Origin: Polyangiaceae bacterium
GTDB lineage: Bacteria > Myxococcota_A > Polyangia > Polyangiales > Polyangiaceae
DNA: 64,000 nucleotides
NCBI GenBank assembly: GCA_029261965.1
Contig: JAJDAH010000053.1
Coordinates: 1-64,000, forward strand
Reading direction: 5' to 3'
The notes beneath the pieces are model-generated. The model made no database searches, was not told the origin of the DNA, and saw nothing but the letters and a program-made list of their open reading frames with translations. Each line of letters begins with the position of its first letter. Position 1 is the stretch's first letter. Shown here one piece after another: positions 1-64,000 of the stretch. The position numbers and the translations under genes are program-made.

Positions 1-1
1 C

Positions 2-667
2 CGCGGCGAGTTCTGCTGCAGTGAGGTGACGACGTCTCTTCTTCTTTTTCTTTTTCTTCTTCGGTTTCGTCGTGGTGGCCCGAGCCAGGCTCGGGCCAGG
101 CGCGCTACGGGGCTTGGACGCAGATGGTTTAGAAGCGGTGGGTTTGGCAACAGGCGCCGACGGCTTGCTGATCGAGCCGAGAGGTCTCGTCGCGCCCAGC
201 GGTTTGACGCCGACGGGTTTGCTGATGGAGCCGGCGGGTTTCGCGGCGGAGCCTAGCGGTTTGGTGGCGCCCAGCGGCTTGCTGGTGGCGAGCGGCTTAC
301 TCTCACCCTTGGCCGGGGTGGCTTTGTCGGCCGCAGGTTTTGCTCCGATGGGTCGGTAGACCGGCTTGCCCGCCGGACCTGGCTTGGGCAGATGGCTCTG
401 CTTTGTTGGTGAGCTGGCCAGCGGGGCGGGCGCAGGTTTCGCTGTCGGGGACTTCGAGAGCGCCGGCTTCGAAGCGGCGGGCTTCGGCTTCGACACGCCA
501 GCGTCGAAAATCGAATCCCATCCCGAATCGAGATCGGGCTTCTTTGCGACGGCTGGTTTTGCCGCGAGCGGCTTCGGCTCCGGCCTCTTTTCGGCGGGCC
601 TCGACGGCTCGTCGTCGAGCTCTCCCCAGGCGTCGTCGACGCTGTCGTCGTTCTCGGTGTCCGTCAT
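2..667 (-). CDS. Lys/Pro/Ala-rich low-complexity protein, partial (N-terminal 222 codons)
   Basis: The frame opens with ATG at 667 and runs off the left edge without a stop. The first 50 residues are acidic with a few Trp (MTDTENDDSVDDAWGELDDE). A long Lys-Pro-rich tract follows with repeated blocks such as SKPLGATKPLG and ISKPVGVKPLG, then a run of about eight Lys and three Arg, then HLTAAELAA at the edge. No signal peptide or membrane segment is visible. It starts 16 bp after the lipoprotein gene at 684-1358 on the same strand, so the two are probably co-transcribed. I do not recognise a family. The basic tail could bind nucleic acid or an acidic polymer, but that is inference. The regular KP periodicity and clean frame support real coding. 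Confidence 0.7.
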   Translation of the reverse strand, partial: MTDTENDDSVDDAWGELDDEPSRPAEKRPEPKPLAAKPAVAKKPDLDSGWDSIFDAGVSKPKPAASKPALSKSPTAKPAPAPLASSPTKQSHLPKPGPAGKPVYRPIGAKPAADKATPAKGESKPLATSKPLGATKPLGSAAKPAGSISKPVGVKPLGATRPLGSISKPSAPVAKPTASKPSASKPRSAPGPSLARATTTKPKKKKKKKKRRRHLTAAELAA

Positions 668-683
668 CGTCAGGTTGGGTCGC

Positions 684-1358
684 TCACTCGCCGAGCGGCG
701 CCGCGGGATCTCGATCGCAGTTGATCACGGGATCGGGCAAATTCGCTGGGTCGAGGATTTGTTGCACGGCGAAGGTGGAACCATCGATCGAGAAATCGAG
801 CGGGGGCAATACCAAACCGTCCATGATCCCGCAGGCAAATTCGGTGTCGTCGCACACTTGTGCCCCCTGAAGCCTCACTTCCACGTCGGCTTCCAGATCC
901 GCCAGGATGGCGTTGGCCGCGCCGAGGACCTTGATCGTCTGGGTTCCGGTGTCGAAAAACCCGTCCTCGCGAATGGCCACCCCGGAGAACACGACCGGTG
1001 GTCCCACCGGCGTCATTCGATCCGCCGCCGACAGCGACACCATCTCGATGTCCATCGCGTTCCCCCCGTCGACGATGGTCACCGTGCCCATGAACAGGAT
1101 GGGGTGCGGCGGGTCGAGCACCGTCGAAAAGGAGAACAGAAACTCTCGGGTCGTGCCTTCGGTGCGCGCGCACGCCCCAGACGCATCGAAGTCGAAGCCG
1201 CCTTCACCGCCGGCGTCTTGGCTCGCCGCGAACACGCCCGCCTCTCGCGCGCGCTCGGCAAACTCGTTGAAGTCGTCTCGCGGATCGATGCACGACGCGA
1301 CGACGAGGCCGCTCGCCACACACGACAACACGCAACGCAATGCTCGGAGACCCGTCAT
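684..1358 (-). CDS. Predicted lipoprotein, unknown function
   Basis: A 224-residue protein with a lipoprotein signal peptide: a basic start, a hydrophobic stretch and a lipobox ending VVAS-C at Cys23. The mature part is acidic and has paired Cys residues (CARTEG, CDDTEFACG, NCDRD), consistent with a disulphide-containing exported domain. It is divergent from the FadL-type gene at 1432, leaving about 73 bp for two promoters. The next gene on its own strand begins 16 bp downstream. I recognise no domain. Membrane attachment follows from the lipobox; the role is unknown. Confidence 0.75.
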   Translation of the reverse strand: MTGLRALRCVLSCVASGLVVASCIDPRDDFNEFAERAREAGVFAASQDAGGEGGFDFDASGACARTEGTTREFLFSFSTVLDPPHPILFMGTVTIVDGGNAMDIEMVSLSAADRMTPVGPPVVFSGVAIREDGFFDTGTQTIKVLGAANAILADLEADVEVRLQGAQVCDDTEFACGIMDGLVLPPLDFSIDGSTFAVQQILDPANLPDPVINCDRDPAAPLGE

Positions 1359-1431
1359 GAAAAAGTTCCGCCAGAACGGACGGCGCGAAGGCTAGCACGC
1401 CGACCGTCCGAAGCTGTATGGTCCGCGCGGC

Positions 1432-2808
1432 ATGCGTTGTTCCGTGTCGCGCGCTTCCGCGCTCACCCTGGCGCTCGCCTGGTCGTCCGCCGCCCAGGCC
1501 GGTGGCTTCGCGTTCCCGACTTTCGGCGCGGAGCACGGCCACCCGACCACGGAGAACGCCACCGCGATTTATTACAACCCGGGCGCGCTGACACAGGCGC
1601 ACCGCACACACCTTTTTGTCGACGGCACGCTCGTGATGAGAAAGGCCGGCTACGAACACGACGCACACCCGACCGACGACGTTCCCGCCGGCCTCGAAGG
1701 CGCCAACACCGGCAAAGCCGAGCTGTTCAACCTCCTAGTCTCGCCGTTCGTGGGGCTCACCACCAAAATCGGCGAGGACCTCACGCTCGCCGCCGGCGCA
1801 TACGCCCCGCTCGGCGGCGGCGCCCGGTGGGACAGCAACCAGGAGTTTGCCGACAACCCCAGTTTGCCGGGTCCGCGCGACGGCGTTCAGCGCTGGTTCA
1901 ACATCAGCGGCAACATCACTTCGCTCTACATCTCGGGGGCCGCTGCGTACGAGCTGAGCGAGCGATTCAGCATCGGAGTGAGCGGCAACGCCATCCTCAC
2001 CGAAGTCGACGAGACCCGCGCTCGCACCGCGCGCGGCGACAACACCCTGTCGACCGAAGGCCGCTCGTTCTTCGAAGTCAGCGGATGGCAGTGGAGCATC
2101 GGCGCGGGTCTGCTCTGGGAGGCCAAAGAAGACAAACTCTGGCTCGGCGCTTCGTACCAGTCCGCGCCCAACGGCGACGGCAAGATGCAGCTCGACGGCA
2201 AGAACATCAACGCGTTTCCTCCAGCTGGGCCGCGCTCACCCACCAAGGTGGAGCTTCACCAGCGCTATCCCGACATCTTCCGCGCCGGCGGCCGCTACCG
2301 ACCCAAAGACCGAATCGAGATCCGACTCTTCGGCGACTACGAACGGTGGAGCCTGCTTCGCGAGCAGTGCCTCTCGCTCGAGGACGATCTCTGCCGCACC
2401 GACGCCGCCGGCGCCAACGAAAATCCCGGCACGCAGATCCTGCAAAACGCCAAACGCGACTGGAACGACACCTTCGCCGTGCGCGCCGGCGTGAGCTGGT
2501 GGACCAGCCCCTCGGAAAAGATTGAGCTGTACGCTGGCCTCGGTTTCGACAGCAACGCCGCGCCAGACTCCACCAACGAGCCCGGCCTCGCCGACCACGA
2601 CAAGATCAGCGCCGCCGCCGGTGGTCGTTTCGCCCTCGGCCACACCGTGCACCTCTCGGCGACCTACACCTACGTGCACCTGCTCGAGCGCACCATCACC
2701 AACAGCCAGACGTCCAACTTCGTCGACGCCACACGAGTCCCCGACGCCAGCGGCACCTACACCGGTTTCATCGGCTTCGCGAACGTCGGCCTCGAAGTAA
2801 TCTTCTGA
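1432..2808 (+). CDS. FadL/OMPP1-family outer-membrane transport porin
   Basis: A 458-residue protein with a cleavable signal peptide ending in AQA. The N-terminus of the mature protein has the FadL-type hatch signature: GGFAFPTFGAEHG, then NATAIYYNPGAL, matching the family NAxAxxxNPA motif. The rest alternates polar and aromatic residues as in a long-chain FadL barrel, and the C-terminus ends in VGLEVIF, a terminal Phe typical of BAM-assembled barrels. Length agrees with FadL/TodX proteins (about 420-460 residues). The family imports hydrophobic substrates such as long-chain fatty acids or aromatics across the outer membrane. The substrate cannot be read here, because no fatty-acid or aromatic catabolic gene is adjacent. 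Confidence 0.88.
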   Translation: MRCSVSRASALTLALAWSSAAQAGGFAFPTFGAEHGHPTTENATAIYYNPGALTQAHRTHLFVDGTLVMRKAGYEHDAHPTDDVPAGLEGANTGKAELFNLLVSPFVGLTTKIGEDLTLAAGAYAPLGGGARWDSNQEFADNPSLPGPRDGVQRWFNISGNITSLYISGAAAYELSERFSIGVSGNAILTEVDETRARTARGDNTLSTEGRSFFEVSGWQWSIGAGLLWEAKEDKLWLGASYQSAPNGDGKMQLDGKNINAFPPAGPRSPTKVELHQRYPDIFRAGGRYRPKDRIEIRLFGDYERWSLLREQCLSLEDDLCRTDAAGANENPGTQILQNAKRDWNDTFAVRAGVSWWTSPSEKIELYAGLGFDSNAAPDSTNEPGLADHDKISAAAGGRFALGHTVHLSATYTYVHLLERTITNSQTSNFVDATRVPDASGTYTGFIGFANVGLEVIF

Positions 2809-2851
2809 AGCCGGCCTCCTCGGCAACGCCGCTCGACCTCACCCCGATCCT

Positions 2852-3268
2852 TTGGACTCCTGGGACATCTTCAGCACCGTGGCCGGAATCGGCGTCGCCA
2901 TCGCCGTGGTCATCTGGCTCGTCCGCGCTGGTGCGCAAGTCGAGCGCGACATGGAGGTCGCCGACAGCCGCGCCGTCGAATGTGAAGCCACGGTTCTCGC
3001 GTGGTCCGTGCTCCAACGCGGCGCCCAGGTCGAAAATCCCAAACCACCACGCGTCGAGGTTCACCTTCGCATCCACGCAACCAGCGGTGACTACGTCACC
3101 GACACCGTTTGGACGCTCGGCGCACGCCCGCGGCAGGTTCAAGTTGGCACGCCCATCACCGTGGCCGTCGATCCCAAGCACCCCGGGATCGCATTTCCCC
3201 GCGTCGCAGGAGTGACGCTCGCGGCGGCAGACTTCGCCCTCGGCAGACAGAAGGCCGCGCGCGCCTGA
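2852..3268 (+). CDS. Small membrane protein, DUF3592-like
   Basis: A 138-residue protein with one N-terminal membrane segment (about residues 7-26). A soluble beta-rich domain follows, with the DUF3592 pattern: a conserved ECEATVLAW strand, a VEVHLRIHA strand, then GTPITVAVDPKHPGIA near the end, equivalent to the family VxYxPxxPxxA motif. The start is TTG at 2852, 43 bp after the porin gene; no in-frame ATG gives the whole membrane segment. DUF3592 proteins are small envelope proteins of unknown function. Two more related proteins lie in this window (3567 and 18717). Confidence 0.6.
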   Translation: MDSWDIFSTVAGIGVAIAVVIWLVRAGAQVERDMEVADSRAVECEATVLAWSVLQRGAQVENPKPPRVEVHLRIHATSGDYVTDTVWTLGARPRQVQVGTPITVAVDPKHPGIAFPRVAGVTLAAADFALGRQKAARA

Positions 3269-3566
3269 CCGCTGCCTTACCACCGCGCAATCCCCCTGCT
3301 AGAAACCCAGACGTCGATCGCGAGCGCTTCCCCGTTGGCCGAAACCAAACCCCTCCCCCCTGGCAGCACTGGTTGGCCGGTGCTCGGGCCGGTCGTGCCC
3401 ACGCAGTTCGGGCTCGCCCAAAGAGAAACCGAGAGGGGCCACAAATGCGTGGGCTTCGACCACGATCAGCGTCTGGCCTCGTTGCCCCAAACGGCCAACG
3501 CGTCGAGCGTGCGTTGGCGAGAAAAACTGAAAACGCCGCTCGGAAGCGGTATGAAATGGCCCGACG
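3269..3566. other. Gap with no supported gene; short P450-like N-terminal motif
   Basis: No convincing complete gene lies here. A + strand frame at 3335-3580 starts MAETKPLPPGSTGWPVLG, which resembles the proline-rich hinge at the N-terminus of many cytochrome P450s. The following 60 residues do not continue as a P450, and the frame runs into the next gene. It could be a decayed 5' end of a P450 gene or chance. No terminator or repeat is seen. Confidence 0.3.
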
Positions 3567-4436
3567 ATGGCCGCCGATGACCCAGCCACGGCGACCGCAA
3601 AACCCGCGAAGGGAAACCTCGCGGGGTGCGGCTGTGCGCTTCTCGTCGCGCTCTTGCTCGTCGGCGGCGGCTACGCCGGTTATCGCTACGATCGCTCGAA
3701 AGTCGCGAGTGGCACCGAAACCCGTGCCGAAGTCGTCCAACGCGAGCTCGCGGTGAAACCCGATTGCGTTCGTCAACCCTGCCGCATCCGAAGGATCGAA
3801 ATCGCCTACGAGAGCGAGGAATGGCGCGCCACCGAAGACGTCTGGCGCCCGCTAGCGAGCGAGATGCCCATTCTCCGATTCATGCCGATCGGCGCGACGC
3901 TTCCCGTGCGCTACGACCCGGACAATCCAAGACAGTGGGAGCTCGTCTTCGACCACGACGCCGAGACGACGCGCAACCACGTCCGTAACCTCATGCTCGA
4001 GCCGACGTTCGAAGAGGCCGTGGTCCGGGTGGACCCCGTCGTGCTCTCGAAGGCGGGCGAGCGCGGCTACGTCCCCGTCCACGTCCCGGCCAAAATCGAT
4101 TCTTTCGACTGGGCCGAAGCCGCCAAGCTCGACGGCGACTTCACCAACGACAGCCTCGACCCCAAACGCAGCTGCCAACCGGTCTTCGTTCCCTCGAAGG
4201 GCGAGCGAACCAAGCTCGATAGCTTCGAGCACCGGCGCACGCCAAAGGGTGGCCACGACGATCTCTTCATCCTCGACGACGTGAAACCCGGCGAATCTCT
4301 CGAGATCATGCTCTGGTGTCGCGACCGTCGCTTCGGTCCCAAGAAGCGACTCATGGTGACGTTCGCGACGGAGCTCTCGACGACGGCAAAACGCCTCGAA
4401 CCCTCCGAAGCGAAGTTCTTGCTGCGCGACCTCTAA
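3567..4436 (+). CDS. Single-pass membrane protein, DUF3592-like extended
   Basis: A 289-residue protein with a short Lys/Ala-rich cytoplasmic start, a Gly/Cys-containing membrane helix (about residues 19-40, ending GGGYAGYRYDRS) and an exported domain. The middle has the DUF3592-type closing motif ATLPVRYDPDNPRQWEL near residues 115-130. A further 150-residue region with two Cys follows and is not part of DUF3592. It may belong to a family with the gene at 2852, which lies upstream on the same strand. The role is unknown; envelope location is inferred from the single helix. Confidence 0.65.
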   Translation: MAADDPATATAKPAKGNLAGCGCALLVALLLVGGGYAGYRYDRSKVASGTETRAEVVQRELAVKPDCVRQPCRIRRIEIAYESEEWRATEDVWRPLASEMPILRFMPIGATLPVRYDPDNPRQWELVFDHDAETTRNHVRNLMLEPTFEEAVVRVDPVVLSKAGERGYVPVHVPAKIDSFDWAEAAKLDGDFTNDSLDPKRSCQPVFVPSKGERTKLDSFEHRRTPKGGHDDLFILDDVKPGESLEIMLWCRDRRFGPKKRLMVTFATELSTTAKRLEPSEAKFLLRDL

Positions 4437-4840
4437 CAGCGCTCCCCACCAAGACCGAGACCGAGCTGGACGACTGGGTATTCATCTGTCCGGCGAGACG
4501 CTCGGCCCGCGCCGCGGCCGCCGCCGGCCTGCCGACCTATTTGTATGCCTTCGAGCACATCCAGAATGGCGCCATGACCTCGGACCACGGTTCCGAGATC
4601 GCGATGGTGTTCGGCCAACCCATGGTGCACGCCGACGACCGCGCGTTGTCCGATTCGATGGTCGGGTATTGGACTCGTTTTGCGGCGTCGGGGGAGCCCA
4701 ACGGGAGCGGGGCCGCGTCTTGGCCGGCCTATGATGCGACCGGTGACCAACACCTCGAGCTCGGAGACCCCATCACCGTCGAGTCCGGGCGCCAGAGTCA
4801 GAAGTGCGACTTCTGGGACGGGATCCAGCCGGAGCTCTAA
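4437..4840 (+). pseudogene. Carboxylesterase type B, 3' remnant
   Basis: Downstream of the previous stop, the frame reads on as the C-terminal part of a type-B carboxylesterase (COesterase fold). It has DDWVFICPARR, then YLYAFEH, GSEIAMVFG, then LSDSMVGYWTRFAASGEPN, SWPAYD and a final CDFWDG. These are the usual end motifs, including the helix before the C-terminal Cys/Trp. The catalytic Ser/Glu half, expected 350 or more residues upstream, is absent. No start codon belongs naturally to this fragment: the frame extends backwards only through the overlapping gene. It is therefore a truncated gene, probably left by deletion of about 1 kb. It ends in a proper TAA. Confidence 0.7.
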
Positions 4841-4876
4841 CACCGAACCGTTCTTGCGCTCGCCGAACGCGCGTCA

Positions 4877-5578
4877 TCACCCCGCTGCCCGCAACCACGA
4901 GTACGCCGCCTCCATCGCGGCCCGTCCCCCCGCGGCGATGGGCGCCCCGTGACCGAGCACGATGCGTTCGATCGGCGCGCTCAACAACTCGTCCACGCTT
5001 CGGCGAGCGGCTGGGCGGTCCCGAAACCCCGCCCATCGGATCATTCGACTGACGGCGACGCGATCGTAAAAACCCATCGCACGCGTGTAGAGCATCGCCC
5101 AGAGCTGCGGCGGCCGGCCAACGTTGTGAATGAGATCCGCGACAATGAGGGTGCCTGCCGGTCGATGAACGAGGGCGCTTTCTTCGAGGCGGAAACCTTC
5201 GATGCGCACTTCGTCCACCACACCTTCGAAGGCCGGCTCCGCCTCCTCACCGACGATGCGATCGATGCGCAGATCCCTCCGCTTCTTCACGAGCCCCGCT
5301 GGCGCGTGCAGTCGAGCCGACGGGTACGCTTCGGCCCACTCGCCAATCCATTGGTGATGATACGCATTCGGCGCGTACAAATGCGCGACGGTCCCCAGTG
5401 CCTCCACCGAAGCTCGAAGCTCCGGAGATAGAGCCACCGGCGAGTGGAGCAAGAGACGATCGTCGCTCAGTCGGAGCGCGGTCATCGTCGTCGTCAGCCG
5501 CATCCCGAGAATGCGCGCGGGCCCGGTCGTCACCCAAACGCCATCACCGATTTCCGTCAGCGCACCGTCACCGCTCAC
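4877..5578 (-). CDS. DUF4336 domain-containing protein
   Basis: A 233-residue cytosolic protein spanning the whole DUF4336 fold, a metallo-beta-lactamase-like domain. It has VWVTTGPARILG at the start, LLLHSPVALSPEL, the diagnostic HLYAPNAYHHQWIGEW followed by PSARLHAPAGL, a central DLIHNVG and a late IERIVLGHGAPI. The metal-binding HxHxDH of true beta-lactamases is reduced, as is normal for DUF4336. The substrate is unknown. The gene is convergent with the esterase remnant and about 45 bp downstream of a lipoprotein gene on the same strand. Confidence 0.8.
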   Translation of the reverse strand: MSGDGALTEIGDGVWVTTGPARILGMRLTTTMTALRLSDDRLLLHSPVALSPELRASVEALGTVAHLYAPNAYHHQWIGEWAEAYPSARLHAPAGLVKKRRDLRIDRIVGEEAEPAFEGVVDEVRIEGFRLEESALVHRPAGTLIVADLIHNVGRPPQLWAMLYTRAMGFYDRVAVSRMIRWAGFRDRPAARRSVDELLSAPIERIVLGHGAPIAAGGRAAMEAAYSWLRAAG

Positions 5579-5623
5579 GAATGGCGAATCGCCCGATCGT
5601 CGACCGGGATCAACCCGCAGCGC

Positions 5624-6685
5624 TCAGTGGTTCGCGAACGAGACTCCCACCGTCGGCACACCACCGAACTGATCGAACGAGACCTCGGCGAACCACCCGG
5701 CGGGCGGCGCGATTTCGAGGTGCCATCCGGTGCCGAGTCGACGGACCTGCCACTTCTTGGCGCCGAATTCGACCTCCCCGCCCGACCCCTTCTGGTCGGC
5801 TTTGGCCGCGCGCTCGGCCAGAACAGTGGCTCTCTCACGCGCTGCGTTTTCGTCGAGGGCGACAGAACCCGGCTCGTACTGGTCGATCCGAAACGCGTGG
5901 AGATAGTGTCGGAGCTGTCGCGACTTGCGCGTCAGGCGTTTTTCGAGCGCCGCGACCCCGGCCTGAGTGGCCTCGACCCACTTCTTCTGTTTTGCGAGCG
6001 CCTTCGCCGCCTCGAGCTCTTCGACCGTCGTGTCGGCGGCGTCGCCGTACAGGTACTTGTCCGCGAGCTCTTTGACGCCGCCCTCGAGACAATCCCACGC
6101 GCCTTTTGCTTGATCGCGACGAAGCAGCGTCCTCGTGAGTGCCAAAAAGCTCAACGTGGCGGCGAAGCGATCAATCTCAGCCTGCGCCTTCGGATCGGTT
6201 CGCGCCGCGAGCAACACCACGGCTTCGCCACGATCGCCTCCGCAAGAGCGGGGCAGTTTCAGTGCCTTCGGGAGAGCCGCGGGGCGCTTCTCGCTCGGTG
6301 AATCCGGCCAGGGTGGCACCGGCTTTTCTTCCCCCGGCTTCAGGCCTCCTAGATGGCGCAGGGTCTCTTCGTACTTCGGGTGTGATTTTTCGTACCGCAG
6401 CTGCGCGTCACCGATGATGCCTCCCGGGCCCTCGGCACGAAGCATCAAGACGATCGTCCCGTCCGCCTCCATCGTGGCCGACCCGATGCTTTTTGGGGCC
6501 GGCTGCCGAGCGCTGCTGCTCGGCTCCGCGGACTTGGCTGCCGCAGCCGCGGCGGAAGTCGGAGCCGACGGGTTTCGAGCCGCGGACGCGCTTTCGGCAA
6601 CGGACGGGCTGGAGGAACCTTCCTTCTGACAAGCGACAATCAGAGCCAGGGAGGCAAAGACGTTCAGTACGAGGCGTGGCTGCAT
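5624..6685 (-). CDS. Predicted lipoprotein with Ser/Ala linker, unknown function
   Basis: The start is the ATG at 6685, because it gives a proper lipoprotein signal (MQPRLVLNVFASLALIVAC, Cys19); the frame is open further upstream but without a signal. After the lipobox comes a 45-residue Ser/Ala/Pro linker, then a 290-residue domain with charged helices (KELADKYL, VEELEAAKALAKQKKWVEAT) and a C-terminal beta-rich stretch (WHLEIAPPAGWFAEVSF). I recognise no family. It is one of many linker-bearing lipoproteins in this window. It lies 45 bp upstream of the DUF4336 gene, possibly in one transcript. Confidence 0.7.
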   Translation of the reverse strand: MQPRLVLNVFASLALIVACQKEGSSSPSVAESASAARNPSAPTSAAAAAAKSAEPSSSARQPAPKSIGSATMEADGTIVLMLRAEGPGGIIGDAQLRYEKSHPKYEETLRHLGGLKPGEEKPVPPWPDSPSEKRPAALPKALKLPRSCGGDRGEAVVLLAARTDPKAQAEIDRFAATLSFLALTRTLLRRDQAKGAWDCLEGGVKELADKYLYGDAADTTVEELEAAKALAKQKKWVEATQAGVAALEKRLTRKSRQLRHYLHAFRIDQYEPGSVALDENAARERATVLAERAAKADQKGSGGEVEFGAKKWQVRRLGTGWHLEIAPPAGWFAEVSFDQFGGVPTVGVSFANH

Positions 6686-6782
6686 GTCCCCGTTATACGG
6701 GGGATGGGGCCGGAAGATCTCGCCAGGTGCTTCAACGGCAATATTCGGCCAGAGGACGCCACCGAGGGGCAACCCTCTCGGG

Positions 6783-7940
6783 CTACGGCGTGGGTCCCGG
6801 GAAGCACTCGGTGTTCGTGTTGCAGCCGCTCCGGTCCGGTGGGCAGTCGAGCGTCTCGGTGCAGCACGTCTGCTGGGACAGTATCCGCAGATTGCCCACT
6901 CCGTAGTCGGCGGGACAGCTCGCTTCGAAATGCTGGTCGATTTGGTACTCGGTCTCCATCGAGCACGAGTCCCACCGCGCCGCCAACACATCGACGTATT
7001 CGATGAAGGTGTCCGACACTGTTTTGGAGCGTCGGGTGCCGTCAGTCTCGAGGGTCGAGAAAAACTCGCGAGTCGCCGGTGACCGCGATCCGATGGCGGA
7101 CAGATGCGCCACGCTCACGAGCTCCGCCGGCACGAGACTCAATGAGCCCGACGCCGTGAGTGTCCACTTGACCGTGATCCCCGTCGCGACGAGCCCGTCG
7201 ACGGCAAAGAGCTCGGGAATGTCGGCGATCGGCGGTGCGCAGTCGTAACAGCCGGCACGGTTGTACAAATGGCTGTCGGAAAAGTCCGCGACGTTCGTGC
7301 CCTCGGTTCGTTCGGGTCGCTCGGGATCTTGCTCGAGCACGAGGTGTTTGGATTGCTCCGTGCTGATTAGCGTCAACTTGGCCGAGCCGTTCCACGGCGG
7401 TGGCCACTCGACGTGCACCGAGCCGACGACGGGGCCGCTCATTCGGTTGCTCTCGTAGGGTTCGTTGCCGTAAGCCTCACCGACGTCGTCCCGAGCGTCG
7501 AAGCTGCCCTCGTAAACCGCGTCTTCGCTACACGCGTACTTGCCGATTCGTCCGTAAAGCTGACCCAAGTGCTCGTCCAACACGGCGTTGAAGACCCGAT
7601 CCGCTTCGCTCGCCGGCGACGCTATCTGGAAGTCCATCGCGTCGGGGCAGCGGCGAGCACAGGCGTTCGGATCTGGGGGCGTCGTATCGACTGGCGGATC
7701 CACCGGCGACGGTAGCGGTGAAGGTGCCGGCGGATCGGTGGGCCCCGGCGTAGGCATGGGCTCTGGCCGATTCGGGCGCTCTTCGGGGGGCGCCGCGTCG
7801 ACGGCCCCGTCACCGGGTTGCGCCGGAGCTCCGGCGCCTCCGCGCGTTTCGAGAGAATCGACCGAACGCCCACCACAGGCCGCGGCGAGCAGCAGGGTGG
7901 CGACAGAAACCGCGTGGATCGCTTTCGTTGGCACGCTCAT
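6783..7940 (-). CDS. Predicted lipoprotein with Pro-rich linker and Cys pairs
   Basis: The start chosen is ATG at 7940 (MSVPTKAIHAVSVATLLLAAAC, lipobox Cys22); an ATG seven codons upstream is also possible. A Pro/Asp/Thr-rich linker (about residues 40-95) precedes NACARRCPDAMDF. The 270-residue domain that follows contains spaced Cys residues (CSEDAV, AGCYDCAPP, SCSMETE, SCPADYG, CCTETLDCPPDRSGC), suggesting several disulphides. No catalytic motif is visible. It lies about 100 bp upstream of the lipoprotein gene at 5624-6685 on the same strand. The role is unknown. Confidence 0.7.
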   Translation of the reverse strand: MSVPTKAIHAVSVATLLLAAACGGRSVDSLETRGGAGAPAQPGDGAVDAAPPEERPNRPEPMPTPGPTDPPAPSPLPSPVDPPVDTTPPDPNACARRCPDAMDFQIASPASEADRVFNAVLDEHLGQLYGRIGKYACSEDAVYEGSFDARDDVGEAYGNEPYESNRMSGPVVGSVHVEWPPPWNGSAKLTLISTEQSKHLVLEQDPERPERTEGTNVADFSDSHLYNRAGCYDCAPPIADIPELFAVDGLVATGITVKWTLTASGSLSLVPAELVSVAHLSAIGSRSPATREFFSTLETDGTRRSKTVSDTFIEYVDVLAARWDSCSMETEYQIDQHFEASCPADYGVGNLRILSQQTCCTETLDCPPDRSGCNTNTECFPGPTP

Positions 7941-8253
7941 GAACCAGCCGTCGATGAGCAAAACCCATGCCCGTCGCCGGCCAACCCACGAGGCAACTTT
8001 TCACCCGCCAAACCGCCATGCACTTTCCGTCACCATGACAGCGGGCCATCGCGCTCCGTCTCGGGTGGCACAGATCGGCCCACGCGCTCGCGAAGGACAG
8101 CGACGAGGCCGCGCTCCCACGACGACAATTCGTGACATAGTCCTTGCTGCTGGCTTACGCGAGGCTTGCGCGCCGGGCCGCGTTTCTTTCGCAGGGAGGG
8201 CATTCGTCACGCAGCGCAACACGCAACGCACGGATCGCTCGTCGCTCGTAGAC
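7941..8253. other. Intergenic stretch, nothing identified
   Basis: This 313-bp stretch separates the 3' end of the acyltransferase gene from the lipoprotein gene at 6783-7940, both on the minus strand. It should hold the lipoprotein promoter. I see no repeat, hairpin with a T-run, or coding frame with convincing composition. Confidence 0.5.
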
Positions 8254-9480
8254 TCAGGCGGGCGACGCCGCTCGGGCTCGCTCCTTCCAAACGCGACGAA
8301 TGAGTTCACTGGCTGGTCGCTCGACGAACGTGACCGACAGCCATCCCAGAAGCATCGATCCCGGCAGGACCCATGCTGCCATGACGAGAGCCGCTTCCTC
8401 CGCCGTGGCGTTCGGCAGATCGGCCTCGCGCCAGACGATTTGGATGATGATCATGTGCCAGAGGTAGACCCCGAAGGAGGTATCTCCCAGAAATTTGGCG
8501 AGACGGTTCGCATAGATCTTCCGTGCCCACGCGGGGCCGTACACCACTGCGATGACCAATACTGCGAACGCGGCTGCCGGCGTCATGTCGCGCTGAAGGT
8601 CGATCATGACACCGTTGTGAGTCGCGCGACTTGCCCCAGCGTAGTACACGTAGAACAAGATCAGGGCGCCACAGAAGAGGTGCAGGGCGAGGAGCCACCG
8701 CTTCGTTCGCTCCTTCGCGTTGCGAAGTCTCGGCCAAAGCAACACGTAGCACTTTGCCGCTACGCTCCCACAGGCGAACTGGAACAAGTAGGCGGGGAAT
8801 TGGTGCGCGAGGTGATGGGGCAGCTTCGCGTCCGGCGGCTCGAAACCCATCGCGGTGGAGATCTCGGGAAGGAACAAGCACCCCGCCTTCCACACGAGGG
8901 TGATGGCGAGGGCGAGGGCGAGGTAGCGGAACGGCCGGCGGAACAACAAGGCGGCGGCGAGCGGGAGCGTGATGTAGAAGAACTCCTCGATGGTGAGTGT
9001 CCAGGTCGAGCCGTTCATTCCGAAACCGATGTCGGTCTCTTCGAACAGGACTTTCTGAAGGAAGACGAAGTGGCCGAAGAGGAGCTCGATCCCGCGTTCT
9101 GACGCCGCGGGCGACGGCGTGTCGGGGTACACGAACGGCCAAATCAGAACGAGGATGATGAGCATCAGGTAGTAGCCGGGCACGATGCGCGCGATTCGAC
9201 GAACCGCGTACCAAGGGATGTCGCGGATAGTGCCGTCGCCGCGTGCCGCGGGAAGAAAGATCACGAAACCGCTGATCGCGAAGTAAACGGGCAGCGCGAT
9301 TTCACTACCGGCGATGATGGGGACGAAAGCGTCCCAGTGGGCCACCGCGGCCGGCGGGAGGATCCAGTAGATCGACGTGAAGATGTGGTGGAAGAGCACG
9401 GCGATCGTCAAATAGCCGCGCAGCCCGTCCATCTCCGGGATGAACGCGGGGGGCCGGTCTTCGCGAGCGGCATCAGTCAT
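8254..9480 (-). CDS. Acyltransferase 3 family membrane protein (OafA/YrhL type)
   Basis: A 408-residue polytopic protein. The family signature is at the N-terminus: EMDGLRGYLTIAVLFHHIF, containing the RGxxxxxVxxxH motif whose His is thought catalytic. About ten hydrophobic helices follow, with IDWxx-like positions replaced by STWTLTIEEFFYITLP, the usual acyltransferase-3 box. The family O-acylates extracellular sugars such as LPS, capsule or antibiotics. The start at 9480 overlaps the end of the upstream gene (9473) by 8 bp, so the two are translationally coupled. This suggests that both act on the same surface glycan. Confidence 0.9.
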   Translation of the reverse strand: MTDAAREDRPPAFIPEMDGLRGYLTIAVLFHHIFTSIYWILPPAAVAHWDAFVPIIAGSEIALPVYFAISGFVIFLPAARGDGTIRDIPWYAVRRIARIVPGYYLMLIILVLIWPFVYPDTPSPAASERGIELLFGHFVFLQKVLFEETDIGFGMNGSTWTLTIEEFFYITLPLAAALLFRRPFRYLALALAITLVWKAGCLFLPEISTAMGFEPPDAKLPHHLAHQFPAYLFQFACGSVAAKCYVLLWPRLRNAKERTKRWLLALHLFCGALILFYVYYAGASRATHNGVMIDLQRDMTPAAAFAVLVIAVVYGPAWARKIYANRLAKFLGDTSFGVYLWHMIIIQIVWREADLPNATAEEAALVMAAWVLPGSMLLGWLSVTFVERPASELIRRVWKERARAASPA

Positions 9481-10906
9481 CGGACGTTCCCGCTCGACAG
9501 TCTCGCCAGAGCCTTCGTTCACACTCCACGGCCGTAGTCACGGCAGTAGTAGAGCGCAGCCACGACGACCCGACCAGACTTGCGCGTCCGGGAGCATCCT
9601 TCTCTGAGCTCGCCGACGCCCTCAAGAACTGGAGGTCGCCAATATCCCATACGCGTGAGGGGTCGACGTCGACGTTTACCGGCTCAGCGTTCCAAACGTG
9701 CGCTCCCCCGACGTACGCGCCCCGGGCATTGACGAAGAAGCCCATGGCGGCCGCCAGGACGAACGCGCCCGTCCCGATGCGGATCTTCGCCGGTGTCGAG
9801 CGAGTCCACCACGAGAAAGGCACGAGCAAGACCGCCAAGACGCCGATCACCTCCGAAAACAACCGTGGACCGAAGCAGTGTCCCGCCCACCACTGCGGGT
9901 AGGTTGAAATGAAGAGCCAGTGAAAGGCGGCCCAGGCGACGAGCAACGAGAAGAGCTTTCGGTAGGGCCTGTCGCGCCGACTTCCCCAGATGCCACCCAG
10001 AACGGATAGCGCCAAGACGGGAGCGAAGACAAAAAGGCCTCGGTTGGGGCTGACGAGATGGCCAAGCAATGCTTCGGGAAGCCGAAAGCCGAACTTGTCG
10101 CTGAGATAGCCGAAGTTGCCGCCGAAATAGTAGGGAGGAAACAGCGTGCCGAATTGACTCCACCAAAACCCGCATAGACACGCGAGCGAGACGACGGCTC
10201 CGGCCAAGTACCTCACGGCTTGGCTCCGCTCGCCGATCCAAAGCAAGTAGCCGCAAGTCATCAGCGCGAATGCCGCTGCGGTGGGCCTGCAAAAGAAGGC
10301 AAAGCACAAAGGAAAGACTGACAACCAGAGCCACGCCTTGTTCTTCTGGACCAGTAGTCGGACACCGGCGAGGCTCATCAAGACGACGCCGCTGTGCGAC
10401 CACAAGCCCGACGAATGAATCGAGAGCTGAGTCGTAGCGAACGCGAAGGTCGAGGCGAGAATCAGTCCCCAGGCCGTCGAAACCCCCAGTGACTGGCTGA
10501 TCCCGAAGAGCAACAGCACCGACAGCGAGGCCAAAAGGGCGGCCGCGTGACGAGCCAGCTCTTGGTCACGCGCGACTCCGAACGAAACGCCGCGATGGTC
10601 GAAGTAGATGTCACCCGCGAGAACCACGGGGACGATCAACACGCTCGTCCCCGCAGGGAAGTAGTTGTACCACCCACCGTCGATGGGGTGGAGCGACCAG
10701 AGTCGGGGGGCTGCTTCTGGAACGTCCGCGTACTCGTCCCACAGCTCGAGGTTGCCGTCGTTGATGAGACTCTGGGCCGTAGGCACGTACCAGAAGTTGT
10801 CGCTCAGATTGTAGATCTTCGGCTCGACCGTGCTCGCGTACGCGAGATAGGTAGCGCAGAAGAGCACCGCCGCGGCGATGCGCGTACTGGAGATTAGTTT
10901 CAGCAC
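9473..10906 (-). CDS. Polytopic membrane protein, GT-C glycosyltransferase-like
   Basis: A 477-residue protein with about eleven hydrophobic helices. After the first helix comes a periplasmic loop with NLSDNFWYVPTAQSLIND and DGGWYNYFPAGTSVLIVP, then a late loop with SPNRGLFVFAPVLALSVLG and STYPQWWAGHCFGPRLFSE. These are the layout and motifs of the widespread dolichol-phosphate-mannosyltransferase-like membrane proteins (GT-C fold), which transfer sugars from lipid-linked donors. The clear DD or DE catalytic pair of GT39 is not obvious, so activity is inferred only. The gene overlaps the acyltransferase by 8 bp. Its promoter should lie in the gap to the right. Confidence 0.65.
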   Translation of the reverse strand: MLKLISSTRIAAAVLFCATYLAYASTVEPKIYNLSDNFWYVPTAQSLINDGNLELWDEYADVPEAAPRLWSLHPIDGGWYNYFPAGTSVLIVPVVLAGDIYFDHRGVSFGVARDQELARHAAALLASLSVLLLFGISQSLGVSTAWGLILASTFAFATTQLSIHSSGLWSHSGVVLMSLAGVRLLVQKNKAWLWLSVFPLCFAFFCRPTAAAFALMTCGYLLWIGERSQAVRYLAGAVVSLACLCGFWWSQFGTLFPPYYFGGNFGYLSDKFGFRLPEALLGHLVSPNRGLFVFAPVLALSVLGGIWGSRRDRPYRKLFSLLVAWAAFHWLFISTYPQWWAGHCFGPRLFSEVIGVLAVLLVPFSWWTRSTPAKIRIGTGAFVLAAAMGFFVNARGAYVGGAHVWNAEPVNVDVDPSRVWDIGDLQFLRASASSEKDAPGRASLVGSSWLRSTTAVTTAVECERRLWRDCRAGTSDD

Positions 10907-11538
10907 CGCATGTCGCCCCGACCGGAGACCATCTTATGCGAAGTAGGCGAGCCATAGCCGGCGGATATTCGGCGTCCGAGCGCCACGCCGGATCTCTAGG
11001 AAGTTCCCATCTCGATGCGAGCTGTCTTGGCTACCGTCGTCATCCGCCGCTCATGCTGCCCGCCGGTAGTCATGATGTAAACCGCCGAAAACGCGCGGAG
11101 CGATGACTTCGCCGTTGCCGATCGCGGCGGTCTCTGGTTTCACGAGCAGCACCGTGTTCTGCCAGCTTTCGTGACGGCGGCGAGGCCGACCATGATCGTC
11201 GTCGTGTTCGTCCTCGGTATCATCGTCAGTTCCTCTGAACTGAGCTCCGGGAGTCGATGTGCGAATCACTTGCCTACCAGCATCATCCCCTTCCGGTGAG
11301 CAAGTTTGAACGACGTCCTGTGGCTGGCCCGCGAGCGCTGGTCGATGCTCTACGAAACGGCCCTCGTCCGCGGCCCACGTGGCACTGGTGAGAACTCCGG
11401 AGTGTGCCGGGACGACGCGCTACTCGCGCTCCGACGTGCTCACTCTCTGGCCCCTCTGGCCCCACTTCTGGGGTGACCGACAACTGTCCCCAGTCGATGC
11501 TCATGGACGCCGCAGGCGCACCGTGGGAATGACTCGAG
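10907..11538. other. 632-bp intergenic region, possible faint transposase relic
   Basis: This separates two divergently transcribed gene groups, so it must hold promoters for both. No complete gene is supported. A minus-strand frame at 11051-11269 ends GGLHHDYRRAA, which faintly recalls the C-terminal tail of some integrase-type transposases, but the rest does not fit. Short palindromic patches occur around 11440-11480. Nothing else is identified. Confidence 0.35.
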
Positions 11539-12426
11539 ATGAGCAGTAGAAGGTTGGCACTGTCGGCAGGCTTGGCTTTGATCGTCGCGTGTGGTGCGGC
11601 TGATCAGTCGGACACGGCCGTGAAAATCGCCGAGGTGGCCGAGGAGGAGGCGCCACGGGGCGACTTCCACGACTACAATGCCGAGCTAGGCCGTCGCTAT
11701 CCGATCGATTCGAACGCGCTTGTCGACGAGCTCCGTAGGGTGGCGGGTGCGAGTGGGCCCCGCGCGCCCAGTGGGGAGAGCGAGTTCTTCGATGTGCTCC
11801 GTACGAATCGGGGGCGGTCGAGCGCTCTCATCATAGAAGCGCTCGAGACCCACCCGGACGCTCGAGACGCCGGGCGGTTCCGACTACTGCTGCTCTTCGC
11901 ACTCGGCGAGGTGTCCCACGCTTCGCAGGTTCAGTTTCTCGAAACGTTGATTCTGCGATGCGTGGGCGACGGAGATTCCGGTAAGTCAACGACGCCGGGG
12001 CCGTCGACGACGCCTGGACGGGCGTCGCGAGATCGCCAAGCCGAAGCGAGGGTTCGGGACAACCCCGGACGCCGCGGTGGCCGTCGCAACGGCGGAGATC
12101 ACGTTGGCGACATCTATGGCCCAGCCCAAGACGCCCGCATCGAAACCGTGATGGCGATCAAAGCGTTCGAAAAAGTGGTCGCCCGCGACAAGTCGGTCCC
12201 GATGATCCGGGCTTTGCGCAGTGCCCTCGACCGCGTCGTCGACGAGCGGCGTTGCAACCGCGGGGCGATGGCCACGGCAGTGCTCACTTTGATTCGCTAT
12301 GCGAGTGACGAGCGCGCAGAGAGGAAGGCGCTCGAGAAACGGCTCGGTTCGAGGCTCAGATATCTTGCGCGCGTGCGATTGGTTCACGAGTTGCCGGGCG
12401 GCAACGAGCCGAGGCGGGTTCGATGA
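11539..12426 (+). CDS. Predicted lipoprotein with alpha-helical repeats
   Basis: A 295-residue protein starting at ATG 11539 with a short lipoprotein signal (MSSRRLALSAGLALIVAC). The mature part is mostly helical and reads like a degenerate HEAT/PBS repeat solenoid (GRFRLLLLFALGEVSHASQV, SVPMIRALRSALDRVV). A disordered Gly/Arg/Pro-rich insert (about residues 150-200) interrupts it. Its stop overlaps the start of the next gene by 4 bp (ATGA, 12423-12426), so the two are made together. A scaffold or adaptor for the secreted partner is plausible but unproven. Confidence 0.65.
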   Translation: MSSRRLALSAGLALIVACGAADQSDTAVKIAEVAEEEAPRGDFHDYNAELGRRYPIDSNALVDELRRVAGASGPRAPSGESEFFDVLRTNRGRSSALIIEALETHPDARDAGRFRLLLLFALGEVSHASQVQFLETLILRCVGDGDSGKSTTPGPSTTPGRASRDRQAEARVRDNPGRRGGRRNGGDHVGDIYGPAQDARIETVMAIKAFEKVVARDKSVPMIRALRSALDRVVDERRCNRGAMATAVLTLIRYASDERAERKALEKRLGSRLRYLARVRLVHELPGGNEPRRVR

Positions 12427-14273
12427 GACGTATCGGACTTGCTCTGACCCTCGCGACGTGCACTCTGTTGCCGACGCTTGCCAACGCCCAACCAGGCTGC
12501 CCGAAGAGGCCGTTCACCCAGACCGGCGACGACCCCAGCAATCCGACCTTCACCGCCCCTGTGGGGGAGTTCGGTGCGTGGATCAGCGACATGGGCGTCG
12601 ATTTGGACTGTAACGACGATATCAACGAGCAGAACTGCTACGAAAATAAACCCGGATCACTCGACCAGGGAGATTTCAACGGCTGGCTCCGGCGGTTGCT
12701 CAATTCGTTCGCGTTGCTCGATACCTACCCGTTCAACTCGTCGAGCAGCTGGACTGACATCATGCGGACCGAGAGCGCTGGCTTTCGGATCATCGAACCG
12801 GAGCTCGACTGCAAGGACAGTCCCGCGGAAACTGTATCGGCGGAGCACCGCACCACGGTTCGGTCAAATTTTCACCAAGATTATCCTGTACCGTTTCGGG
12901 CTGCCGTCTTGGCGCACGAGCTCCGGCACGGCCACGGCGGTGGCTATTTCCACTCGTCGGATTGCCCGAACGGGGACAACTGCGACTCGAGCTGGGGATA
13001 CTTCGGGCCCCACCGTTTTTTCGTCCATCTCTCGAGGCAATTTGCCGACGACTTCACGAATTGGCCAAAGTCGGCGCGGGCGAAACAGCTGGAAAGAGCG
13101 AACGACTATTTGAACGGCTTCTTCGATGTCTATCCCGGGTTCAACCTGGCGCTCGACGAGCTGACCAGTATCGAGGTGCCCTTTCAATGGGACGCCGGCG
13201 GCGCGGATTCGACCTGCGAAGTGAACGAAAAAAATGATCTTCCGGTCGAGCACGAGCGATACGCCCTACGCAACGTCAGCATCCAGTATGGCTCGATCGA
13301 CATGGGTCAAGACGGTCAAGTGCTCAAGCTTGCTGGCCTGCAGTGTCATTTCAATGACCCGGGAACGGGGGCGGCGACGACGGGGTTTGTGATCCCCGGC
13401 GATAGTGTACCGATAGCCAGCCCGTCGCTAGCGGACTACATGGTGGGGCTCTTCGTTGCGTTCAACACCGAGCCAATTCCGGTCAACCCGCAACGCCTAC
13501 GAGCCACTGGTGCATTTTGGAAGCTCCAGCCGAGCGGCGTATTTACCGATTTCAAGACCGTCTCGAACGACGAGACCATCTCGAGCCAAAATGCCGACGC
13601 TTGGGCCGTTGCCAAACCTCTTCACGTCATCAAGAGGCTTCACGTGTCGACGTCCCCAGTGACCGGCACGTTCGACGACATGATTATCGAGAGCCGACTT
13701 CCGTGGCCGTATACCAGCTATGCGGGCGGCACTGGCGGAGCTCCGTTCCCAGTCACGAACTCGGCAGATGGCTCCTGCCCCGACACGCACATCGGTCGCA
13801 AGCTACTCGTCGCCCAAACACCCAACGGCAAGTTCGTTTCGTTCATGGGTCTCATTTGTGAGCCGCTGCTCGACTACGTGAACGGTATCCCCACCGGCCC
13901 CGAGGATTTGGTGATGGTGCACACGGGGTTGGACGGCGCGTTCGACCCGGGCGTGGCGTTCTCGAGCGAGGTATTCAGCATCATCACTACCGTGGCGGCC
14001 AACACGACCGGTCTCGATGGTGTCGACTGTCCCGACTTCAGCGCGATGACGTCGGTCATGCTCGATGCTGGCCAGTACGTCGAGAGGTTGCGTGCGATCT
14101 CGTGCCGCTCGCATCTCACCGAAACCCCCATCACGGTTTGGCACAACCAAGAATCTTCGAGTGGCGAGACGTTCCAGCTCAGCTGCGATCAAGGACGGGG
14201 CATCGATGGGTTCTATCTTCGCGATGGATCCTTTCTCGACGGGATCGCCATGCGATGCGGAAAGCCCTGGTAA
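12423..14273 (+). CDS. Secreted protein with HELRH (HExxH) motif, putative metallopeptidase
   Basis: A 616-residue protein with a Sec signal peptide (cleavage near NANA-QPGC). Residues 165-169 are HELRH, followed by GHGGGYFH, so two more His lie within eight residues. The sequence just before it (VLAHELRHG) is hydrophobic-helical, as around the zinc helix of zincin peptidases. Many Cys follow in both halves (CPNGDNC, CHF, CEP, CPDF), implying disulphides. The C-terminal 400 residues contain repeated short beta motifs (LAGLQCHFNDPG, FMGLICEPL, IAMRCGKPW) that look like a binding domain with three similar units. Start overlap (ATGA) couples it to the lipoprotein upstream. I know no family for the whole protein; catalysis is inferred from HExxH only. 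Confidence 0.7.
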   Translation: MRRIGLALTLATCTLLPTLANAQPGCPKRPFTQTGDDPSNPTFTAPVGEFGAWISDMGVDLDCNDDINEQNCYENKPGSLDQGDFNGWLRRLLNSFALLDTYPFNSSSSWTDIMRTESAGFRIIEPELDCKDSPAETVSAEHRTTVRSNFHQDYPVPFRAAVLAHELRHGHGGGYFHSSDCPNGDNCDSSWGYFGPHRFFVHLSRQFADDFTNWPKSARAKQLERANDYLNGFFDVYPGFNLALDELTSIEVPFQWDAGGADSTCEVNEKNDLPVEHERYALRNVSIQYGSIDMGQDGQVLKLAGLQCHFNDPGTGAATTGFVIPGDSVPIASPSLADYMVGLFVAFNTEPIPVNPQRLRATGAFWKLQPSGVFTDFKTVSNDETISSQNADAWAVAKPLHVIKRLHVSTSPVTGTFDDMIIESRLPWPYTSYAGGTGGAPFPVTNSADGSCPDTHIGRKLLVAQTPNGKFVSFMGLICEPLLDYVNGIPTGPEDLVMVHTGLDGAFDPGVAFSSEVFSIITTVAANTTGLDGVDCPDFSAMTSVMLDAGQYVERLRAISCRSHLTETPITVWHNQESSSGETFQLSCDQGRGIDGFYLRDGSFLDGIAMRCGKPW

Positions 14274-14344
14274 GCGCCAACGTGAGTCACGACGCAGCCG
14301 CGTGATTCATCTTGGAATCCCCAACAAGAAGCTTCAGCCGTGGC

Positions 14345-14500
14345 TCACTCGAGTCCACACGGAGTTCGCGACCCAGCTACGTAGTCGAACATCCAAGAGC
14401 TGGGCGCGTGCAGTTGCATTCGGAGCGTTTTCTCGCTGAACCCAGCGTAGGCTTCATGCGGCGACGTCCCCCTTCTGCGCTGGCGAGCTCCGCGGACACA
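14345..14500 (-). mobile_element. Terminal segment of an insertion-sequence relic (copy A)
   Basis: The last 50 bp of a transposase frame and about 100 bp beyond it match, in inverted orientation, the segment at 21805-21960. Shared blocks include the reading-frame end PRSSPA..DVAA, the following GCAACTGCA and a GTAGCTGGG-like block near the end. Two diverged copies of the same 3' end show that a related element inserted at both sites and decayed. Confidence 0.6.
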
Positions 14501-14822
14501 CACTGCAGGCCACCTCTCGATTCCGCTCGAGCCGTCGCCTCCTGGCCTCCTTCCGCCGATCTGCGAGCTCATCAGGCACGGCTTCTCCACGACCGAAGTA
14601 CATCTCGTCGGGCGTTTGACCTTTGAACGCGCTGTGCGGCATGACGGCGTTGTGCGCGGCCACGTAGAATTCGACGAGCTGCTTCCTCGTCGCGAGGTCA
14701 TTCAGCTGGTGCAGGAACAACCTCTGATGCTTGAGAGAGCGCCACCACGCCTCGATCATGCTGTTGGAAAAGCTCACGTCGATCTGCGCCAGCAATCCTG
14801 CTCGCGAGAGCGTCTCCAAGAT
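14454..14822 (-). pseudogene. Transposase fragment, integrase-core C-terminus (IS3/IS481-like)
   Basis: The frame carries the last third of an rve-type transposase. It has ILETLSRAGL, then SFSNSMIEAWWRSLKHQRLF, where the Glu of the DDE triad sits in the SMIEAWWRSLK context. This is followed by EFYVAAHNAVMPHSAFKG and TPDEMYFG, the usual C-terminal YN-x-RPH-like and TPxExY motifs. The two catalytic Asp residues and the N-terminal HTH are missing. Upstream the frame continues only into unrelated sequence and then into the tRNA/tmRNA 3'-end fragment. It is a 5'-truncated relic. Confidence 0.75.
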
Positions 14823-14837
14823 GTCTCCACGACACAG

Positions 14838-14877
14838 GTCGACTCGGGTCGACTGGCGTCGACTCATGTCGAAGCCA
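14838..14877. repeat. 10-bp direct repeats (GTCGACT core), about four copies
   Basis: Three copies of GTCGACT followed by three variable bases lie at exact 10-bp spacing, and a fourth degenerate copy begins GTCGAAG. Spacing of about one helical turn puts the repeats on one face of the DNA, as in binding arrays. They lie between the transposase relic and the tRNA/tmRNA 3' end. A recombinase or transposase binding array is possible; chance is not excluded. Confidence 0.5.
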
Positions 14878-14960
14878 GCGACCAGTGGAAGCACCAAGAT
14901 CTCGAACACTTGGGACGGAAAGCGAGCGACATCGCCTAGTTGCAGATTGTCGTCCCCCAG

Positions 14961-14985
14961 AGTTCGATTCCCGGCGCCTCCACCA
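14961..14985 (+). other. tRNA or tmRNA 3'-end fragment, likely attachment-site remnant
   Basis: The segment has a T-loop (TTCGATT), the 3' half of a T-stem (CCCGG), a 7-nt acceptor strand (CGCCTCC), a discriminator A and an encoded CCA. The upstream sequence does not pair: the bases before the loop do not complement CCCGG, and no GGAGGCG or GGGGGCG acceptor strand occurs within 100 bp. It is therefore only the 3' end. The end fits either tRNA-Ser-like or ssrA (tmRNA) genes, both common integration targets. The T-run terminator at 15050 is still in place downstream. Confidence 0.7.
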
Positions 14986-15049
14986 TTGCAATGAATTCGA
15001 ACCTCCGTCCGCAACGCGGAGTAGGTTCAAAGCTCCAAATCGGCAAGAC

Positions 15050-15084
15050 ACCCGGAAGTAGGCACGACCTACCTCCGGGTTTTC
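15050..15084 (+). terminator. Intrinsic terminator downstream of the tRNA/tmRNA end
   Basis: A strong hairpin: ACCCGGA (15050-15056) pairs with TCCGGGT (15074-15080), and GTAGG (15058-15062) with CCTAC (15068-15072), around a 5-nt loop. It is followed directly by TTTCTTGTTT on the + strand. It lies 65 bp after the CCA end and was presumably the terminator of the original stable-RNA gene. Confidence 0.75.
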
Positions 15085-15095
15085 TTGTTTCAGGG

Positions 15096-15290
15096 TCACA
15101 GCGCCGGTGAGGCCTGCCCTTCGGCCTGAGCCAGAGCATCGGCGAGAGCCGGCGTCGCCCGACCCGACGCGACGAACTCCACGAAGTTGTGTACCTGCGT
15201 TTCGGCCCGGTTCATCTCGATCTTTTTGAGGCGAAGTTCTTCCGGGACGTGCTTGAACTGCTCTTTAACAGCGACAGATCGAGAACCCAC
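15096..15290 (-). pseudogene. Serine recombinase C-terminal fragment
   Basis: A 64-codon frame whose middle reads like the coiled region after the zinc-ribbon domain of large serine recombinases. It has HVPEELRLKKIEMNRAETQ, then NFVEFVASGRATPALADAL and AQAEGQ; family members usually have an equivalent NFVEFIxxGRGSxALxxAL. The catalytic domain and zinc ribbon are absent, and the frame stops early. It lies between the tRNA/tmRNA terminator and an unknown gene, as expected for the decayed integrase of an element at this site. It could be over-read, as the match is from memory of the family. Confidence 0.5.
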
Positions 15291-15378
15291 GCCGCCGTCG
15301 ACCGGAAGATGCGGCTTTCGTCCGCCAATTGCTACCAGGGCTGCGGAGGGTGGTCGGATCCCCTACCCTCGTCACGTC

Positions 15379-16311
15379 GTGGCAGTCGACGACATTTTCG
15401 CAATCAACGGCCTCACCAAGCTCGAGGCACACTTGCGAAAGGGCAATCTCGACCGCACGCGCGCGGCGCTTCAAAGGAAGCTCTTTGCGCTCGTGGAGTA
15501 CCGCAACGCGCGGGATTGGAACCAGCTCGTTCGTGTCTGCGAGGCGCTCGCGATCGTGGGATGGGGCGACGTCGAACCCATCGATGCGCGCGCCGAGAAG
15601 TGGCTTAACGGAGCGTTCTACACGGAGCTTCAGAACCTCTACTTCGAGAAACGCTTTCTCTCCGCGGGCTGGAAGAAAAAGGGCGGGACTTTCGTTCTCG
15701 ATGAAGCATCGCGCTTTTACCATGCAAGCCCAGAGCGAGCAGCGCATGCCGAGATGGACACCAACGTGTACGCAAGAGCGCACCCCGAAGTCGACGTAAA
15801 GGACTATCGAGTCGCAAGACTCGCCACACAGCGAAACCCCCTACCCAAGAATCCGGTCCGGTTCGTTCGCTCGGGCAACTTCTTTCCCATCTTCGAGCCA
15901 TTCATTGCCGAGCTCGAGACTCTTCGGGCTCGAATCGATCGTGAAACCCGCCCTTCAGAATACGGAACGGGCTTCGGCTACATGGGCATCCGTTGCGACT
16001 TCGCAAACGAGTTCGCCGAGTACTTCCACGATGTCGCGGACGTCCCGAAGAGCTTCAAAGGATCTTCGTTCGTGCGCCCGCGAATCGCTTTCGGACGGCT
16101 CGCCAAGAAGCAGGGAGAGCTTCGGATCGTGAACGTGCGCCACTTTCCATCGGAGTTCACCGAGCAGAGCTTGGCGCGGCAAAAGAAGGTCTTCTCCCAG
16201 GATCTTGCGGAAATGGTCACCGATCTCGGCTCTCGGCTGAAGAAAAAGAAGGTGAAGCTCGACGTCGCCGCACTTCTCGGCGACGTGAGGAAGATCACGG
16301 ACACTTGGTAG
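15379..16311 (+). CDS. Unrecognised 310-residue protein, possible island cargo
   Basis: The frame is open from 15187, but the first 60 codons overlap the recombinase relic and have poor composition. GTG at 15379 (MAVDDIFAINGLTKLEAHLRKG) is the best start. The protein is soluble and helix-rich, with basic tracts (GWKKKGG, SRLKKKKVKLD) and an aromatic central region (RSGNFFPIFEPFIAELETL, EYGTGFGYMGIRCDFANEFAEYF). I do not recognise it. It is convergent with the RHH/nucleotidyltransferase pair and lies inside the relic-rich region. No membrane segment or signal is present. Confidence 0.6.
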   Translation: MAVDDIFAINGLTKLEAHLRKGNLDRTRAALQRKLFALVEYRNARDWNQLVRVCEALAIVGWGDVEPIDARAEKWLNGAFYTELQNLYFEKRFLSAGWKKKGGTFVLDEASRFYHASPERAAHAEMDTNVYARAHPEVDVKDYRVARLATQRNPLPKNPVRFVRSGNFFPIFEPFIAELETLRARIDRETRPSEYGTGFGYMGIRCDFANEFAEYFHDVADVPKSFKGSSFVRPRIAFGRLAKKQGELRIVNVRHFPSEFTEQSLARQKKVFSQDLAEMVTDLGSRLKKKKVKLDVAALLGDVRKITDTW

Positions 16312-16432
16312 CCATATGCCCCCTTTTCGGCAGTATGCCTGCGTCGTGATTCTTTGCTCATTTTCGACTCCGATTCCCTCCACTATGGGAAGAGGTGGCG
16401 GAGTCGGGTTTCAACTGAGGCGCCAAACCACG

Positions 16433-16960
16433 TCAGGCGGACTCGTGCTCAGCGAACAGCTTGCGCAGGCCGCGGCGTATCACGTCAGTCTCCGTGAGCT
16501 CGAGCTCTTTGGACAGGTGCCGGAGCAACCGGAGGTCTTCAGCTTTGAAGCGGAAAGACTTCAGACGCGATGGCACTCGATTCTTGCGCCCGACCCGCGG
16601 GAGCCATCCGTGAAGCGTCACGCCAGCAATGCCCCGAAAGTCATCGGGCACGAGATTTCGGCGAAGACGCCGAACTACCTCTTCGAGATCTTCCGGGAGA
16701 TCGGTTGCGTCCACGAACATCGCCGGCCGCTTCACGAGCAGCGCCGGCAAGAGCTCCAGCAGACGCGGCTCGACCTTCCCTGCCCAAAGTACTTCGTGCA
16801 CGTCCAGCGCCTCCTTGTTCGGAGGCACGCGCTCATTCGTCGTGAGCAGTCCCGCCCCGACGAACCGACCCATGACTCGGACGTATCGCGGGTCCCGCCT
16901 TCGACGACGGATTCCGGCGAGCTTCCGGCGAGCTCGGGCTTGCAGATCGGCTTCCGTCAT
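16433..16960 (-). CDS. Ribbon-helix-helix-type partner of nucleotidyltransferase, putative antitoxin or toxin
   Basis: A 175-residue protein. The last 45 residues (SFRFKAEDLRLLRHLSKELE, then TETDVIRRGLRKLF) look like a ribbon-helix-helix DNA-binding domain: one strand and two helices, normally found in antitoxins. The first 115 residues are basic then mixed alpha/beta (VRVMGRFVGAGLL, LWAGKVEPRLLELLPALLVK) and I cannot assign them. Its ATG overlaps the stop of the upstream gene by 4 bp (16957-16960), so it is translated together with the nucleotidyltransferase. The AT-rich palindrome at 17476 could be its operator. Antitoxin role is inference. Confidence 0.6.
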   Translation of the reverse strand: MTEADLQARARRKLAGIRRRRRDPRYVRVMGRFVGAGLLTTNERVPPNKEALDVHEVLWAGKVEPRLLELLPALLVKRPAMFVDATDLPEDLEEVVRRLRRNLVPDDFRGIAGVTLHGWLPRVGRKNRVPSRLKSFRFKAEDLRLLRHLSKELELTETDVIRRGLRKLFAEHESA

Positions 16961-17433
16961 ACGAACTGCTCCAGGTCGATGCCGTACTTCGTGGCGAGCT
17001 TCAGAAAACGCTCGCTGGCCCCTTGCGCAACATACTCCGTGATCAATGCTGCATTCTTCTTTGGTGCTTTCAGCGCCTTCGATAGCAACACCGCGTCGGG
17101 CTCTGCGAGGAGAACGCGGACGAAGGCACCGACAAACAGGTCCGCGTAGCGCGTTTCCCGTGGCATCCAGATCTCATGCCCAACCGGGTCGAGCTCATAC
17201 CCCTCTCGGCGGAGCAGGCGCTCGAGCTCCTTTCGCACGCCGTGCTCGAAGTTGCCCCGAACATCGACGTCCTTCGTGGCCGCCAGTGTGAGCGGGACTC
17301 CGCCTTCGATGAGAGCGAACTGCCCAAGAACCTGGATCTTGCAAGCGGGGATCGCCAACAAGCCTTCCTCGCGCGCCTCGACATTTCGGTCGACGATCCA
17401 CCGGTCCAGCCTCTCGGCGATTCCGCGCAGCAC
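16957..17433 (-). CDS. Nucleotidyltransferase-like protein of a two-gene toxin-antitoxin-like unit
   Basis: A 158-residue protein starting with GTG at 17433. The fold signature is IQVLGQFALIEGGVPLTLA, then TKDVDV, equivalent to the G-G-x...D-x-D core of MNT/DUF6036-type nucleotidyltransferases. It is followed by a helical part with FVGAFVRVLLAEPDAVLLSK. Proteins of this fold act as antitoxins or toxins by transferring nucleotides to RNA or proteins. It is first in a two-gene unit with the RHH protein (4-bp overlap). A possible TATACT -10 box lies about 33 bp upstream. Confidence 0.65.
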   Translation of the reverse strand: MLRGIAERLDRWIVDRNVEAREEGLLAIPACKIQVLGQFALIEGGVPLTLAATKDVDVRGNFEHGVRKELERLLRREGYELDPVGHEIWMPRETRYADLFVGAFVRVLLAEPDAVLLSKALKAPKKNAALITEYVAQGASERFLKLATKYGIDLEQFV

Positions 17434-17465
17434 GCCGAGAGCCTAGCATTTCGTAGATACGTGAA

Positions 17466-17485
17466 AGTATAATTTTGTATATACA
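17466..17485 (-). promoter_or_regulatory. AT-rich promoter with TATACT box and TGTATATACA palindrome
   Basis: Upstream of the nucleotidyltransferase gene a short very AT-rich stretch stands out in this GC-rich DNA. On the minus strand it reads TGTATATACA (17485-17476, a perfect 10-bp palindrome), a short A-rich spacer, then TATACT (17471-17466), a near-consensus -10 box. No clear -35 is seen, so activation or an operator overlapping the core promoter is likely. The RHH protein downstream is the obvious candidate regulator. Confidence 0.45.
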
Positions 17486-17538
17486 CTGCTTTCGGTAATG
17501 GGGCGCGCGAAATCGAAATCCGAACGAGAAAGTCGACG

Positions 17539-18339
17539 TCAACCCAGACATTCCGCGGCGTGCTCACCCAAGAGGCTCATCGCGGCCCGCACCCGTGCGG
17601 CGCGCTTGAGATCCGGATGGGTGAGCGCCCAGATGTCGAGGCTCTGCTCGGCTCTCGGAACGCAGCCGAGAGGGACGAGCTCCCGCCGCTGCCGAGCCAG
17701 GCGAACGGGCAAGAGGCCGAGTCCCACGCCGGCGGCGACCATCTCCAACATGAGCGGCGCCCGGTCGACGAGCGCCGCGACCCGCAGCGGCTTTCCCAGC
17801 TCGCGCGCCAAGCGCCAGGTGCCGGTGGCTTTGACGGACTCGTCCCAGAGGACCCACGGGGGGTTCACGTCGGCCACGACGCGGCGGCGGCCATAAACCG
17901 CATACTCGAGCTTGCCGAGGCGACGACCAAACAAGTCGGGACTCGGCGGCTCGACGGTGGCTCGGATGGCGAGATCGGTTTCTCGACGATGCAGGCTGAG
18001 CATGCGGTCGGACGATCCGAGAACCAGCTCGATCGCCGGGTGCGTGCGCCGGAGCCTTTCGAAAGCGGGCGCGAGAACGAGGCCGCCGACGTCGAACACC
18101 GATACGTGCAGTCGACCCGACAGCTGGAAGTCCTGACCCGACAGCGTTCGCTCCGCGGCCATGACGTCGCCTTCTACCCGTTCGGCGACGTCGAACAGCG
18201 CCTCGCCGGCCGACGTCGGGGTCACCCCGTCGGTTGCGCGTTCCAAGAGCACCGCACCCACGGACTCCTCCAGCGAGGCGATCCGGCGATTGATGGTCGA
18301 GCGGCTCACCCCGAGCGCTCGCGCGGCTGCGGCCACCAC
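17539..18339 (-). CDS. LysR-family transcriptional regulator, short N-terminus
   Basis: A 266-residue protein with most of a LysR helix-turn-helix (AAARALGVSRSTINRRIASL, then EESVGAVLLERATDGVTPTSAG) and a full substrate-binding domain with VDRAPLMLEMVAAGVGLGLLP near the end. The usual N-terminus (about 15-18 residues beginning D/W-L-x-x-F-xx-V) is missing. The only starts are GTG codons within the helix, and an in-frame TGA lies five codons further up. It may have lost its 5' end by frameshift or deletion, or use GTG 18339. If functional it would sense a small molecule; no divergent target gene is evident. Confidence 0.75.
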   Translation of the reverse strand: MVAAAARALGVSRSTINRRIASLEESVGAVLLERATDGVTPTSAGEALFDVAERVEGDVMAAERTLSGQDFQLSGRLHVSVFDVGGLVLAPAFERLRRTHPAIELVLGSSDRMLSLHRRETDLAIRATVEPPSPDLFGRRLGKLEYAVYGRRRVVADVNPPWVLWDESVKATGTWRLARELGKPLRVAALVDRAPLMLEMVAAGVGLGLLPVRLARQRRELVPLGCVPRAEQSLDIWALTHPDLKRAARVRAAMSLLGEHAAECLG

Positions 18340-18716
18340 GAACGGCAGTCGTCACCTGGATCTTTCGTCGCTGCTCGCGATGACCTCCGTTGCACATCCC
18401 GAGGCCGCCAGCCCCGCGACCTCGTCAGCGATCTTCCTGCTTCGGCGGCTCCAGGACCAGCGCGCCACGCGTTGGTTTTCCTTCCCTCCTCGGTGGCTCG
18501 ATAAGATTGGAGTCCCGAGGCCGACCGAGGACGTCGTCGAAGCGTTTAGCCGCTACGCTTCACGTTTCTACCGGCAACCCTCCCCCGAAGACTGGCCCGG
18601 AGGACGATTGCCTGCCCGTGCAGCCGCCGCCCTGCACGTCCGCTGCGCCCTCGGCCAAGCCGAAGTAGGACGTACTCGTCTGCCTCGAACACGCTATCTC
18701 GAAGTCTGTCGGCCGC
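18340..18716. other. Intergenic region, no supported gene
   Basis: 377 bp between the LysR gene and the 3' end of the zinc-ribbon protein gene. A + strand frame at 18390-18668 ends in a Pro/Ser/Lys-rich tail but has no plausible start or neighbour. The usual LysR divergent target gene is absent. The missing 5' end of the LysR gene should lie here, but I cannot reconstruct it in another frame. Confidence 0.4.
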
Positions 18717-20333
18717 TCACGGTACCAACACCAGGTAGGAGGCGACCCCCACGAGTGCCGACGCCAGCGCGAACACACCAATTGCGCCAAGCTGGGGGAC
18801 GCGCAATCCGCGCGCGACCATGCCTGCCGCGAGGGAGAACAAGACGCCGGCGGTGCCGATCAACATGACGTGCTCGTCCTCGAAGCCGGGTTGAAGCACC
18901 GATCGCTTCGGATCATTGGGATTGTAGTACACGTGGACCTTTGTTCCGGTCATGCTCGCTGCGTGACGAACGGCGGCTTTTCGGTCGGCGTACGCCGCGA
19001 TGACGTCGTTGCCGAGGGTCAAATCGGTACCTGTGTACGAAAAGCCATCGGCTTTGTAGGCGTACCGCGCGTGGACCAGCCACCTGATGCTCCCAGACCC
19101 CCGAATCGGATTGTTGGTCGTGCCCGAGATCGAGGACGTCTCGCGCGTCACGTCTGCTTGCTGATAAGCCCCCGGCACAGCCTTCCAGAAGGTCGTTTCG
19201 ATGGCCTCAGCGCCTTGGACCATGGAGTAGATCCACATCCCGAGTCCGACCGCGGCCATTCCAAACCCACCAACCATCAAACCCACCGGATCCTTTGGCG
19301 GCGGCGCCTTGTTCGACGGCGGCACGAGGTTTCGTGCGGCCTCTGCTTCTTCCCTCTCGAAAATGTACGCCAGCCGATGCAAGACGACGTGCTCACGGAC
19401 GAGCTTCTCGACAGTCCAATCCCCCTCGCGGGCTCGAGCTTTCGTCAGCTCGTGTTGCGCCTGGCTGGGATCTGCCACGGCGTCGAGGGCGGCCGCACGA
19501 TACAGAGTGACCCAGAGCGGCTCCCGCTCACCTTTCAGAAACTCGTGGTTGACGAGCTCCAGTACGCGATCCCACGCACCCCTCACGGAAAAGCTCATCA
19601 ATCGACACTCGCTGGCGGCGAGGAACAGTTGGCGATAGCCCGGCCTGGGATCACACCGGTCTAGCCAGTACGTCGCCGAATCGACGTCGCCTGCGTTCAA
19701 CGCCATCACCGAGAGATTGCAGTACGCGAGGTAGCGAAACTTCGGGCGGGGGGAGAGATCGAGCGCCTCTTCGAGGAGGGGTCGAGCACCGGCAGGTTGT
19801 CCGCGCATCAAGTACACGGTCGTGGAGTAGCGCGCACACCAGTGAAGGGCCCGATTCGCTTCGGTGTCCGCGGGTGCAGAAGTGCTCCTTTGACGGAGCT
19901 CGAAAAAGAGTCGTTGGACCGCCGACGCCATCGTCGGGTCGCGCGGGTCGGCTCGGGCCCAATGCTCATAGCCGGGTGGTGGATGCGGACTCAGCGCCTC
20001 GTCGAACAGGTAGCGCCGCGGATCTCGTTTCAGCGATTCCCAGCTCGCAGCGTTCTCGGTTGGAGGACAGGGAATTTGTACGGTCTCGTCCGTTCGCGGA
20101 GCGAAGTTTCGCGTCTGGCCGCAGTTGGTGCACGCGGCCCCGCAATGCTGTCGGTAGCCTTCGACCGCCGTGGGGGTCACCGGAATTCCACACTGCCAAC
20201 ACAGCGAGACCCGCAGATCCGGGCGCGCCGACATCTCCGCGAGCTTGGCGTGTAAAGCGGCGCACCAGGCACACGTCGAAGCACCGCCCTGAACGAGCGC
20301 ACCGCAGCTCGTGCAACTCGCTGCCATCGACAT
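18717..20333 (-). CDS. Zinc-ribbon/TPR-like membrane protein with DUF3592 domain
   Basis: ATG at 20333 (MSMAASC) is chosen because it starts directly before a double zinc ribbon: CTSCGALVQGG with CAWC, then CWQCGIP with CGAACTNCG (about residues 6-70). A helical region follows with TPR-like helices (GARPLLEEALDLSPRPKFRYL, LSVMALNAGDVDSATYWLD). Next comes a membrane helix (VGLMVGGFGMAAVGLGMWI), an exported DUF3592-type domain ending KVHVYYNPNDPKRSVLQPG, and two final helices. 538 residues. The order zinc ribbon, TPR, DUF3592 is unusual. It is divergent from 20388 with a 54-bp gap. Confidence 0.75.
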   Translation of the reverse strand: MSMAASCTSCGALVQGGASTCAWCAALHAKLAEMSARPDLRVSLCWQCGIPVTPTAVEGYRQHCGAACTNCGQTRNFAPRTDETVQIPCPPTENAASWESLKRDPRRYLFDEALSPHPPPGYEHWARADPRDPTMASAVQRLFFELRQRSTSAPADTEANRALHWCARYSTTVYLMRGQPAGARPLLEEALDLSPRPKFRYLAYCNLSVMALNAGDVDSATYWLDRCDPRPGYRQLFLAASECRLMSFSVRGAWDRVLELVNHEFLKGEREPLWVTLYRAAALDAVADPSQAQHELTKARAREGDWTVEKLVREHVVLHRLAYIFEREEAEAARNLVPPSNKAPPPKDPVGLMVGGFGMAAVGLGMWIYSMVQGAEAIETTFWKAVPGAYQQADVTRETSSISGTTNNPIRGSGSIRWLVHARYAYKADGFSYTGTDLTLGNDVIAAYADRKAAVRHAASMTGTKVHVYYNPNDPKRSVLQPGFEDEHVMLIGTAGVLFSLAAGMVARGLRVPQLGAIGVFALASALVGVASYLVLVP

Positions 20334-20387
20334 CCCCACGCCGGGAGTGTACTTCCAGTTTTCTCCTTCGTACGAGCTCGTGAATCC

Positions 20388-21410
20388 GTGGATATTTCGA
20401 GGCGTTTCGCGATCGTTTTGCTCAGCCTGGCCGCTGTCGGGTCGAGCGACTGCAAAAACACGAAGACCGAGAAAAAGGTGGTGCGCGAGATCTCGTCCTC
20501 CGCACGCGACGAATCGAGTTTTGGGCCGCCCATCGAAATCCGTTTGAAGTTTCCAAAGGCGAAGCCCATCGAGGGCAAACCGCCGCCCGGGACGCCACTC
20601 GTGATGCTTCGTCGGCGCTACGAGTACGACAGGAAGTCCGGCGGATACGCGATGCGCTCGCACCCTGCGACGCCCCCGACCGCGCTGATCCGTAGGGGGG
20701 AAGACCAGTCGCTGAAACTCTCGTTTCACGAGGGCAAAGTCACCTGCGAGTCAGCCGATTCGCCCGAGATCGCGTCGGTGAGTCTCGCACCTCGAAAGCC
20801 ACGTGACCTGAGCGCTGGATTTCAGGCCACCTCCGCCAAATGCGGCATGATCGAACGCTCGATTGCATCGCACCAAGTAGCTCTCGACCTTCCTTCACAA
20901 GAGGTCGGGTCTTTCGGAGAGGTGCGCCTGGATCTCGGCTTCTACTGCTCGCGGAAGTCGATCGAGCCGGGACTCCTCCTCGAGGGCAAAACCAAAGTGC
21001 AGCTCTGCGAGAAAGCAGCGCTTGCACCGGCGCCGCCTCCTCCAGTCGAGAAGAAGCCCATCGGATGGGTTCACCTCGACGGCAGTCGTGTCCCCATTAC
21101 GACGGCGCTTCTCAGCACCGTAGACACGCCGCACTGGCGCCTTGTGCTCGAGACCCAAGCCCTCACCTTCGTGTTCATCATCGACGGCGAAACCCGAGGG
21201 ATCACGACGGCTGGAGCGACGGGCCAGGCGTTGGAGAGTGCTCCCGTATCCACGAGAGGTCGCTGGATCGAGCCGACAAAGCCGTACAAGTTGCGCGTTC
21301 GAGGCGATCCTCGGTCAGCCAAAGAAGTCGAGATTGCGCTCGAAGGCAGCCATGCCGTGCAAGGTCTGGAGTTTCAGGTAACGGGTGCAGTAACTGCGGA
21401 GGTAGAATAA
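20388..21410 (+). CDS. Predicted exported protein, unknown function
   Basis: A 340-residue protein starting with GTG at 20388. The N-terminus is a short signal (MDISRRFAIVLLSLAAVGSSDC) whose Cys22 could be a lipobox, though Asp before Cys is atypical. The exported part has Lys-rich and Pro-rich segments, four Cys and beta-type stretches (WRLVLETQALTFVFIIDGET), with two similar halves that might be Ig-like. It is divergent from the zinc-ribbon protein by 54 bp. I recognise no family. Confidence 0.6.
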   Translation: MDISRRFAIVLLSLAAVGSSDCKNTKTEKKVVREISSSARDESSFGPPIEIRLKFPKAKPIEGKPPPGTPLVMLRRRYEYDRKSGGYAMRSHPATPPTALIRRGEDQSLKLSFHEGKVTCESADSPEIASVSLAPRKPRDLSAGFQATSAKCGMIERSIASHQVALDLPSQEVGSFGEVRLDLGFYCSRKSIEPGLLLEGKTKVQLCEKAALAPAPPPPVEKKPIGWVHLDGSRVPITTALLSTVDTPHWRLVLETQALTFVFIIDGETRGITTAGATGQALESAPVSTRGRWIEPTKPYKLRVRGDPRSAKEVEIALEGSHAVQGLEFQVTGAVTAEVE

Positions 21411-21438
21411 TTCTTCGCGGCTCAAGTTTTGGTGCGAT

Positions 21439-21645
21439 TGTTTCCGGGATCCGAGGCCGCGCGCCAAGTGACCAAAGCACGTCGACCGCAGCACACCACG
21501 AGCCTCGAGCAAGGCTTGGGACCACGTCCAAATCGAACGTGACGCGAGTGCCCCCATGCAGTGCGGCAGCCACGCCACCGACGATCACGAAGTCAGCGCG
21601 GGCGTCATGAAGGCGGCCGAGGAGCTCAAGGAAGCCGCGATCCAT
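21439..21645 (-). pseudogene. AbiEii/DUF-type nucleotidyltransferase, truncated
   Basis: From ATG 21645 the frame gives a good nucleotidyltransferase N-terminus: DRGFLELLGRLHDARADFVI, VGGVAAALHGGTRVTFDLDV and WSLGARPRIPET. It holds the GG(x)...T-x-D-x-D core typical of AbiEii-like proteins. After about 70 residues similarity stops and the frame runs into the 3' part of the converging gene. Family members need another 100 or more residues, so this is a broken gene. Confidence 0.6.
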
Positions 21646-21800
21646 CCTGGTATCGGTCGGCGAAGGCACGGCGCAGGGCGTTGATGCTCTGCGCTCGATC
21701 GCACAGTAGCTCTAGCCGGCGTACGAACAGCTCCGCGTTGAGCTGTTCGAGCGGCGACCGGTCTGACGCAAGCCCAGTCCAGTCGGCCTCGGCTTCCTCG
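21626..21800 (-). pseudogene. Truncated upstream partner of the broken nucleotidyltransferase
   Basis: The last 58 residues of a minus-strand frame (EEAEADWTGLASDRSPLEQL, NAELFVRRLELL, ALRRAFADRYQDGSRLP) look like the helical C-terminus of a small protein. Its end overlaps the start of the nucleotidyltransferase relic, as in an operon. Its 5' part is replaced by the insertion-sequence relic at 21805-21960. I infer that the element landed in this gene. Confidence 0.35.
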
Positions 21801-21804
21801 CGAT

Positions 21805-21960
21805 GGAAGCAAAAGGTCGCGTGCGGTGCGTGCCCACGGAGCTCGCCAGCGTCGAAGGAGGACGTCGCCGCATGAACCTTAGGCTCTTTCGACGTGGAGT
21901 TGTGGTCTACGCAACTGCATTCACCTAGCTCCACAATGTTCGGCGTCGCAGCTGGGCGAA
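21805..21960 (+). mobile_element. Terminal segment of an insertion-sequence relic (copy B)
   Basis: This segment ends a transposase frame (KVACGACPRSSPASKEDVAA) and continues about 100 bp. It matches copy A at 14345-14500 in the opposite orientation: same end peptide pattern (CPRSSPA..DVAA), then GCAACTGCA and a GCAGCTGGG block. No catalytic region is present, so only the end survives. It interrupts the antitoxin-like partner gene of the broken nucleotidyltransferase. Confidence 0.6.
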
Positions 21961-22063
21961 AATGGTCAAGCATTTCCAGCCAGGTCACCTTTTGGCGAAG
22001 GACAACACCCCCGTTCGATAGACGGACATTTTGGCAACACAAGAGTTTCTCTGGGTCCGGCTC

Positions 22064-22594
22064 TCAGGATCCTTCCAACAACTCCTGAAGCGCGTAGAGC
22101 GTCTTCTGTGGGAACCGCTCGAGCGGATAGAACCGTTCGAGCAGTCCCACAGCATCGTCGTAGGCGCTGATGTTGAGGTACCTGAGCAAGAATCGGATGT
22201 CCGCTTCGTCGTGAAATTCTGGACCAAGACGCATGGCGAGGCACTTCATCGCGAGCAGGTACTCGGGCGTTGCCGTCGAGACACTGAGGTTGTCGAGCTG
22301 AAGGAACGGTGCGAACTCGCCCTGGGCACTGAGGTATCCCTTGGCCGCGTCGTTGAGCCAGTCCTCGTCGACTTCCTCGGTCAAAGCAACGCGCCTGGCG
22401 GCCTTGCGCACCTCTCCTGTCGGTGCGAACACGGCGTCCACGTCTTGGGTCGACGGGCGCGCGTGGTGCACTAGGCACATCACGGCGCCACCGAGAACGT
22501 AAATCTCGCCGGTGACCCTGCAGTGGCCGAGCTCGGCGTCGAGGGCGACGAAGAGCTCTCGGATGCGCTTCTCCGATAGTGCGCTCGCGGTCAA
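22064..22594 (-). CDS. DUF6036-type nucleotidyltransferase, putative toxin-antitoxin component
   Basis: A 176-residue protein with the DUF6036 pattern: IYVLGGAVMCLVHHAR, then STQDVDAVFAP, then DEDWLNDAAKGYL, then ATPEYLLAMKCLAMR, followed by DEADIRFLLRYL. The T-x-DVDAVF residues are the metal/nucleotide-binding core of the minimal nucleotidyltransferase fold. The start is TTG at 22594, forming a 4-bp TTGA overlap with the RHH gene's stop; no internal ATG lies before the core. Such proteins are part of putative toxin-antitoxin pairs; which partner is toxic is unknown. Confidence 0.8.
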   Translation of the reverse strand: MTASALSEKRIRELFVALDAELGHCRVTGEIYVLGGAVMCLVHHARPSTQDVDAVFAPTGEVRKAARRVALTEEVDEDWLNDAAKGYLSAQGEFAPFLQLDNLSVSTATPEYLLAMKCLAMRLGPEFHDEADIRFLLRYLNISAYDDAVGLLERFYPLERFPQKTLYALQELLEGS

Positions 22595-23082
22595 ACCCTT
22601 CCACCCACCGTCGTATCTACGAACAAGTTACGCCGACGAAAGGCGGGCGGCGAGTGGGTCAGCAGGTGAACACGAAGGCTCGCGAGCGAGCTCGCAAAGT
22701 ACGGCTGCTCGAGCGGCGGTGTCTCGGCGGCCCAGCGGGGAACTGGCACACCCTTCATCCACGCTGTGTGCTCGACCATGGCTGCGACCAACGCGTCGAG
22801 TGGCTGTGGGAGGCGAGGGCGCGGGGGCTCGGCAAGAACCGTAGCCATGCCGGTCGCGTCGAGCCCCGCGAGAAGGTCGCTCAGCGATGCCAACGGATAG
22901 GACGCAGCTTGCGAGCGGCGAAGCTCTCGCAAGATCTGATCGAGCTCTTCACGTTTCGGCGGGAGCGCTCTCCGCAGGACCCACGCCGAAAGGCTGAGCC
23001 CAGCGGCACGCGCGCGCCTGCTCATCTCGCGCTTCTGGCGCGGAGAGACTCGAATCTGGAGCTGGCTGCTCTTTGCCTCCAT
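22591..23082 (-). CDS. RHH-type DNA-binding partner of DUF6036 protein
   Basis: A 163-residue protein; ATG at 23082 is the start because the RHH motif begins there. Residues 6-45 (SQLQIRVSPRQKREMSRRAR, then AAGLSLSAWVLRRALPP) form a strand-helix-helix unit typical of CopG/Arc-like repressors. The rest is helical and ends with a conserved-looking LRVHLLTHSPPAFRRRNLFV, then DTTVGGRV. It is directly upstream of and overlaps the DUF6036 gene. A perfect 20-bp palindrome 31 bp before the start suggests self-repression through the RHH domain. Confidence 0.75.
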   Translation of the reverse strand: MEAKSSQLQIRVSPRQKREMSRRARAAGLSLSAWVLRRALPPKREELDQILRELRRSQAASYPLASLSDLLAGLDATGMATVLAEPPRPRLPQPLDALVAAMVEHTAWMKGVPVPRWAAETPPLEQPYFASSLASLRVHLLTHSPPAFRRRNLFVDTTVGGRV

Positions 23083-23112
23083 GGATGAAGTCTGAGCCGC
23101 CGCCCACTCGAG

Positions 23113-23132
23113 GTCAATACACCTGTATTGAC
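23113..23132. promoter_or_regulatory. Perfect 20-bp palindromic operator upstream of RHH/DUF6036 pair
   Basis: The sequence is GTCAATACA, two bases, TGTATTGAC: perfect 9-bp arms. It sits 31 bp upstream of the ATG at 23082 and 13 bp after the glutathione S-transferase gene ends at 23145. On the minus strand it contains TTGACC, a -35-like hexamer. Palindrome, position and the RHH protein fit an autoregulatory operator. A -10 box is not obvious. Confidence 0.7.
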
Positions 23133-23144
23133 ATCGAGCCGGGA

Positions 23145-23816
23145 TCAGCTCAGGACTGAACGGGCCGCTTTGCTGAAAGCCGTCGCGTCGACGGATTCCT
23201 CGGTGAGGCGGATGGGAACCGAGCGGCCCTTCTCCACCGCGGGCCGCTCGCGCAACGTCTTTCGCCAACGCTTCAAGTTTTCCAGACCACTGACGTCGAT
23301 GCCCGACCACTTGTAGGTGTGCGCCCAGCTCCAATTGGCAATGTCGGCAATCGAGTACTCGCCACACAGGAATTCTCGGCCCTCGAGCCGACGGTCGAGC
23401 ACCTCCATGAGCCGACGACCTTCACGGTGGTAGCGCTCGATGGCCGCCGGGATCTTTTCGGGAAAGTAGCGAAAGAACACGTTCGCCTGACCCATCATCG
23501 GGCCGAGGTTACCCATCTGGAACATGAGCCACTGCACGACCTCGGATCTCGCGGCAGGCTCGCTCGGCATGAGACGACCGGTCTTCTCGGCGAGGTAGAG
23601 CAGTATCGCGCCCGACTCGAAAATGACGAGGTCGTCTCGTTCGTGGTCGACGAGAGTGGGGATCTTCCCGTTCGGGTTCAGCCGCACGTACTCGTCGGTC
23701 TGTTGCTCGCCGCCGAGCAGGTTGATCGGAACGACGTCGTAGTCGAGCTCGAGCTCTTCGAGCGCGATCGAGACCTTCCACCCATTCGGAGTCGGAGCCG
23801 TGTAAAGCGTGAACAT
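23145..23816 (-). CDS. Glutathione S-transferase family protein (YfcG/YghU-like)
   Basis: A 223-residue cytosolic protein with an N-terminal thioredoxin-like domain ([20 protein letters not shown], then [12 protein letters not shown] and [13 protein letters not shown], the cis-Pro and Glu/Ser glutathione-binding motifs). A helical C-terminal domain follows with [20 protein letters not shown] and [18 protein letters not shown]. This layout matches Nu-class/YfcG enzymes, which act as glutathione disulphide reductases more than conjugating enzymes. Full family length. It lies upstream of the RHH/DUF6036 pair on the same strand, but the operator between suggests separate control. Confidence 0.9.
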
Positions 23817-23867
23817 GCCGGCATTCTAACTCGCCCCCGAAAAGATGGGACGGCTGAACCGGGACCC

Positions 23868-25046
23868 CTACCTGGGCACGGTCACGGTGAAGCAACCGAA
23901 CAGCACGTCGACCAGACCGTTGAAGTCGCTCTTCATCGTGGTGCAGTTCGACGGGCAGACCTGCACCTTCGTGGGCGCGGCGTCGTTGTCGTAGTACCAG
24001 CCGCCGTCGGGCCCGCAGTCCGCCGCGGTTCCCACGAACAAGATGTCTTGTGGCTGCGCACCGGTGCCCGGCGTGTAGCGCACGTTGACCTTGTTTTTCT
24101 CGAACATCTGGCCGGGCGGCGGGGTGGGAATGTCCCACTCGCACGCGAGCTCCGTTGCGGAGATGACGGTTTGCGCCAGCGCGGAGAACACGCCGCCGAA
24201 GTCGGACTGCCCCTGGCAGAGACTGCCGGCGAGGCCGCCGGTTTGATTGACCAAGCTCATGTACGTGTTGCCGTCCGAAGCGCAAGGCGGCGGGAAGGCG
24301 ACGCAAGAGTTGCCCGGCAGGCAGAACACGCCGAAGAACTTCCAGGAATCGAACCACCCGGGATCGAGCGAGCCGACGCTCTGGATGAACGTGAAGTCAT
24401 CCATGCTCGACTCGTCGTCGGTGACCACTGCGAAGTACTTGAGCGCCTTCTGACGGAGCATGTGCTGGTACTTCGGGTACTCGCTCAGGATCTTGATCAG
24501 CGCGTCCGAGCTGTTCACCGTCGTGTCGACGCGGAAGTACTGCGGCGGGTTCGAATCGTTGGGGCAAGCGCCGCTGCCTAGGGGCGGTGGAATGCACACA
24601 CCGCTCAGCCCACCAAAGGGGTTCGGTGGACCGGCCTCGGAGATGACGACGACGTGAACGTCGATCCCCTGGTTCAGGATCGCGCTGGCGAAGACGTTCA
24701 TGTTGTTCTGAACTTCTTGCGCCTCGAAGGTCATGCTCCCGGAGCTGTCGATCGCCATGATGATGTCGATCGGAGCCGGGCGATTCTCTGCGGCTTGCGA
24801 GATGCCGTCGCACTCGCCACCGGGATCGATCGGTACTCCGCCGGTGCCGCCGCCGGTGCCGACCATGATGCCGCCGCCGGCACCCGGACCGCCGCCCACA
24901 CCGAGACCGCCAGCGCCAAGACCGCCAGCGCCTGTGGCGGCGCCCATTCCACCGAATGCGCCGCCGCTTTGTTCTCCAGAGCCGCCGCAAGCCGACAGGG
25001 CCGCAATCGCCGCGCCCGTCGCCAAAGTGATCGCCAATCGTCGCAT
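23868..25046 (-). CDS. VWA-domain lipoprotein with Gly-rich linker
   Basis: A 392-residue protein with lipobox ALSAC (Cys20). A Gly/Ala/Met linker (about residues 22-75) is followed by a von Willebrand factor A domain: IDIIMAIDSSGSMTFEAQEV (MIDAS DxSxS), later AVVTDDESSMDDF supplying further MIDAS positions. Several Cys follow, and the C-terminus has CEWDIPTPPPGQMFEKNKV, seen in myxobacterial VWA proteins. It is probably an outer-membrane lipoprotein exposing a metal-dependent adhesion domain. It is 51 bp upstream of the GST gene on the same strand. Confidence 0.85.
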   Translation of the reverse strand: MRRLAITLATGAAIAALSACGGSGEQSGGAFGGMGAATGAGGLGAGGLGVGGGPGAGGGIMVGTGGGTGGVPIDPGGECDGISQAAENRPAPIDIIMAIDSSGSMTFEAQEVQNNMNVFASAILNQGIDVHVVVISEAGPPNPFGGLSGVCIPPPLGSGACPNDSNPPQYFRVDTTVNSSDALIKILSEYPKYQHMLRQKALKYFAVVTDDESSMDDFTFIQSVGSLDPGWFDSWKFFGVFCLPGNSCVAFPPPCASDGNTYMSLVNQTGGLAGSLCQGQSDFGGVFSALAQTVISATELACEWDIPTPPPGQMFEKNKVNVRYTPGTGAQPQDILFVGTAADCGPDGGWYYDNDAAPTKVQVCPSNCTTMKSDFNGLVDVLFGCFTVTVPR

Positions 25047-25198
25047 TGGGCAAATGTCCGGGCCAACGGGGCTCCGCGCAACGAGTTTCCCGAGGCCCGC
25101 ACGGCGGGTTTCGGCCGCGTTGGATTTTTGCCGTCGCGAGGACGCGAGCTACCGACCCGCCGGCCAGAAATGTGCACCAAAGTGCATCACCGGCCGCG

Positions 25199-27106
25199 CT
25201 ACCAGCCGCACTGTTCCTTCTGGTTCTGCTCGCCAAGCCACTTCATGAGGGGCGCGTAGTAGTCGATGATCGCGTTGGCGGTCATCTTGCGCTCGCCGGT
25301 GATGGCTTCGAGCGCATCCGGCCACGGTTTGCTCGCCCCGAGCGCCAGCATGCCCATCATCTTCTTGCCCGCTTCTTTACTGTCGAAGATCGAGCACCGG
25401 TGAAGCGGCCCCGTGTACCCCGAGGCTTTGCAGAGCGCCCGGTGAAATTGGTATTGGAGGATGCGCGCGATGAAGTACCGCGTGTACGGCACGTTCGCAG
25501 GAATGTGGAACTTCGCGCCTGGGTCGAAGTCCTTTTCTGTGCGCTCGATGGGTGATGCGATGCCCTGCATCTCGGTGCGCATCTTCCACCAGGCGGCGTT
25601 GTACGCCGTCGCCGGCGTCTCGCCGTTGAACACCTCCCAGCGCCACTGGTCGATCATCTTGCCGAACGGCAGAAACGCGATGCCTTCGAGCGCGCGCTTC
25701 ATGAGCTCGTTGATCTCTGCGGGCTCGTCGTTCGGCACTCGGTCGTAGAGGCCTACCTTCGCGAGGTAAGACGGCGTGACGCTCAGTGCGAGCGTGTCGC
25801 CGATGCCTTCGTGGAAGCCGTCGTTCGCGCCCGCCTGATAGAGCGGCGGAAGGTGGTTGTAGTAGTGGAAGTAGTAGTTGTGCCCGAGCTCGTGGTGAAT
25901 TGTCACGAGATCCTCGTGGTTCACCTCGATGCACATCTTGATGCGCAAGTCGCCGCGAGAGGTCACGTCCCAGGCGCTCGCGTGGCACACGACCTCGCGG
26001 TCCCGCGGTTTGAGAAACAGGCTGCGCTCCCAGAAGGTCTTGGGCAGCGGGTCCATGCCGAGCGAAACGAAGAACTTCTCGGCGAGCCGGACCATGCCGA
26101 CCTCGTCGTACTTCTTCTGCTTCAGCCGAATGGTCAAATCCGGCAGCCCGCGCCCCGGAAACGGCTCCACCAAATCGTAGATGTTTGCCCACTCTTGCGC
26201 CCACATGTTGCCGAGCAGGTGCGCAGGAATCGGCGCCTTTTCGGCGATGGCCGCCGCGCCGTACCGGCGCCGCAACCGCGCCCGCACATAGCAGTGCAGC
26301 TGCTCGTACAGCGGCTTCACTTCTTTCCAGAGGCGATCCATCTCCGCGACGAACGCGTCGCCGCTCATGTCGTAGCGACCCTTCCAGATCTGCCCCATGT
26401 CCGTAAAGCCGAGCTCGCGCGCCCCCTCGTTGCCGAGCTCGACGAAACGCGAGTACATCGGCCGAAGCTCCGGCGAGACCGTGCGCCACCCCCTCCACAC
26501 CTCGAGCAGCAAGTCCTTGTCGCGGGATTTGGCGAGGATCTTGCTGAGCTCGGGCAGCGACAGGCAGTCGCGCTTCGGGTCCTTGCCCTTGCCCTTGAGC
26601 TTGGGTGAGCAGAATTTTCCCTTGCCGTAGGCGCTCTCCATTTTCGTGCTCAGCTCGGCGAGCTCCGTACGCTTCTGGGGATCGCTCGGCGCCGGCAAAC
26701 CGGCGGAGTACTTCAAGAGGTACAGCTGCCGCTTCACTTCGGGGCTCAGCTCGAGCCCGTCGAACCGCGTCGCCGCCTTGATGGCGCGCGCCTCGTACTC
26801 CATGACGCGCTCGCTCGCCTGGGCCGCGAGCGTCTCCGTGTCGTGGGTGATGTAGGTCGACTTCACCCACGCGACGCGGGCCGCGTCCTGCCAGAGGTCG
26901 AGCAGCTGCTCGTTCACCTCTTTGACGAACGCTTCGGCGCCGGCAGGCGTGGCCGGTTGCTCCGCTGGAGACATTCCACCGTCGGCGTCCGCCGCGGGGG
27001 CAGCGCCGGCGGGAGGCGCCGCCGGAGGAGTCGGCCCCGTGCCGCAGCCGAAAGGAGCCAGAAGGCTCGCGCCAAGAACGAAGGGAGCGAGGGTACGGAT
27101 GCGCAT
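25199..27106 (-). CDS. M2-family (ACE-like) dipeptidyl carboxypeptidase, lipoprotein
   Basis: ATG at 27106 gives a lipoprotein signal (lipobox PFGC, Cys21). A 35-residue Ala/Pro linker precedes a full M2 peptidase fold, 635 residues in all. The zinc site is HELGH at 405-409 and the third ligand is E433 in GFHEGIGD, with the same 28-residue spacing as in ACE. Other ACE-like blocks are RYDMSGDAF, HLLGNMWAQEWANIYD and PADVPYTRYF-like VPYTRYFIARILQYQFH. The enzyme removes C-terminal dipeptides. Membrane anchoring by lipid in place of a transmembrane helix is notable. It is divergent from 27316; the 209-bp gap holds the 17-bp repeats. Confidence 0.92.
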   Translation of the reverse strand: MRIRTLAPFVLGASLLAPFGCGTGPTPPAAPPAGAAPAADADGGMSPAEQPATPAGAEAFVKEVNEQLLDLWQDAARVAWVKSTYITHDTETLAAQASERVMEYEARAIKAATRFDGLELSPEVKRQLYLLKYSAGLPAPSDPQKRTELAELSTKMESAYGKGKFCSPKLKGKGKDPKRDCLSLPELSKILAKSRDKDLLLEVWRGWRTVSPELRPMYSRFVELGNEGARELGFTDMGQIWKGRYDMSGDAFVAEMDRLWKEVKPLYEQLHCYVRARLRRRYGAAAIAEKAPIPAHLLGNMWAQEWANIYDLVEPFPGRGLPDLTIRLKQKKYDEVGMVRLAEKFFVSLGMDPLPKTFWERSLFLKPRDREVVCHASAWDVTSRGDLRIKMCIEVNHEDLVTIHHELGHNYYFHYYNHLPPLYQAGANDGFHEGIGDTLALSVTPSYLAKVGLYDRVPNDEPAEINELMKRALEGIAFLPFGKMIDQWRWEVFNGETPATAYNAAWWKMRTEMQGIASPIERTEKDFDPGAKFHIPANVPYTRYFIARILQYQFHRALCKASGYTGPLHRCSIFDSKEAGKKMMGMLALGASKPWPDALEAITGERKMTANAIIDYYAPLMKWLGEQNQKEQCGW

Positions 27107-27212
27107 TGGTGCGCCCGTATCCGCGCGGGGGGGCGAGATCAAGCCTGGGCCACCAGGCGTCCCGGCTTGCTCGACGGCAACTCGCCCATCAACTACGACG
27201 GAACCAACCGAC

Positions 27213-27314
27213 AGGCGGTCGAAGTAAGCAGGCGGTCGAAGTAGGCGGGCGGTCGAAGTAGACAGGCGGTCGAAGTAGGCGGGCGGTCGGGGTAAACAGG
27301 CGGTCGAGGTGAGC
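27213..27314. repeat. Six 17-bp tandem repeats abutting a start codon
   Basis: Six head-to-tail units of consensus RGGCGGTCGAAGTARRC occupy 27213-27314. Units 1, 2 and 4 differ by one base or none in the core; units 5 and 6 are more diverged. The array stops one base before the ATG at 27316, so it forms the 5' leader of that gene and lies in the divergent promoter region with the M2 peptidase. The 17-bp period is not a multiple of three, arguing against coding. Confidence 0.9.
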
Positions 27315-27315
27315 A

Positions 27316-28491
27316 ATGCGAACGATCGCGATTCTGTGGCTCTGCACGCTGTCCGCCACCCTGGTGCTGGTCGGCGCGTGCAAGAAAGAAACGCCTACGG
27401 AGAAGCAGCCACCCGCGACGACCGGTAAAGCCACGACTGGTGAAAAACTGCCAAGCACGGTCGTCAACGTGACGCTGAGCACGGCGGAGCTCGACGGCAA
27501 GGCGGTCGACACGATTGCCAACGTCGAGCGAGGGACTCGCGTGGTGATTCCGAAAGCACTTGTCGGTGCCATCGATGCGAAGCGCGCCAAGGGGTGCGTG
27601 GTTCGCGCCGACCACCGGGCGTCGCAACTTTGGGTGGCATCGGTGCTGGAAGGCATCGGCACCTCGGCGTCTGGGGGAGACGTGTTCTTGGACACCTCGC
27701 GCGGCGTCGTGCGGGTTTCGGTGGCGAAGGCAACCGGACGGGCGCTCGCCGTGCTCATCGATGGCGACGTGAAGGCGCGGCTTCGGTGGGAAGAGCCCGT
27801 GGGCGAAGTGAGCGCGGATCCCCCGAGCGTCGAAGTGCCGCGAAACAACGAGCGCGAGGACAAAGCGGTCGAGCTTCCGGGGCTCAGCGAAAAAATGGCT
27901 GAAGCGTGGAAAGCGCATGCCGCGGGCGCGAAGCACGTGCTTCTTCGAGTGGGCTACTCGCAAGAATTTCGAACCTTCGCGACGGTCGTGCGCGAGGCAG
28001 ACGAGGCACGGCGGAGCTTGGGCGAGTCGTTCACCATCGTCGTCGCATCTCCCGCCGATGCCGACACACCAGTTGCCCCTGCACCGAAGGACTCGGGGCC
28101 CGACTCGAAGCCACACGACGCCGGCGCCGCGGCGCTGACCAAAAAAGCGTTCGAGCTCAGCGAGCCGAAAGTCATCTCCGGAGAGCTCGGGCCCGAAGCC
28201 ATCCAACGGTCGATCCTGAAAGCCTATCGCGGCTTCGAAGTGTGCGAGCTCACCGCGCGCAAGCGCGACCCCGACTTCGAGGCCGAAGCGACGATCACCG
28301 TGTCCATTCCCGCCGCAGGCGGCACGACCCGCGAGGTCGAGGTGACCACGCGACCGACGGGCAAGGATCGGTTCGGGGGCTGTTTGACGAGGGCCATGCG
28401 GCGTGTGACTTTTCCCGCGTCCGATGGCTTGACGAAGTCGGAGGTCACGGTCCGGGTGCGTAGACCGGACGGGTCAACGAGCAGTCCCTGA
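27316..28491 (+). CDS. Lipoprotein with AgmX/PglI-type C-terminal domain
   Basis: A 391-residue protein with lipobox LVGAC (Cys22), then a Thr/Lys/Pro linker. The middle has two Ser/Thr-rich beta segments. The last 110 residues match the AgmX/PglI (TonB-like) C-terminal domain: IQRSILKAYRGFEVCELTAR, then EATITVSIPAAGGTTREVEV, then GCLTRAMRRVTFPAS. The paired Cys in the CYE/CI positions is typical. In myxobacteria this domain occurs in gliding-motility and envelope proteins; its exact job is unknown. The stop overlaps the next start (28491). Confidence 0.8.
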   Translation: MRTIAILWLCTLSATLVLVGACKKETPTEKQPPATTGKATTGEKLPSTVVNVTLSTAELDGKAVDTIANVERGTRVVIPKALVGAIDAKRAKGCVVRADHRASQLWVASVLEGIGTSASGGDVFLDTSRGVVRVSVAKATGRALAVLIDGDVKARLRWEEPVGEVSADPPSVEVPRNNEREDKAVELPGLSEKMAEAWKAHAAGAKHVLLRVGYSQEFRTFATVVREADEARRSLGESFTIVVASPADADTPVAPAPKDSGPDSKPHDAGAAALTKKAFELSEPKVISGELGPEAIQRSILKAYRGFEVCELTARKRDPDFEAEATITVSIPAAGGTTREVEVTTRPTGKDRFGGCLTRAMRRVTFPASDGLTKSEVTVRVRRPDGSTSSP

Positions 28492-28976
28492 TGACTTACA
28501 CCCCTGCTTCGGCGACGACCGTGACCCGAGTCGTCACCGCTCCGACTCTCCTCGCTGCTCCCACTCTGCTGACTACTCCGACTCTCCTAGTCGCTCCGAC
28601 CCTCCCGACTGCCCTCGCTCTCTTCGTCGCCCTCATTTTCGGCCCGCTCGCTTGCGTTGTTGGTGACGCGAACCGAGCCGACCCTCTCGACGAGGACTGC
28701 AGCTGCCCGCGGCCGGCGCACTGCGACGGCGACACGATGGTGATCACCCGCGGCGACTGTTGTGTGCCCGGCGTGCGGCGCGATTGCGAGTTCGGCTGCG
28801 CGGAGACGGGCGACACGGCGTTTTGCCAGGTCCAGTGCGGCGGTCGCACTTGCCCGGTTCCCGCCGGGCTTCGGTTCTTCCGCGATCTCGGCCCGTGTTG
28901 CACGGCGACTGACGAGTGCGGGGTGCGAACCGAACAGGTGCTACAATGCGGCGTATTCGAGTCGGACGCGGGCTAA
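28491..28976 (+). CDS. Small Cys-rich exported protein with repeat-bearing leader
   Basis: A 161-residue protein whose ATG overlaps the previous stop by one base. The leader is odd: after MTYTPASATTVTRVV come four 6-residue repeats of the APTLLA type, then a hydrophobic stretch ending GPLAC, which could be the lipobox. The mature part is short and has about 16 Cys (CSCPRPAHCDGD, DCCVPGVRRDCEFGCAE, CGGRTCPVP, CCTATDEC), implying many disulphides. Function unknown. Overlap with the AgmX-like gene suggests a shared function. Confidence 0.65.
   Translation: MTYTPASATTVTRVVTAPTLLAAPTLLTTPTLLVAPTLPTALALFVALIFGPLACVVGDANRADPLDEDCSCPRPAHCDGDTMVITRGDCCVPGVRRDCEFGCAETGDTAFCQVQCGGRTCPVPAGLRFFRDLGPCCTATDECGVRTEQVLQCGVFESDAG
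28539..28610 (+). repeat. Four 18-bp tandem repeats within a signal peptide
   Basis: Codons 17-40 of the gene at 28491 are four 18-bp units encoding APTLLA, APTLLT, TPTLLV and APTLPT. They lengthen the leader before the hydrophobic core. A multiple of three keeps the frame. Repeat copy number could change leader length. Confidence 0.8.
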
Positions 28977-29028
28977 CCCGAGTGGCCTTCCCGAGCCCGC
29001 AACCGTGCGGCCAGCGCGGCGCCAGCGA

Positions 29029-29934
29029 CTACAGCTCCGTCGCTTCGATACGCCGGTTCTTCTGTCGGCCCTCGGCGGTGTCGTTCGAGGCGATTGGTTG
29101 CTCGTCGCCGAAGCCGGCAGCTTGGATCCGACTGCCATCGATGCCCTTGGAGATGAGGTACTTGCGACAGGCTTCCGCTCGCCGCTGAGACAACGACTTG
29201 TTGGCCGCCTTTTTTCCGACGTTGTCGGTGTGGCCGGAAATCTCGATGCGCGAGCTCTTCTTGTGCGTCATGTATTCGACGACCGCGTCGAGGCGCGGAA
29301 AAGACTCGGGCCGAATGGTGGCTTTGGCCGTGTCGAACTCGACGCCTTTGAGCACGAAGCGCGGGGCAGGATCGGGGGCTTTTGCGTCGGGGCGCTTGCG
29401 CGGGATCCACCCCTTGTGGCGGAGCGTGAGCTTGATGTTTTGGTTGGGCTCGTCGGTCACGGTGACACGCGCGGCGATGTCCTTTTTCCCGAGGCTCAGA
29501 TAGACCAGCTCGTACTTCTGCCCCACCGGCACGAGCACCTCGGCGTAGCCGGCCGAATCCGTCTCTTCGGTGTAGTACTTCTTTCCGTCAGGTGCGGTGA
29601 GCGACACGACGATGCCCCCTATGGGCCCGCCCTTTCTCTTGTCGACCACGAAGAACTTCATCGCGGCCTGATCCTTCGTCGCCTGGATCTTCGACTCCGA
29701 CGCGCCGCGGGCGTCTCTAGCAGAGTCCGAGTTGCCGAGTTGGAACTCGGTGTCGGCGCTCTCTTCGGGCTTCGCGGTGTCGCCCTCGGCAGTGTCATCG
29801 CCGGGTGTCGCCGGTGCGTCACCCGACGGGTCGTTGGCTTCCGTCGCGTCGACTGCAGGCGGAGGCGCGCCGCCGCAAGCGACGACGACGAGCGCCAGGG
29901 CAACCGCGCGAGAATGAGTGGTTAGGCGCGCCAT
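29029..29934 (-). CDS. OmpA-family lipoprotein with Ig-like middle domain
   Basis: Start ATG 29934 (MARLTTHS); five codons upstream another ATG is possible. A lipoprotein signal (lipobox VVAC) and acidic linker lead to an Ig/carboxypeptidase-regulatory-like domain (GGIVVSLTAPDGKKYYTEET to VYLSLGKKDIAARVTV). The C-terminal 110 residues are an OmpA domain: GVEFDTAKATIRPESFPRLD, ISGHTDNVGKKAANKSLSQR, FGDEQPIASN, KNRRIE, with the Asp and Arg that bind diaminopimelate in peptidoglycan. It should tie the outer membrane to the wall. It is convergent with the Cys-rich gene. Confidence 0.9.
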   Translation of the reverse strand: MARLTTHSRAVALALVVVACGGAPPPAVDATEANDPSGDAPATPGDDTAEGDTAKPEESADTEFQLGNSDSARDARGASESKIQATKDQAAMKFFVVDKRKGGPIGGIVVSLTAPDGKKYYTEETDSAGYAEVLVPVGQKYELVYLSLGKKDIAARVTVTDEPNQNIKLTLRHKGWIPRKRPDAKAPDPAPRFVLKGVEFDTAKATIRPESFPRLDAVVEYMTHKKSSRIEISGHTDNVGKKAANKSLSQRRAEACRKYLISKGIDGSRIQAAGFGDEQPIASNDTAEGRQKNRRIEATEL

Positions 29935-30015
29935 GCCTATGCATACCATACGCGGCGCTCGGCCTCGCGACCGCGCACTTCAGCCACCGGCAAGGTACGC
30001 TCGGCCGACCGAGAA

Positions 30016-30490
30016 GCTGGTGGCTTCGCCCGCGGCTGGCGACTTGGTGGTCCCGCCGCGGTCGAAGCAAGCGAAGCGCTCTCCACGACGATTCTTCGCG
30101 GGTGGGGCAAGAAGAACCCAGCGTTCCGCCAAATGTTCACCACCCTGTTCATGCCCGACGCCGGACCCGCGGAAATGGAGTGGTTCAACGAGCTACAAAG
30201 AATGAGCTCGACGGCAAAGACCGCGCAACGCATCTACGACTCGCTCGGCCTGCTCGACGTGAGCGAGCTCTTGCCCCAGGCTCGGTTCCCACGCGGTCCT
30301 TCACGCTCGCGCGGACGCCGCGATCCCGTTCAAACAAGGCCGGCGCCTGGCCAGCAAGATCCCCGACGCGCGTTTCGTTCCGCTCGACAGCAACAACCAC
30401 GTCCCCGTCGAAGCAGAAAAGGCCTTCCGCGTCTTCCTGCGGGAGCTCGACGCGTTCCTCTCCACTCCCGGAGGGAAGGAATCGGGCTAA
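30016..30490 (+). pseudogene. Alpha/beta-hydrolase C-terminal remnant with frameshift
   Basis: From about 30016 the + strand reads ARGWRLGGPAAVEASEALST, then NPAFRQMFTTLFMPDA and EWFNELQRMSSTAKTAQ. After a +1 shift near 30285-30300 it continues VLHARADAAIPFKQGRRLAS, KIPDARFVPLDSNNHVPVE, then AEKAFRVFLRELDAFL and a stop near 30490. This is the C-terminal half of the alpha/beta-hydrolase domain found in LuxR- or cyclase-type regulators, including the catalytic Asp (ARAD) and His (NNH) positions. The Ser half is missing and the frame is broken, so it is a relic. Confidence 0.7.
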
Positions 30491-30507
30491 GCTGCGTACC
30501 AACGTCC

Positions 30508-33180
30508 ATGCGGAGAGTCGGCTTGTTGGGTGCGCTTTTTCTCGTCGCGTGCGGCGGAGGCGGGGGGGACGCCGGGAGTAGCGGGGGCAACGGGGGCGAC
30601 AGCGGCAATGGCGGCAGCTCCGCCAACGGCGGCACCTCCGGAGGGTCGGGCACCGGGGGAAGTGCGGGGCGTGTCCGCCTCTCCTTCGAGCCGGGATCAC
30701 AGGTCGTCATGGAGGGGGACACCGTCAGCGTCGACTTGGTGTTGAACCAACCGACGACCGAAGCCGTCACCGGTCAGCTCACCATCGGCGGCGACGCGAG
30801 CGCCGACGATCACGACCTCATGCCGGGTCCGTTCACGATCGCGCCGGGCGAGACCCGAACCGCGTTTCAGTTTCAGATCACCGACGACCAGGAAGTCGAG
30901 CCGGACGAGGAGCTGCTCATCGGGGTGTCGCAGACCATGAACGCTCTCACACCGAGCGAGCACCAAGTCGTCATTGCCGACGACGACACGCCCTCGACGA
31001 CGCTGACGATCGAGCCCCCTCCGACGAGTGTGACCGAGCAAAACACCATGCTCGACTTCACGTTGCGCCTCAGCGAGGCCGCGCCGGTCGACGTCGTCGT
31101 CACACTGACGAGAAGCGGAAGCGCCAGACTCGGTGCGGATCACGACCTGGATCTGTCGACGCTCGTAGTCCCGGCCGGCGATACGAGCCTCGTGGTTCCC
31201 TTCCAGATTTTCGACGACGCCTTCGACGAGATGGACGAAACCATCGACGTCACCATCGACGCGGCTCCGAACGCCAACCTCGGCAGCCCCGCGAGCTTCA
31301 CGGTCACCATCGTCGACGACGATCCGCTCCCCATCGTCAACGTCTTCGAAGTGACTCGCACGGTGACCGAAACGGACACCGACAACCGAATCAACGTCCG
31401 CGTTTCGCTCTCGGCGCCCTCGGGGCGGGTGTTGGACATTCCGTTCACCGTGTCGGGCACCGCGACCGAGACCGAAGATTTCACCCGCCGCGAGTTCATC
31501 CAGGTGGCGCCGCCTCACTCGTTGAACAACGGTCAGGTCAACGACATCGTCATCCTCGGCGACGCCCTCCCCGAAGGCGACGAAACGGTAGTCATCACGC
31601 TGGGGGATCCTGCCAACGCCACCCTCGGCACGTCCCGAGTTCAAACGATCACGGTCATCGACGACGACACGCCTACGGTGACGGTTCCGAGCCCCACGGT
31701 AGGCTTCGTGACCGGTTCGAGCCACCGGACCGAAGGCGTGGGGGCGTCGCAGATCCCCATCCAGCTTTCCGCCCCCGCGGCGGGTCCGGTCACGGTGCCC
31801 TTCACCGTCGGAGGCACCGCCGCCGTGCCCGGTGACCACGATCTCGTCGCTGGTGCGGTCGTCATCCCAGCCCAGGCACGCGCCGGCGCCATCGATCTCA
31901 CTATCTGGAGCAACTCGGTCATGGACGGAAGTCGCAACGTCGTCGTGACGCTCGGCGCGCCCACAGGCGGGACCCTGGGCACGGCGAGTGTGCACACGCT
32001 GACCATCTTCGACGACGATCAGCCGGGCATCTTGTTTCAAGCGACCAAAGACGACTCGTTCGGCGGAGAAGTCGCCGCCCTCGGCGACATCACTGGCGAC
32101 GGGGTGCCGGACTTCGCCGCCGCGCAGACCTTTCAGGGCGAGACCACCGTCTACTCGGGCGCGGATTTTTCCGAGCTCTTCACGGTCGCAGGCATGCAAG
32201 TCGCCCCGGCCGGCGACTGGAACGGTGACCTGCGCCCGGATGTGGCCATCGGCAACCGAAACGCTCGAAACGCCGCCGGCGACACGATCGGCAACGTCAG
32301 CGTCTACTCGTCCGCCGGCGGTACGCCCATCGCGGAGTTGATGGGCCCGGAAGTCAACATCTCTTTCGCCGCGGAGATCGGTGGCGGGTGCGACATCGAC
32401 GGCGACGGCAACTCCGAAGTCTACGTCTCGGCGACCGGCTTCGACGTCGGCAGTGGCGAAGACGTCGGGTCGATCTACGTCTATTCGAGCGCGACCGGCG
32501 CGCTGCAAAGCCAGTTCGTCGGCGTCTCCGACCGCGATCGACTCGGGTCGGACTTCGTCGGCTGCGTCGGCGACTACGACGGCGACGGTGTCGACGACTT
32601 GATTGGCGGGCTCCAACACTTCTTCAACACGACCACCTGGGGCGCGATGATTTTCTCCGGAGTCTCCGGCAACAACCTGTTCCGGTCGCTCGTCCGCGAC
32701 CAGGACTACTTCACTGTCACCCCGATGGGAGACTTCGACAACGACGGCACCGACGATCTGTCCATCGCGTATCTCGAAGACTGCACGCTGGCGAGCTGCC
32801 AACACGTGGCCATCCGAACGGCGGGAACCTTCGACGTGCTCTGGAGCCTTCCGGTAGACGTGGGGGACGTCGACTTCGGCATGACGCCCAGCGGCACGAC
32901 TCTTGCGGACTTCGACGGGGACGGAACGCAAGACTTCGTCACCACCGCTCGGCGATTCGATGGCATCGCGGGCGACGACACCGGCAAGCTGTACGTGTTT
33001 TCCGGAGTGACGAGGGAGGTGATTTACACCTTCGACGGTCCAGTCGTGGACGGTGTGCTCGGCCGCGTCGTCAACCTCGGGGATCTCGACGGCAACGGTA
33101 CCGACGAGCTGCTCGCCGGCGCCCCAGCGTCCGGCGCGTTCTCGAACGGTACGATCTACGTCCTGACGTTCACCCCGTGA
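30508..33180 (+). CDS. Large lipoprotein with Calx-beta domains and FG-GAP propeller
   Basis: ATG at 30508 gives lipobox LFLVAC (Cys15); the frame is open upstream through the hydrolase relic but that is not part of the gene. A Gly/Ser linker (about residues 16-55) is followed by four Calx-beta-type domains, each ending in a DDD motif (VIADDDTPS, TIVDDDPLP, TVIDDDTPT, TIFDDDQPG). Seven FG-GAP calcium loops follow (GDITGDGVPDF, GDWNGDLRPDV, CDIDGDGNSEV, GDYDGDGVDDL, GDFDNDGTDDL, ADFDGDGTQDF, GDLDGNGTDEL), fitting a 7-bladed integrin-like propeller. 890 residues; a calcium-stiffened surface adhesin is likely. Confidence 0.88.
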   Translation: MRRVGLLGALFLVACGGGGGDAGSSGGNGGDSGNGGSSANGGTSGGSGTGGSAGRVRLSFEPGSQVVMEGDTVSVDLVLNQPTTEAVTGQLTIGGDASADDHDLMPGPFTIAPGETRTAFQFQITDDQEVEPDEELLIGVSQTMNALTPSEHQVVIADDDTPSTTLTIEPPPTSVTEQNTMLDFTLRLSEAAPVDVVVTLTRSGSARLGADHDLDLSTLVVPAGDTSLVVPFQIFDDAFDEMDETIDVTIDAAPNANLGSPASFTVTIVDDDPLPIVNVFEVTRTVTETDTDNRINVRVSLSAPSGRVLDIPFTVSGTATETEDFTRREFIQVAPPHSLNNGQVNDIVILGDALPEGDETVVITLGDPANATLGTSRVQTITVIDDDTPTVTVPSPTVGFVTGSSHRTEGVGASQIPIQLSAPAAGPVTVPFTVGGTAAVPGDHDLVAGAVVIPAQARAGAIDLTIWSNSVMDGSRNVVVTLGAPTGGTLGTASVHTLTIFDDDQPGILFQATKDDSFGGEVAALGDITGDGVPDFAAAQTFQGETTVYSGADFSELFTVAGMQVAPAGDWNGDLRPDVAIGNRNARNAAGDTIGNVSVYSSAGGTPIAELMGPEVNISFAAEIGGGCDIDGDGNSEVYVSATGFDVGSGEDVGSIYVYSSATGALQSQFVGVSDRDRLGSDFVGCVGDYDGDGVDDLIGGLQHFFNTTTWGAMIFSGVSGNNLFRSLVRDQDYFTVTPMGDFDNDGTDDLSIAYLEDCTLASCQHVAIRTAGTFDVLWSLPVDVGDVDFGMTPSGTTLADFDGDGTQDFVTTARRFDGIAGDDTGKLYVFSGVTREVIYTFDGPVVDGVLGRVVNLGDLDGNGTDELLAGAPASGAFSNGTIYVLTFTP

Positions 33181-33212
33181 CCGAATCGACGAGAGGCAGT
33201 GGGAGAACAAAC

Positions 33213-34415
33213 ATGACGCATCGAGTTGGCCGTGTAGCTGGTCGAATCGGGGCGGCGGTGGTGGCCATGCCGCTGGCTCTTGGCTGCGGGGGCGGCGCTG
33301 GCGCGGACGCCGACGGCAGCGGCGGGACCTCGACCGGGAGCGGTGGATCGACCAGCGGCACTGGCGGCGGCGGCGGTACCGGAGGAAGTACCGGTCCACC
33401 CGCAGCCTGCGCTGCGAGAATGGCCGCCGACACGTCGTTCGCGCCGGTCACCACGGAGATCGCCGTCGCCGGGGTCGTTCCGGACATCTTCACGGACTTC
33501 TTCGCCGGAGATGCCGCGATTGCCGAAGACGTGTTGGTCGTCGGCCTTCCCGCCTGGCTTTCCGACGTCGACATGGACCACGCCACCGCTCTGACGTTTC
33601 GTTTCGACGGCAGCACATGGCAGTTCGAACAGGAGCTCTTGCCCGCCGCCGCCCCGATCGTGCGGTTCGGCAGCAAAGTCGAAGTCTCCTCCTCCGGACG
33701 AACGATCATCGTCAGCGACCGCTTCTCGGCGTTCATTTTTCGGCGCGTGAACGACCAGTGGATCGGCGGCGAGGAGCTGCGGCCCCGTAACCCCGACGAC
33801 TTTCTCGCCGATGTCGCCGTGACCGACGACCGGGCGATCGCGGGCTACTACAAAAACGGCGATCTGCCTGGCTCGGCCTACATCTATCGACGCGAGGCCG
33901 ACACGTGGGTGCTCGACCAGCGCATCGTCGACACCCGGCTCGATTCGAGCAGCGGCACGGGCGTCGCCATTTCGGGAGATTGGGCCGCCGTCACCGATCG
34001 CCAAAGCAGCACTTTCCTCTTCGCTCGCGAGGGCGACGAGTGGGTCGAAAAGCAGGAGCTGCGCGTGTCTCACGATCCGTCCATCGACGGAACGCACTTC
34101 GAGGGCCGCGCAGGAGGGTCCATCGACGTCTACGAGCTCGGCGCCGATGGGTGGGTCGAGTGCGAGAGCGTACGCTGCAACGATCAATGCGACTCGGCAA
34201 TTTCCGGAAGTTGGCTCGTCGGAGGCGGCGCCCCGACCTACGCGAGCGGCGGCGACGCGACGCTGTGGGCCTACGACGGCAGCGGTTGGCAAGTCGCCCA
34301 CGAGCCGGGCATCGAAGCGCGGACGGCCGACGTCAGCCAGCACTTTGCGGTCTTCACCGCAGAGGGCAGCACCGCGGCACCACTCCAGATCGTTCAGACA
34401 GCAGCGTCGCCCTGA
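33213..34415 (+). CDS. Lipoprotein with beta-propeller-like domain
   Basis: ATG at 33213, 32 bp after the previous gene. Lipobox LALGC (Cys25), then a Gly/Ser/Thr linker (about residues 26-62). The 330-residue domain has repeated units of the form ATALTFRFDGSTWQFEQEL, AFIFRRVNDQWIGGEELR, AYIYRREADTWVLDQRIV, TFLFAREGDEWVEKQEL, SIDVYELGADGWVECESV and ATLWAYDGSGWQVAHEP. That is six similar strands with a central W, as in FG-GAP-type propellers that lack the calcium loop. Likely co-transcribed with 30508. Surface role inferred. Confidence 0.8.
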   Translation: MTHRVGRVAGRIGAAVVAMPLALGCGGGAGADADGSGGTSTGSGGSTSGTGGGGGTGGSTGPPAACAARMAADTSFAPVTTEIAVAGVVPDIFTDFFAGDAAIAEDVLVVGLPAWLSDVDMDHATALTFRFDGSTWQFEQELLPAAAPIVRFGSKVEVSSSGRTIIVSDRFSAFIFRRVNDQWIGGEELRPRNPDDFLADVAVTDDRAIAGYYKNGDLPGSAYIYRREADTWVLDQRIVDTRLDSSSGTGVAISGDWAAVTDRQSSTFLFAREGDEWVEKQELRVSHDPSIDGTHFEGRAGGSIDVYELGADGWVECESVRCNDQCDSAISGSWLVGGGAPTYASGGDATLWAYDGSGWQVAHEPGIEARTADVSQHFAVFTAEGSTAAPLQIVQTAASP

Positions 34416-34475
34416 GACCCGCGCCACGCGACGAGAGCCGCTCTTCAAGCGAGCTCCCTCGAGGGGGGAATCGAC

Positions 34476-36668
34476 TCAGCGAGGCCGCGCTGCGCGCAAC
34501 GCGGCGGCAAGTCGACGGGCCTCTTCGACGCCGTCTTGCCCCCGAGCGCCGGTGGTGATGACGGCGGTTCCTCCGGGGATCTCCTCCTGAACGATCGGTG
34601 CAGACTCGACGACTCCGTCCACCACGATGGCGAGACGCCGCTTGACGAGGCGCGCGGTGGCTTGTTGGAATGCGCGACCTCCTTCGGGACTGAACTGCAC
34701 GTTCACGCTCGCCCCCATCGAAAATTCGGCGCCGTCCGCCTGCGCGGTGGCATCGGCCACGTCGTCGTGGGTGACGATCGGGTCAGCGCCGAGCACGAAC
34801 GAGCGCCACCCCCGGTGCTCGACGACGTCGATGTCGACGCTCTCGTAAAGCGGTCCCCACGCAATACGCCGGCCCGCCGGAAGCTCGATGCCCTTCGCCC
34901 ACGCGCGCGCTCTCTCGAGGTTTTTTTCCGGCGTGTCTCCCGCCTTGATTTCGGCGACGACGTAGCGCACCGCTCCCTGGGAGCTCGTCCCGAAGGAAAC
35001 GATCTCCACTCTCACGTCGAAACCTTCGGGCAAGTCGTCCGCCAGAGCGAGCTGGTCGAACAGTTCGACCTCGTCGTCGACAGCGACGAGCTCGAGCGTG
35101 ACCGGAGCCACGTCGGGCTCCTGTCGTACGGCGTCGGGCGCTGCGAGCAACGACAAGGACACCACTGCCGCGGCGCCGAGCAGGAGCGGCCGCGGCATCG
35201 AAAACGCTCCCGGCGTGGTCACTGGCCCTCCGGAAGGTGTGGCCTCCGTTTCGGTTTCGGTTTCAGCGTCCCTCCGGTCACCGGCCAAAAGCGCCGACAC
35301 GCGAGCGGCGTCCGCGCGCGGAGCCAGCAACGTCATCGGCGCGAACGGACCGAAGAACGTGTAGAAAGTGCCCGTGCACGCGCCGTGCAGATGAACGACC
35401 AGACCACGTTGACCGGCCATGTTTGCCGCAGCGAGCGCGGCGTAGGGCCGGCGCTCTTCCGCTACCGGCACGAGCGGACCGTTCTCCACCTCCGCGCGCA
35501 CCCAGCGGACCGCATCCGCGAGCAGGCCCATGCCGAGCACGAACGGAAAAGCTACGCCAGCCCAGCCGAGCTCGGCGAGCAGGTGATCGCTTGCGTAGAG
35601 CGCCACGAGGAACACCACCGACCAGACGACCGCGCGCAGACGGAGCGCACGAAGCGCCTGCTCGGGCGGGGCGACTCCGCCTAATCGTTCGATCTCGGCG
35701 GAAACTGGGCCAACGCGCGTGAACAGCATCGCGAGACCCGCGCCAACCAACACCACCAAAGCGAGGCCCGGAACGAACCCCGTGCTCACCGTGGCGACGT
35801 CTCCTATGGGCACGAAGTCGTTCAAGGTCGTGGGCAACGCGGCGAGTGAGACGGCGATGAGGATGGGCCAAAGACCGCTCGCGGGCACGGGTAGCGCGAG
35901 CGGGAACGCCGAGCCCTCGGTGTCGCGGTAGGGCCCGTCGCCCTTTTTGGCGCCCACGCTTTGCGCCGAAGCCAGCGCTCGGCCCCCCGCAGCCAGCACC
36001 GCAGCCGTCAGGACCAAGAGCGCCAACGCCGCCAGCCCAAGCTTTACCGGCATGCCGAGCTCGACGGACGTCGAAACGCGCTCGGGCGTGGCCGGACCGA
36101 ACGCACCGTCGAGCACGAAGAGCGCGACGATGCCGTTGACCCAACCCTGGCGGGTGATCGCGTGCGCGATCATCAGCAAGACACAGAACGCCGCGGTGGT
36201 CGTCGCGAGGACCAACAAACGATCTCCAAATCCCCCGACCGCTTCGACGTACGTCACGATGCCGAACGCTTGCCCCACGGCCAACAGCACCGAACCGATC
36301 ATCGCCGCGCGCACCAACCTGGCGCGTGTTCGTGGCTCGTGTCTCTTGGCACGCAGCCCGACCGGCAGGAGCGAGACGACCTCGACGAGAAAGTATGCCG
36401 AGAGAGCCGGGCGGATCCCGACGATGAAGATCCCGAAGTTGGCCTCGGGCGGACCGAAACCCGAGGGTCCGAAGCCATCGAAGTACAGGCCCGGCAATCG
36501 GATCTTGCTCGCGACGACGACGGCGACGAGCAATGCGATGGTGACGAGCAAACGTAGCCAGATCGGCCGCTGGGGCTCGTCGGTGCCCGCCACCTCGGCC
36601 GCCGTATCGTCGGTGCCTGTCATCCCCGTGCCTGGCCGCATCATCGGCGTCGCGACGGGGACCGGCAA
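34476..36668 (-). CDS. Divergent SecY-like membrane protein fused to a SecD P1-like domain
   Basis: A 730-residue protein. Residues about 35-430 hold ten hydrophobic helices and follow SecY order: GIRPALSAYFLVEVVSLLPV aligns with the SecY TM2 PYISASIIxQLL block, and RLVRAAMIGSVLLAVGQAFG with the next helix. AHAITRQGWVNGIVALFV aligns with the ITERGIGNGISL block, and FPLALPVPASGLWPILIAVS with the conserved VNxAGVIPVIFASS strand-helix. A linker and one more helix (MPRPLLLGAAAVVSLSLLA) lead to residues 520-728. These end NVQFSPEGGRAFQQATARLV, AIVVDGVVESAPIVQEEIPG, GTAVITTG and VEEARRLAAALRAARP, the SecD P1-head signature. It appears to be a SecY-SecD fusion; activity is unknown. Confidence 0.75.
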   Translation of the reverse strand: MPVPVATPMMRPGTGMTGTDDTAAEVAGTDEPQRPIWLRLLVTIALLVAVVVASKIRLPGLYFDGFGPSGFGPPEANFGIFIVGIRPALSAYFLVEVVSLLPVGLRAKRHEPRTRARLVRAAMIGSVLLAVGQAFGIVTYVEAVGGFGDRLLVLATTTAAFCVLLMIAHAITRQGWVNGIVALFVLDGAFGPATPERVSTSVELGMPVKLGLAALALLVLTAAVLAAGGRALASAQSVGAKKGDGPYRDTEGSAFPLALPVPASGLWPILIAVSLAALPTTLNDFVPIGDVATVSTGFVPGLALVVLVGAGLAMLFTRVGPVSAEIERLGGVAPPEQALRALRLRAVVWSVVFLVALYASDHLLAELGWAGVAFPFVLGMGLLADAVRWVRAEVENGPLVPVAEERRPYAALAAANMAGQRGLVVHLHGACTGTFYTFFGPFAPMTLLAPRADAARVSALLAGDRRDAETETETEATPSGGPVTTPGAFSMPRPLLLGAAAVVSLSLLAAPDAVRQEPDVAPVTLELVAVDDEVELFDQLALADDLPEGFDVRVEIVSFGTSSQGAVRYVVAEIKAGDTPEKNLERARAWAKGIELPAGRRIAWGPLYESVDIDVVEHRGWRSFVLGADPIVTHDDVADATAQADGAEFSMGASVNVQFSPEGGRAFQQATARLVKRRLAIVVDGVVESAPIVQEEIPGGTAVITTGARGQDGVEEARRLAAALRAARPR

Positions 36669-36758
36669 GCAAGCGCGAACGAGCGCCGAGCCGGCGGCCT
36701 TTGCCGCGCTGCGCGTTAGTTCTCCATGGGCGGAGCGCCGCGCCTAACCCCAAAAGAA

Positions 36759-36821
36759 GCCGTGGAGGCAGGCCGTGGGGGCAGGCCGTGGAGCCGCGCC
36801 GTGGAGTCAGGCCGTGAGCAG
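36759..36821. repeat. 13-bp tandem repeats overlapping the TetR gene 3' end
   Basis: Four to five units of a GCCGTGGAGNCAG-like sequence run at 13-bp spacing from 36759. Base changes between units are few. The fourth unit supplies the TetR stop codon (TGA on the minus strand, 36809-36807) and the array extends into the intergenic region. It is not a multiple of three. Slippage here could alter the TetR C-terminus. Confidence 0.75.
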
Positions 36822-37523
36822 GCGTCGGAAAGTGGCGCGGATCGAGGCGTCCGCGTTGCTGGCCAGAACCCGGGCCGCGGCGTCCGGATCCGACACGCGG
36901 CCGTCGATCAACGAGAGCACGAGGGCGCCGGTCGAGTGATGCAGCGTTTCGGCGAGCATGGCGATCTCGATGTGGTGCTTGCTGTCGATGCCGGCTTGCG
37001 CTGCCCAACCCCAAAGCGCGTCGCGAACGAACGCCACCTGCTGCTCGTCGTAGCGACGCATGACGAGCGCAAACGCCGACGTACCGTGGCGGTGCCGGAG
37101 GAAGAGCTCGACGACCTGGCGGTGGTCGAGCAGCACCTCGATCAACCGACGGTGGTACCTCAGGTTCATTTCGCCGTAGATCTGCCCCGACTCGATCGCC
37201 GACTGCAGCTCGCGAAACGACTCGTGATCGAAGGTGCTGTACTCGCCGACGATGCGTTCAGCCGCTTGCTTCAGGCAATCGTCGATGTTGCGAAAGTGCG
37301 CGTAGAAGTTCGGCTGACGGATCTTCGCTGCCTTGGCGATCGACACCGTCGTCAGTGACTCGACGCCCTGGCTCTGAATGAGCGACGTCACCGCGTCGAG
37401 GATCCGGTCGCGCACGGGCCCGCGACGGACCCGTGATCCGGGGCTCTTGGTGGTCTGGGTCGCTGCTTCCAATCGGTACCGTCTTCCGCGCTTTTCCGGG
37501 CGATTTGCACCCGCGAACGGCAC
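36807..37523 (-). CDS. TetR-family transcriptional regulator
   Basis: The protein has an N-terminal basic region and a full TetR HTH (RDRILDAVTSLIQSQGVESL, then TTVSIAKAAKIRQPNFYAHF and RNIDDCLKQAAERIV), followed by a helical ligand-binding domain. GTG at 37523 is chosen because sequence upstream is AT-rich and palindromic, looking like an operator; an ATG at 37568 is the alternative and would add 15 residues. It is divergent from the esterase at 37631, so it probably represses that gene and itself. The ligand is unknown. Confidence 0.8.
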   Translation of the reverse strand: MPFAGANRPEKRGRRYRLEAATQTTKSPGSRVRRGPVRDRILDAVTSLIQSQGVESLTTVSIAKAAKIRQPNFYAHFRNIDDCLKQAAERIVGEYSTFDHESFRELQSAIESGQIYGEMNLRYHRRLIEVLLDHRQVVELFLRHRHGTSAFALVMRRYDEQQVAFVRDALWGWAAQAGIDSKHHIEIAMLAETLHHSTGALVLSLIDGRVSDPDAAARVLASNADASIRATFRRLLTA

Positions 37524-37525
37524 TC

Positions 37526-37625
37526 TATCATATATCCAATCCGTGTCTATCCAATTGGAATTTTTCATGTATGAGGAAGATCTCGACGTAGCTGAATATA
37601 GATTATATCTTTGATCCATCGAGGT
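37526..37625. promoter_or_regulatory. AT-rich divergent control region with TATCCAAT repeats
   Basis: Between the TetR and esterase starts, two direct TATCCAAT copies (37533-37540 and 37548-37555) lie 15 bp apart. The second forms part of a CCAATTGG palindrome (37551-37558). Near 37605 an inverted AGAT-TAT-ATCT is seen. The stretch is much richer in A/T than the flanks. It is a plausible TetR operator and shared promoter zone. Confidence 0.5.
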
Positions 37626-37630
37626 TGGCC

Positions 37631-39523
37631 ATGCGCAAAATCATCCCCATCATCATCGGTTCCTGTCTCACCCTGGCGTGTAGCGACGCCTCCTCCGGGC
37701 GCCCCGGTTTCGGTGGCGTGATGCAGCAGGGGCTCTGCACGGAGCCAACGCTCACTCCGGGCGACCACTCTTTCACCCTCGTGCATGACGGCGTCGAACG
37801 CGCCTACGACGTGCACGTTCCGCCGGGCTACGACGGACGCACCCGCCTCCCCGTCGTCTTTTACTTTCACCCGCTCTTGACCAACAAGAGCTACCTCCAA
37901 CGTGTCGGCACCATGGCCAAAGCGGACGCAGAGAACTTCATCGCGGTCTACGCCGACGGCATCAACAACTCGTGGAATGCCGGCACGTGCTGCGGGCCGT
38001 CGAATGGTGCCGGTGGCCTCGACCCGGTGGACGACGTCGGCTTCGTGCGCGCCATGGTCGCGGCGATCGACAACGACGTGTGCGTAGACAAGTCGCGCCG
38101 CTACGCGACCGGATTTTCGAACGGCGGTTTCCTCTCGCATCGCCTGGCGTGCGAAGCCGACGACTTGTTCGCCGCCGCCGCCCCCGTCGCCTCGGTCAAC
38201 GGTCTCCCCACGGCAGCGTGCACGCCGTCGCGCCCGTTTCCGATCATGGCGATCAACGGCACGGTAGACAAACTCGTGCCCTACGGCGGAGGCCTACCCA
38301 ATCTCGACGACCCGGCCATCAGCGGCCTCATCGACGGCATCATCGACGGCCAGTTCGCGAGCGTGGAGCAGAGCTTCACCGACTGGAGCACGCGGAACGG
38401 CTGCTCCGGCTCGATGGAGATGCTCTACCACAACGGCTCGGCGAGCTGCGTGAAGCAGACGGCGTGCGCCGGCGGCGTCGAGACCGTGCAGTGCACGGTG
38501 CAAGGCGCCGGTCACTGCTGGTACGGCGAGCCCGACTGCGTGCTCGACATCAACAGCGGCGACATCAACGCCACCGACGTCACTTGGGACTTCTTGAAGC
38601 ACTGGGTGCATCCGAGCGGCGGTGGTCCCGACGTCCCGAGCCCCGGAGGCACTCCGGTCAGCGGTGGAGTAGGTGGCGCAGGCGGCGCACCGGGCACCGG
38701 CGGCGCACCGGGCACCGGCGGAACACCGGGCACCGGCGGCTTCGGCGCGACCGGCGGCTCGAGCGGCACCGGCGGCTCGAGCGGCACCGGTGGCGGCGGG
38801 GTGGGCGGCGGCGGTGGCGTCGCGGGCGGGGGCGGCGCGCCGCCCCTCGGCCTCGACCTGAGCGGCACGTGGGCGCACAAACAAACGGCGACGCAAAACG
38901 TGCAGGTGCCGTTGCTCGGCATGCAAGTCAGCGTGACCGACACCATCAGCGTCATGGACATCGCCCAGAGCGGCAGCGTCGTGACCGCGACCCAAGCTCA
39001 ATGCCGAATCGACATTGCTCCGGTTGGCGGCACGACCACCAACTGGCCACCGGCGGCCATGGGCGCAGTGCCGGTCGCCGTCTCCGTGCAAGATCTCGGC
39101 GTCATCGACGTCGGCTCGGCCTACCGCGCCGTCACTCTCGGCACGCTTGGATGGAACGCGGGCGATCCGGCGACGGATCTACTACCCGACAATCCCACCG
39201 ATCCCCGAGTCGTCGACGCCGACGGCGACGGCCGCCCCGGGGTGACGCTCAACCTCGTCGGGTTCCTCTCGGGCGACGTCTACGTCGTCGCCCGAACCGG
39301 CACGACGCTCGACGGAACCATCGTCTCGACCGATCGCATCGAAGGCTCACACGTCACCGTCTCCACCCAGAACGTGCTGGATGCGTCGAACCCGCTGCTC
39401 AAGTCCAACGTAGCGTCGACCGCCGATCCCGATCCGGCGAAGAACCCGTTCGTGATGGTGCGGCTGCCGAGTGGTGGCGGGTGTAACGAGGTACTGGCGC
39501 AGGCTCCGGTGTTGTTCCCGTGA
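37631..39523 (+). CDS. Secreted PHB-depolymerase/feruloyl-esterase-type lipoprotein
   Basis: ATG at 37631 (MRKIIPIII) gives lipobox LTLAC (Cys17); an in-frame TTG two codons before is less likely. Residues 40-315 form an alpha/beta hydrolase of the PHB-depolymerase/CE1 esterase family: catalytic Ser163 in YATGFSNGG, Asp213 in AINGTVDKLVPYGG, His295 in GAGHCWYG, with flanking Cys. A long Gly/Ala/Thr/Ser linker (about 320-410) leads to a beta-rich C-terminal domain (TVSVTDTISVMDIAQSGSVV onwards). It should cleave esters outside the cell. The C-terminal domain may bind polymer. TetR is divergent. Confidence 0.85.
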   Translation: MRKIIPIIIGSCLTLACSDASSGRPGFGGVMQQGLCTEPTLTPGDHSFTLVHDGVERAYDVHVPPGYDGRTRLPVVFYFHPLLTNKSYLQRVGTMAKADAENFIAVYADGINNSWNAGTCCGPSNGAGGLDPVDDVGFVRAMVAAIDNDVCVDKSRRYATGFSNGGFLSHRLACEADDLFAAAAPVASVNGLPTAACTPSRPFPIMAINGTVDKLVPYGGGLPNLDDPAISGLIDGIIDGQFASVEQSFTDWSTRNGCSGSMEMLYHNGSASCVKQTACAGGVETVQCTVQGAGHCWYGEPDCVLDINSGDINATDVTWDFLKHWVHPSGGGPDVPSPGGTPVSGGVGGAGGAPGTGGAPGTGGTPGTGGFGATGGSSGTGGSSGTGGGGVGGGGGVAGGGGAPPLGLDLSGTWAHKQTATQNVQVPLLGMQVSVTDTISVMDIAQSGSVVTATQAQCRIDIAPVGGTTTNWPPAAMGAVPVAVSVQDLGVIDVGSAYRAVTLGTLGWNAGDPATDLLPDNPTDPRVVDADGDGRPGVTLNLVGFLSGDVYVVARTGTTLDGTIVSTDRIEGSHVTVSTQNVLDASNPLLKSNVASTADPDPAKNPFVMVRLPSGGGCNEVLAQAPVLFP

Positions 39524-39577
39524 GGCGCTAGGCCCCCGCCGTACAAAGTGAGCGACCACCCGCTCTCCGTGGGGGCG

Positions 39578-39592
39578 GCACGGTTGCCGTGC
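39578..39592. repeat. Perfect hairpin between esterase and murein-peptidase-like genes
   Basis: GCACGG, TTG, CCGTGC form a perfect 6-bp stem-loop about 55 bp after the esterase stop. No T-run follows, so it is not a standard terminator. It could still stabilise the 3' end of the transcript. Confidence 0.4.
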
Positions 39593-39685
39593 GGGTAGAA
39601 GCGCCACGAAAAAACCTGCACAGCTGCATCTAAAGCTCAAGCTGAGCGGTACAATCAGGCGAAGCGGTAAGCCTGGAGGTGCCTC

Positions 39686-41380
39686 ATGCTGCCTAAATTA
39701 CTGATTTTTTGTCTGTTCGTAGTTTTGGCCGGCTGTTCGGATGGTGGTGGCCAACACGGCACTTCGAACGCCGGGGCGAGCTCATCCGGCGGCTGTCTGG
39801 CGGACTGCATCGCCGCGACGGGGAACCTTCCCGGTTGCCGCGCCGCGTGCGGCGTCGACGGCGTTGGAGGCGACGTGGGGACGGGAGGTGCCGTCGCGAC
39901 CGGCGGAACTTCGAATGCGGCCGGCGCGCCCGGGACTGGGGGAGTGCCGGCAACCGGCGGCGCCGTGGGGGTTGGCGGCGCGCCGGGCAGTGGGGGAGCT
40001 GCCGGCGTTGGAGGGGCGGGCGGCGGCGGACCTACGCCGCTCGGGGCGCCGGGCACATCGTGTTCTTGTGATTCGGAGTGCGCGGGGGATACCGCCCATC
40101 CGGGCGTTTGTGTCTTCGGCATCTGCATGACGCGGGCAACCGGTGCGTGCTCGAGCGGGTCGAGCGCGGAGTGCACCGCCGGTTCGCGATGCTGGGAACT
40201 ACGTGACAATCCCGGCGCACACCTCTGCTGGCCGGATTGTGCCGCGGTCAGTTGCGACGGGATCTGCGACAGCGACGGCTCGTGCACCTACCCGAGCGAC
40301 GGCACCTGCGATCCGGCGTGCGGCTCGCATTGTCCTCCGGACGCAGCGCCGTGCTCGCCGTCGAACCCCACGGGTTTTTGTGGCGATCCAAACGAGCAGT
40401 GCATCGACGGCGGCTGCGTCCTGCCGTGCTCCGCCACCCATCCGACCGGCGCGTGCCCGCCAGGGCGCAACTGCGAAGCGGGAGTTTGCATCTCCGCTGG
40501 AGGGTGTCCGGACTGGGAGTGCACCGGCACCAGCTGCGACGAGATCATCCTGATGCCCGGGTCCACGGACCCGAACAGCGCTCAGGCGCTGGCGGACGGC
40601 TACTACCTCGCGCACCGCGTGAAGTACTCGTACCTGCGTCGGGATCTCACGATGCTCACGCAGTACGCCGCTTGCGAAGTCGCCAACCGCTACCCAGGAA
40701 CGACGCCCCTCGGGCTCGGGGACTTGGCCCAAGCCGACGGAAGAACCCCAGGGGTGGACGTCGGCAATCCGCGGCATCTGACGAGCACGCATCGCGGCAA
40801 CGACCTGGACATCGCCTATTACCAAACCGACGGCCTCAACGACACGCAGATCATCTGCGGGGATGGCAGCGACAACAACGGGAACAGTTGCTGCGGCAAC
40901 TTCAACGACGGTCGCTTCTGCACCACGGAGCAGAACATCGTCGACTGGCCGAGGCAGGCGTTCTTCTTCGCGAAGATGGCGGTCAAACCCGAAGCGCGAA
41001 TCTTCGGTATCGACCAGACGCTGGCGGATGACTTCACCTTCCACCTCGACCAGCTGCTGGTGCAAGGCGACATCACTCAGGCGGAACGAAGCAACATCCG
41101 ACTCGGGTACGGCGCCGCTGGTAGCTGGCAGTTCCACCACCACCACGTCCACCTGAGCTACTGCCGCATCGGGTTCACCGGTAGCGGCTGCCCGAGACCG
41201 ATGGTCCTCGGACCCCAAGGAGAGAAGGTGATCTTGTTCGCGCCGCCGTGGACCGAAGCCACCCGCGGCCCGCTCAGCTCCGGAAGCCTCGACGAGCTCT
41301 TGCTCGGCCCAGCGCACCACGAGCTCGCCACGCACTTCGCGCCGCCGGCATCGACGGCCAAGGGGTTTCCGATGAGGTGA
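39686..41380 (+). CDS. Lipoprotein with LAS-type murein metallopeptidase-like domain
   Basis: A 564-residue protein, lipobox VVLAGC (Cys17), then a Gly/Ala/Thr linker (about 20-125). A Cys-rich region (CSCDSECAGD, CWELRDNPGAHLCWPDC, CDPACGSHCPP) follows. The C-terminal 280 residues resemble MepA/M15-type LAS peptidases: DLAQADGRTPGV, then STHRGNDLDIAYY supplying His369 and Asp375, then WQFHHHHVHLSYC supplying late His. The H-to-D spacing is one residue shorter than in MepA. It could trim peptidoglycan or D-amino-acid peptides. Catalysis is inferred. Confidence 0.65.
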   Translation: MLPKLLIFCLFVVLAGCSDGGGQHGTSNAGASSSGGCLADCIAATGNLPGCRAACGVDGVGGDVGTGGAVATGGTSNAAGAPGTGGVPATGGAVGVGGAPGSGGAAGVGGAGGGGPTPLGAPGTSCSCDSECAGDTAHPGVCVFGICMTRATGACSSGSSAECTAGSRCWELRDNPGAHLCWPDCAAVSCDGICDSDGSCTYPSDGTCDPACGSHCPPDAAPCSPSNPTGFCGDPNEQCIDGGCVLPCSATHPTGACPPGRNCEAGVCISAGGCPDWECTGTSCDEIILMPGSTDPNSAQALADGYYLAHRVKYSYLRRDLTMLTQYAACEVANRYPGTTPLGLGDLAQADGRTPGVDVGNPRHLTSTHRGNDLDIAYYQTDGLNDTQIICGDGSDNNGNSCCGNFNDGRFCTTEQNIVDWPRQAFFFAKMAVKPEARIFGIDQTLADDFTFHLDQLLVQGDITQAERSNIRLGYGAAGSWQFHHHHVHLSYCRIGFTGSGCPRPMVLGPQGEKVILFAPPWTEATRGPLSSGSLDELLLGPAHHELATHFAPPASTAKGFPMR

Positions 41381-41387
41381 GGCCGCG

Positions 41388-41512
41388 TATGCGAAGGTGT
41401 TTTCTGCGCTCGAGCACACGGGCTTCCAGGAGAAGGAGCGCCGCGCCGCGCTCGATGTCATGCGCTCCCACGTGGGAGCAGAACCAACGCCAGAGACGCT
41501 GCTCCAGGCAGT
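41388..41512 (+). pseudogene. HNH-endonuclease-type C-terminal remnant
   Basis: In the frame of 41394 the + strand reads KVFSALEHTGFQEKERRAAL, then DVMRSHVGAEPTPETLLQAV. This resembles the helical C-terminus seen in some myxobacterial HNH endonucleases. No HNH catalytic part is present, the start is lost and the frame merges into the Cys-rich relic. A minor, low-confidence relic. Confidence 0.35.
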
Positions 41513-41836
41513 GGCACCGGCGGGGCGCCCATGGGCGGCACCTGCACCGAGGTCTGCACCGACAACGCAATCTGCGACGACGGCTACACCGGCAACGGCG
41601 GGACCAGGGCCTGCGAGTGCGTCGACGACGTCCTTTGCGCATCTGCAGCCAACTCGGAAATCGACCTGAGCCGCCCGTGCACGGCGCACGGCGATTGCAC
41701 CGGAAGCAACGAGTTCTGCGTCAAGGCTGGAAACGGGATGAACGCGTGTGGGCAAGACTCGAGCGGCGGCCCCTACTTCAACGATTCGATCCCGAGCGCT
41801 TTCGTCTATCCTGATCTCGGGAGAACAGGGAATTGA
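41504..41836 (+). pseudogene. Cys-rich lipoprotein fragment lacking signal peptide
   Basis: The frame from about 41504 gives a short Gly-rich linker (PGSGTGGAPMGGTC) and then a 100-residue Cys-rich domain (TEVCTDNAICDDGYTGNGG, CECVDDVLC, CTAHGDC, FCVKAGNGMNACG), EGF-like in pattern. The normal lipobox leader expected before the linker is absent. Starting at the ATG at 41531 would leave the Cys-rich domain in the cytosol. It looks like a 5'-truncated lipoprotein gene, possibly joined to the HNH remnant. Confidence 0.5.
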
Positions 41837-42036
41837 GCATGCAGTCGCCCCGTGAACCGACCGCAGTCGCCGAGTACGACGCCGGATGGCAGTGGCGCAT
41901 CGCTTCGGTTGCAGCTCGCCCAACTCGGCCAGCGAGCTGGGCAAGCGTCGGCTCGCGCTCGGCGCGGGTCGGTAGCTAATTCCATGGGTAATAGAGTGAG
42001 ACCGCTCAGCATGGCGAGTAGGCTCTGCGGCCAGGT
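41837..42036. other. Intergenic stretch upstream of TPR lipoprotein
   Basis: 200 bp before the large TPR lipoprotein gene. No repeat, terminator or clear promoter box is recognised. Confidence 0.4.
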
Positions 42037-44325
42037 ATGATCCGCAAGCGCAGACGTGGCCCTACTCGCCGGTGGAGGAATCGACTCGTCGAAAAGGTCG
42101 TTCTTGCGTCCACTCTCGCGACGGCGCCTCTCGCAGGCGGCTGCGCGCCCTCGCCCGGACCGCCGGCGGCGTCGACTCCGCACGCGGCCTCCGGACCGAC
42201 GGGGGATCCTTCGCCGAGCGCTGCGCCACGCGACGGTTGTTTCCCCGTGGAAATATCGCGCGGGCTCGCTTGCGGCAAACGTGCCCCGAGCATGAGTGCC
42301 GCTCCACGCGCAGTGCACTGGCCGAGCGGGGCGCACCTATTTCACTATCCTGCTCGTGCTCCGTGGCGCGCACCCCACATCGACGACGACGCCCTCCGCA
42401 AGGCCCAAGGGCGCGGGTCGGCCGCACCGGACGATCCGACGACTCGCCAGCTCGACGTAGCCGACCGGGCGTTCGCCAACGCGGTGTTGCACGAAGTGAA
42501 GCGCGCCGGCAAACCACTCCGACTCGGTCTCTGGCGGACGGCGCGCGATGCCTATGCCAAGGCTTCGAAGACCGCTGGGGACGCACATCCGCTCGGCGCT
42601 TACTCGCAGTATCGACTGACGCGCGCTCTTTGGAACCTCGGAGAAGTCGATGAGGCTCTGAAAACGCTCCTCGGGTTGCTCCGCACCTTCGACACGAAGT
42701 CGTCGCTACCCGGCGCGGCCGTCGTTCGCCAGCGTGCCCTTCGTGACGTCGTTGCGTTGTACGCCGAGAGCTCGGACTCGCCGGAGCAGAGCCACCGTCG
42801 GCTATCCGCCGCTGCAGATGCTCCTGCCACTGTCGTGAAGCTCGAGGAAAATCTCAGCGAACACTATCTGGAGCTCGGGCGCTACGACGACGCCCGAGCC
42901 GTGCTCGACCGTCTCGCCGAGAGACAAGTCGCGCGGCGGTGCGTTCACGGTGCGCGTGCAGTGGCGATCTCGATTGTCGAAAACCCCGGCGACGTCGGAG
43001 GACTCCTCGACCGAATTCGCCATCAGCTGACGCTGCAGAAGCAGTCGCAAGGCAAAACGAAAGAGGCACGCGCCTGTCGCGACGCGACTGTCGTCTCGAT
43101 CGTCGAGCTCGCGAGCGCGTGGCACACTGAAGCCGTCGGCTGGAACGGCATCCGCGGCTCGCGCGACGGGCGCACGCTCGACGGCGTGGCGACGCTGCTT
43201 CGGCTGCTCGACGAGCGCTTCTCGCCAGAAGCCCTCGAGGCGGTGAGGTTCGGGGGATTGCCAGAGGCGAACCGACCCACTCGTATCCGAATTCGGCTAG
43301 CGTTGGCCGAGCTCGAGCGTCGGCAGTGGAAAGTCGAGTCGTGCGGTCCGAGCTTCCTGTTGGCGTATGAGGCCGCGAATAGCCCCGCAACGCGCGCTGC
43401 CGCGCTCGAAGGCGCCGTGCATTGCTACGGACACGAAGTGCAAGACCGCAGCAGACGGGCGCACGCGAAGAAGGGCATCGTCCCGATCGGAGAGACCGAG
43501 AAGCAGTTCCTCGAGCTCAGCAAACGGAATCTATGCGAGGTGGCGCTGGATTCGGCCGACCCCCTGGCCTACGATCGCCGACTCGACTTCGAGGTCGGGC
43601 GTGGGCGGGTGTACTACCTCGCCCACCACTGGGAGCAGGCGGTCGCTTCACTCGAGCGTCTGGCATTCGAGACGGGGCACCCTCAGGCCCGAGAAGCGGC
43701 GGCCATGTACCTCGTGTCGCTTCACCGATTGCACGAAAAATCGAGCCGCGCCTCGTGCCAGAACCGCCTTCTCGCCGACAAACCGAAGCTCGTCGAGATG
43801 CATTGTTCGAACGCCGACGAAGACGACGCGGAGCTCGCACATCTCGCCGTCTCCGGAGTGACCGCGCCCGCTGGCCGAACCCGCCTCAGCCCTTGCGAAG
43901 CCCTTTCAGCGGTCGGGACTCCGCCTCTTCCGCTTCCAGAGCCGCCTCCCCACGACCGGCCCCCGCGCCCTCGCTTCGACAGCGTATCGGTGAGTGGCAA
44001 CGCCATACCAGAACACGTCTCCTGGGTGGTCGGGCTACACGCCGGGCAGATCGAGCGCTGCTACACGGCGGCGCTGCGCCGAAATCCCTACCTCGAAGGC
44101 GAGCACGCGACATCGATCGTCGTCGCGCGCGACGGATCGGTGAGCGACGCTGCGACGCGATCGACTACCCACGGCGACGGCGAGCTGAGCGAGTGCATTC
44201 GTCGAGTCCTTCTGAAGATTCGTTTCGTGCCGCCGGAAGGCGGCACGATCCGGATCGACCAGGCGCTCCGCCTCAGCCGGACGCGCGGTGCCTGGTTTCC
44301 GGCCCAGGCGCGGATCCGTCAATAG
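42037..44325 (+). CDS. TPR-rich lipoprotein with AgmX/PglI-type C-terminal domain
   Basis: A 762-residue protein. Basic start, then lipobox LAGGC (Cys36) and a Pro/Ser/Ala linker. A long helical solenoid follows with TPR-like units (GAYSQYRLTRALWNLGEVDE, ENLSEHYLELGRYDDARAVL, RGRVYYLAHHWEQAVASLER). The last 100 residues carry an AgmX/PglI domain: GLHAGQIERCYTAALRRNPY, then SIVVARDGSVSDAATRST, then CIRRVLLKIRFVPPEGG. TPR plus this domain recalls myxobacterial motility/envelope scaffolds such as PglI. It is followed at 44424 by the hybrid kinase on the same strand. Confidence 0.8.
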   Translation: MIRKRRRGPTRRWRNRLVEKVVLASTLATAPLAGGCAPSPGPPAASTPHAASGPTGDPSPSAAPRDGCFPVEISRGLACGKRAPSMSAAPRAVHWPSGAHLFHYPARAPWRAPHIDDDALRKAQGRGSAAPDDPTTRQLDVADRAFANAVLHEVKRAGKPLRLGLWRTARDAYAKASKTAGDAHPLGAYSQYRLTRALWNLGEVDEALKTLLGLLRTFDTKSSLPGAAVVRQRALRDVVALYAESSDSPEQSHRRLSAAADAPATVVKLEENLSEHYLELGRYDDARAVLDRLAERQVARRCVHGARAVAISIVENPGDVGGLLDRIRHQLTLQKQSQGKTKEARACRDATVVSIVELASAWHTEAVGWNGIRGSRDGRTLDGVATLLRLLDERFSPEALEAVRFGGLPEANRPTRIRIRLALAELERRQWKVESCGPSFLLAYEAANSPATRAAALEGAVHCYGHEVQDRSRRAHAKKGIVPIGETEKQFLELSKRNLCEVALDSADPLAYDRRLDFEVGRGRVYYLAHHWEQAVASLERLAFETGHPQAREAAAMYLVSLHRLHEKSSRASCQNRLLADKPKLVEMHCSNADEDDAELAHLAVSGVTAPAGRTRLSPCEALSAVGTPPLPLPEPPPHDRPPRPRFDSVSVSGNAIPEHVSWVVGLHAGQIERCYTAALRRNPYLEGEHATSIVVARDGSVSDAATRSTTHGDGELSECIRRVLLKIRFVPPEGGTIRIDQALRLSRTRGAWFPAQARIRQ

Positions 44326-44423
44326 GGACAGGCGTTTTGGGCACCTCGTAGCTCACGGCGAGAGTGTATGCTCATGGATTCTCCGCTCGTGCCGTTCTGC
44401 CGCTTTCAGGTACCCCCAGATTC

Positions 44424-46862
44424 ATGAGCTCCCGCCTCGAAGCCCCACCGGACGAAGCGGACGGCGCCGAGGAACCCGTCAGCGAGCTCGTTTCGTCGCG
44501 GTCCGAGGGGCTCTACCGCGGACTGTTCGAGCACGCCCACGACGCGATTCTCGTTCTCGACCCGGACGGCGAACGCGTGCTCGAGGTGAATCGGCGGGCT
44601 TGCGAGCTGTACGGCTACTCGAGAGAGCAATTCTTGGGGCTGTCGATTCGGGACATGGCGCCCCGCCCCGCAGACCACAAGACCGAAGAGGTCATCCGGG
44701 TCGGCCACGTGGATACGTTCGAAACGATGCACCGTCGCGCGGACGGCTCGAACATGTACCTCGAAGTGAACGGCGCGATGGTCGACTTCGATGGTCGGCC
44801 GGCGATTTTGAGCATCAACCGGGATGTTTCCGCTCGTCGCGAGGCCGAACAGGAGCTGGTGCGTTTCAACCGCCGCTTGAGCATGAGCAAAACCATCGAC
44901 GGCGCGGTCGTTCGTGGCGAGACGGTGCGGAACGTGAGCGCCGAGGCGGTCGAGCTCTTGTGTTCGGAGCTCGACGCGGAGCGCGCGAGCGTGGTCATGT
45001 ACGACTTCGACGCTCGAGTGGCTTGGTTGCTCGCCGAAACCGGAGTCCCCGGTGTTTTCAGCGCTGACGGGACCGATTCGAGCTTGCTCGCGCAGTGGCG
45101 AATCGAGTTGGACGACGAGGTTCACGACGTGGAGTACGTGCCCGACCTCGGCGCGCTCGAGTCGCTGACTCCGCGGCGCCAAAGGCTGCTGGAGAAAGGC
45201 GTGCACAGCGTGCTGACCGTGCCGTTGGTTTTTCACGGCCGGCGGTTGGGCGAGTTGAACCTCGCCTCCCGAAAGTTCGACGCGTTCGACCGGCCGAGTC
45301 GAGATTTCGCGCGTGCCATGGCCGACGACCTCGTCGTCGCGGTGGATGGTGCACAAAGCCGGGAGGCGCTCGAAGTCGAGCGCGAGCGGCTCAAGTCGAT
45401 CCTCGATCATCTGCCCGAGGGCGTCGTGCTGCTCGATTCGGAAGCTCGCCTCTCCCTCGCCAACAAGATCGGCCGCGACTACCTGCGCACGCTGGCCCAC
45501 GACTCGGACGGCGGCGCAATTCGTGCGCTCGGTCACTACTCGCTCGAGGAGCTCGCGGACGCCGTGGAGCGCACCGAGATCTCTGGTTCCGGCAACCGCT
45601 ACTTCTCCGTGCAAGTGCTTCGAGTCGACGAGCCGGGCGGTCGAACGAGCGGCTACGTGCTCGTGCTACGTGACACGACCGACGACCGTGAAATCCAGGC
45701 GAAGGTTCGAGAGCACGATCGGCTCGCGGCGGTGGGACAACTGGCGGCAGGAATTGCTCACGACTTCAACAACCTGCTTCAGACGGTTTCGACCTGCGTA
45801 GAGCTCGCCCTCGAAGACGACGGCGCTGGTCGCGAGCAGCTCGAGACGATTCGCGACCAGTCGCGACGCGGCGCGCTCCTCATCCGGCAGATCCTCGACT
45901 TCAGTCGTCGATCGATTTCGACCCGGGCTCCGACCGATCTTCGGGAGCTTCTTGCGTCCGTCGGGGCAATGCTGCGCCACTCGATTCCTGAAAGCATATC
46001 CGTGGGACTGAACCTCGGCACCAAGCCGCTGTTCGCGGAGGTCGACCCGGCGCAGATCCAACAGGTCGTCACGAACCTGTGCGTGAACGCGCGCGACGCC
46101 ATGCCGCGCGGCGGCAGACTGACCATCAGCTTGTTCCCGCACGACGAGCCGGAGCGCGACCACGGCAGCTCGCGCTCCCCCGAACCGGGCAACTGGGTTG
46201 CCATTCGCCTCACGGATACCGGCGAGGGGATCCCCGACGACGTGCTTCCGCACATCTTCGAACCGTTCTTCACGACGAAGACTCCGGATCACGGTACCGG
46301 CCTCGGCCTGTCACAGGTGTACGGGATCGTGCAGCAGCACGAGGGATGCTTGGACGTCGACAGCCACACCAAAGGCACCGTGGTCACCGCCTACTTCAAA
46401 CGGTTGGACGGCTTCTTTGCCAAGTCCCGATCGAGCCGGCCCCCGTCCAGCCTGCCCCGAGGCAACACCCAACGGGTGCTCCTGGTGGAAGACGATGCCG
46501 TGCTGCGCCGTTCGCTCGAGAGGCTCGTGTCGAGGATGGGCTACCGGGTTCTTGTCGCAGCGGATGGTGAAGAGGGGATGCGCGTGTTCAACGAGCATCG
46601 AGACGACATCGACATGGTGCTGACGGACATGGTGATGCCGAGGGTCGGCGGGGTCGAGCTCTGCCGACGGATCCGCGAACAGGCCCCGGACCTCCCGGTC
46701 GTGATCATGAGCGGCTACCCCCTCGAGCAGGAGGGGCGCAAGCTCATCAGCGAGGGCGTCAACGACTGGATTGGTAAACCGTTCTCGAAGGAGCAGATCG
46801 CACGAGTGCTCGCGAAGGCGGTGGACAAGCGCGAGCGGGCAAAGGGGGAACCGGAGCCGTGA
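44424..46862 (+). CDS. Hybrid sensor histidine kinase (PAS-GAF-PAS-HK-REC)
   Basis: ATG at 44424 (MSSRLEAPP) is chosen; a GTG 20 codons upstream is also open. 812 residues, no membrane segment. Order: PAS (about 28-145, NRRACELYGYSREQFLG), GAF (165-320), second PAS (335-435), HisKA with the phospho-acceptor His446 in AAGIAHDFNNLL, HATPase_c (NLCVNARDAM, DTGEGIP, GTGLGLSQVYG), and a receiver with Asp735 in VLTDMVMP and Lys in WIGKPF. It is a soluble hybrid kinase passing phosphate from H446 to D735. The input signal is unknown. Confidence 0.93.
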   Translation: MSSRLEAPPDEADGAEEPVSELVSSRSEGLYRGLFEHAHDAILVLDPDGERVLEVNRRACELYGYSREQFLGLSIRDMAPRPADHKTEEVIRVGHVDTFETMHRRADGSNMYLEVNGAMVDFDGRPAILSINRDVSARREAEQELVRFNRRLSMSKTIDGAVVRGETVRNVSAEAVELLCSELDAERASVVMYDFDARVAWLLAETGVPGVFSADGTDSSLLAQWRIELDDEVHDVEYVPDLGALESLTPRRQRLLEKGVHSVLTVPLVFHGRRLGELNLASRKFDAFDRPSRDFARAMADDLVVAVDGAQSREALEVERERLKSILDHLPEGVVLLDSEARLSLANKIGRDYLRTLAHDSDGGAIRALGHYSLEELADAVERTEISGSGNRYFSVQVLRVDEPGGRTSGYVLVLRDTTDDREIQAKVREHDRLAAVGQLAAGIAHDFNNLLQTVSTCVELALEDDGAGREQLETIRDQSRRGALLIRQILDFSRRSISTRAPTDLRELLASVGAMLRHSIPESISVGLNLGTKPLFAEVDPAQIQQVVTNLCVNARDAMPRGGRLTISLFPHDEPERDHGSSRSPEPGNWVAIRLTDTGEGIPDDVLPHIFEPFFTTKTPDHGTGLGLSQVYGIVQQHEGCLDVDSHTKGTVVTAYFKRLDGFFAKSRSSRPPSSLPRGNTQRVLLVEDDAVLRRSLERLVSRMGYRVLVAADGEEGMRVFNEHRDDIDMVLTDMVMPRVGGVELCRRIREQAPDLPVVIMSGYPLEQEGRKLISEGVNDWIGKPFSKEQIARVLAKAVDKRERAKGEPEP

Positions 46863-46936
46863 CGTTGCGCTCAGCGACGGCCACGAGCTTGCGTCGCCCC
46901 TGACCCGACCGCGGTAGACGGCGCACGCTGTTCAGC

Positions 46937-49009
46937 TCAGCGCTCGTCGGGGCCGATGTCGGGGCTCGGGCCGCGAGCGTCGCTTTCGAAGTCCGTCGCC
47001 GGCGCGAAGCTCGGATCGGCGACGTCGATACACAGGTTGGCTGCCGGCGTCAGGTGATGGTCGCCCGGCCAACTCTCGAGGACGAGAGGGCAGGCTCCGA
47101 CGACGTTCGCTCCGGAGTCCATGTCCACGAGGTTGTTGATCTCCACCGCCGTGCTCAGCGGGACACCGGATTCGTCGAGATAAGCGGCGGCGGTCGAAGC
47201 CCCGGCGGTGACGAGTGTGAAGACGTTCGAGCGGACGACGGCGGGATCGGAGTCCGCCTCCGGTTCGAGAAGGCCGTAGCGCGTGTCACCCGTCCCGGCG
47301 TGGATGATGTTGTTGGCGATGGTTCCGAGCTGATTGCCGGCGACGCTGTTGGAGACCACGTTGATGCCGACGGACTGCCCGCCCACCGGACCGTCCCCCC
47401 CGTAGGCGTAGTTGTTGGCGACGACCGCCGCGCCCGTCGACGTGTCTCGAAAGGTCAGCCAGATGGCCGTCGCGAACGGTGAGATGCCGCCGTGGACCAC
47501 GTTGTTCGTGAACGTCAGATCTCTCGTGTCGACCTGGAGGAACACTCCGATGCAGGCGAAGTCGCAGTTGCCGGTGTAGACGTGGTTCGAATCGACGATT
47601 CCGGAGTTGACGGTGATGCCATGAAGCTCGCTGTTGGTGGCCGCGCTGCCATCGACGATGTTGCCAATGATGCGAGTTTGATCGCCCGCAAAGACGGCGT
47701 CGATGCCGGTGCCCAGCGAAAACTCACTCGAGGAGGGCAAGGTGATGCGATTGTTCGAGATGACCGGATCGCCGAGCTCCACCTCGACGCACGATTGGCG
47801 AAAAGCGGTGGCCGAAGATCCGTTGATGACGTTGCCGTCGACGAGCGCGTCCGAGAAGTGGATGCTCGTCGACAAGCTGCCGACGAGGATCCCGTAGTCC
47901 ACCGAGCTCGACGCGAGCATGTTGATGACGTTGTTTCGAATCGTCGGCGAGCCGAGGGCATGGATGACACGAGATTCGATCGCCCCACCCGGATCGGTAT
48001 CGTTGAAGGTGAACCCGGAGATCTCCGTGGCGCGAGTCGTCGAAGCGTCGGCGACGAGCCCCGCGGGCCCCGGGTTCAAGACCGTCAGGTTGCCGGGAAT
48101 GTCTCGGATCCAGGTCACTGGCTCGTGGCCCCCGAGCAGACTCACGCCTTCGACGACCACGAGCCCAGTTTCGTCGTAGACACCGGGCGCGCCGTCGGCT
48201 GACGCGACGAACACGGGCAGGTCGGCCGGACCGCCGGCGCTTTCGATCGCCATCGATTGCGCGATGCCGGCACCGATGGTGTCGAGCGGGTCGCTTCGAG
48301 TACCGAGCCCGGTGGGCGAGCCGATCGGTGGCGGCGCGACGAAAGTGCCGAGAGGGCCGCAGAAGAGATCCGGCGGATCGGCACTCGTGCAGTCGTTCGT
48401 TACGCCGTCGCCGCAGATCTCCGGAGCACCGGGAAAAACGCGCGCGTCCTGGTCATCACAATCGCCGTCGCAAGTCGTGGCGTCGTCGCCGTCGTCATCG
48501 GTGCACGTCCCGCCATCGCTTCCAGCCGTACCACCGGCGCCTGCCGCGCCCGCCGCACCCGCGGCGCCAGATGTCCCAGCGGCTCCAGCTGTTCCAGCGG
48601 CGCCTGCGTTTCCAGATGTTCCGGCACCGCCGTCGGATCCGCCGACCGATCCACCCACCCCGGCGGATCCCGCCGAGCCACCGACTCCCCCGACTCCCCC
48701 GACTCCCCCGGCGCCTCCGACTCCCCCGAGACCTGCCGCGCCGACGCCCCCATCTCGACCGGCCGAGCCTGCTTCGCCACCATCACCCGCGACGCCAACA
48801 CGTCCCCCGGTTCCACCCGTCCCCATGCCAGCCGTCCCGCCTCGAGCCGAACCGTCGGAGAACGATCCATCGGCCCCCGCGTCCGAGGTCGGACCGTCGG
48901 TGGTTTTTCCACCAATCGCCACCGCGTCCGAACAAGCCGTGGACGACACCAGCGCAAGGAGCCATCCTGCCGAACGCGACCACTTGCCAGCGGAGCAACT
49001 TCCGAACAT
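46937..49009 (-). CDS. Beta-helix lipoprotein with MopE-type motif and long Gly linker
   Basis: A 690-residue protein, lipobox SSTAC (Cys26). The linker (about 30-170) is rich in Gly/Ala/Val/Ser with GVGGxGG and AAGTAG repeats. It is followed by TCTDDDGDDATTCDGDCDDQ and PEICGDGVTNDC, a MopE-like Asp/Cys motif that may bind metal. A parallel beta-helix of about 20 short repeats fills the rest (SPTIRNNVINM, DALVDGNVINGSS, DPVISNNRITLP, NNVVHGGISP). Likely a surface protein. It is divergent from a similar lipoprotein at 49104. Confidence 0.85.
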   Translation of the reverse strand: MFGSCSAGKWSRSAGWLLALVSSTACSDAVAIGGKTTDGPTSDAGADGSFSDGSARGGTAGMGTGGTGGRVGVAGDGGEAGSAGRDGGVGAAGLGGVGGAGGVGGVGGVGGSAGSAGVGGSVGGSDGGAGTSGNAGAAGTAGAAGTSGAAGAAGAAGAGGTAGSDGGTCTDDDGDDATTCDGDCDDQDARVFPGAPEICGDGVTNDCTSADPPDLFCGPLGTFVAPPPIGSPTGLGTRSDPLDTIGAGIAQSMAIESAGGPADLPVFVASADGAPGVYDETGLVVVEGVSLLGGHEPVTWIRDIPGNLTVLNPGPAGLVADASTTRATEISGFTFNDTDPGGAIESRVIHALGSPTIRNNVINMLASSSVDYGILVGSLSTSIHFSDALVDGNVINGSSATAFRQSCVEVELGDPVISNNRITLPSSSEFSLGTGIDAVFAGDQTRIIGNIVDGSAATNSELHGITVNSGIVDSNHVYTGNCDFACIGVFLQVDTRDLTFTNNVVHGGISPFATAIWLTFRDTSTGAAVVANNYAYGGDGPVGGQSVGINVVSNSVAGNQLGTIANNIIHAGTGDTRYGLLEPEADSDPAVVRSNVFTLVTAGASTAAAYLDESGVPLSTAVEINNLVDMDSGANVVGACPLVLESWPGDHHLTPAANLCIDVADPSFAPATDFESDARGPSPDIGPDER

Positions 49010-49103
49010 GGCGTCTAATCGCGAGCCGAGCCGAGCCCGATCACCCGTTTTTCATCGCGTCGCTTTTCGTGATCGGGCTCTGCCCTTGCGCCGATAACTA
49101 GGG

Positions 49104-51164
49104 ATGAACCTGCCAAAGCGTCGAATCGCCCACGGTTGCGTCTGGGTGTTGCTCGTCGCATGCAGCGGCGGCGACGGTTCGGACGGAAACGGTGGTTTTG
49201 CGGGCGCTTCGGGCGAGGCGGGAAGCACCGGGAGCACTGGAGGCAACGGCGCCGGCGGCACTGGGGGCAGCAGCGGATCCGGAGCGACGGGGGCTGCCGC
49301 GGCGAGCGGAGGTGCGGCGGCAAGCGGAGGTGCGGCGGCAAGCGGAGGTGCGGCGGCGAGCGGAGGTGCGGCGGCGAGCGGAGGTGCGGCGGCGAGCGGA
49401 GGTGCGGCGGGCCGCGCGGGCACAGGCGGCGCCGGCATGGCTGGAGCCGCAGGGAGCTCGGGCGTGACTTCCGCCGGCGGCGCAGGTGGGATCAGCGGCG
49501 GCTCGGGCTCGGCCGGAACGTCGGGCATGGCCGGCGCAGCGGGGACGAGCGGCGCGGCGGGTTCGGCAGGCGCGGCGGGTTCGGCAGGCGCGGCGGGTTC
49601 GGCGGGCGCGGCGGGTTCGGCGGGCGCGGCGGGTTCGGCGGGCGCCGGCGGCGCAAATCAAGAAGTCATCTTCGTCGACGGCGACGCTGCGCCAGGCGGC
49701 GACGGACTGAGTTGGGCGACGGCGTTTCGTACTCCGCAACGAGGCGTCGACTTGGCAAGCGCCGGCCAAGAGGTGTGGGTCGCCGAAGGCACCTATCGCG
49801 CGGCCAGCTCGGGTGCCACCGTCCTCGCGCTCAAGTCCGGCGTCGACGTTTACGGCGGCTGGCTAGGCACGGAGCAATCACATGCCGAACGGCCGACGGC
49901 GCTCCCAGTTTCGCATCTGCACGGGGACGTCAACGGTGACGACCCCGCGACAGCGGACAACAGCCAGCACGTGCTCGAGCTCGCCACGAACACGACGCTC
50001 GACGGCTTCGTCATCAGCCACGGCGGCTCGCTGCTGGCGAACGGCGGCGGCATGCAAGGACTCGCCAACGCCGTCACCCTGCGCCACGTCCTCATCTGGA
50101 ACAACCGCGCGCGCCTCGGCGGCGGAATCATGATGATCGCTGGGCACTTGACGCTATTGAACACCGCCGTGGTGGACAACTCCGCCATCAGCCGCGGAGG
50201 CGGCTACTACGGCACGAGCTCGGCGCGCCTCTCGATGCGAGAAGTCACCCTGCTCGGCAACCACGCGACGGTCGACGGCGGCGGCGTCTACGCGGAGGCC
50301 AACGGCCTCGTCGCCGGAGGAAACATCACCGTCGAATCGAACAGCGCGGACCGCGACGGCGGTGGCCTTTTTCTCGCCGCCAGCCCCGGGCTGGCAAGCA
50401 TCAGCTTCATTGGCAACAGCGCCCTCCGCAACGCCGGTGGCTTGAACTTCACCGCGCCGGGAACGATCAACAACGCGACCTTCGTAGGCAACGTCGCGGC
50501 GAGCGGCGGCGCGATACGCGGCTCGGGCCCCGCGACCCGCGCGCTCAACAACTCTGTCATCTACGGGAACGCCGCCGGGCTATTTCCCGACGTCTTCGAC
50601 TTCACCGGCAACACGCTCGTGCAGTGGTCTTGCACCGAGCAGGACTTCAACATTCTCATCGGCAACGCGCTCCTCGACGGCAGCGCCTCTGGTGGCGTGA
50701 CCTTCGGCGATCCCGTGCATCTCGGTTCGGGCGGAGAGCTGTACCTGCGCCACGCCGGCGTGGGCGGCGAGACGCTCACCAGCGCGTGCGTGGATCGCGG
50801 CTCGGTGGCCGCGGCGGATGATTCTCTCTCCGGCTTCACCGCGCTCGGACTGACCGACTGGCGACAACAAACGACTCGCATCGACGAGGCGACCGATCCG
50901 ACGCCGGTCGACGCAGGAAGGCACTACTTGCCAGGACACGTCGCGGTCGATTCTTTTACGGTCGATGCCACGCTCGTCAGCTGGACGACGCGCGGCGCCG
51001 ACGCGTGCTGGCTGACCGCGCCGACGAGCGCCAGCGTATCGTCGATCCCTAGCGCTCAGCTTGCCGCCGGGAATACGGCGCATGGCGCAACCTCTGGTGT
51101 CGTGCTCAAGCTGGTGTGCTTCGGGGCGGACGCCCCGGCGGTTCGTGAAGTCGTCGTGCCATGA
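49104..51164 (+). CDS. Beta-helix lipoprotein with repetitive Gly/Ala linker
   Basis: A 686-residue protein, lipobox LLVAC (Cys20). The linker (about 21-190) is built from two arrays of 6-residue repeats (AAASGG and AAGSAG types). The mature domain begins EVIFVDGDAAPGGDGLSWAT and has pectate-lyase/polymorphic-outer-membrane-type coils (VTLLGNHATVDGGGVYAEAN, ITVESNSADRDGGGLFL, ISFIGNSALRNAGGLNF). A C-terminal Ig-like stretch follows (VDSFTVDATLVSWTTRGADA). Divergent from 46937 with a 94-bp gap; the two probably share regulation. Confidence 0.85.
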   Translation: MNLPKRRIAHGCVWVLLVACSGGDGSDGNGGFAGASGEAGSTGSTGGNGAGGTGGSSGSGATGAAAASGGAAASGGAAASGGAAASGGAAASGGAAASGGAAGRAGTGGAGMAGAAGSSGVTSAGGAGGISGGSGSAGTSGMAGAAGTSGAAGSAGAAGSAGAAGSAGAAGSAGAAGSAGAGGANQEVIFVDGDAAPGGDGLSWATAFRTPQRGVDLASAGQEVWVAEGTYRAASSGATVLALKSGVDVYGGWLGTEQSHAERPTALPVSHLHGDVNGDDPATADNSQHVLELATNTTLDGFVISHGGSLLANGGGMQGLANAVTLRHVLIWNNRARLGGGIMMIAGHLTLLNTAVVDNSAISRGGGYYGTSSARLSMREVTLLGNHATVDGGGVYAEANGLVAGGNITVESNSADRDGGGLFLAASPGLASISFIGNSALRNAGGLNFTAPGTINNATFVGNVAASGGAIRGSGPATRALNNSVIYGNAAGLFPDVFDFTGNTLVQWSCTEQDFNILIGNALLDGSASGGVTFGDPVHLGSGGELYLRHAGVGGETLTSACVDRGSVAAADDSLSGFTALGLTDWRQQTTRIDEATDPTPVDAGRHYLPGHVAVDSFTVDATLVSWTTRGADACWLTAPTSASVSSIPSAQLAAGNTAHGATSGVVLKLVCFGADAPAVREVVVP
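49302..49409 (+). repeat. Six 18-bp tandem repeats in a Gly/Ala linker
   Basis: Six units of GCRAGCGGAGGTGCGGCG encode ASGGAA-type peptides in the linker of the lipoprotein at 49104. Units are almost identical, differing at one position (R). High identity suggests recent expansion by slippage. Confidence 0.85.
49550..49645 (+). repeat. Five 18-bp tandem repeats, second linker array
   Basis: Five near-identical 18-bp units containing GGCGCGGCGGGTTCGGC encode GAAGSA-type peptides before the beta-helix domain of the lipoprotein at 49104. It differs in sequence from the first array, so the linker grew by two independent expansions. Confidence 0.8.
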
Positions 51165-51306
51165 CGCTCCGGTTGACCCGTTCGAGATAGCGCCGGGAGC
51201 GCTTCGGGCTCGGCGTTGCGCGATCGGTGCTGGCGAGAGGGCACTCCACTTACGAACAAGCCGTCAGTTGATTCGTGACCTGCGCGCTGTTACCCGATGG
51301 CTCATC

Positions 51307-53052
51307 ATGAAGAGAATCTTTCTTCTTTCGGCGGTCGCGATGGTCACTGCTCTCAGCGCGAGCTGCGGTGGATCCGGGGCGATGGGGGAAGCCGTCGCGC
51401 CGGACGAGCAGAAAGCCCAGGACGTGCTCGGCGGCGAAATGCCGACCTGCACCGAAAATCCGGACTACGCCGAGCCGCTCATCGTGGACCTTTCGCCGAA
51501 CGATCGCCTGGACCTCGAGGTGGCGATGAAGGGCGGCGTCGCCGTCGTGCGCTACGACTGTCAGTCGCTCAAGGTGGTCAAGGGTTGCACCATGGCCGGC
51601 AAGTACGAGTTCGCTGGAGTGTCGCGCAAGGAACACGTCGTGCAGATGACGAGCTCGGACGAGCTGGCGGCAAACCTGCCTCTCAGCATCGCCAAACTCA
51701 GCGCGGAGATGCAAAGAGGCCGCTCGATCGACGTCGCGATGGTCATGGTCGGCAAGCGCTCCGCCGCTGCGCACGAGGCGACCAAAAAAGAGCTCGAAGG
51801 CCGCTGCGACGACGCCACGCACTTCGTTCGCGCCGCGTCGGTGGGAGCCTTCTCGCTGGCAACGGGCACCCGAGGCAAGGTCGCGGCGGTCGCCGAGTTG
51901 TTCGGTGCCGGAACCAGTGGCAAGAGCGAGGCCGCTCGACAGGCGATGAACAAGGACGGCTCACTCCCGTCGTGTCGAGAGTCCAAACCCGACGCTCCGA
52001 GCCCGCCGGGTGAGTGCCAGAGCGCGATTCGGCTCGAGCTCATGCCGTTCGTGGCGACGCGGTCCGACGACAAGAAGAAAGAAGGCGGGGACAAGGGCGC
52101 GAAGGCGGGTCGCGCGGCAAAGAACCCCTGCCCGCCGGGCTTCGATTTCGCTGATGAGATTTGTACCAAGAGTGCGGATCAGCCAACGCTCTGCGCGCCG
52201 GACGACGAAACCGATTGCAGCGCGCAGTGCTCCAAGGGTCACCCCGGCTCGTGTCACAACCTCGGCCTCTTGCTCAAGAAGGCGAAGAAACCGAAAGACA
52301 AGTGGATCGCCGCATTCAAGACGGCCTGCGAAGGCAACGTCGGCGATGCGTGCTCGCAATACGGCTGGCAGCTCTATCCCGACGAGATCAAAGACGATCC
52401 CGGTCTCGAGAAGACCAAGGCTGCGCTCGCGATTCACAAGAAGGGCTGCGACCTCGGCAGTGGAGACGCTTGTGACGACGTCGGTACAGTGACGGAGGAC
52501 AACATCTTCGGCGTCGAGAACAAGAAGATGGCCGTCGAGTACTACCGACGCGGCTGCAAGCTCGGCAACGCGATCAGCTGCTGGGCCCTCGCGTACAAGT
52601 ATTTCAAGGGGCAAGGCGTCGACAAGAACCCCCTGATCGGGCTCAAGCTACTTGCCCGATCCTGCGACGCGGGAGTGGCCGACGACTGTTTCGAGCTCGG
52701 AAAGATCATCTTCGAGGGCAAGTTCGGCGTACCGAAGAACACGGGAGCCGCGTACACCGTGCACAAACGCGGGTGCTTGCTCGAGCGCTCGAACTGCGAC
52801 GCCGCCGGCGACGCCGCCGCAGCCCTGAGCAAGTGGAAAACGGCCGCCGAGCACTACGAGCGAGGGTGCCACGTGGATGAAGGCACCTGGAGCGCCTGCC
52901 TCTCCGGCGCGACCATCTATGAAAAGGGCAAACCCGGAGTGCCGAAGAACCCCGGCAAGGCCAAACTCATGTGGAGCACCGCCTGCGAAAACGGCGAAGG
53001 CGAAGACAAAGCCTGCGCGAAGCTCGGCATTCCCATGAAACCGGACGACTAG
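51307..53052 (+). CDS. Lipoprotein with Sel1-like repeats
   Basis: ATG at 51307 (MKRIFLLSAVAMVTALSASC, lipobox Cys20). Residues 25-280 are a mixed alpha/beta domain with a Lys-rich end. After CPPGFDFADEIC come Sel1-like repeats with regularly spaced Cys (SCHNLGLLLKKAK, GDACSQYGWQL, KKGCDLGSGDACDDVG, YYRRGCKLGNAISCWALAYK, RSCDAGVADDCFELGKIIFE, YERGCHVDEGTWSACLSGA). Cys pairs across repeats suggest disulphide-braced solenoids, as in HcpA-type proteins. 581 residues; an exported binding scaffold. It starts 142 bp after the beta-helix gene. Confidence 0.88.
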   Translation: MKRIFLLSAVAMVTALSASCGGSGAMGEAVAPDEQKAQDVLGGEMPTCTENPDYAEPLIVDLSPNDRLDLEVAMKGGVAVVRYDCQSLKVVKGCTMAGKYEFAGVSRKEHVVQMTSSDELAANLPLSIAKLSAEMQRGRSIDVAMVMVGKRSAAAHEATKKELEGRCDDATHFVRAASVGAFSLATGTRGKVAAVAELFGAGTSGKSEAARQAMNKDGSLPSCRESKPDAPSPPGECQSAIRLELMPFVATRSDDKKKEGGDKGAKAGRAAKNPCPPGFDFADEICTKSADQPTLCAPDDETDCSAQCSKGHPGSCHNLGLLLKKAKKPKDKWIAAFKTACEGNVGDACSQYGWQLYPDEIKDDPGLEKTKAALAIHKKGCDLGSGDACDDVGTVTEDNIFGVENKKMAVEYYRRGCKLGNAISCWALAYKYFKGQGVDKNPLIGLKLLARSCDAGVADDCFELGKIIFEGKFGVPKNTGAAYTVHKRGCLLERSNCDAAGDAAAALSKWKTAAEHYERGCHVDEGTWSACLSGATIYEKGKPGVPKNPGKAKLMWSTACENGEGEDKACAKLGIPMKPDD

Positions 53053-53088
53053 CGGAGCGCCTCACGACACGCGGCCCGGTCGCCGCCG

Positions 53089-54369
53089 TCAAGATGGTGG
53101 AGGTCCCTGGCTCGCTTCGCGGGGGCGGAGGGGCGCGCGCTTCGAGGACGGTGACTCCGAAAGCCGCCTCGCCACCCGAGCGAGAATTTCCTCGAAGCGC
53201 TCGGCGAGTTTGTCTCGAGAGAACTCGGCGCGGGCGAGCTCGTGGGCGCGACGCTGCATTTCTTCGCGCCCCGCCCGATCGTCCTTGAGCTCGACGATGC
53301 GATCCACCGCGTCCTCGATCGCGCCGGGAGCGTAGCTGATGCCGGCCCCGGTCCGCTCGAGCAGAGCTCGTATCCATCCCGTCGTATTGTCGAGCACGAC
53401 GCGTCCCGCCGCGAAGCTGTCGAAAACCTTGTTGGGGGAGCACGCCGAGAGGACCTCGATCGGCTTGACTCCGTTGAGGGTGGCACCAGATGCGGCGAAC
53501 CAGTCGGCCACATCCGTCTTTGGAAGCAGACCGAGGAACTCGATGTTCGAAATCCCGAGATCGGCGACGCGCGCCTTCATCTCGTCGAGCTCTCGACCGT
53601 CCCCGATGATCACGACTTTCACGTCGTCGACGCCGCGACGAGCTAGCTCTCCGGCTATTTCGACGATCTCCATCCCGTTGTTCACGAGGCCGAGGGTGCC
53701 CGCGTACAAGATGACGAATTTTCCATCGACAGCCTCCCGAACGTGTTCGGGCACCGGTCGGTCGGGGTAGAACAAGTCCAAGTCCGCCGAGTTGGGGATC
53801 GTCGCCACGTCGACCGACGGTCGGACGCTTTGAACGCCTCGGGCCTGATCCGGTGACAACGCCACGACGGCATCGGCGCTCGCGTAGAGCACGCGTTCGA
53901 GAGTCCTCGCCAAAGCAATCGCCACGGGGTGCTTCAGAGCTCCAAGCTGAATCGGACCCTCGGGCCACAGATCGCGCACTTCGACCACCAAAGGCGTGCG
54001 ACGAATCCACCGCGAGACGAGCCCGGGGATCCCGACGGTGATGGGCCCGCTCGAAACGAGGGTCACGTCCGCCGACTCGGTCAAGCCGTACCAGCTTGCC
54101 GTCAGCGCATAGGCCGCAAAAGACCAGAGCCGGCGCGCATAGCCGTGGCGATTCGATAGCTTCAAATCGACGGCCAACACGCGCACGCCCTCGATCTCGT
54201 ACTCGGTGATGAACCCCCGAGGCACCAGATCGGACTTGTCGTAGATCGACGTGACGACAGTCACGTCGTGACCGCTCCGGGCCCAGCGTCGGCTGAACTC
54301 GTAGTACCTGGTGCCCCAAGACCCCTTGGGAGTGCAGTAGTACTGATAGAAGACCAGGATTTTCGCCAT
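53089..54369 (-). CDS. Glycosyltransferase family 4 (WbuB-like)
   Basis: A 426-residue protein, GT-B fold. N-terminal domain: ILVFYQYYCTPKGSWGTRYYE, with VVTSIYDKSDLVP and VVEVRDLWPEGPIQLGAL, characteristic of WbuB-type fucosamine transferases. C-terminal domain: FVILYAGTLGLVNNGMEIVE, VVIIGDGRELDEMKARV, then IEVLSACSPNKVFDSFAAGR in the nucleotide-sugar binding site. It adds a sugar to a lipid-linked O-antigen or exopolysaccharide intermediate. Divergent from 54516, another GT4. The two may belong to a small surface-glycan locus. Confidence 0.9.
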   Translation of the reverse strand: MAKILVFYQYYCTPKGSWGTRYYEFSRRWARSGHDVTVVTSIYDKSDLVPRGFITEYEIEGVRVLAVDLKLSNRHGYARRLWSFAAYALTASWYGLTESADVTLVSSGPITVGIPGLVSRWIRRTPLVVEVRDLWPEGPIQLGALKHPVAIALARTLERVLYASADAVVALSPDQARGVQSVRPSVDVATIPNSADLDLFYPDRPVPEHVREAVDGKFVILYAGTLGLVNNGMEIVEIAGELARRGVDDVKVVIIGDGRELDEMKARVADLGISNIEFLGLLPKTDVADWFAASGATLNGVKPIEVLSACSPNKVFDSFAAGRVVLDNTTGWIRALLERTGAGISYAPGAIEDAVDRIVELKDDRAGREEMQRRAHELARAEFSRDKLAERFEEILARVARRLSESPSSKRAPLRPREASQGPPPS

Positions 54370-54515
54370 CGCGACCGTGCTCAGTTACCCATTTATGGTG
54401 TGGTGAGTAGGTGCACGCTACCGGGATCTCGTTCAGCAGGTGATCATTTTCTCGAGGCGGATACCTCGGACACTTTCCCGGACTCTGCCTCGAAGAATCT
54501 GACTACGCTTCCTTC

Positions 54516-55673
54516 GTGCAGCCCGTCCACCGATTGCTCGTGGTTTCCCACGTCGTGCACTACCGGTACGAGGGTCGGATCCACGCGTTCGGACCGTACT
54601 CGCGCGAGATCGACATCTGGGCCGACCTCTTCCCCGAGGTGCTCATTGCCGCCCCGGTTCGTGAGGGCAAGCCGCCCGGAGCAGCGATCCCATTCGAACG
54701 AGACAACATCGATGTCATCCGTCAGCACGAGACCGGCGGAGGCCGAATCTCGGACAAGGTCAAACAAGCCCTGCTCGTTCCCAAGCTCGCCTTCGACTTG
54801 GGCAAGGAGATGAGGAAAGCCGACGTCGTACACGTGCGCTGCCCGGGCAATCTCGGCCTCCTTGGCGCGGCGATCGCCCCCGCATTGTCACGGTATCGAA
54901 TCGCCAAGTACGCCGGCCAGTGGAACGGCTACGACGATGAGCCGATCACGGTGCGCGCTCAACGCTGGCTATTGCGGTCGAGATGGTGGGGAGCGCCGGT
55001 CACCGTATACGGACAATGGCCCGACCAGCCGCCGCACGTGGTGGCCTTCTTCACTTCGATGATGACCACCGAGCAGATGCGCCGGGCGCGAGAGGTCGCA
55101 GAGACCAAAACCCTACACGACCCACTGCGAGTTCTATCGATCGGGCGCCTGACCTACGTCAAACGGGTTCACGTCACGATCGAAGCCATTTCCCTCCTTC
55201 GCCAGCGCGGCAAGCGTGCCGAGCTGCGTATCGTCGGAGATGGTCCGGAGCGGGCGGACCTCGAGTCTGTCGTGCGGGAGCGGGGGCTCGAAGACCTCGT
55301 CGAGTTCACCGGTGCCTTGTCCTTTGAAAAGACGCTCGACCAGTACGAATGGGGCGATGCTTTCGTTCTCTGCTCGCGTCATTCGGAGGGCTGGCCGAAG
55401 GTCCTGGCCGAAGCCATGGCCCACGGTCTGAGCGCGATGGCTGTCGCGCATGGGCAGATCCCCACCATGCTCGAAGGCCGAGGGACGCTCCTTCGAACGG
55501 GAACACCGGCCGAAGTGGCCGCCGCCCTCGAACGCACGATCGACCACAGCGACGAGGTACGCGAGCTGACCCAACACGGCACCGAGTGGGCGAGCGGCTT
55601 CTCGCGAGACAGTCTGCGAACCGCGCTTCGCGAGCTGATGACGGACGCGTGGGGCGTCACGCTCAGAGGCTGA
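54516..55673 (+). CDS. Glycosyltransferase family 4
   Basis: A 385-residue protein starting with GTG at 54516. N-terminal: VHRLLVVSHVVHYRYEGRIH and VVHVRCPGNLGLLGAAIAPA. C-terminal GT4 domain: RVLSIGRLTYVKRVHVTIEA, LRIVGDGPERADLESVV, then CSRHSEGWPKVLAEAMAHGL (the EGWPKVLxEA site of nucleotide-sugar binding). It is probably a retaining sugar transferase for a surface polymer. Divergent from the WbuB-like gene with 147 bp between. The donor sugar is unknown. Confidence 0.88.
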   Translation: MQPVHRLLVVSHVVHYRYEGRIHAFGPYSREIDIWADLFPEVLIAAPVREGKPPGAAIPFERDNIDVIRQHETGGGRISDKVKQALLVPKLAFDLGKEMRKADVVHVRCPGNLGLLGAAIAPALSRYRIAKYAGQWNGYDDEPITVRAQRWLLRSRWWGAPVTVYGQWPDQPPHVVAFFTSMMTTEQMRRAREVAETKTLHDPLRVLSIGRLTYVKRVHVTIEAISLLRQRGKRAELRIVGDGPERADLESVVRERGLEDLVEFTGALSFEKTLDQYEWGDAFVLCSRHSEGWPKVLAEAMAHGLSAMAVAHGQIPTMLEGRGTLLRTGTPAEVAAALERTIDHSDEVRELTQHGTEWASGFSRDSLRTALRELMTDAWGVTLRG

Positions 55674-55776
55674 GTAGCGGTCGCTGACCCGAGACGCTTC
55701 TGTTCCAGATGGTCCTTCGGCTAGTGTTTCTTTTCGGGAGCGGCAAAATGTTCGCCCTGCTCACCAGCGCTCACGC

Positions 55777-56886
55777 ATGAAATCCTCGCAGTCCCAGAGC
55801 CCGCTGTTCTCTCGCTTCGAGCTCAAGTCTCTCGAGCTACAGAACCGCTTCGTCATGGCGCCGATGACGCGCCAACGATCACCGGGCGGCGTGCCGACCG
55901 AAGAGGTGATCGCGTACTACCGGCGGCGCGCGGAGCATGGGGTCGGTCTGGTGATTACCGAGGGCACGACCGTCGACCACGACGTGGCGACGATGTCCCC
56001 GGACGTTCCGGTCTTTCACTCCGAGGCACCGCTCGCCGCGTGGAAGCGAGTCGTCGACGAAGTGCACGAAGCAGGCGGCTCGATCATTCCGCAACTCTGG
56101 CACGTCGGAACCGCGCGACGACCGGGAACGGCGCCGCATCCGGAGCTCACGAGCGTGGGTCCCTCGGGACTCGTCAAACCCGGCAAGAAGAAAGCGCGCG
56201 AGATGTCCCAAGCGGACATCGACGATGTGATTGCGGCTTTCGCCAAGTCCGCCGGTCACGCGAAGGATCTCGGCTTCGACGGTGTCGAGCTCCACGGCGC
56301 GCACGGCTACCTCATCGACCAGTTCTTCTGGGAGGGCACGAACCAGCGCACGGATCGCTTCGGCGGATCGCTCGTGGCCCGCACCGAGTTCGCCGTGGAA
56401 ATCATCCGCGCGGTGCGCGCCGCCGTCGGAGAAGACTTCGCGCTCGTGCTTCGATTCTCGCAGTGGAAGCAGCAGGACTACGAGGTCAAGCTCGCGCCGG
56501 ATCCGGACGCGCTCGAGCAATTTCTTTCGCCGCTGTCGGCCGCCGGCGTCGACATCTTTCACTGCAGCACGCGACGCTTCTGGGAGCCCGAATTCGAAGG
56601 CTCGAAGATGAATCTCGCCGGCTGGACCAAGAAGATCACGGGCAAACCCACCATCACCGTCGGTAGCGTCGGGCTCGACGCCGAGTTCATCGGCGCGTTC
56701 GGCGGCCAGGGGGCGAACACCACGAAGCTCGACGAGCTAGTCGAACGCTTCGACGCCGGAGAGTTCGACCTCGTCGCTGTCGGACGGGCTCTGCTTCACG
56801 ATCCCGAGTGGGTCAAAAAGGTTCGCGACGGTCGATCCGACGAGCTCAAAGCGTTCGACTCCACGTCGCTGGGCACTCTCTACTGA
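55777..56886 (+). CDS. NADH:flavin oxidoreductase/old yellow enzyme family
   Basis: A 369-residue TIM-barrel flavoprotein. FMN-site motifs: LQNRFVMAPMTRQRS at the N-terminus, LWHVGTARR, GFDGVELHGAHGYLIDQFFW with EGTNQRTDRFGGSL, and late PTITVGSVG and VAVGRALLHDPEWV. The HGAHGYL block supplies the His pair that binds the substrate carbonyl. Members reduce activated C=C bonds such as enones with NAD(P)H. Length matches the OYE class. It is alone in its strand context, between the glycosyltransferase and a convergent lipoprotein gene. Confidence 0.93.
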   Translation: MKSSQSQSPLFSRFELKSLELQNRFVMAPMTRQRSPGGVPTEEVIAYYRRRAEHGVGLVITEGTTVDHDVATMSPDVPVFHSEAPLAAWKRVVDEVHEAGGSIIPQLWHVGTARRPGTAPHPELTSVGPSGLVKPGKKKAREMSQADIDDVIAAFAKSAGHAKDLGFDGVELHGAHGYLIDQFFWEGTNQRTDRFGGSLVARTEFAVEIIRAVRAAVGEDFALVLRFSQWKQQDYEVKLAPDPDALEQFLSPLSAAGVDIFHCSTRRFWEPEFEGSKMNLAGWTKKITGKPTITVGSVGLDAEFIGAFGGQGANTTKLDELVERFDAGEFDLVAVGRALLHDPEWVKKVRDGRSDELKAFDSTSLGTLY

Positions 56887-56958
56887 GCTGCCCGCGCCGC
56901 AGGTGGTCGGACGAGCGTGATAGCCAGGACGACGGCACTCACCCCGACACGAGGCTGC

Positions 56959-58599
56959 TCAGGGCGCAAAGTGGTATCCCATGTCGACGACGCCCGCGTC
57001 CGCGACGTCGTCGGTTCGCGTCGTCAACATGCCGAGTCCCAGTGCTGAAGCTAGTCCGTTGCCCGCGTCGATGCACGGGCTGTTGACTCCCGCCTGACCA
57101 GCGGCGTCTGCGCTCAGATAAAATGCCCCTCGAGGGCCGGTCGCGAAGAGCGGGTCGACGTCGATGTTTCCCGTGCCGCCACCGGTCCAGCCTTGCACGT
57201 TGCTGAAGCTCACGTTGACGCCAGGGGCATTGTTCACTGCTCCGGTGGAATTGCCCCAAAAGATGCTGTTGGAAATGTTGACCGTGCCACCGCTTCGGTA
57301 GACCGCGAACCCCGTACCGGAGCCCGTGTTGCCCGAAAACGTCGAATTGGTGATGGTTACGGTGTCGCCGGAGGCGAAGTTCCAGATGGCGGCGCCTTCG
57401 TCCGCGTGCGTGTTGTCGAGAAAAAGGCAATTGTCGAAGGTCGATGGAAATTTGTTCACGATGGCGCCGCCGCCGAAGGCCGCGGCGGTCCCGGAGTTCC
57501 CGTCGAACACACTGTGTCGGACGGTCGTCGGGCCTTCGACGTGAATCGCCGCTGAGCGATCAGCGGTGTTGTTGCGGAAGATCGTGTTGAGCACCGTGAT
57601 CCCGCTCCCGCCCGTCTGGTAGATCGCGCCACCAAGCGCCGATGCGCGGTTGTTCTCGAAGATGCAGTTGGTGACCTGCACTCCGGTGTCGCCAGAGATG
57701 TCGAGACCGCCGCCGTTGGTGGCGTTCCCGTTCCGGATCGTGAACCCGTCGATGTGCCCGTTGTCCGCGCCGTTGAGCACGCGGCGGGTGGAACCCCCGT
57801 CGATGATCGTTGCCGCGGCGGCGAGGTTTCTCGATGCCACCGTGCCAGACTGTCCCGTGAGAGTGGAGCTGAAGCTTCCGTAGATCTCGACGTTGCTCTT
57901 GAGCGAGAACGTGGAGCCCGAAAACGTGCCCTCCTTGACCCAGAGGTCTTGTGCCGTGCTCGTTGCCGAAATGGCCGTGGAGAGGTTCGCGTAGGCGTTC
58001 TCCCAGGTGGTTCCGTCATTCGCCCCGCCGACCACGTTGGGGTCGCAGAACACGACGTTGACCCCGCCGCCGCCGCCGCCGGTTCCCGAGGCGCCGCCGG
58101 TTCCAGGAGCACCGCCCGTGCCGGGGCTACCGGCCCCTCCGCCCGTGCCCCCGGTCGCGGCGCCACCGGTTCCTGGCGCTCCGCCCATTCCAGACGCTCC
58201 GCCCATTCCAGACGCTCCGGCTGTTCCAGCAGCACCGCCCGTCCCGGCGGCTCCGCTCGTTCCGGCAGCACCGCCGATTCCGCCGGTGCCCGTTCCCGCG
58301 TTGCCTCCAGCACCGCCTGTAGCTGGCGATCCCGCGGCGCCGCCAGTCCCGCCGCCTCCGGCTCCCAACCCGCCCGTCGCACTCGAGCCGCCGGTTGCAC
58401 TCGAGCCGCCGACGCCCGCTCCCCCGGTGGCCATACCGCCGGTACCGCCTGTGGCCGCTCCTCCGGCAGCCGAAGATCCGCCGCTCCCGGGGGTAGCGCC
58501 CGCCCCTTGCGCCCCACCGAAACCCCGTCCGCGCTCACCCGACGACGCGCTACACGCCGTACCGAGCAAGATCACCGTCAAGAGGCCGCGACGCAGCAT
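56959..58599 (-). CDS. Beta-helix lipoprotein with Gly/Ala/Thr linker
   Basis: ATG at 58599 (MLRRGLLTVILLGTAC, lipobox) is chosen over an ATG seven codons up. The linker (about 20-180) is Gly/Ala/Thr-rich with GTGG, AGTSGAAG and MGGA repeats. It is followed by VNVVFCDPNVVGGANDGTTW and parallel beta-helix coils (VQVTNCIFENNRASALGGAI, ITVLNTIFRNNTADRSA, VRHSVFDGNSGTAAAFGGGA, VTITNSTFSGNTGSG). It is the same architecture as 46937 and 49104. A putative surface or matrix protein. Convergent with the OYE gene. Confidence 0.85.
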   Translation of the reverse strand: MLRRGLLTVILLGTACSASSGERGRGFGGAQGAGATPGSGGSSAAGGAATGGTGGMATGGAGVGGSSATGGSSATGGLGAGGGGTGGAAGSPATGGAGGNAGTGTGGIGGAAGTSGAAGTGGAAGTAGASGMGGASGMGGAPGTGGAATGGTGGGAGSPGTGGAPGTGGASGTGGGGGGVNVVFCDPNVVGGANDGTTWENAYANLSTAISATSTAQDLWVKEGTFSGSTFSLKSNVEIYGSFSSTLTGQSGTVASRNLAAAATIIDGGSTRRVLNGADNGHIDGFTIRNGNATNGGGLDISGDTGVQVTNCIFENNRASALGGAIYQTGGSGITVLNTIFRNNTADRSAAIHVEGPTTVRHSVFDGNSGTAAAFGGGAIVNKFPSTFDNCLFLDNTHADEGAAIWNFASGDTVTITNSTFSGNTGSGTGFAVYRSGGTVNISNSIFWGNSTGAVNNAPGVNVSFSNVQGWTGGGTGNIDVDPLFATGPRGAFYLSADAAGQAGVNSPCIDAGNGLASALGLGMLTTRTDDVADAGVVDMGYHFAP

Positions 58600-58888
58600 G
58601 AATCCAGTCCCTCCGCTCATGAGCCCAAGGACAAATCATAGCTGAAATTTCAAACCAATTGGGCCGATGGCCCCGTGATCCGTCTTCGACCGAAAGCCGG
58701 TCGCGCTAGAGGGCGACCTCGGTGTGGTGGCGTACGACGAGTACCATCGCGGCGGCGGTCTTCGACCCGACCGCCGTATTTCGAGTTCGCACCCGACGGC
58801 AAGTGCATGTATTTCCGAGCGGACGCCGTTTCCGGCCCGCGCCGGAACCACGCCCGGCCCGCTTCGCCGTCTGGTACCGTTTCACCGT

Positions 58889-59845
58889 ATGGGAGCTTTC
58901 GATCGGCTATCCGCGACCGCATGCGTTCTCGCGCTGCTGCTTTTGACCGCGTGCAAAAAGGCGGAAGGGGAAGCGTGCTCGAAAGGCCAGTGTGAAGGGC
59001 GGCTCGCGTGTGTCGGCATCGAGGAGCCGCATCAGCGTCACCGTGCCGGCAAAGAAGAGCCGCCCGATCCCAAGTTGCAGAGAAAACCCCAACCTGGGGA
59101 GCAGACCTGCCAGAAATGCCGGGAAACAGAGTCGTGCACCGACAACGGCTGGTGCTACTGCCCCGAGTCCTACGAGGGTTGCCCGTGCGGTTGTGACCGC
59201 TCGGAGAAAATGAGCGCGGAGCTTCGCGCCCAAGGTGGCGCCGAGGCGCTCGAGACGCTTGGATGGAGCCTGCAGACCATCGCCGAGCGCGAGCAGGCCG
59301 GCTACATCACCGAAGCGATGGTGCAGCATCGGCTCCGGCTCTTGGGGCTGCAGAGCGAGCTCGGCCCAACTCAAGCGGCGTCGACCTTCGGCCTCACGCC
59401 AGAATTGTCCCCCATCGCCGAGCGGCTTCGGTCCTCCCGCGGGGAGCTCCCCGCCACCGACGACGGGACGCTCCGCGTGCGTTCGCGCTTGCTCGTTCAC
59501 GGCGAGGCGATCGAAATGGTTCGCGGGCGCAAAAAGAAACTTCTACCGAGCTTCCGATTGTGGCTCGGACTGGAGAACCTGACGCGCGGCCCGCTCACGG
59601 TGCGCCGCCCCACCGTCGAGGCGACCCCGACACTGCCCGTCAGCCGCTGGTACGTCGAGGACACCGCCGGCGAGCCGTGGAACGGCCAAATGCAGCCCGA
59701 CGAAACCGAATCGGTCCTCGTGGTCGGCTACCTCGGCGCACCGGTGAAACCAGGCACACGAATCGACGCCGTCGTCCACGTAGGCGAAATGCGCATCGAA
59801 ACCACCGCGGTCGCCGGCAAACGCTGGAACGAGCTGTTTCTCTGA
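58889..59845 (+). CDS. Predicted Cys-containing lipoprotein, unknown function
   Basis: ATG at 58889 gives lipobox LLLLTAC (Cys22). Residues 30-105 have many Cys in close pairs (CSKGQCEGRLAC, CQKCRETESCTDNGWCYCP, GCPCGCD), a compact disulphide or metal-binding module. Then come a helix-rich middle and a beta-rich C-terminus (LPSFRLWLGLENLTRGPLTV, WNGQMQPDETESVLVVGYLG). 318 residues. No family recognised. It is convergent with the PEGA protein. Confidence 0.7.
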   Translation: MGAFDRLSATACVLALLLLTACKKAEGEACSKGQCEGRLACVGIEEPHQRHRAGKEEPPDPKLQRKPQPGEQTCQKCRETESCTDNGWCYCPESYEGCPCGCDRSEKMSAELRAQGGAEALETLGWSLQTIAEREQAGYITEAMVQHRLRLLGLQSELGPTQAASTFGLTPELSPIAERLRSSRGELPATDDGTLRVRSRLLVHGEAIEMVRGRKKKLLPSFRLWLGLENLTRGPLTVRRPTVEATPTLPVSRWYVEDTAGEPWNGQMQPDETESVLVVGYLGAPVKPGTRIDAVVHVGEMRIETTAVAGKRWNELFL

Positions 59846-59884
59846 TAGCTGTTCCCGGCCTTCGAGGAGACACGCGACGCCGCG

Positions 59885-60913
59885 TCAGAACCTGCCCGTC
59901 ATCAACAGCCCGCCGCCACTGCGCGAACCCACCGGCGCGATCGACACGGCCTTCGCGCTCTTCGGTTTCTCCGGACGCGACGTGAGCAGCAGATAAAGGC
60001 CGACTCCGACGGCGGGCACACCGATGCCGAAGGTGATGTTCGAGACGAGGGCCGCGTCTTTGGCGTCTTCGTTGAGCGCGACGCCGCGGGTGGTGCACTC
60101 GCCGGCGGGGCATTCGTCGTCGCTGGCGCTTCGTTTCGAGAACGCGCGCACGCCGAACGCCGCACCGACCCCCGAGCTCACGACGCCGGCGCCGAGCATC
60201 ACCCACCCGGCAGTGCGCGCTCCGCGATTCTGCTCTGGAGCGGCTCGGTCTCGCCCAGTGTCGCGCGGCGCTGTGCTCACCGCGGGTCCAGCCCTGCTCT
60301 CCGAAGGCCGCTCCGCGACCGGCGCCTCCGCGCTCGGCTCGAGCGGCCCGATCTGCACTTCGACCGTGGCGCCCGGTTTCGCTTCGACTCGACGAACGAA
60401 CGTTTCGTAGCCCGGCGCAGATGCGCGAATCACCCTCGGGCCTGGATCGATCGGCATCGGCGTGGACCACGCCGCTCGGGGGATCGTGTCGGCGTCGAGG
60501 CGTACTTCGAAGCCATCGACGCCGGCGTCGGGCGACACGTTGACCAGCAACTTCGGGAGCAAGGGCTCGAGCTTGGCGATTTGCTTTTCTGCCAGGGCGA
60601 TTCGATCGCGACGGCCGTCGCGTCGGGCGAGCGCGAGGGCTTCGCTGAACTCTGCCCAGGCGGTCGCCGTTCGACCGATTCTCTCGTGGCAATCGGCGAG
60701 ATTGAGCAGCGTGCCGCCGCCGGGATCGAGCCGCTGACTCTCTTCGAACTTCGGACACGCTTCTCGAGCTTTCCCCTCTTTGATTAGAGCCCGAGCCTGC
60801 CGGAACAACGATTCGGCGAGCGTTCGATCCGACGCCGCTGGCTGCTGTGCCAACGCGGGTCCGGCGTAAACGAGCGCCGCCAGAACGACTCCCGCCCAAC
60901 AGCGCATGCTCAC
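59885..60913 (-). CDS. PEGA-domain exported protein with TPR-like N-terminus
   Basis: 342 residues. GTG at 60913 overlaps the kinase stop by 4 bp (GTGA); an ATG at 60907 is an alternative. A signal peptide ends ALA. Residues 30-115 form TPR-like helices (AESLFRQARALIKEGKAREA, LLNLADCHERIGRTATAWAE). A PEGA domain follows (LLVNVSPDAGVDGFEV, then DPGPRVIRASAPGYETF), then a linker and a pair of hydrophobic helices near the C-terminus (AGWVMLGAGVVSSGVGAAFG). PEGA proteins next to Ser/Thr kinases are common in myxobacteria. It is likely made with, and perhaps a partner of, the kinase. Confidence 0.88.
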   Translation of the reverse strand: MSMRCWAGVVLAALVYAGPALAQQPAASDRTLAESLFRQARALIKEGKAREACPKFEESQRLDPGGGTLLNLADCHERIGRTATAWAEFSEALALARRDGRRDRIALAEKQIAKLEPLLPKLLVNVSPDAGVDGFEVRLDADTIPRAAWSTPMPIDPGPRVIRASAPGYETFVRRVEAKPGATVEVQIGPLEPSAEAPVAERPSESRAGPAVSTAPRDTGRDRAAPEQNRGARTAGWVMLGAGVVSSGVGAAFGVRAFSKRSASDDECPAGECTTRGVALNEDAKDAALVSNITFGIGVPAVGVGLYLLLTSRPEKPKSAKAVSIAPVGSRSGGGLLMTGRF

Positions 60914-62418
60914 TTTCTATCCCCCATCGGATCGACCGGGGCGGGAGCGGGCTCCGCGGGCGCAGCCGGGGATGGCGAGGGTTTGGGGCGCGGGCGCGCG
61001 GTGCGCGGCTTTGACGGCGATCGCACTTTGGCCTTCTCGTGAACGGGCTCGGCCGAGGCACGCGCCGCGCCGGGACGGCCCGCGTCTACCTCCGCCAGTT
61101 CGAGCGCGGGTTTCACAATCGCTGCTGCGGGTCGTTCCGCTGGCGGGCCCGTCGTCGGTGTGTCTGCCGGTTCGGGCGCCACGACTTCGGGGCTTTCGGG
61201 CTCGTCGGCCGTGCGCCCCATGATGGCCACAGTCCCGAGCACCGCGGCGACAACGGCAGCTACGCCGAGCAAGAGCGGTTTCTTCGATCCGCCGGTACGG
61301 GTTTCGGTGCTGCTCTCCCCGGCGGTGGCCGCGAGGGTTGGGCTGTTGGGATCGCTCGAAGCGAGCGGCCGCGCGGTCGTGGGGGCGAGCGGATCGGTCG
61401 AGTCGCTGATGTGGATCGGTGTCGCCACGGTCGGAGCCAGCGGACTGACCTGGCTCGGCGCCGCCGGTTCGACGCCGGAGAGCGAGTCGCGAGAGATCCT
61501 CATCGCTCGCTCGGCAGAAGCTCTCGACTTGTCGGGTGCGCACGGGAGAAGCGACCGGACCAGATCCGCGACCGAGGCGAAGCGATCCTCGGGCTTCTTC
61601 TCGAGACAGCGCATGACGGCCGCTTCGAGCTCGGGTGGCAGGTCGGGGCGCAAGGCCCCGATTCGTCGTGGCTCGTCCGCGACTATTTTCGCGCTAGTCG
61701 CGGGCACCGTTTCGGCTTCGAACGGCGTCGTGCCGCTCAAGAGCTCGTACAGAACGATACCGAGGGCCCAGATGTCCGAACGCGCGTCGACGTGCTTCGA
61801 GCTTCGCACTTGCTCGGGAGACATGTAGAGCGGCGAACCGAGCACGGTAGAGGTGGACGTGAGATCCTGCTGCATCGCTTTGGACTCGGCGTCTCGAAGG
61901 ATCTTCGAAATGCCGAAGTCCAGCACCTTGACCAACGGCGAGCCGTCGGGCCGCTTCGTCAGGAACAGGTTCGATGGCTTGAGGTCGCGATGGATGATCC
62001 CGCGGGCGTGCGCCTCGGCGATGGCCTCGCAAGCCTGCAGCACGTAGTCGACGGCGTTGGCGACCGTCACCGGTCCACGGTCGATTTCCTCGCGCAAGTC
62101 GTTTCCGCGCAGGTACTCCATCACCATGTACGGAGCGCCGCTGTCGAGGGTGCCGACGTCCGAGACTTTGACGGCGTGCTCTCCTTGGAGCTCGACCGAT
62201 GCCCTCGCTTCGCGAATGAAGCGTTGCACGAGCCCCGGCTCTTTCACCGCGTCGGGCAACAGGAACTTCAACGCCACGTGTTGACCGAGCTGAACGTGAC
62301 GGGCAAGCACCACCACACCCATGCCGCCCTGGGCGAGCACGCGGTCCACGGCGTACTTGTTCGCGATGACCTCGCCCTTGCGGGGTGCGCCAGTGGTCTG
62401 CTCGAGGTCGGGATCCAT
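60910..62418 (-). CDS. Hanks-type Ser/Thr protein kinase, single-pass membrane
   Basis: 502 residues. Kinase domain about 20-290: nucleotide loop AQGGMGVVVLA, Lys51 in VALKFLL, catalytic IIHRDLKPSN (Asp145), DFG at 167-169, then GSPLYMSPEQV and DIWALGIVLYELLSG. A Ser/Thr/Pro-rich linker leads to a membrane helix (about 381-401) and a Pro/Ala/Lys-rich tail outside, without PASTA repeats. It should phosphorylate cytosolic proteins on Ser/Thr. The tail may sense the wall. It overlaps the PEGA gene by 4 bp and starts 16 bp after the LamG-like lipoprotein gene; the three form one operon. Confidence 0.94.
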   Translation of the reverse strand: MDPDLEQTTGAPRKGEVIANKYAVDRVLAQGGMGVVVLARHVQLGQHVALKFLLPDAVKEPGLVQRFIREARASVELQGEHAVKVSDVGTLDSGAPYMVMEYLRGNDLREEIDRGPVTVANAVDYVLQACEAIAEAHARGIIHRDLKPSNLFLTKRPDGSPLVKVLDFGISKILRDAESKAMQQDLTSTSTVLGSPLYMSPEQVRSSKHVDARSDIWALGIVLYELLSGTTPFEAETVPATSAKIVADEPRRIGALRPDLPPELEAAVMRCLEKKPEDRFASVADLVRSLLPCAPDKSRASAERAMRISRDSLSGVEPAAPSQVSPLAPTVATPIHISDSTDPLAPTTARPLASSDPNSPTLAATAGESSTETRTGGSKKPLLLGVAAVVAAVLGTVAIMGRTADEPESPEVVAPEPADTPTTGPPAERPAAAIVKPALELAEVDAGRPGAARASAEPVHEKAKVRSPSKPRTARPRPKPSPSPAAPAEPAPAPVDPMGDRK

Positions 62419-62434
62419 GAGCTCGCTCGAACGC

Positions 62435-63700
62435 CTAAGGAGAAATCCCGAATTTGGCGAACAAGTACGCCTCGACCGTCATTCGGTCGGTATCCGACAG
62501 GTTCGAGTTGTAGATGATGACCTCGCCAATGCGGCCGACGTAGTCGTCGTCGGAGGTCAAATGCCAGCTGCTGCGACCGAGGTAGTTGATCCCGCGCGCG
62601 AAGATCTCCGGCACCCTCGTCGTCCCGGTGCCGACGACTTGGCCGTCTCGTCGAGATACGCCCGGCGTCGGTTGGCCCTCGAGGCCGCCGGTGACCTCGA
62701 AGTAGTAGAGGTGAAGCTCGTCGTTGGTGACGACACCCGTTCCGCTGGTTACCGGCCAACCCGTGAACATGCCCGGGTTGCCGGGCACCGGTACGTAGAC
62801 GGCGGCGAAAAGCGAAGTCGTCGATTCGAACCGCGAAAATACGATGTTGTGGTTGAAGGTTCCCTGGGCGAGCTCGAAGAAGCGCGCGTACTGACCCGTG
62901 CTCTCGGGTTTCGCGACCACGAAGGCGCTGATCCCTCCGGTGAAGTCGCTGTAGACGCCCGTCAACTCCATGTAGTCGTCGCCGCGAAAATGCGCCGCAG
63001 GAAACGCACCGAAGGCGCACTGCTCGGTTACCGGTTGGGCGCTCGTGAGCGACTGGCTCGCTCCGGGATGAGCCCCCGAATGGTCCGTCCAAGCCCCGAC
63101 CGATCCTGCGGGGAGATCTTCCGCGCGCAGCCAGAGCTCGAGATTTGGGCCCGCAGGCAGAGTAGTTCTGCATGTGCCGAGGGAGCACGGATCAATCGGG
63201 CACCCACCTGCGCCGCCGCTACCCGACGCTCCGCCCGCCGCCACACCGCCCGCTCCGCCTGTCGCGACACCACCTGCTCCGCCTGTCGCCGTACCTCCGG
63301 CGCCTCCGGCTGCGACGCCACCCATGCCGCCAGTCGCGCTGCCAGCGGTGCCGCCAGTCGCGCTGCCACCCGTGCCACCGGTCGCGACGCCGCCACTTCC
63401 ACCCGTCGCCACGCCGCCCGACCCAGCGTTGCCTCCGGTCGCCGTCCCGGCGCTACCTCCGGTGGAGCTCGCACCACCCGTTGCCGCCGCTCCGCTCCCG
63501 CCGCTCTGCCCACCGCTCGACATCGATCCGCCGCTGCCCGCTTCGCCACTCGCGCCGCCTGAAGATTGCGAGCTCACCGTGCGGTCGTCGATGCCAACGA
63601 TGGCGCGGCACCCCGCCAGCAACGCTGCTACGAAGACGATCCGCGTCACCCCCCGGCGAAGGCGCGCGATGTGTGTAATCGACGCCAAAGGAAGCGGCAT
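62435..63700 (-). CDS. Lipoprotein with LamG/concanavalin-like domain and Gly linker
   Basis: A 421-residue protein, lipobox LLAGC (Cys30) followed by RAIVGIDD. A long Gly/Ala/Thr/Ser linker (about 45-160) has GGVATGG and GGSATGG repeats. The 250-residue domain starts PNLELWLRAEDLPAGSVGAW and has the jelly-roll pattern (YMELTGVYSDFTGGISAFVV, FSRFESTTSLFAAVYVPVPG, YVGRIGEVIIYNSNLSDTDR), a LamG-type carbohydrate- or protein-binding fold. It is the first gene of the operon with the Ser/Thr kinase. Confidence 0.85.
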   Translation of the reverse strand: MPLPLASITHIARLRRGVTRIVFVAALLAGCRAIVGIDDRTVSSQSSGGASGEAGSGGSMSSGGQSGGSGAAATGGASSTGGSAGTATGGNAGSGGVATGGSGGVATGGTGGSATGGTAGSATGGMGGVAAGGAGGTATGGAGGVATGGAGGVAAGGASGSGGAGGCPIDPCSLGTCRTTLPAGPNLELWLRAEDLPAGSVGAWTDHSGAHPGASQSLTSAQPVTEQCAFGAFPAAHFRGDDYMELTGVYSDFTGGISAFVVAKPESTGQYARFFELAQGTFNHNIVFSRFESTTSLFAAVYVPVPGNPGMFTGWPVTSGTGVVTNDELHLYYFEVTGGLEGQPTPGVSRRDGQVVGTGTTRVPEIFARGINYLGRSSWHLTSDDDYVGRIGEVIIYNSNLSDTDRMTVEAYLFAKFGISP

Positions 63701-63831
63701 AGTACGCTGACGAGCACACGCGCGCTAGCTATGCCGAAACGAACATTCCCCGTCTCCGGCGTGGCAAAGCGAGGGCTCTCACGCCTCGGTGGACGGCGGC
63801 CAGCCAATCCCCCACTATCCGTTTGCCAACA

Positions 63832-64000
63832 ATGCTGCGCCCGCTGCACAAGTTCATTCAGGACCGGCACGAGCTGGTCCTCACCCGGTGGGCGGCCAAG
63901 GCGTGCTTACTCGTTCCAGAGAATCAGGACCCATCGAACGCACAACTTCGTGACAGCCTCGGCCTGTTTCTCAAATCCATCACCGACGGGCTGGGCAGGG
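63832..64000 (+). CDS. RsbRD-N/sensor-kinase-like protein, partial (N-terminal 56 codons)
   Basis: From ATG 63832 the frame is open to the right edge. It reads MLRPLHKFIQDRHELVLTRW, then ACLLVPENQ, then LRDSLGLFLKSITDGLGR. This helix-loop-helix pattern (L..I..W...V, then L.D.L..FL..I...L) matches the RsbRD-type N-terminal domain found at the front of many histidine kinases and stressosome proteins. It is divergent from the LamG-like lipoprotein. The downstream domains lie outside the window. Confidence 0.65.
   Translation, partial: MLRPLHKFIQDRHELVLTRWAAKACLLVPENQDPSNAQLRDSLGLFLKSITDGLGR

Follow-up and report, generated by a model that had tools for sequence, protein, structure and literature searches.

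The closest described counterpart of the locus analysed here is found in Dehalococcoides, in which genomic islands at ssrA, the tmRNA gene, use the serine recombinase DsiB (McMurdie 2011, PMC3146451). According to the available extracts of that report, these islands form arrays, insert at the T-loop and carry 20-bp direct repeats of the ssrA 3' end; some of them have no integration module. The 3' end of the DsiB gene overlaps attL, with its stop codon outside the island, so that an ssrA island with an overlapping integrase gene is an architecture already in print. DsiB is described as homologous to CcrB and is accompanied by the smaller DsiA and by a parB/mom module; its likeness to the large serine recombinases (LSRs) of the present study is one of description. 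Serine recombinases at tRNA genes, represented by Mycobacterium AICEs (tRNA-Leu) and phage phiRSM1 (tRNA-Ser), were considered rare in a 2011 survey (PMC3218068). These elements resemble the present LSRs in the use of a tRNA gene by a serine recombinase and differ in phylum and in RNA gene; tmRNA use by serine recombinases is not mentioned in the available part of that survey. For Mycobacterium abscessus prophages, the reported tRNA/tmRNA sites go with tyrosine integrases in the accessible portion of the source (PMC10654092). Tyrosine-integrase islands, as presented in extracts of the Islander work (PMC4383910), also have a complete RNA gene at one end and a 3'-end fragment at the other, and form tandem arrays; the recombinase family is different.

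We analysed a stretch of 64,000 nucleotides from a Polyangiaceae bacterium, here called the window. It is one contig (G000:C429) of a 9.6-Mb draft genome that consists of 480 contigs, with 3.5% contamination. Judging by comparison with relatives, we consider it likely (probability of roughly 0.8) that a site near position 14,961 marks a junction, now decayed, within an array of LSR-integrated elements at the ssrA 3' end.

An ssrA 3' end without its gene

Positions 14961-14985 of the window (AGTTCGATTCCCGGCGCCTCCACCA) are the last 25 nt of ssrA, and the body of the gene is absent. The original prediction had placed an island edge here, comprising a bodiless stable-RNA 3' end, an intact terminator and a serine-recombinase tail, with the RNA body apparently replaced by a transposase relic. 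The features of the site are as follows.

14610-14768, minus strand: candidate transposase relic (integrase-core, rve_3-like), residues 83-135 of ORF 14454-15014(-)
14812-14961, plus strand: putative P (outer) arm of an integrative element, with its end at the ssrA core; similarity to C453 and G029
14837-14872, plus strand: direct repeats of about 10 bp, GTCGACTC(nn), in the P arm; read from the sequence
14961-14985, plus strand: ssrA 3'-end copy without body; pattern search and alignment
14963-14983, plus strand: att core TTCGATTCCCGGCGCCTCCAC, common to the sites, within the ssrA 3'-end copy
14963-15111, minus strand: LSR C-terminal frame from codon 503, antisense into and through the att core; alignment to G020
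14999-15028, no strand: imperfect inverted repeat GAACCTCC...GGAGtAGGTTC in the recombinase tail; pairing read from the sequence
15050-15090, plus strand: hairpin and T-rich tract, resembling a terminator when read in the direction of ssrA; antisense within recombinase coding sequence
15111-15114, no strand: frame-breaking gap; 152 bp (about 50 codons) of the G020 gene absent
15114-15269, minus strand: recombinase codons 400-451 (G020 numbering), 90% identity, frame open to 15290

No tRNA or tmRNA gene was found in the window by ARAGORN or by Rfam at the gathering threshold, and there was no sign of a former RNA body at the site. An Rfam or ARAGORN gene at the site of the 25-mer was rejected; the two weak Rfam matches are far under their gathering scores. 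The complete gene does exist in the genome: the sole above-cut-off tmRNA of the draft, with the tag ANDNAIALAA, is at C466:1952-2297(-) and has nearly the same end, 22 of the 25 nt of the window copy being one exact run in it. The final two nucleotides of the RNA end are CA in the window versus TG at C466. The end of this intact ssrA (L016, G000:C466, 1952-1975) reads CCTCCACTG, and CCA is not encoded.

A 26-nt pattern with up to three mismatches had four matches in the genome, compared to none for the reversed-pattern control: the window site, C453:1899, C453:11217 and ssrA itself on C466. We rejected tRNA-Ser as the source of the 25-mer, since ssrA is the only RNA gene among these four matches. 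The similarity between the window and C466 extends past the RNA end into the downstream DNA; window 14962-15113 is identical to the C466 ssrA 3' end and the DNA that follows it in 143 of 152 columns (94%, one gap), and no common exact run exceeds about 33 nt. This similarity begins no more than one base from the T-loop core edge of G020, L090, L081 and L083. No further core copy was detected on the window contig in pattern and core searches; therefore, the outline of either element cannot be drawn on C429. The ssrA gene (C466) and the other core copies (C429, C453) are on separate contigs, and given the 480 contigs and 3.5% contamination of the draft, any linkage of C429, C453 and C466 is putative. 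In 2-kb bins, the GC content of the window has its minimum (0.598) at about 14-16 kb.

The DNA to the left of the core

The DNA left of the core is best read as the arm of an element. Positions 14811-14986 (core included) are 81% identical to C453:11067-11243, and the P arm is also present in another genome, G029, with 71% identity and at about equal distance from the core; the arms of C453 and G029 likewise end at a core copy. The 150 bp before the core are element arm that precedes cores elsewhere, and a bodiless core is normal at the far end of an island, as in attR of G020 and in L090. Both points speak against the suggestion that a transposase relic had replaced the RNA body, and we rejected this suggestion. 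A match to a transposase does exist at about 14610-14768(-), as suggested, but it is weak (PF13683, E 4.4e-5, 23.6 bits) and below the Pfam cut-off of 26.5. The repeats of the P arm are a possible protein-binding array, a role suggested by their sequence. A module starting with CGTCTCCA(n)(n)ATGTCTCCACGAC or a close variant, followed by GACTC repeats of about 10 bp and having a sharp left edge, recurs in the window (14812-14872), in L017 (2886-2979 and 11067-11139), in L083 (3822) and in L055 (G015), at times without an ssrA core.

The broken recombinase gene to the right of the core

The DNA of the relative G020 that matches the right side of the core in the window (80% identical) is the 3' part of an intact LSR gene of 573 codons. 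The serine-recombinase tail that had been proposed is indeed present. What remains of it in the window is codons 400-451 plus a tail that starts at codon 503; the gene is not intact, and codons before 400 were not found adjoining the fragment. From codon 503 onward the alignment runs from 15111 downward to codon 571 at 14911 with 74% identity, although its part past the core (14911-14961) is probably a chance extension. In L079, positions 8418-8567 and 8109-8265 match either side of the gap, and 8266-8417 are unmatched. To judge from their sequences, the LSR genes at both the window and C466 are decayed.

At 15050-15080 there is a hairpin, ACCCGGAAGTAGG...CCTACCTCCGGGT, with TTTCTTGT after it (-19.5 kcal/mol, six T in the next eight positions). 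Its score of 14.6 compares to a maximum of 7.3 among 15 shuffles that kept base composition and nothing else. The predicted terminator next to the RNA end is therefore strong as a hairpin; however, it is not separate from the recombinase tail, because it sits antisense within the last codons of the recombinase gene. Since the G020 counterpart is the 3' part of the LSR gene and the earlier codons adjoin it, the "terminator" and the "recombinase tail" are one broken gene. The hairpin downstream of ssrA on C466 is weaker than that of the window relic (-8.9 versus -19.5 kcal/mol). Element-supplied ssrA terminators are reportedly a subject of Williams 2003, "Traffic at the tmRNA gene". That elements bring an ssrA terminator with them was ruled out here as a general rule: of 18 downstream regions, only 10 scored above every one of the 15 shuffles, and the 8 that failed include that of the intact ssrA on C466.

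We calculated pN/pS for the stretch from the LTG anchor to the core in nine sequences; C466, a fragment without this anchor, was left out. All 36 pairs, which are not independent, had values of 0.16-0.63. Values below 1 throughout indicate that this stretch behaves as constrained coding DNA. A mirror-image attP (GTTCGATTC...GAATTCGAAC) was considered and is not claimed, because coding constraint accounts for part of the symmetry and the tRNA-Met loci do not show it clearly. Farther along the window (16433-17433, minus strand), there are two adjoining small genes that by eye resemble a DNA-binding antitoxin and a nucleotidyltransferase-type partner; neither had a Pfam match.

An intact island and other copies of the core

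In G020, a complete ssrA and a displaced copy of its 3' end bound an island of 24.0 kb with the LSR inside. The ssrA core and the second core are 23,973 bp apart and make an exact 22-nt repeat; the second core forms the bodiless far end (attR). The LSR, of 573 aa, combines a Resolvase N-terminal, a Recombinase and a zinc-ribbon domain, and is identical to that of JAHBVX010000016.1, a Polyangiaceae MAG. Its gene is convergent with ssrA, and the frame runs into ssrA, so that the end of the protein depends on context: ...RHVPDD in the integrated state and ...EYRRSA in the predicted circle. No tyrosine integrase (PF00589, E <= 1e-5) was detected inside the island, the nearest on the contig being at 7.6-8.1 kb. 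For the three cargo genes that were compared with PADLOC models, the names given were DrmD/DrmA-like helicase, DrmMII-like methylase and Vsr; by eye, other large ORFs of the island look like more DISARM parts.

The order of parts differs among sites. It is ssrA - core - P' at C466, with P' (the integrase-side arm) shortened, and P - core - P' in the window. L090 has a bodiless core followed by the integrase arm with a full LSR, and in G168:C119 the first ~40 nt of P' are recognisable after a bodiless core; thus G168, like the window genome, contains ssrA - core - P' plus a bodiless core with P'. In L090 (8631-10571), the LSR frame runs through the core and has 101 codons from core to stop. The same LSR adjoins an ORF that by eye is replication-initiator-like; the contig was binned as Parvibaculum and may be misbinned.

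A four-gene Wadjet (JetA, JetB, JetC, JetD) was observed at 3123-9812 of L017 (G000:C453), between ssrA cores at 1902 and 11220, and these cores may therefore bound an anti-plasmid defence island. In other relatives, several ssrA cores occur at spacings of 0.1-18 kb, namely in L081 (G018; 3975 and 6351), L085 (G028; 14503, 14391 and 4847) and G115:C3 (1846774 and 1864606), and in some of them the downstream hairpin sequence is repeated as well, so several kinds of element appear to use the ssrA site. A tblastn comparison of nine proteins of the window, C466 and C453 to the other fetched loci, most of which have short flanks, gave no match.

Related recombinases at the 3' ends of RNA genes

A profile of five LSRs (E <= 1e-30) had matches in 40 of 183 genomes of the order. 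Thirty loci were returned, and all of them were examined; L095, L096 and L097 are apparently from the same genomes as L089, L092 and L091, and each was counted once. Under a strict test (an ARAGORN gene, convergent, with its 3' end at most 120 nt from the LSR stop), an RNA gene was found in 15 of the 30 loci, all convergent:

ssrA (3): L095, L098, L123
tRNA-Ala (2): L096, L097
tRNA-Met (9): L101, L102, L105, L106, L110, L111, L112, L116, L121
tRNA-Glu (1): L124

An extra ssrA case beyond these 15 is L094 (G109). The other 15 loci failed the strict test. Among them, part of a tRNA-Met or ssrA can be recognised by eye or in frame in L107, L117, L118 and L120, the contig ends too early in L109 and L114, L115 has the core only, and in L108 a tRNA-Met is located 681 nt past the LSR stop; in L099, L100, L103, L104, L113, L119 and L122, no RNA gene was seen near the LSR. 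With an estimated tRNA density of about one per 150-200 kb, chance adjacency is expected in well under 1% of loci, a figure derived from that density.

In 14 of the passing loci, the LSR stop falls within the RNA gene; the exception among the 15 is L097, in which the frame crosses the entire tRNA-Ala and ends 20 nt past it. The stop is 89-113 nt inside the RNA gene in the ssrA cases (G020, G109, G152 and G168). For tRNA-Met it is 42-43 nt inside in two of nine loci and 19-21 nt inside in the remaining seven, so that in these antisense tRNA sequence supplies the stop and the residues at the end of the protein (GCAGRI or close variants). In a tree of 26 LSRs, those at ssrA, those at tRNA-Ala and those with a core only fall in a single clade (100/100), in which the two targets are interleaved; L093 is inside this clade, yet no RNA gene is near it. 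The tRNA-Met LSRs do not make up an exclusive clade of their own. Most of them are in a group of 18 rows (94/92) that also includes loci without an RNA gene, and L112 (tRNA-Met) is outside of it, together with L124 (tRNA-Glu). No close relatives of these LSRs were found in phage and plasmid collections, where all matches were below 60% identity and the best rows listed had 25-33%.

Discussion

The homologies at the window site, the intact G020 island and the recurrence of related LSRs next to RNA genes are direct observations, and the similarity to the ssrA core and to the arms on either side agrees with the island edge proposed originally. The same end and terminator were expected elsewhere in the genome as attL and attR. 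A copy is present at C466 (94% over 152 bp), so the genome does contain an RNA gene with nearly this end, the absence of which would have counted against the prediction; however, the window and C466 do not make a simple attL/attR pair, because both carry the integrase-side arm, and a junction of two elements fits better. The window site is best read as the fossil of such a junction, with the order element arm, core, and integrase arm of the next element.

We infer that the LSR is the recombining enzyme and that tandem insertion gave rise to the array. The LSR gene of an element would sit at the ssrA-proximal end and point at ssrA, its last codons running over the att core, i.e., the final ~22 nt of ssrA. 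The enzyme would recombine attP with the ssrA 3' end inside this shared core. The ssrA gene would keep its body and the core, and would gain the integrase arm (P') as new downstream DNA, which may also bring a new terminator; a bodiless core would be left at the far end of the element (P - core), although the positions of the outer ends are themselves putative. Two elements in tandem would then have an inner junction P - core - P', as in 14812-15290. It should be noted that the window LSR is a fragment and that there is no sign that it acted at this site; the owner of the P arm need not be an LSR element.

Other origins of the junction were weighed. The core copy could come from a tyrosine-integrase island, the kind that usually occupies tRNA and tmRNA genes, with the serine-recombinase tail as an unrelated passenger. 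According to the Islander extracts (PMC4383910), tyrosine integrases are the catalysts of tDNA islands; moreover, no recombinase is assigned to the P arm, and many relatives have more cores with unrelated flanks, as if several kinds of element used the site. We nevertheless regard this origin as unlikely, since the LSR tail abuts the core in both the window and C466, other genomes have LSRs directly at ssrA or tRNA-Ala, and no PF00589 match (E <= 1e-5) is present on C429, C453 or C466 or in the G020 island. Less probable again is an assembly chimera or strain mixture, in which two unrelated stretches were joined at a common ssrA end. The exact runs between the window and C466 are no longer than about 33 nt, the unit of P arm and core recurs at C453 and in a different genome (G029), and a bodiless core followed by P' recurs in L090 and G168; these points outweigh the 480 contigs, the 3.5% contamination and the presence of the ssrA end four times in the assembly, once in an intact gene.

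The order P - core - P' is also that of attP, and could belong to an excised or plasmid-like circle instead of a chromosomal tandem; L090 is a 13.9-kb contig in that very order. The broken LSR of the window, the ordinary genes of the 64-kb contig C429 (LysR regulator, GST, M2 peptidase) and the lack of terminal overlap on L090 make a circle very improbable. We give the lowest credence to ordinary duplication or recombination, by which the window copy would be a displaced duplicate of the ssrA downstream region without site-specific integration. The 94% identity across 152 bp that include non-RNA sequence would be expected in that case, but the similarity to C466 sets in no more than one base away from the T-loop core edge and continues into the integrase gene.

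The array of LSR-integrated elements that we favour resembles the DsiB islands, in the extracts available (PMC3146451), in having a serine recombinase at ssrA, arrays and T-loop insertion; the G020 repeat is 22 nt long, compared to 20 bp in those islands, the presence of islands without an integration module is counted as a further likeness, and the overlap of the recombinase gene with attL is the same in G020, G109, G152 and G168. Unlike DsiB, the present LSRs have relatives at tRNA-Ala, tRNA-Met and tRNA-Glu. Here, the coding tail is under constraint as far as the core, whereas the overlapping part was found to be divergent in the DsiB study (PMC3146451). The cargo differs as well, with DISARM-like genes in G020 and Wadjet between two ssrA cores in the window genome. 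The literature matches listed, as far as their available text goes, do not include a Myxococcota LSR group of this kind, its use of tRNA-Ala, tRNA-Met or tRNA-Glu, or a stop codon within the core, and what was listed under Myxococcota was a single paper, on Streptococcus elements; the TIGER/Islander databases (PMC12424338, available in part) may already hold such enzyme/site pairs without comment.

We put forward, tentatively and as a possibility that we would not yet favour, that Myxococcota LSRs are specialised on tRNA and tmRNA 3' ends, with the gene ending inside its target. In most tRNA-Met loci, the RNA-derived core contains the final residues and the stop; among the ssrA LSRs, integrated, tandem and (predicted) circular forms have different C-termini, and this difference could signal to the enzyme whether it is integrated.

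A serine enzyme at a tmRNA-type target has seldom been described, with one close parallel published. The window holds only a fossil, yet it led to an intact example in G020. If the proposed reading is true, LSRs that act on several conserved RNA-gene ends and carry defence cargo would widen the known target range of these enzymes, and would offer natural enzyme/att pairs for myxobacteria.
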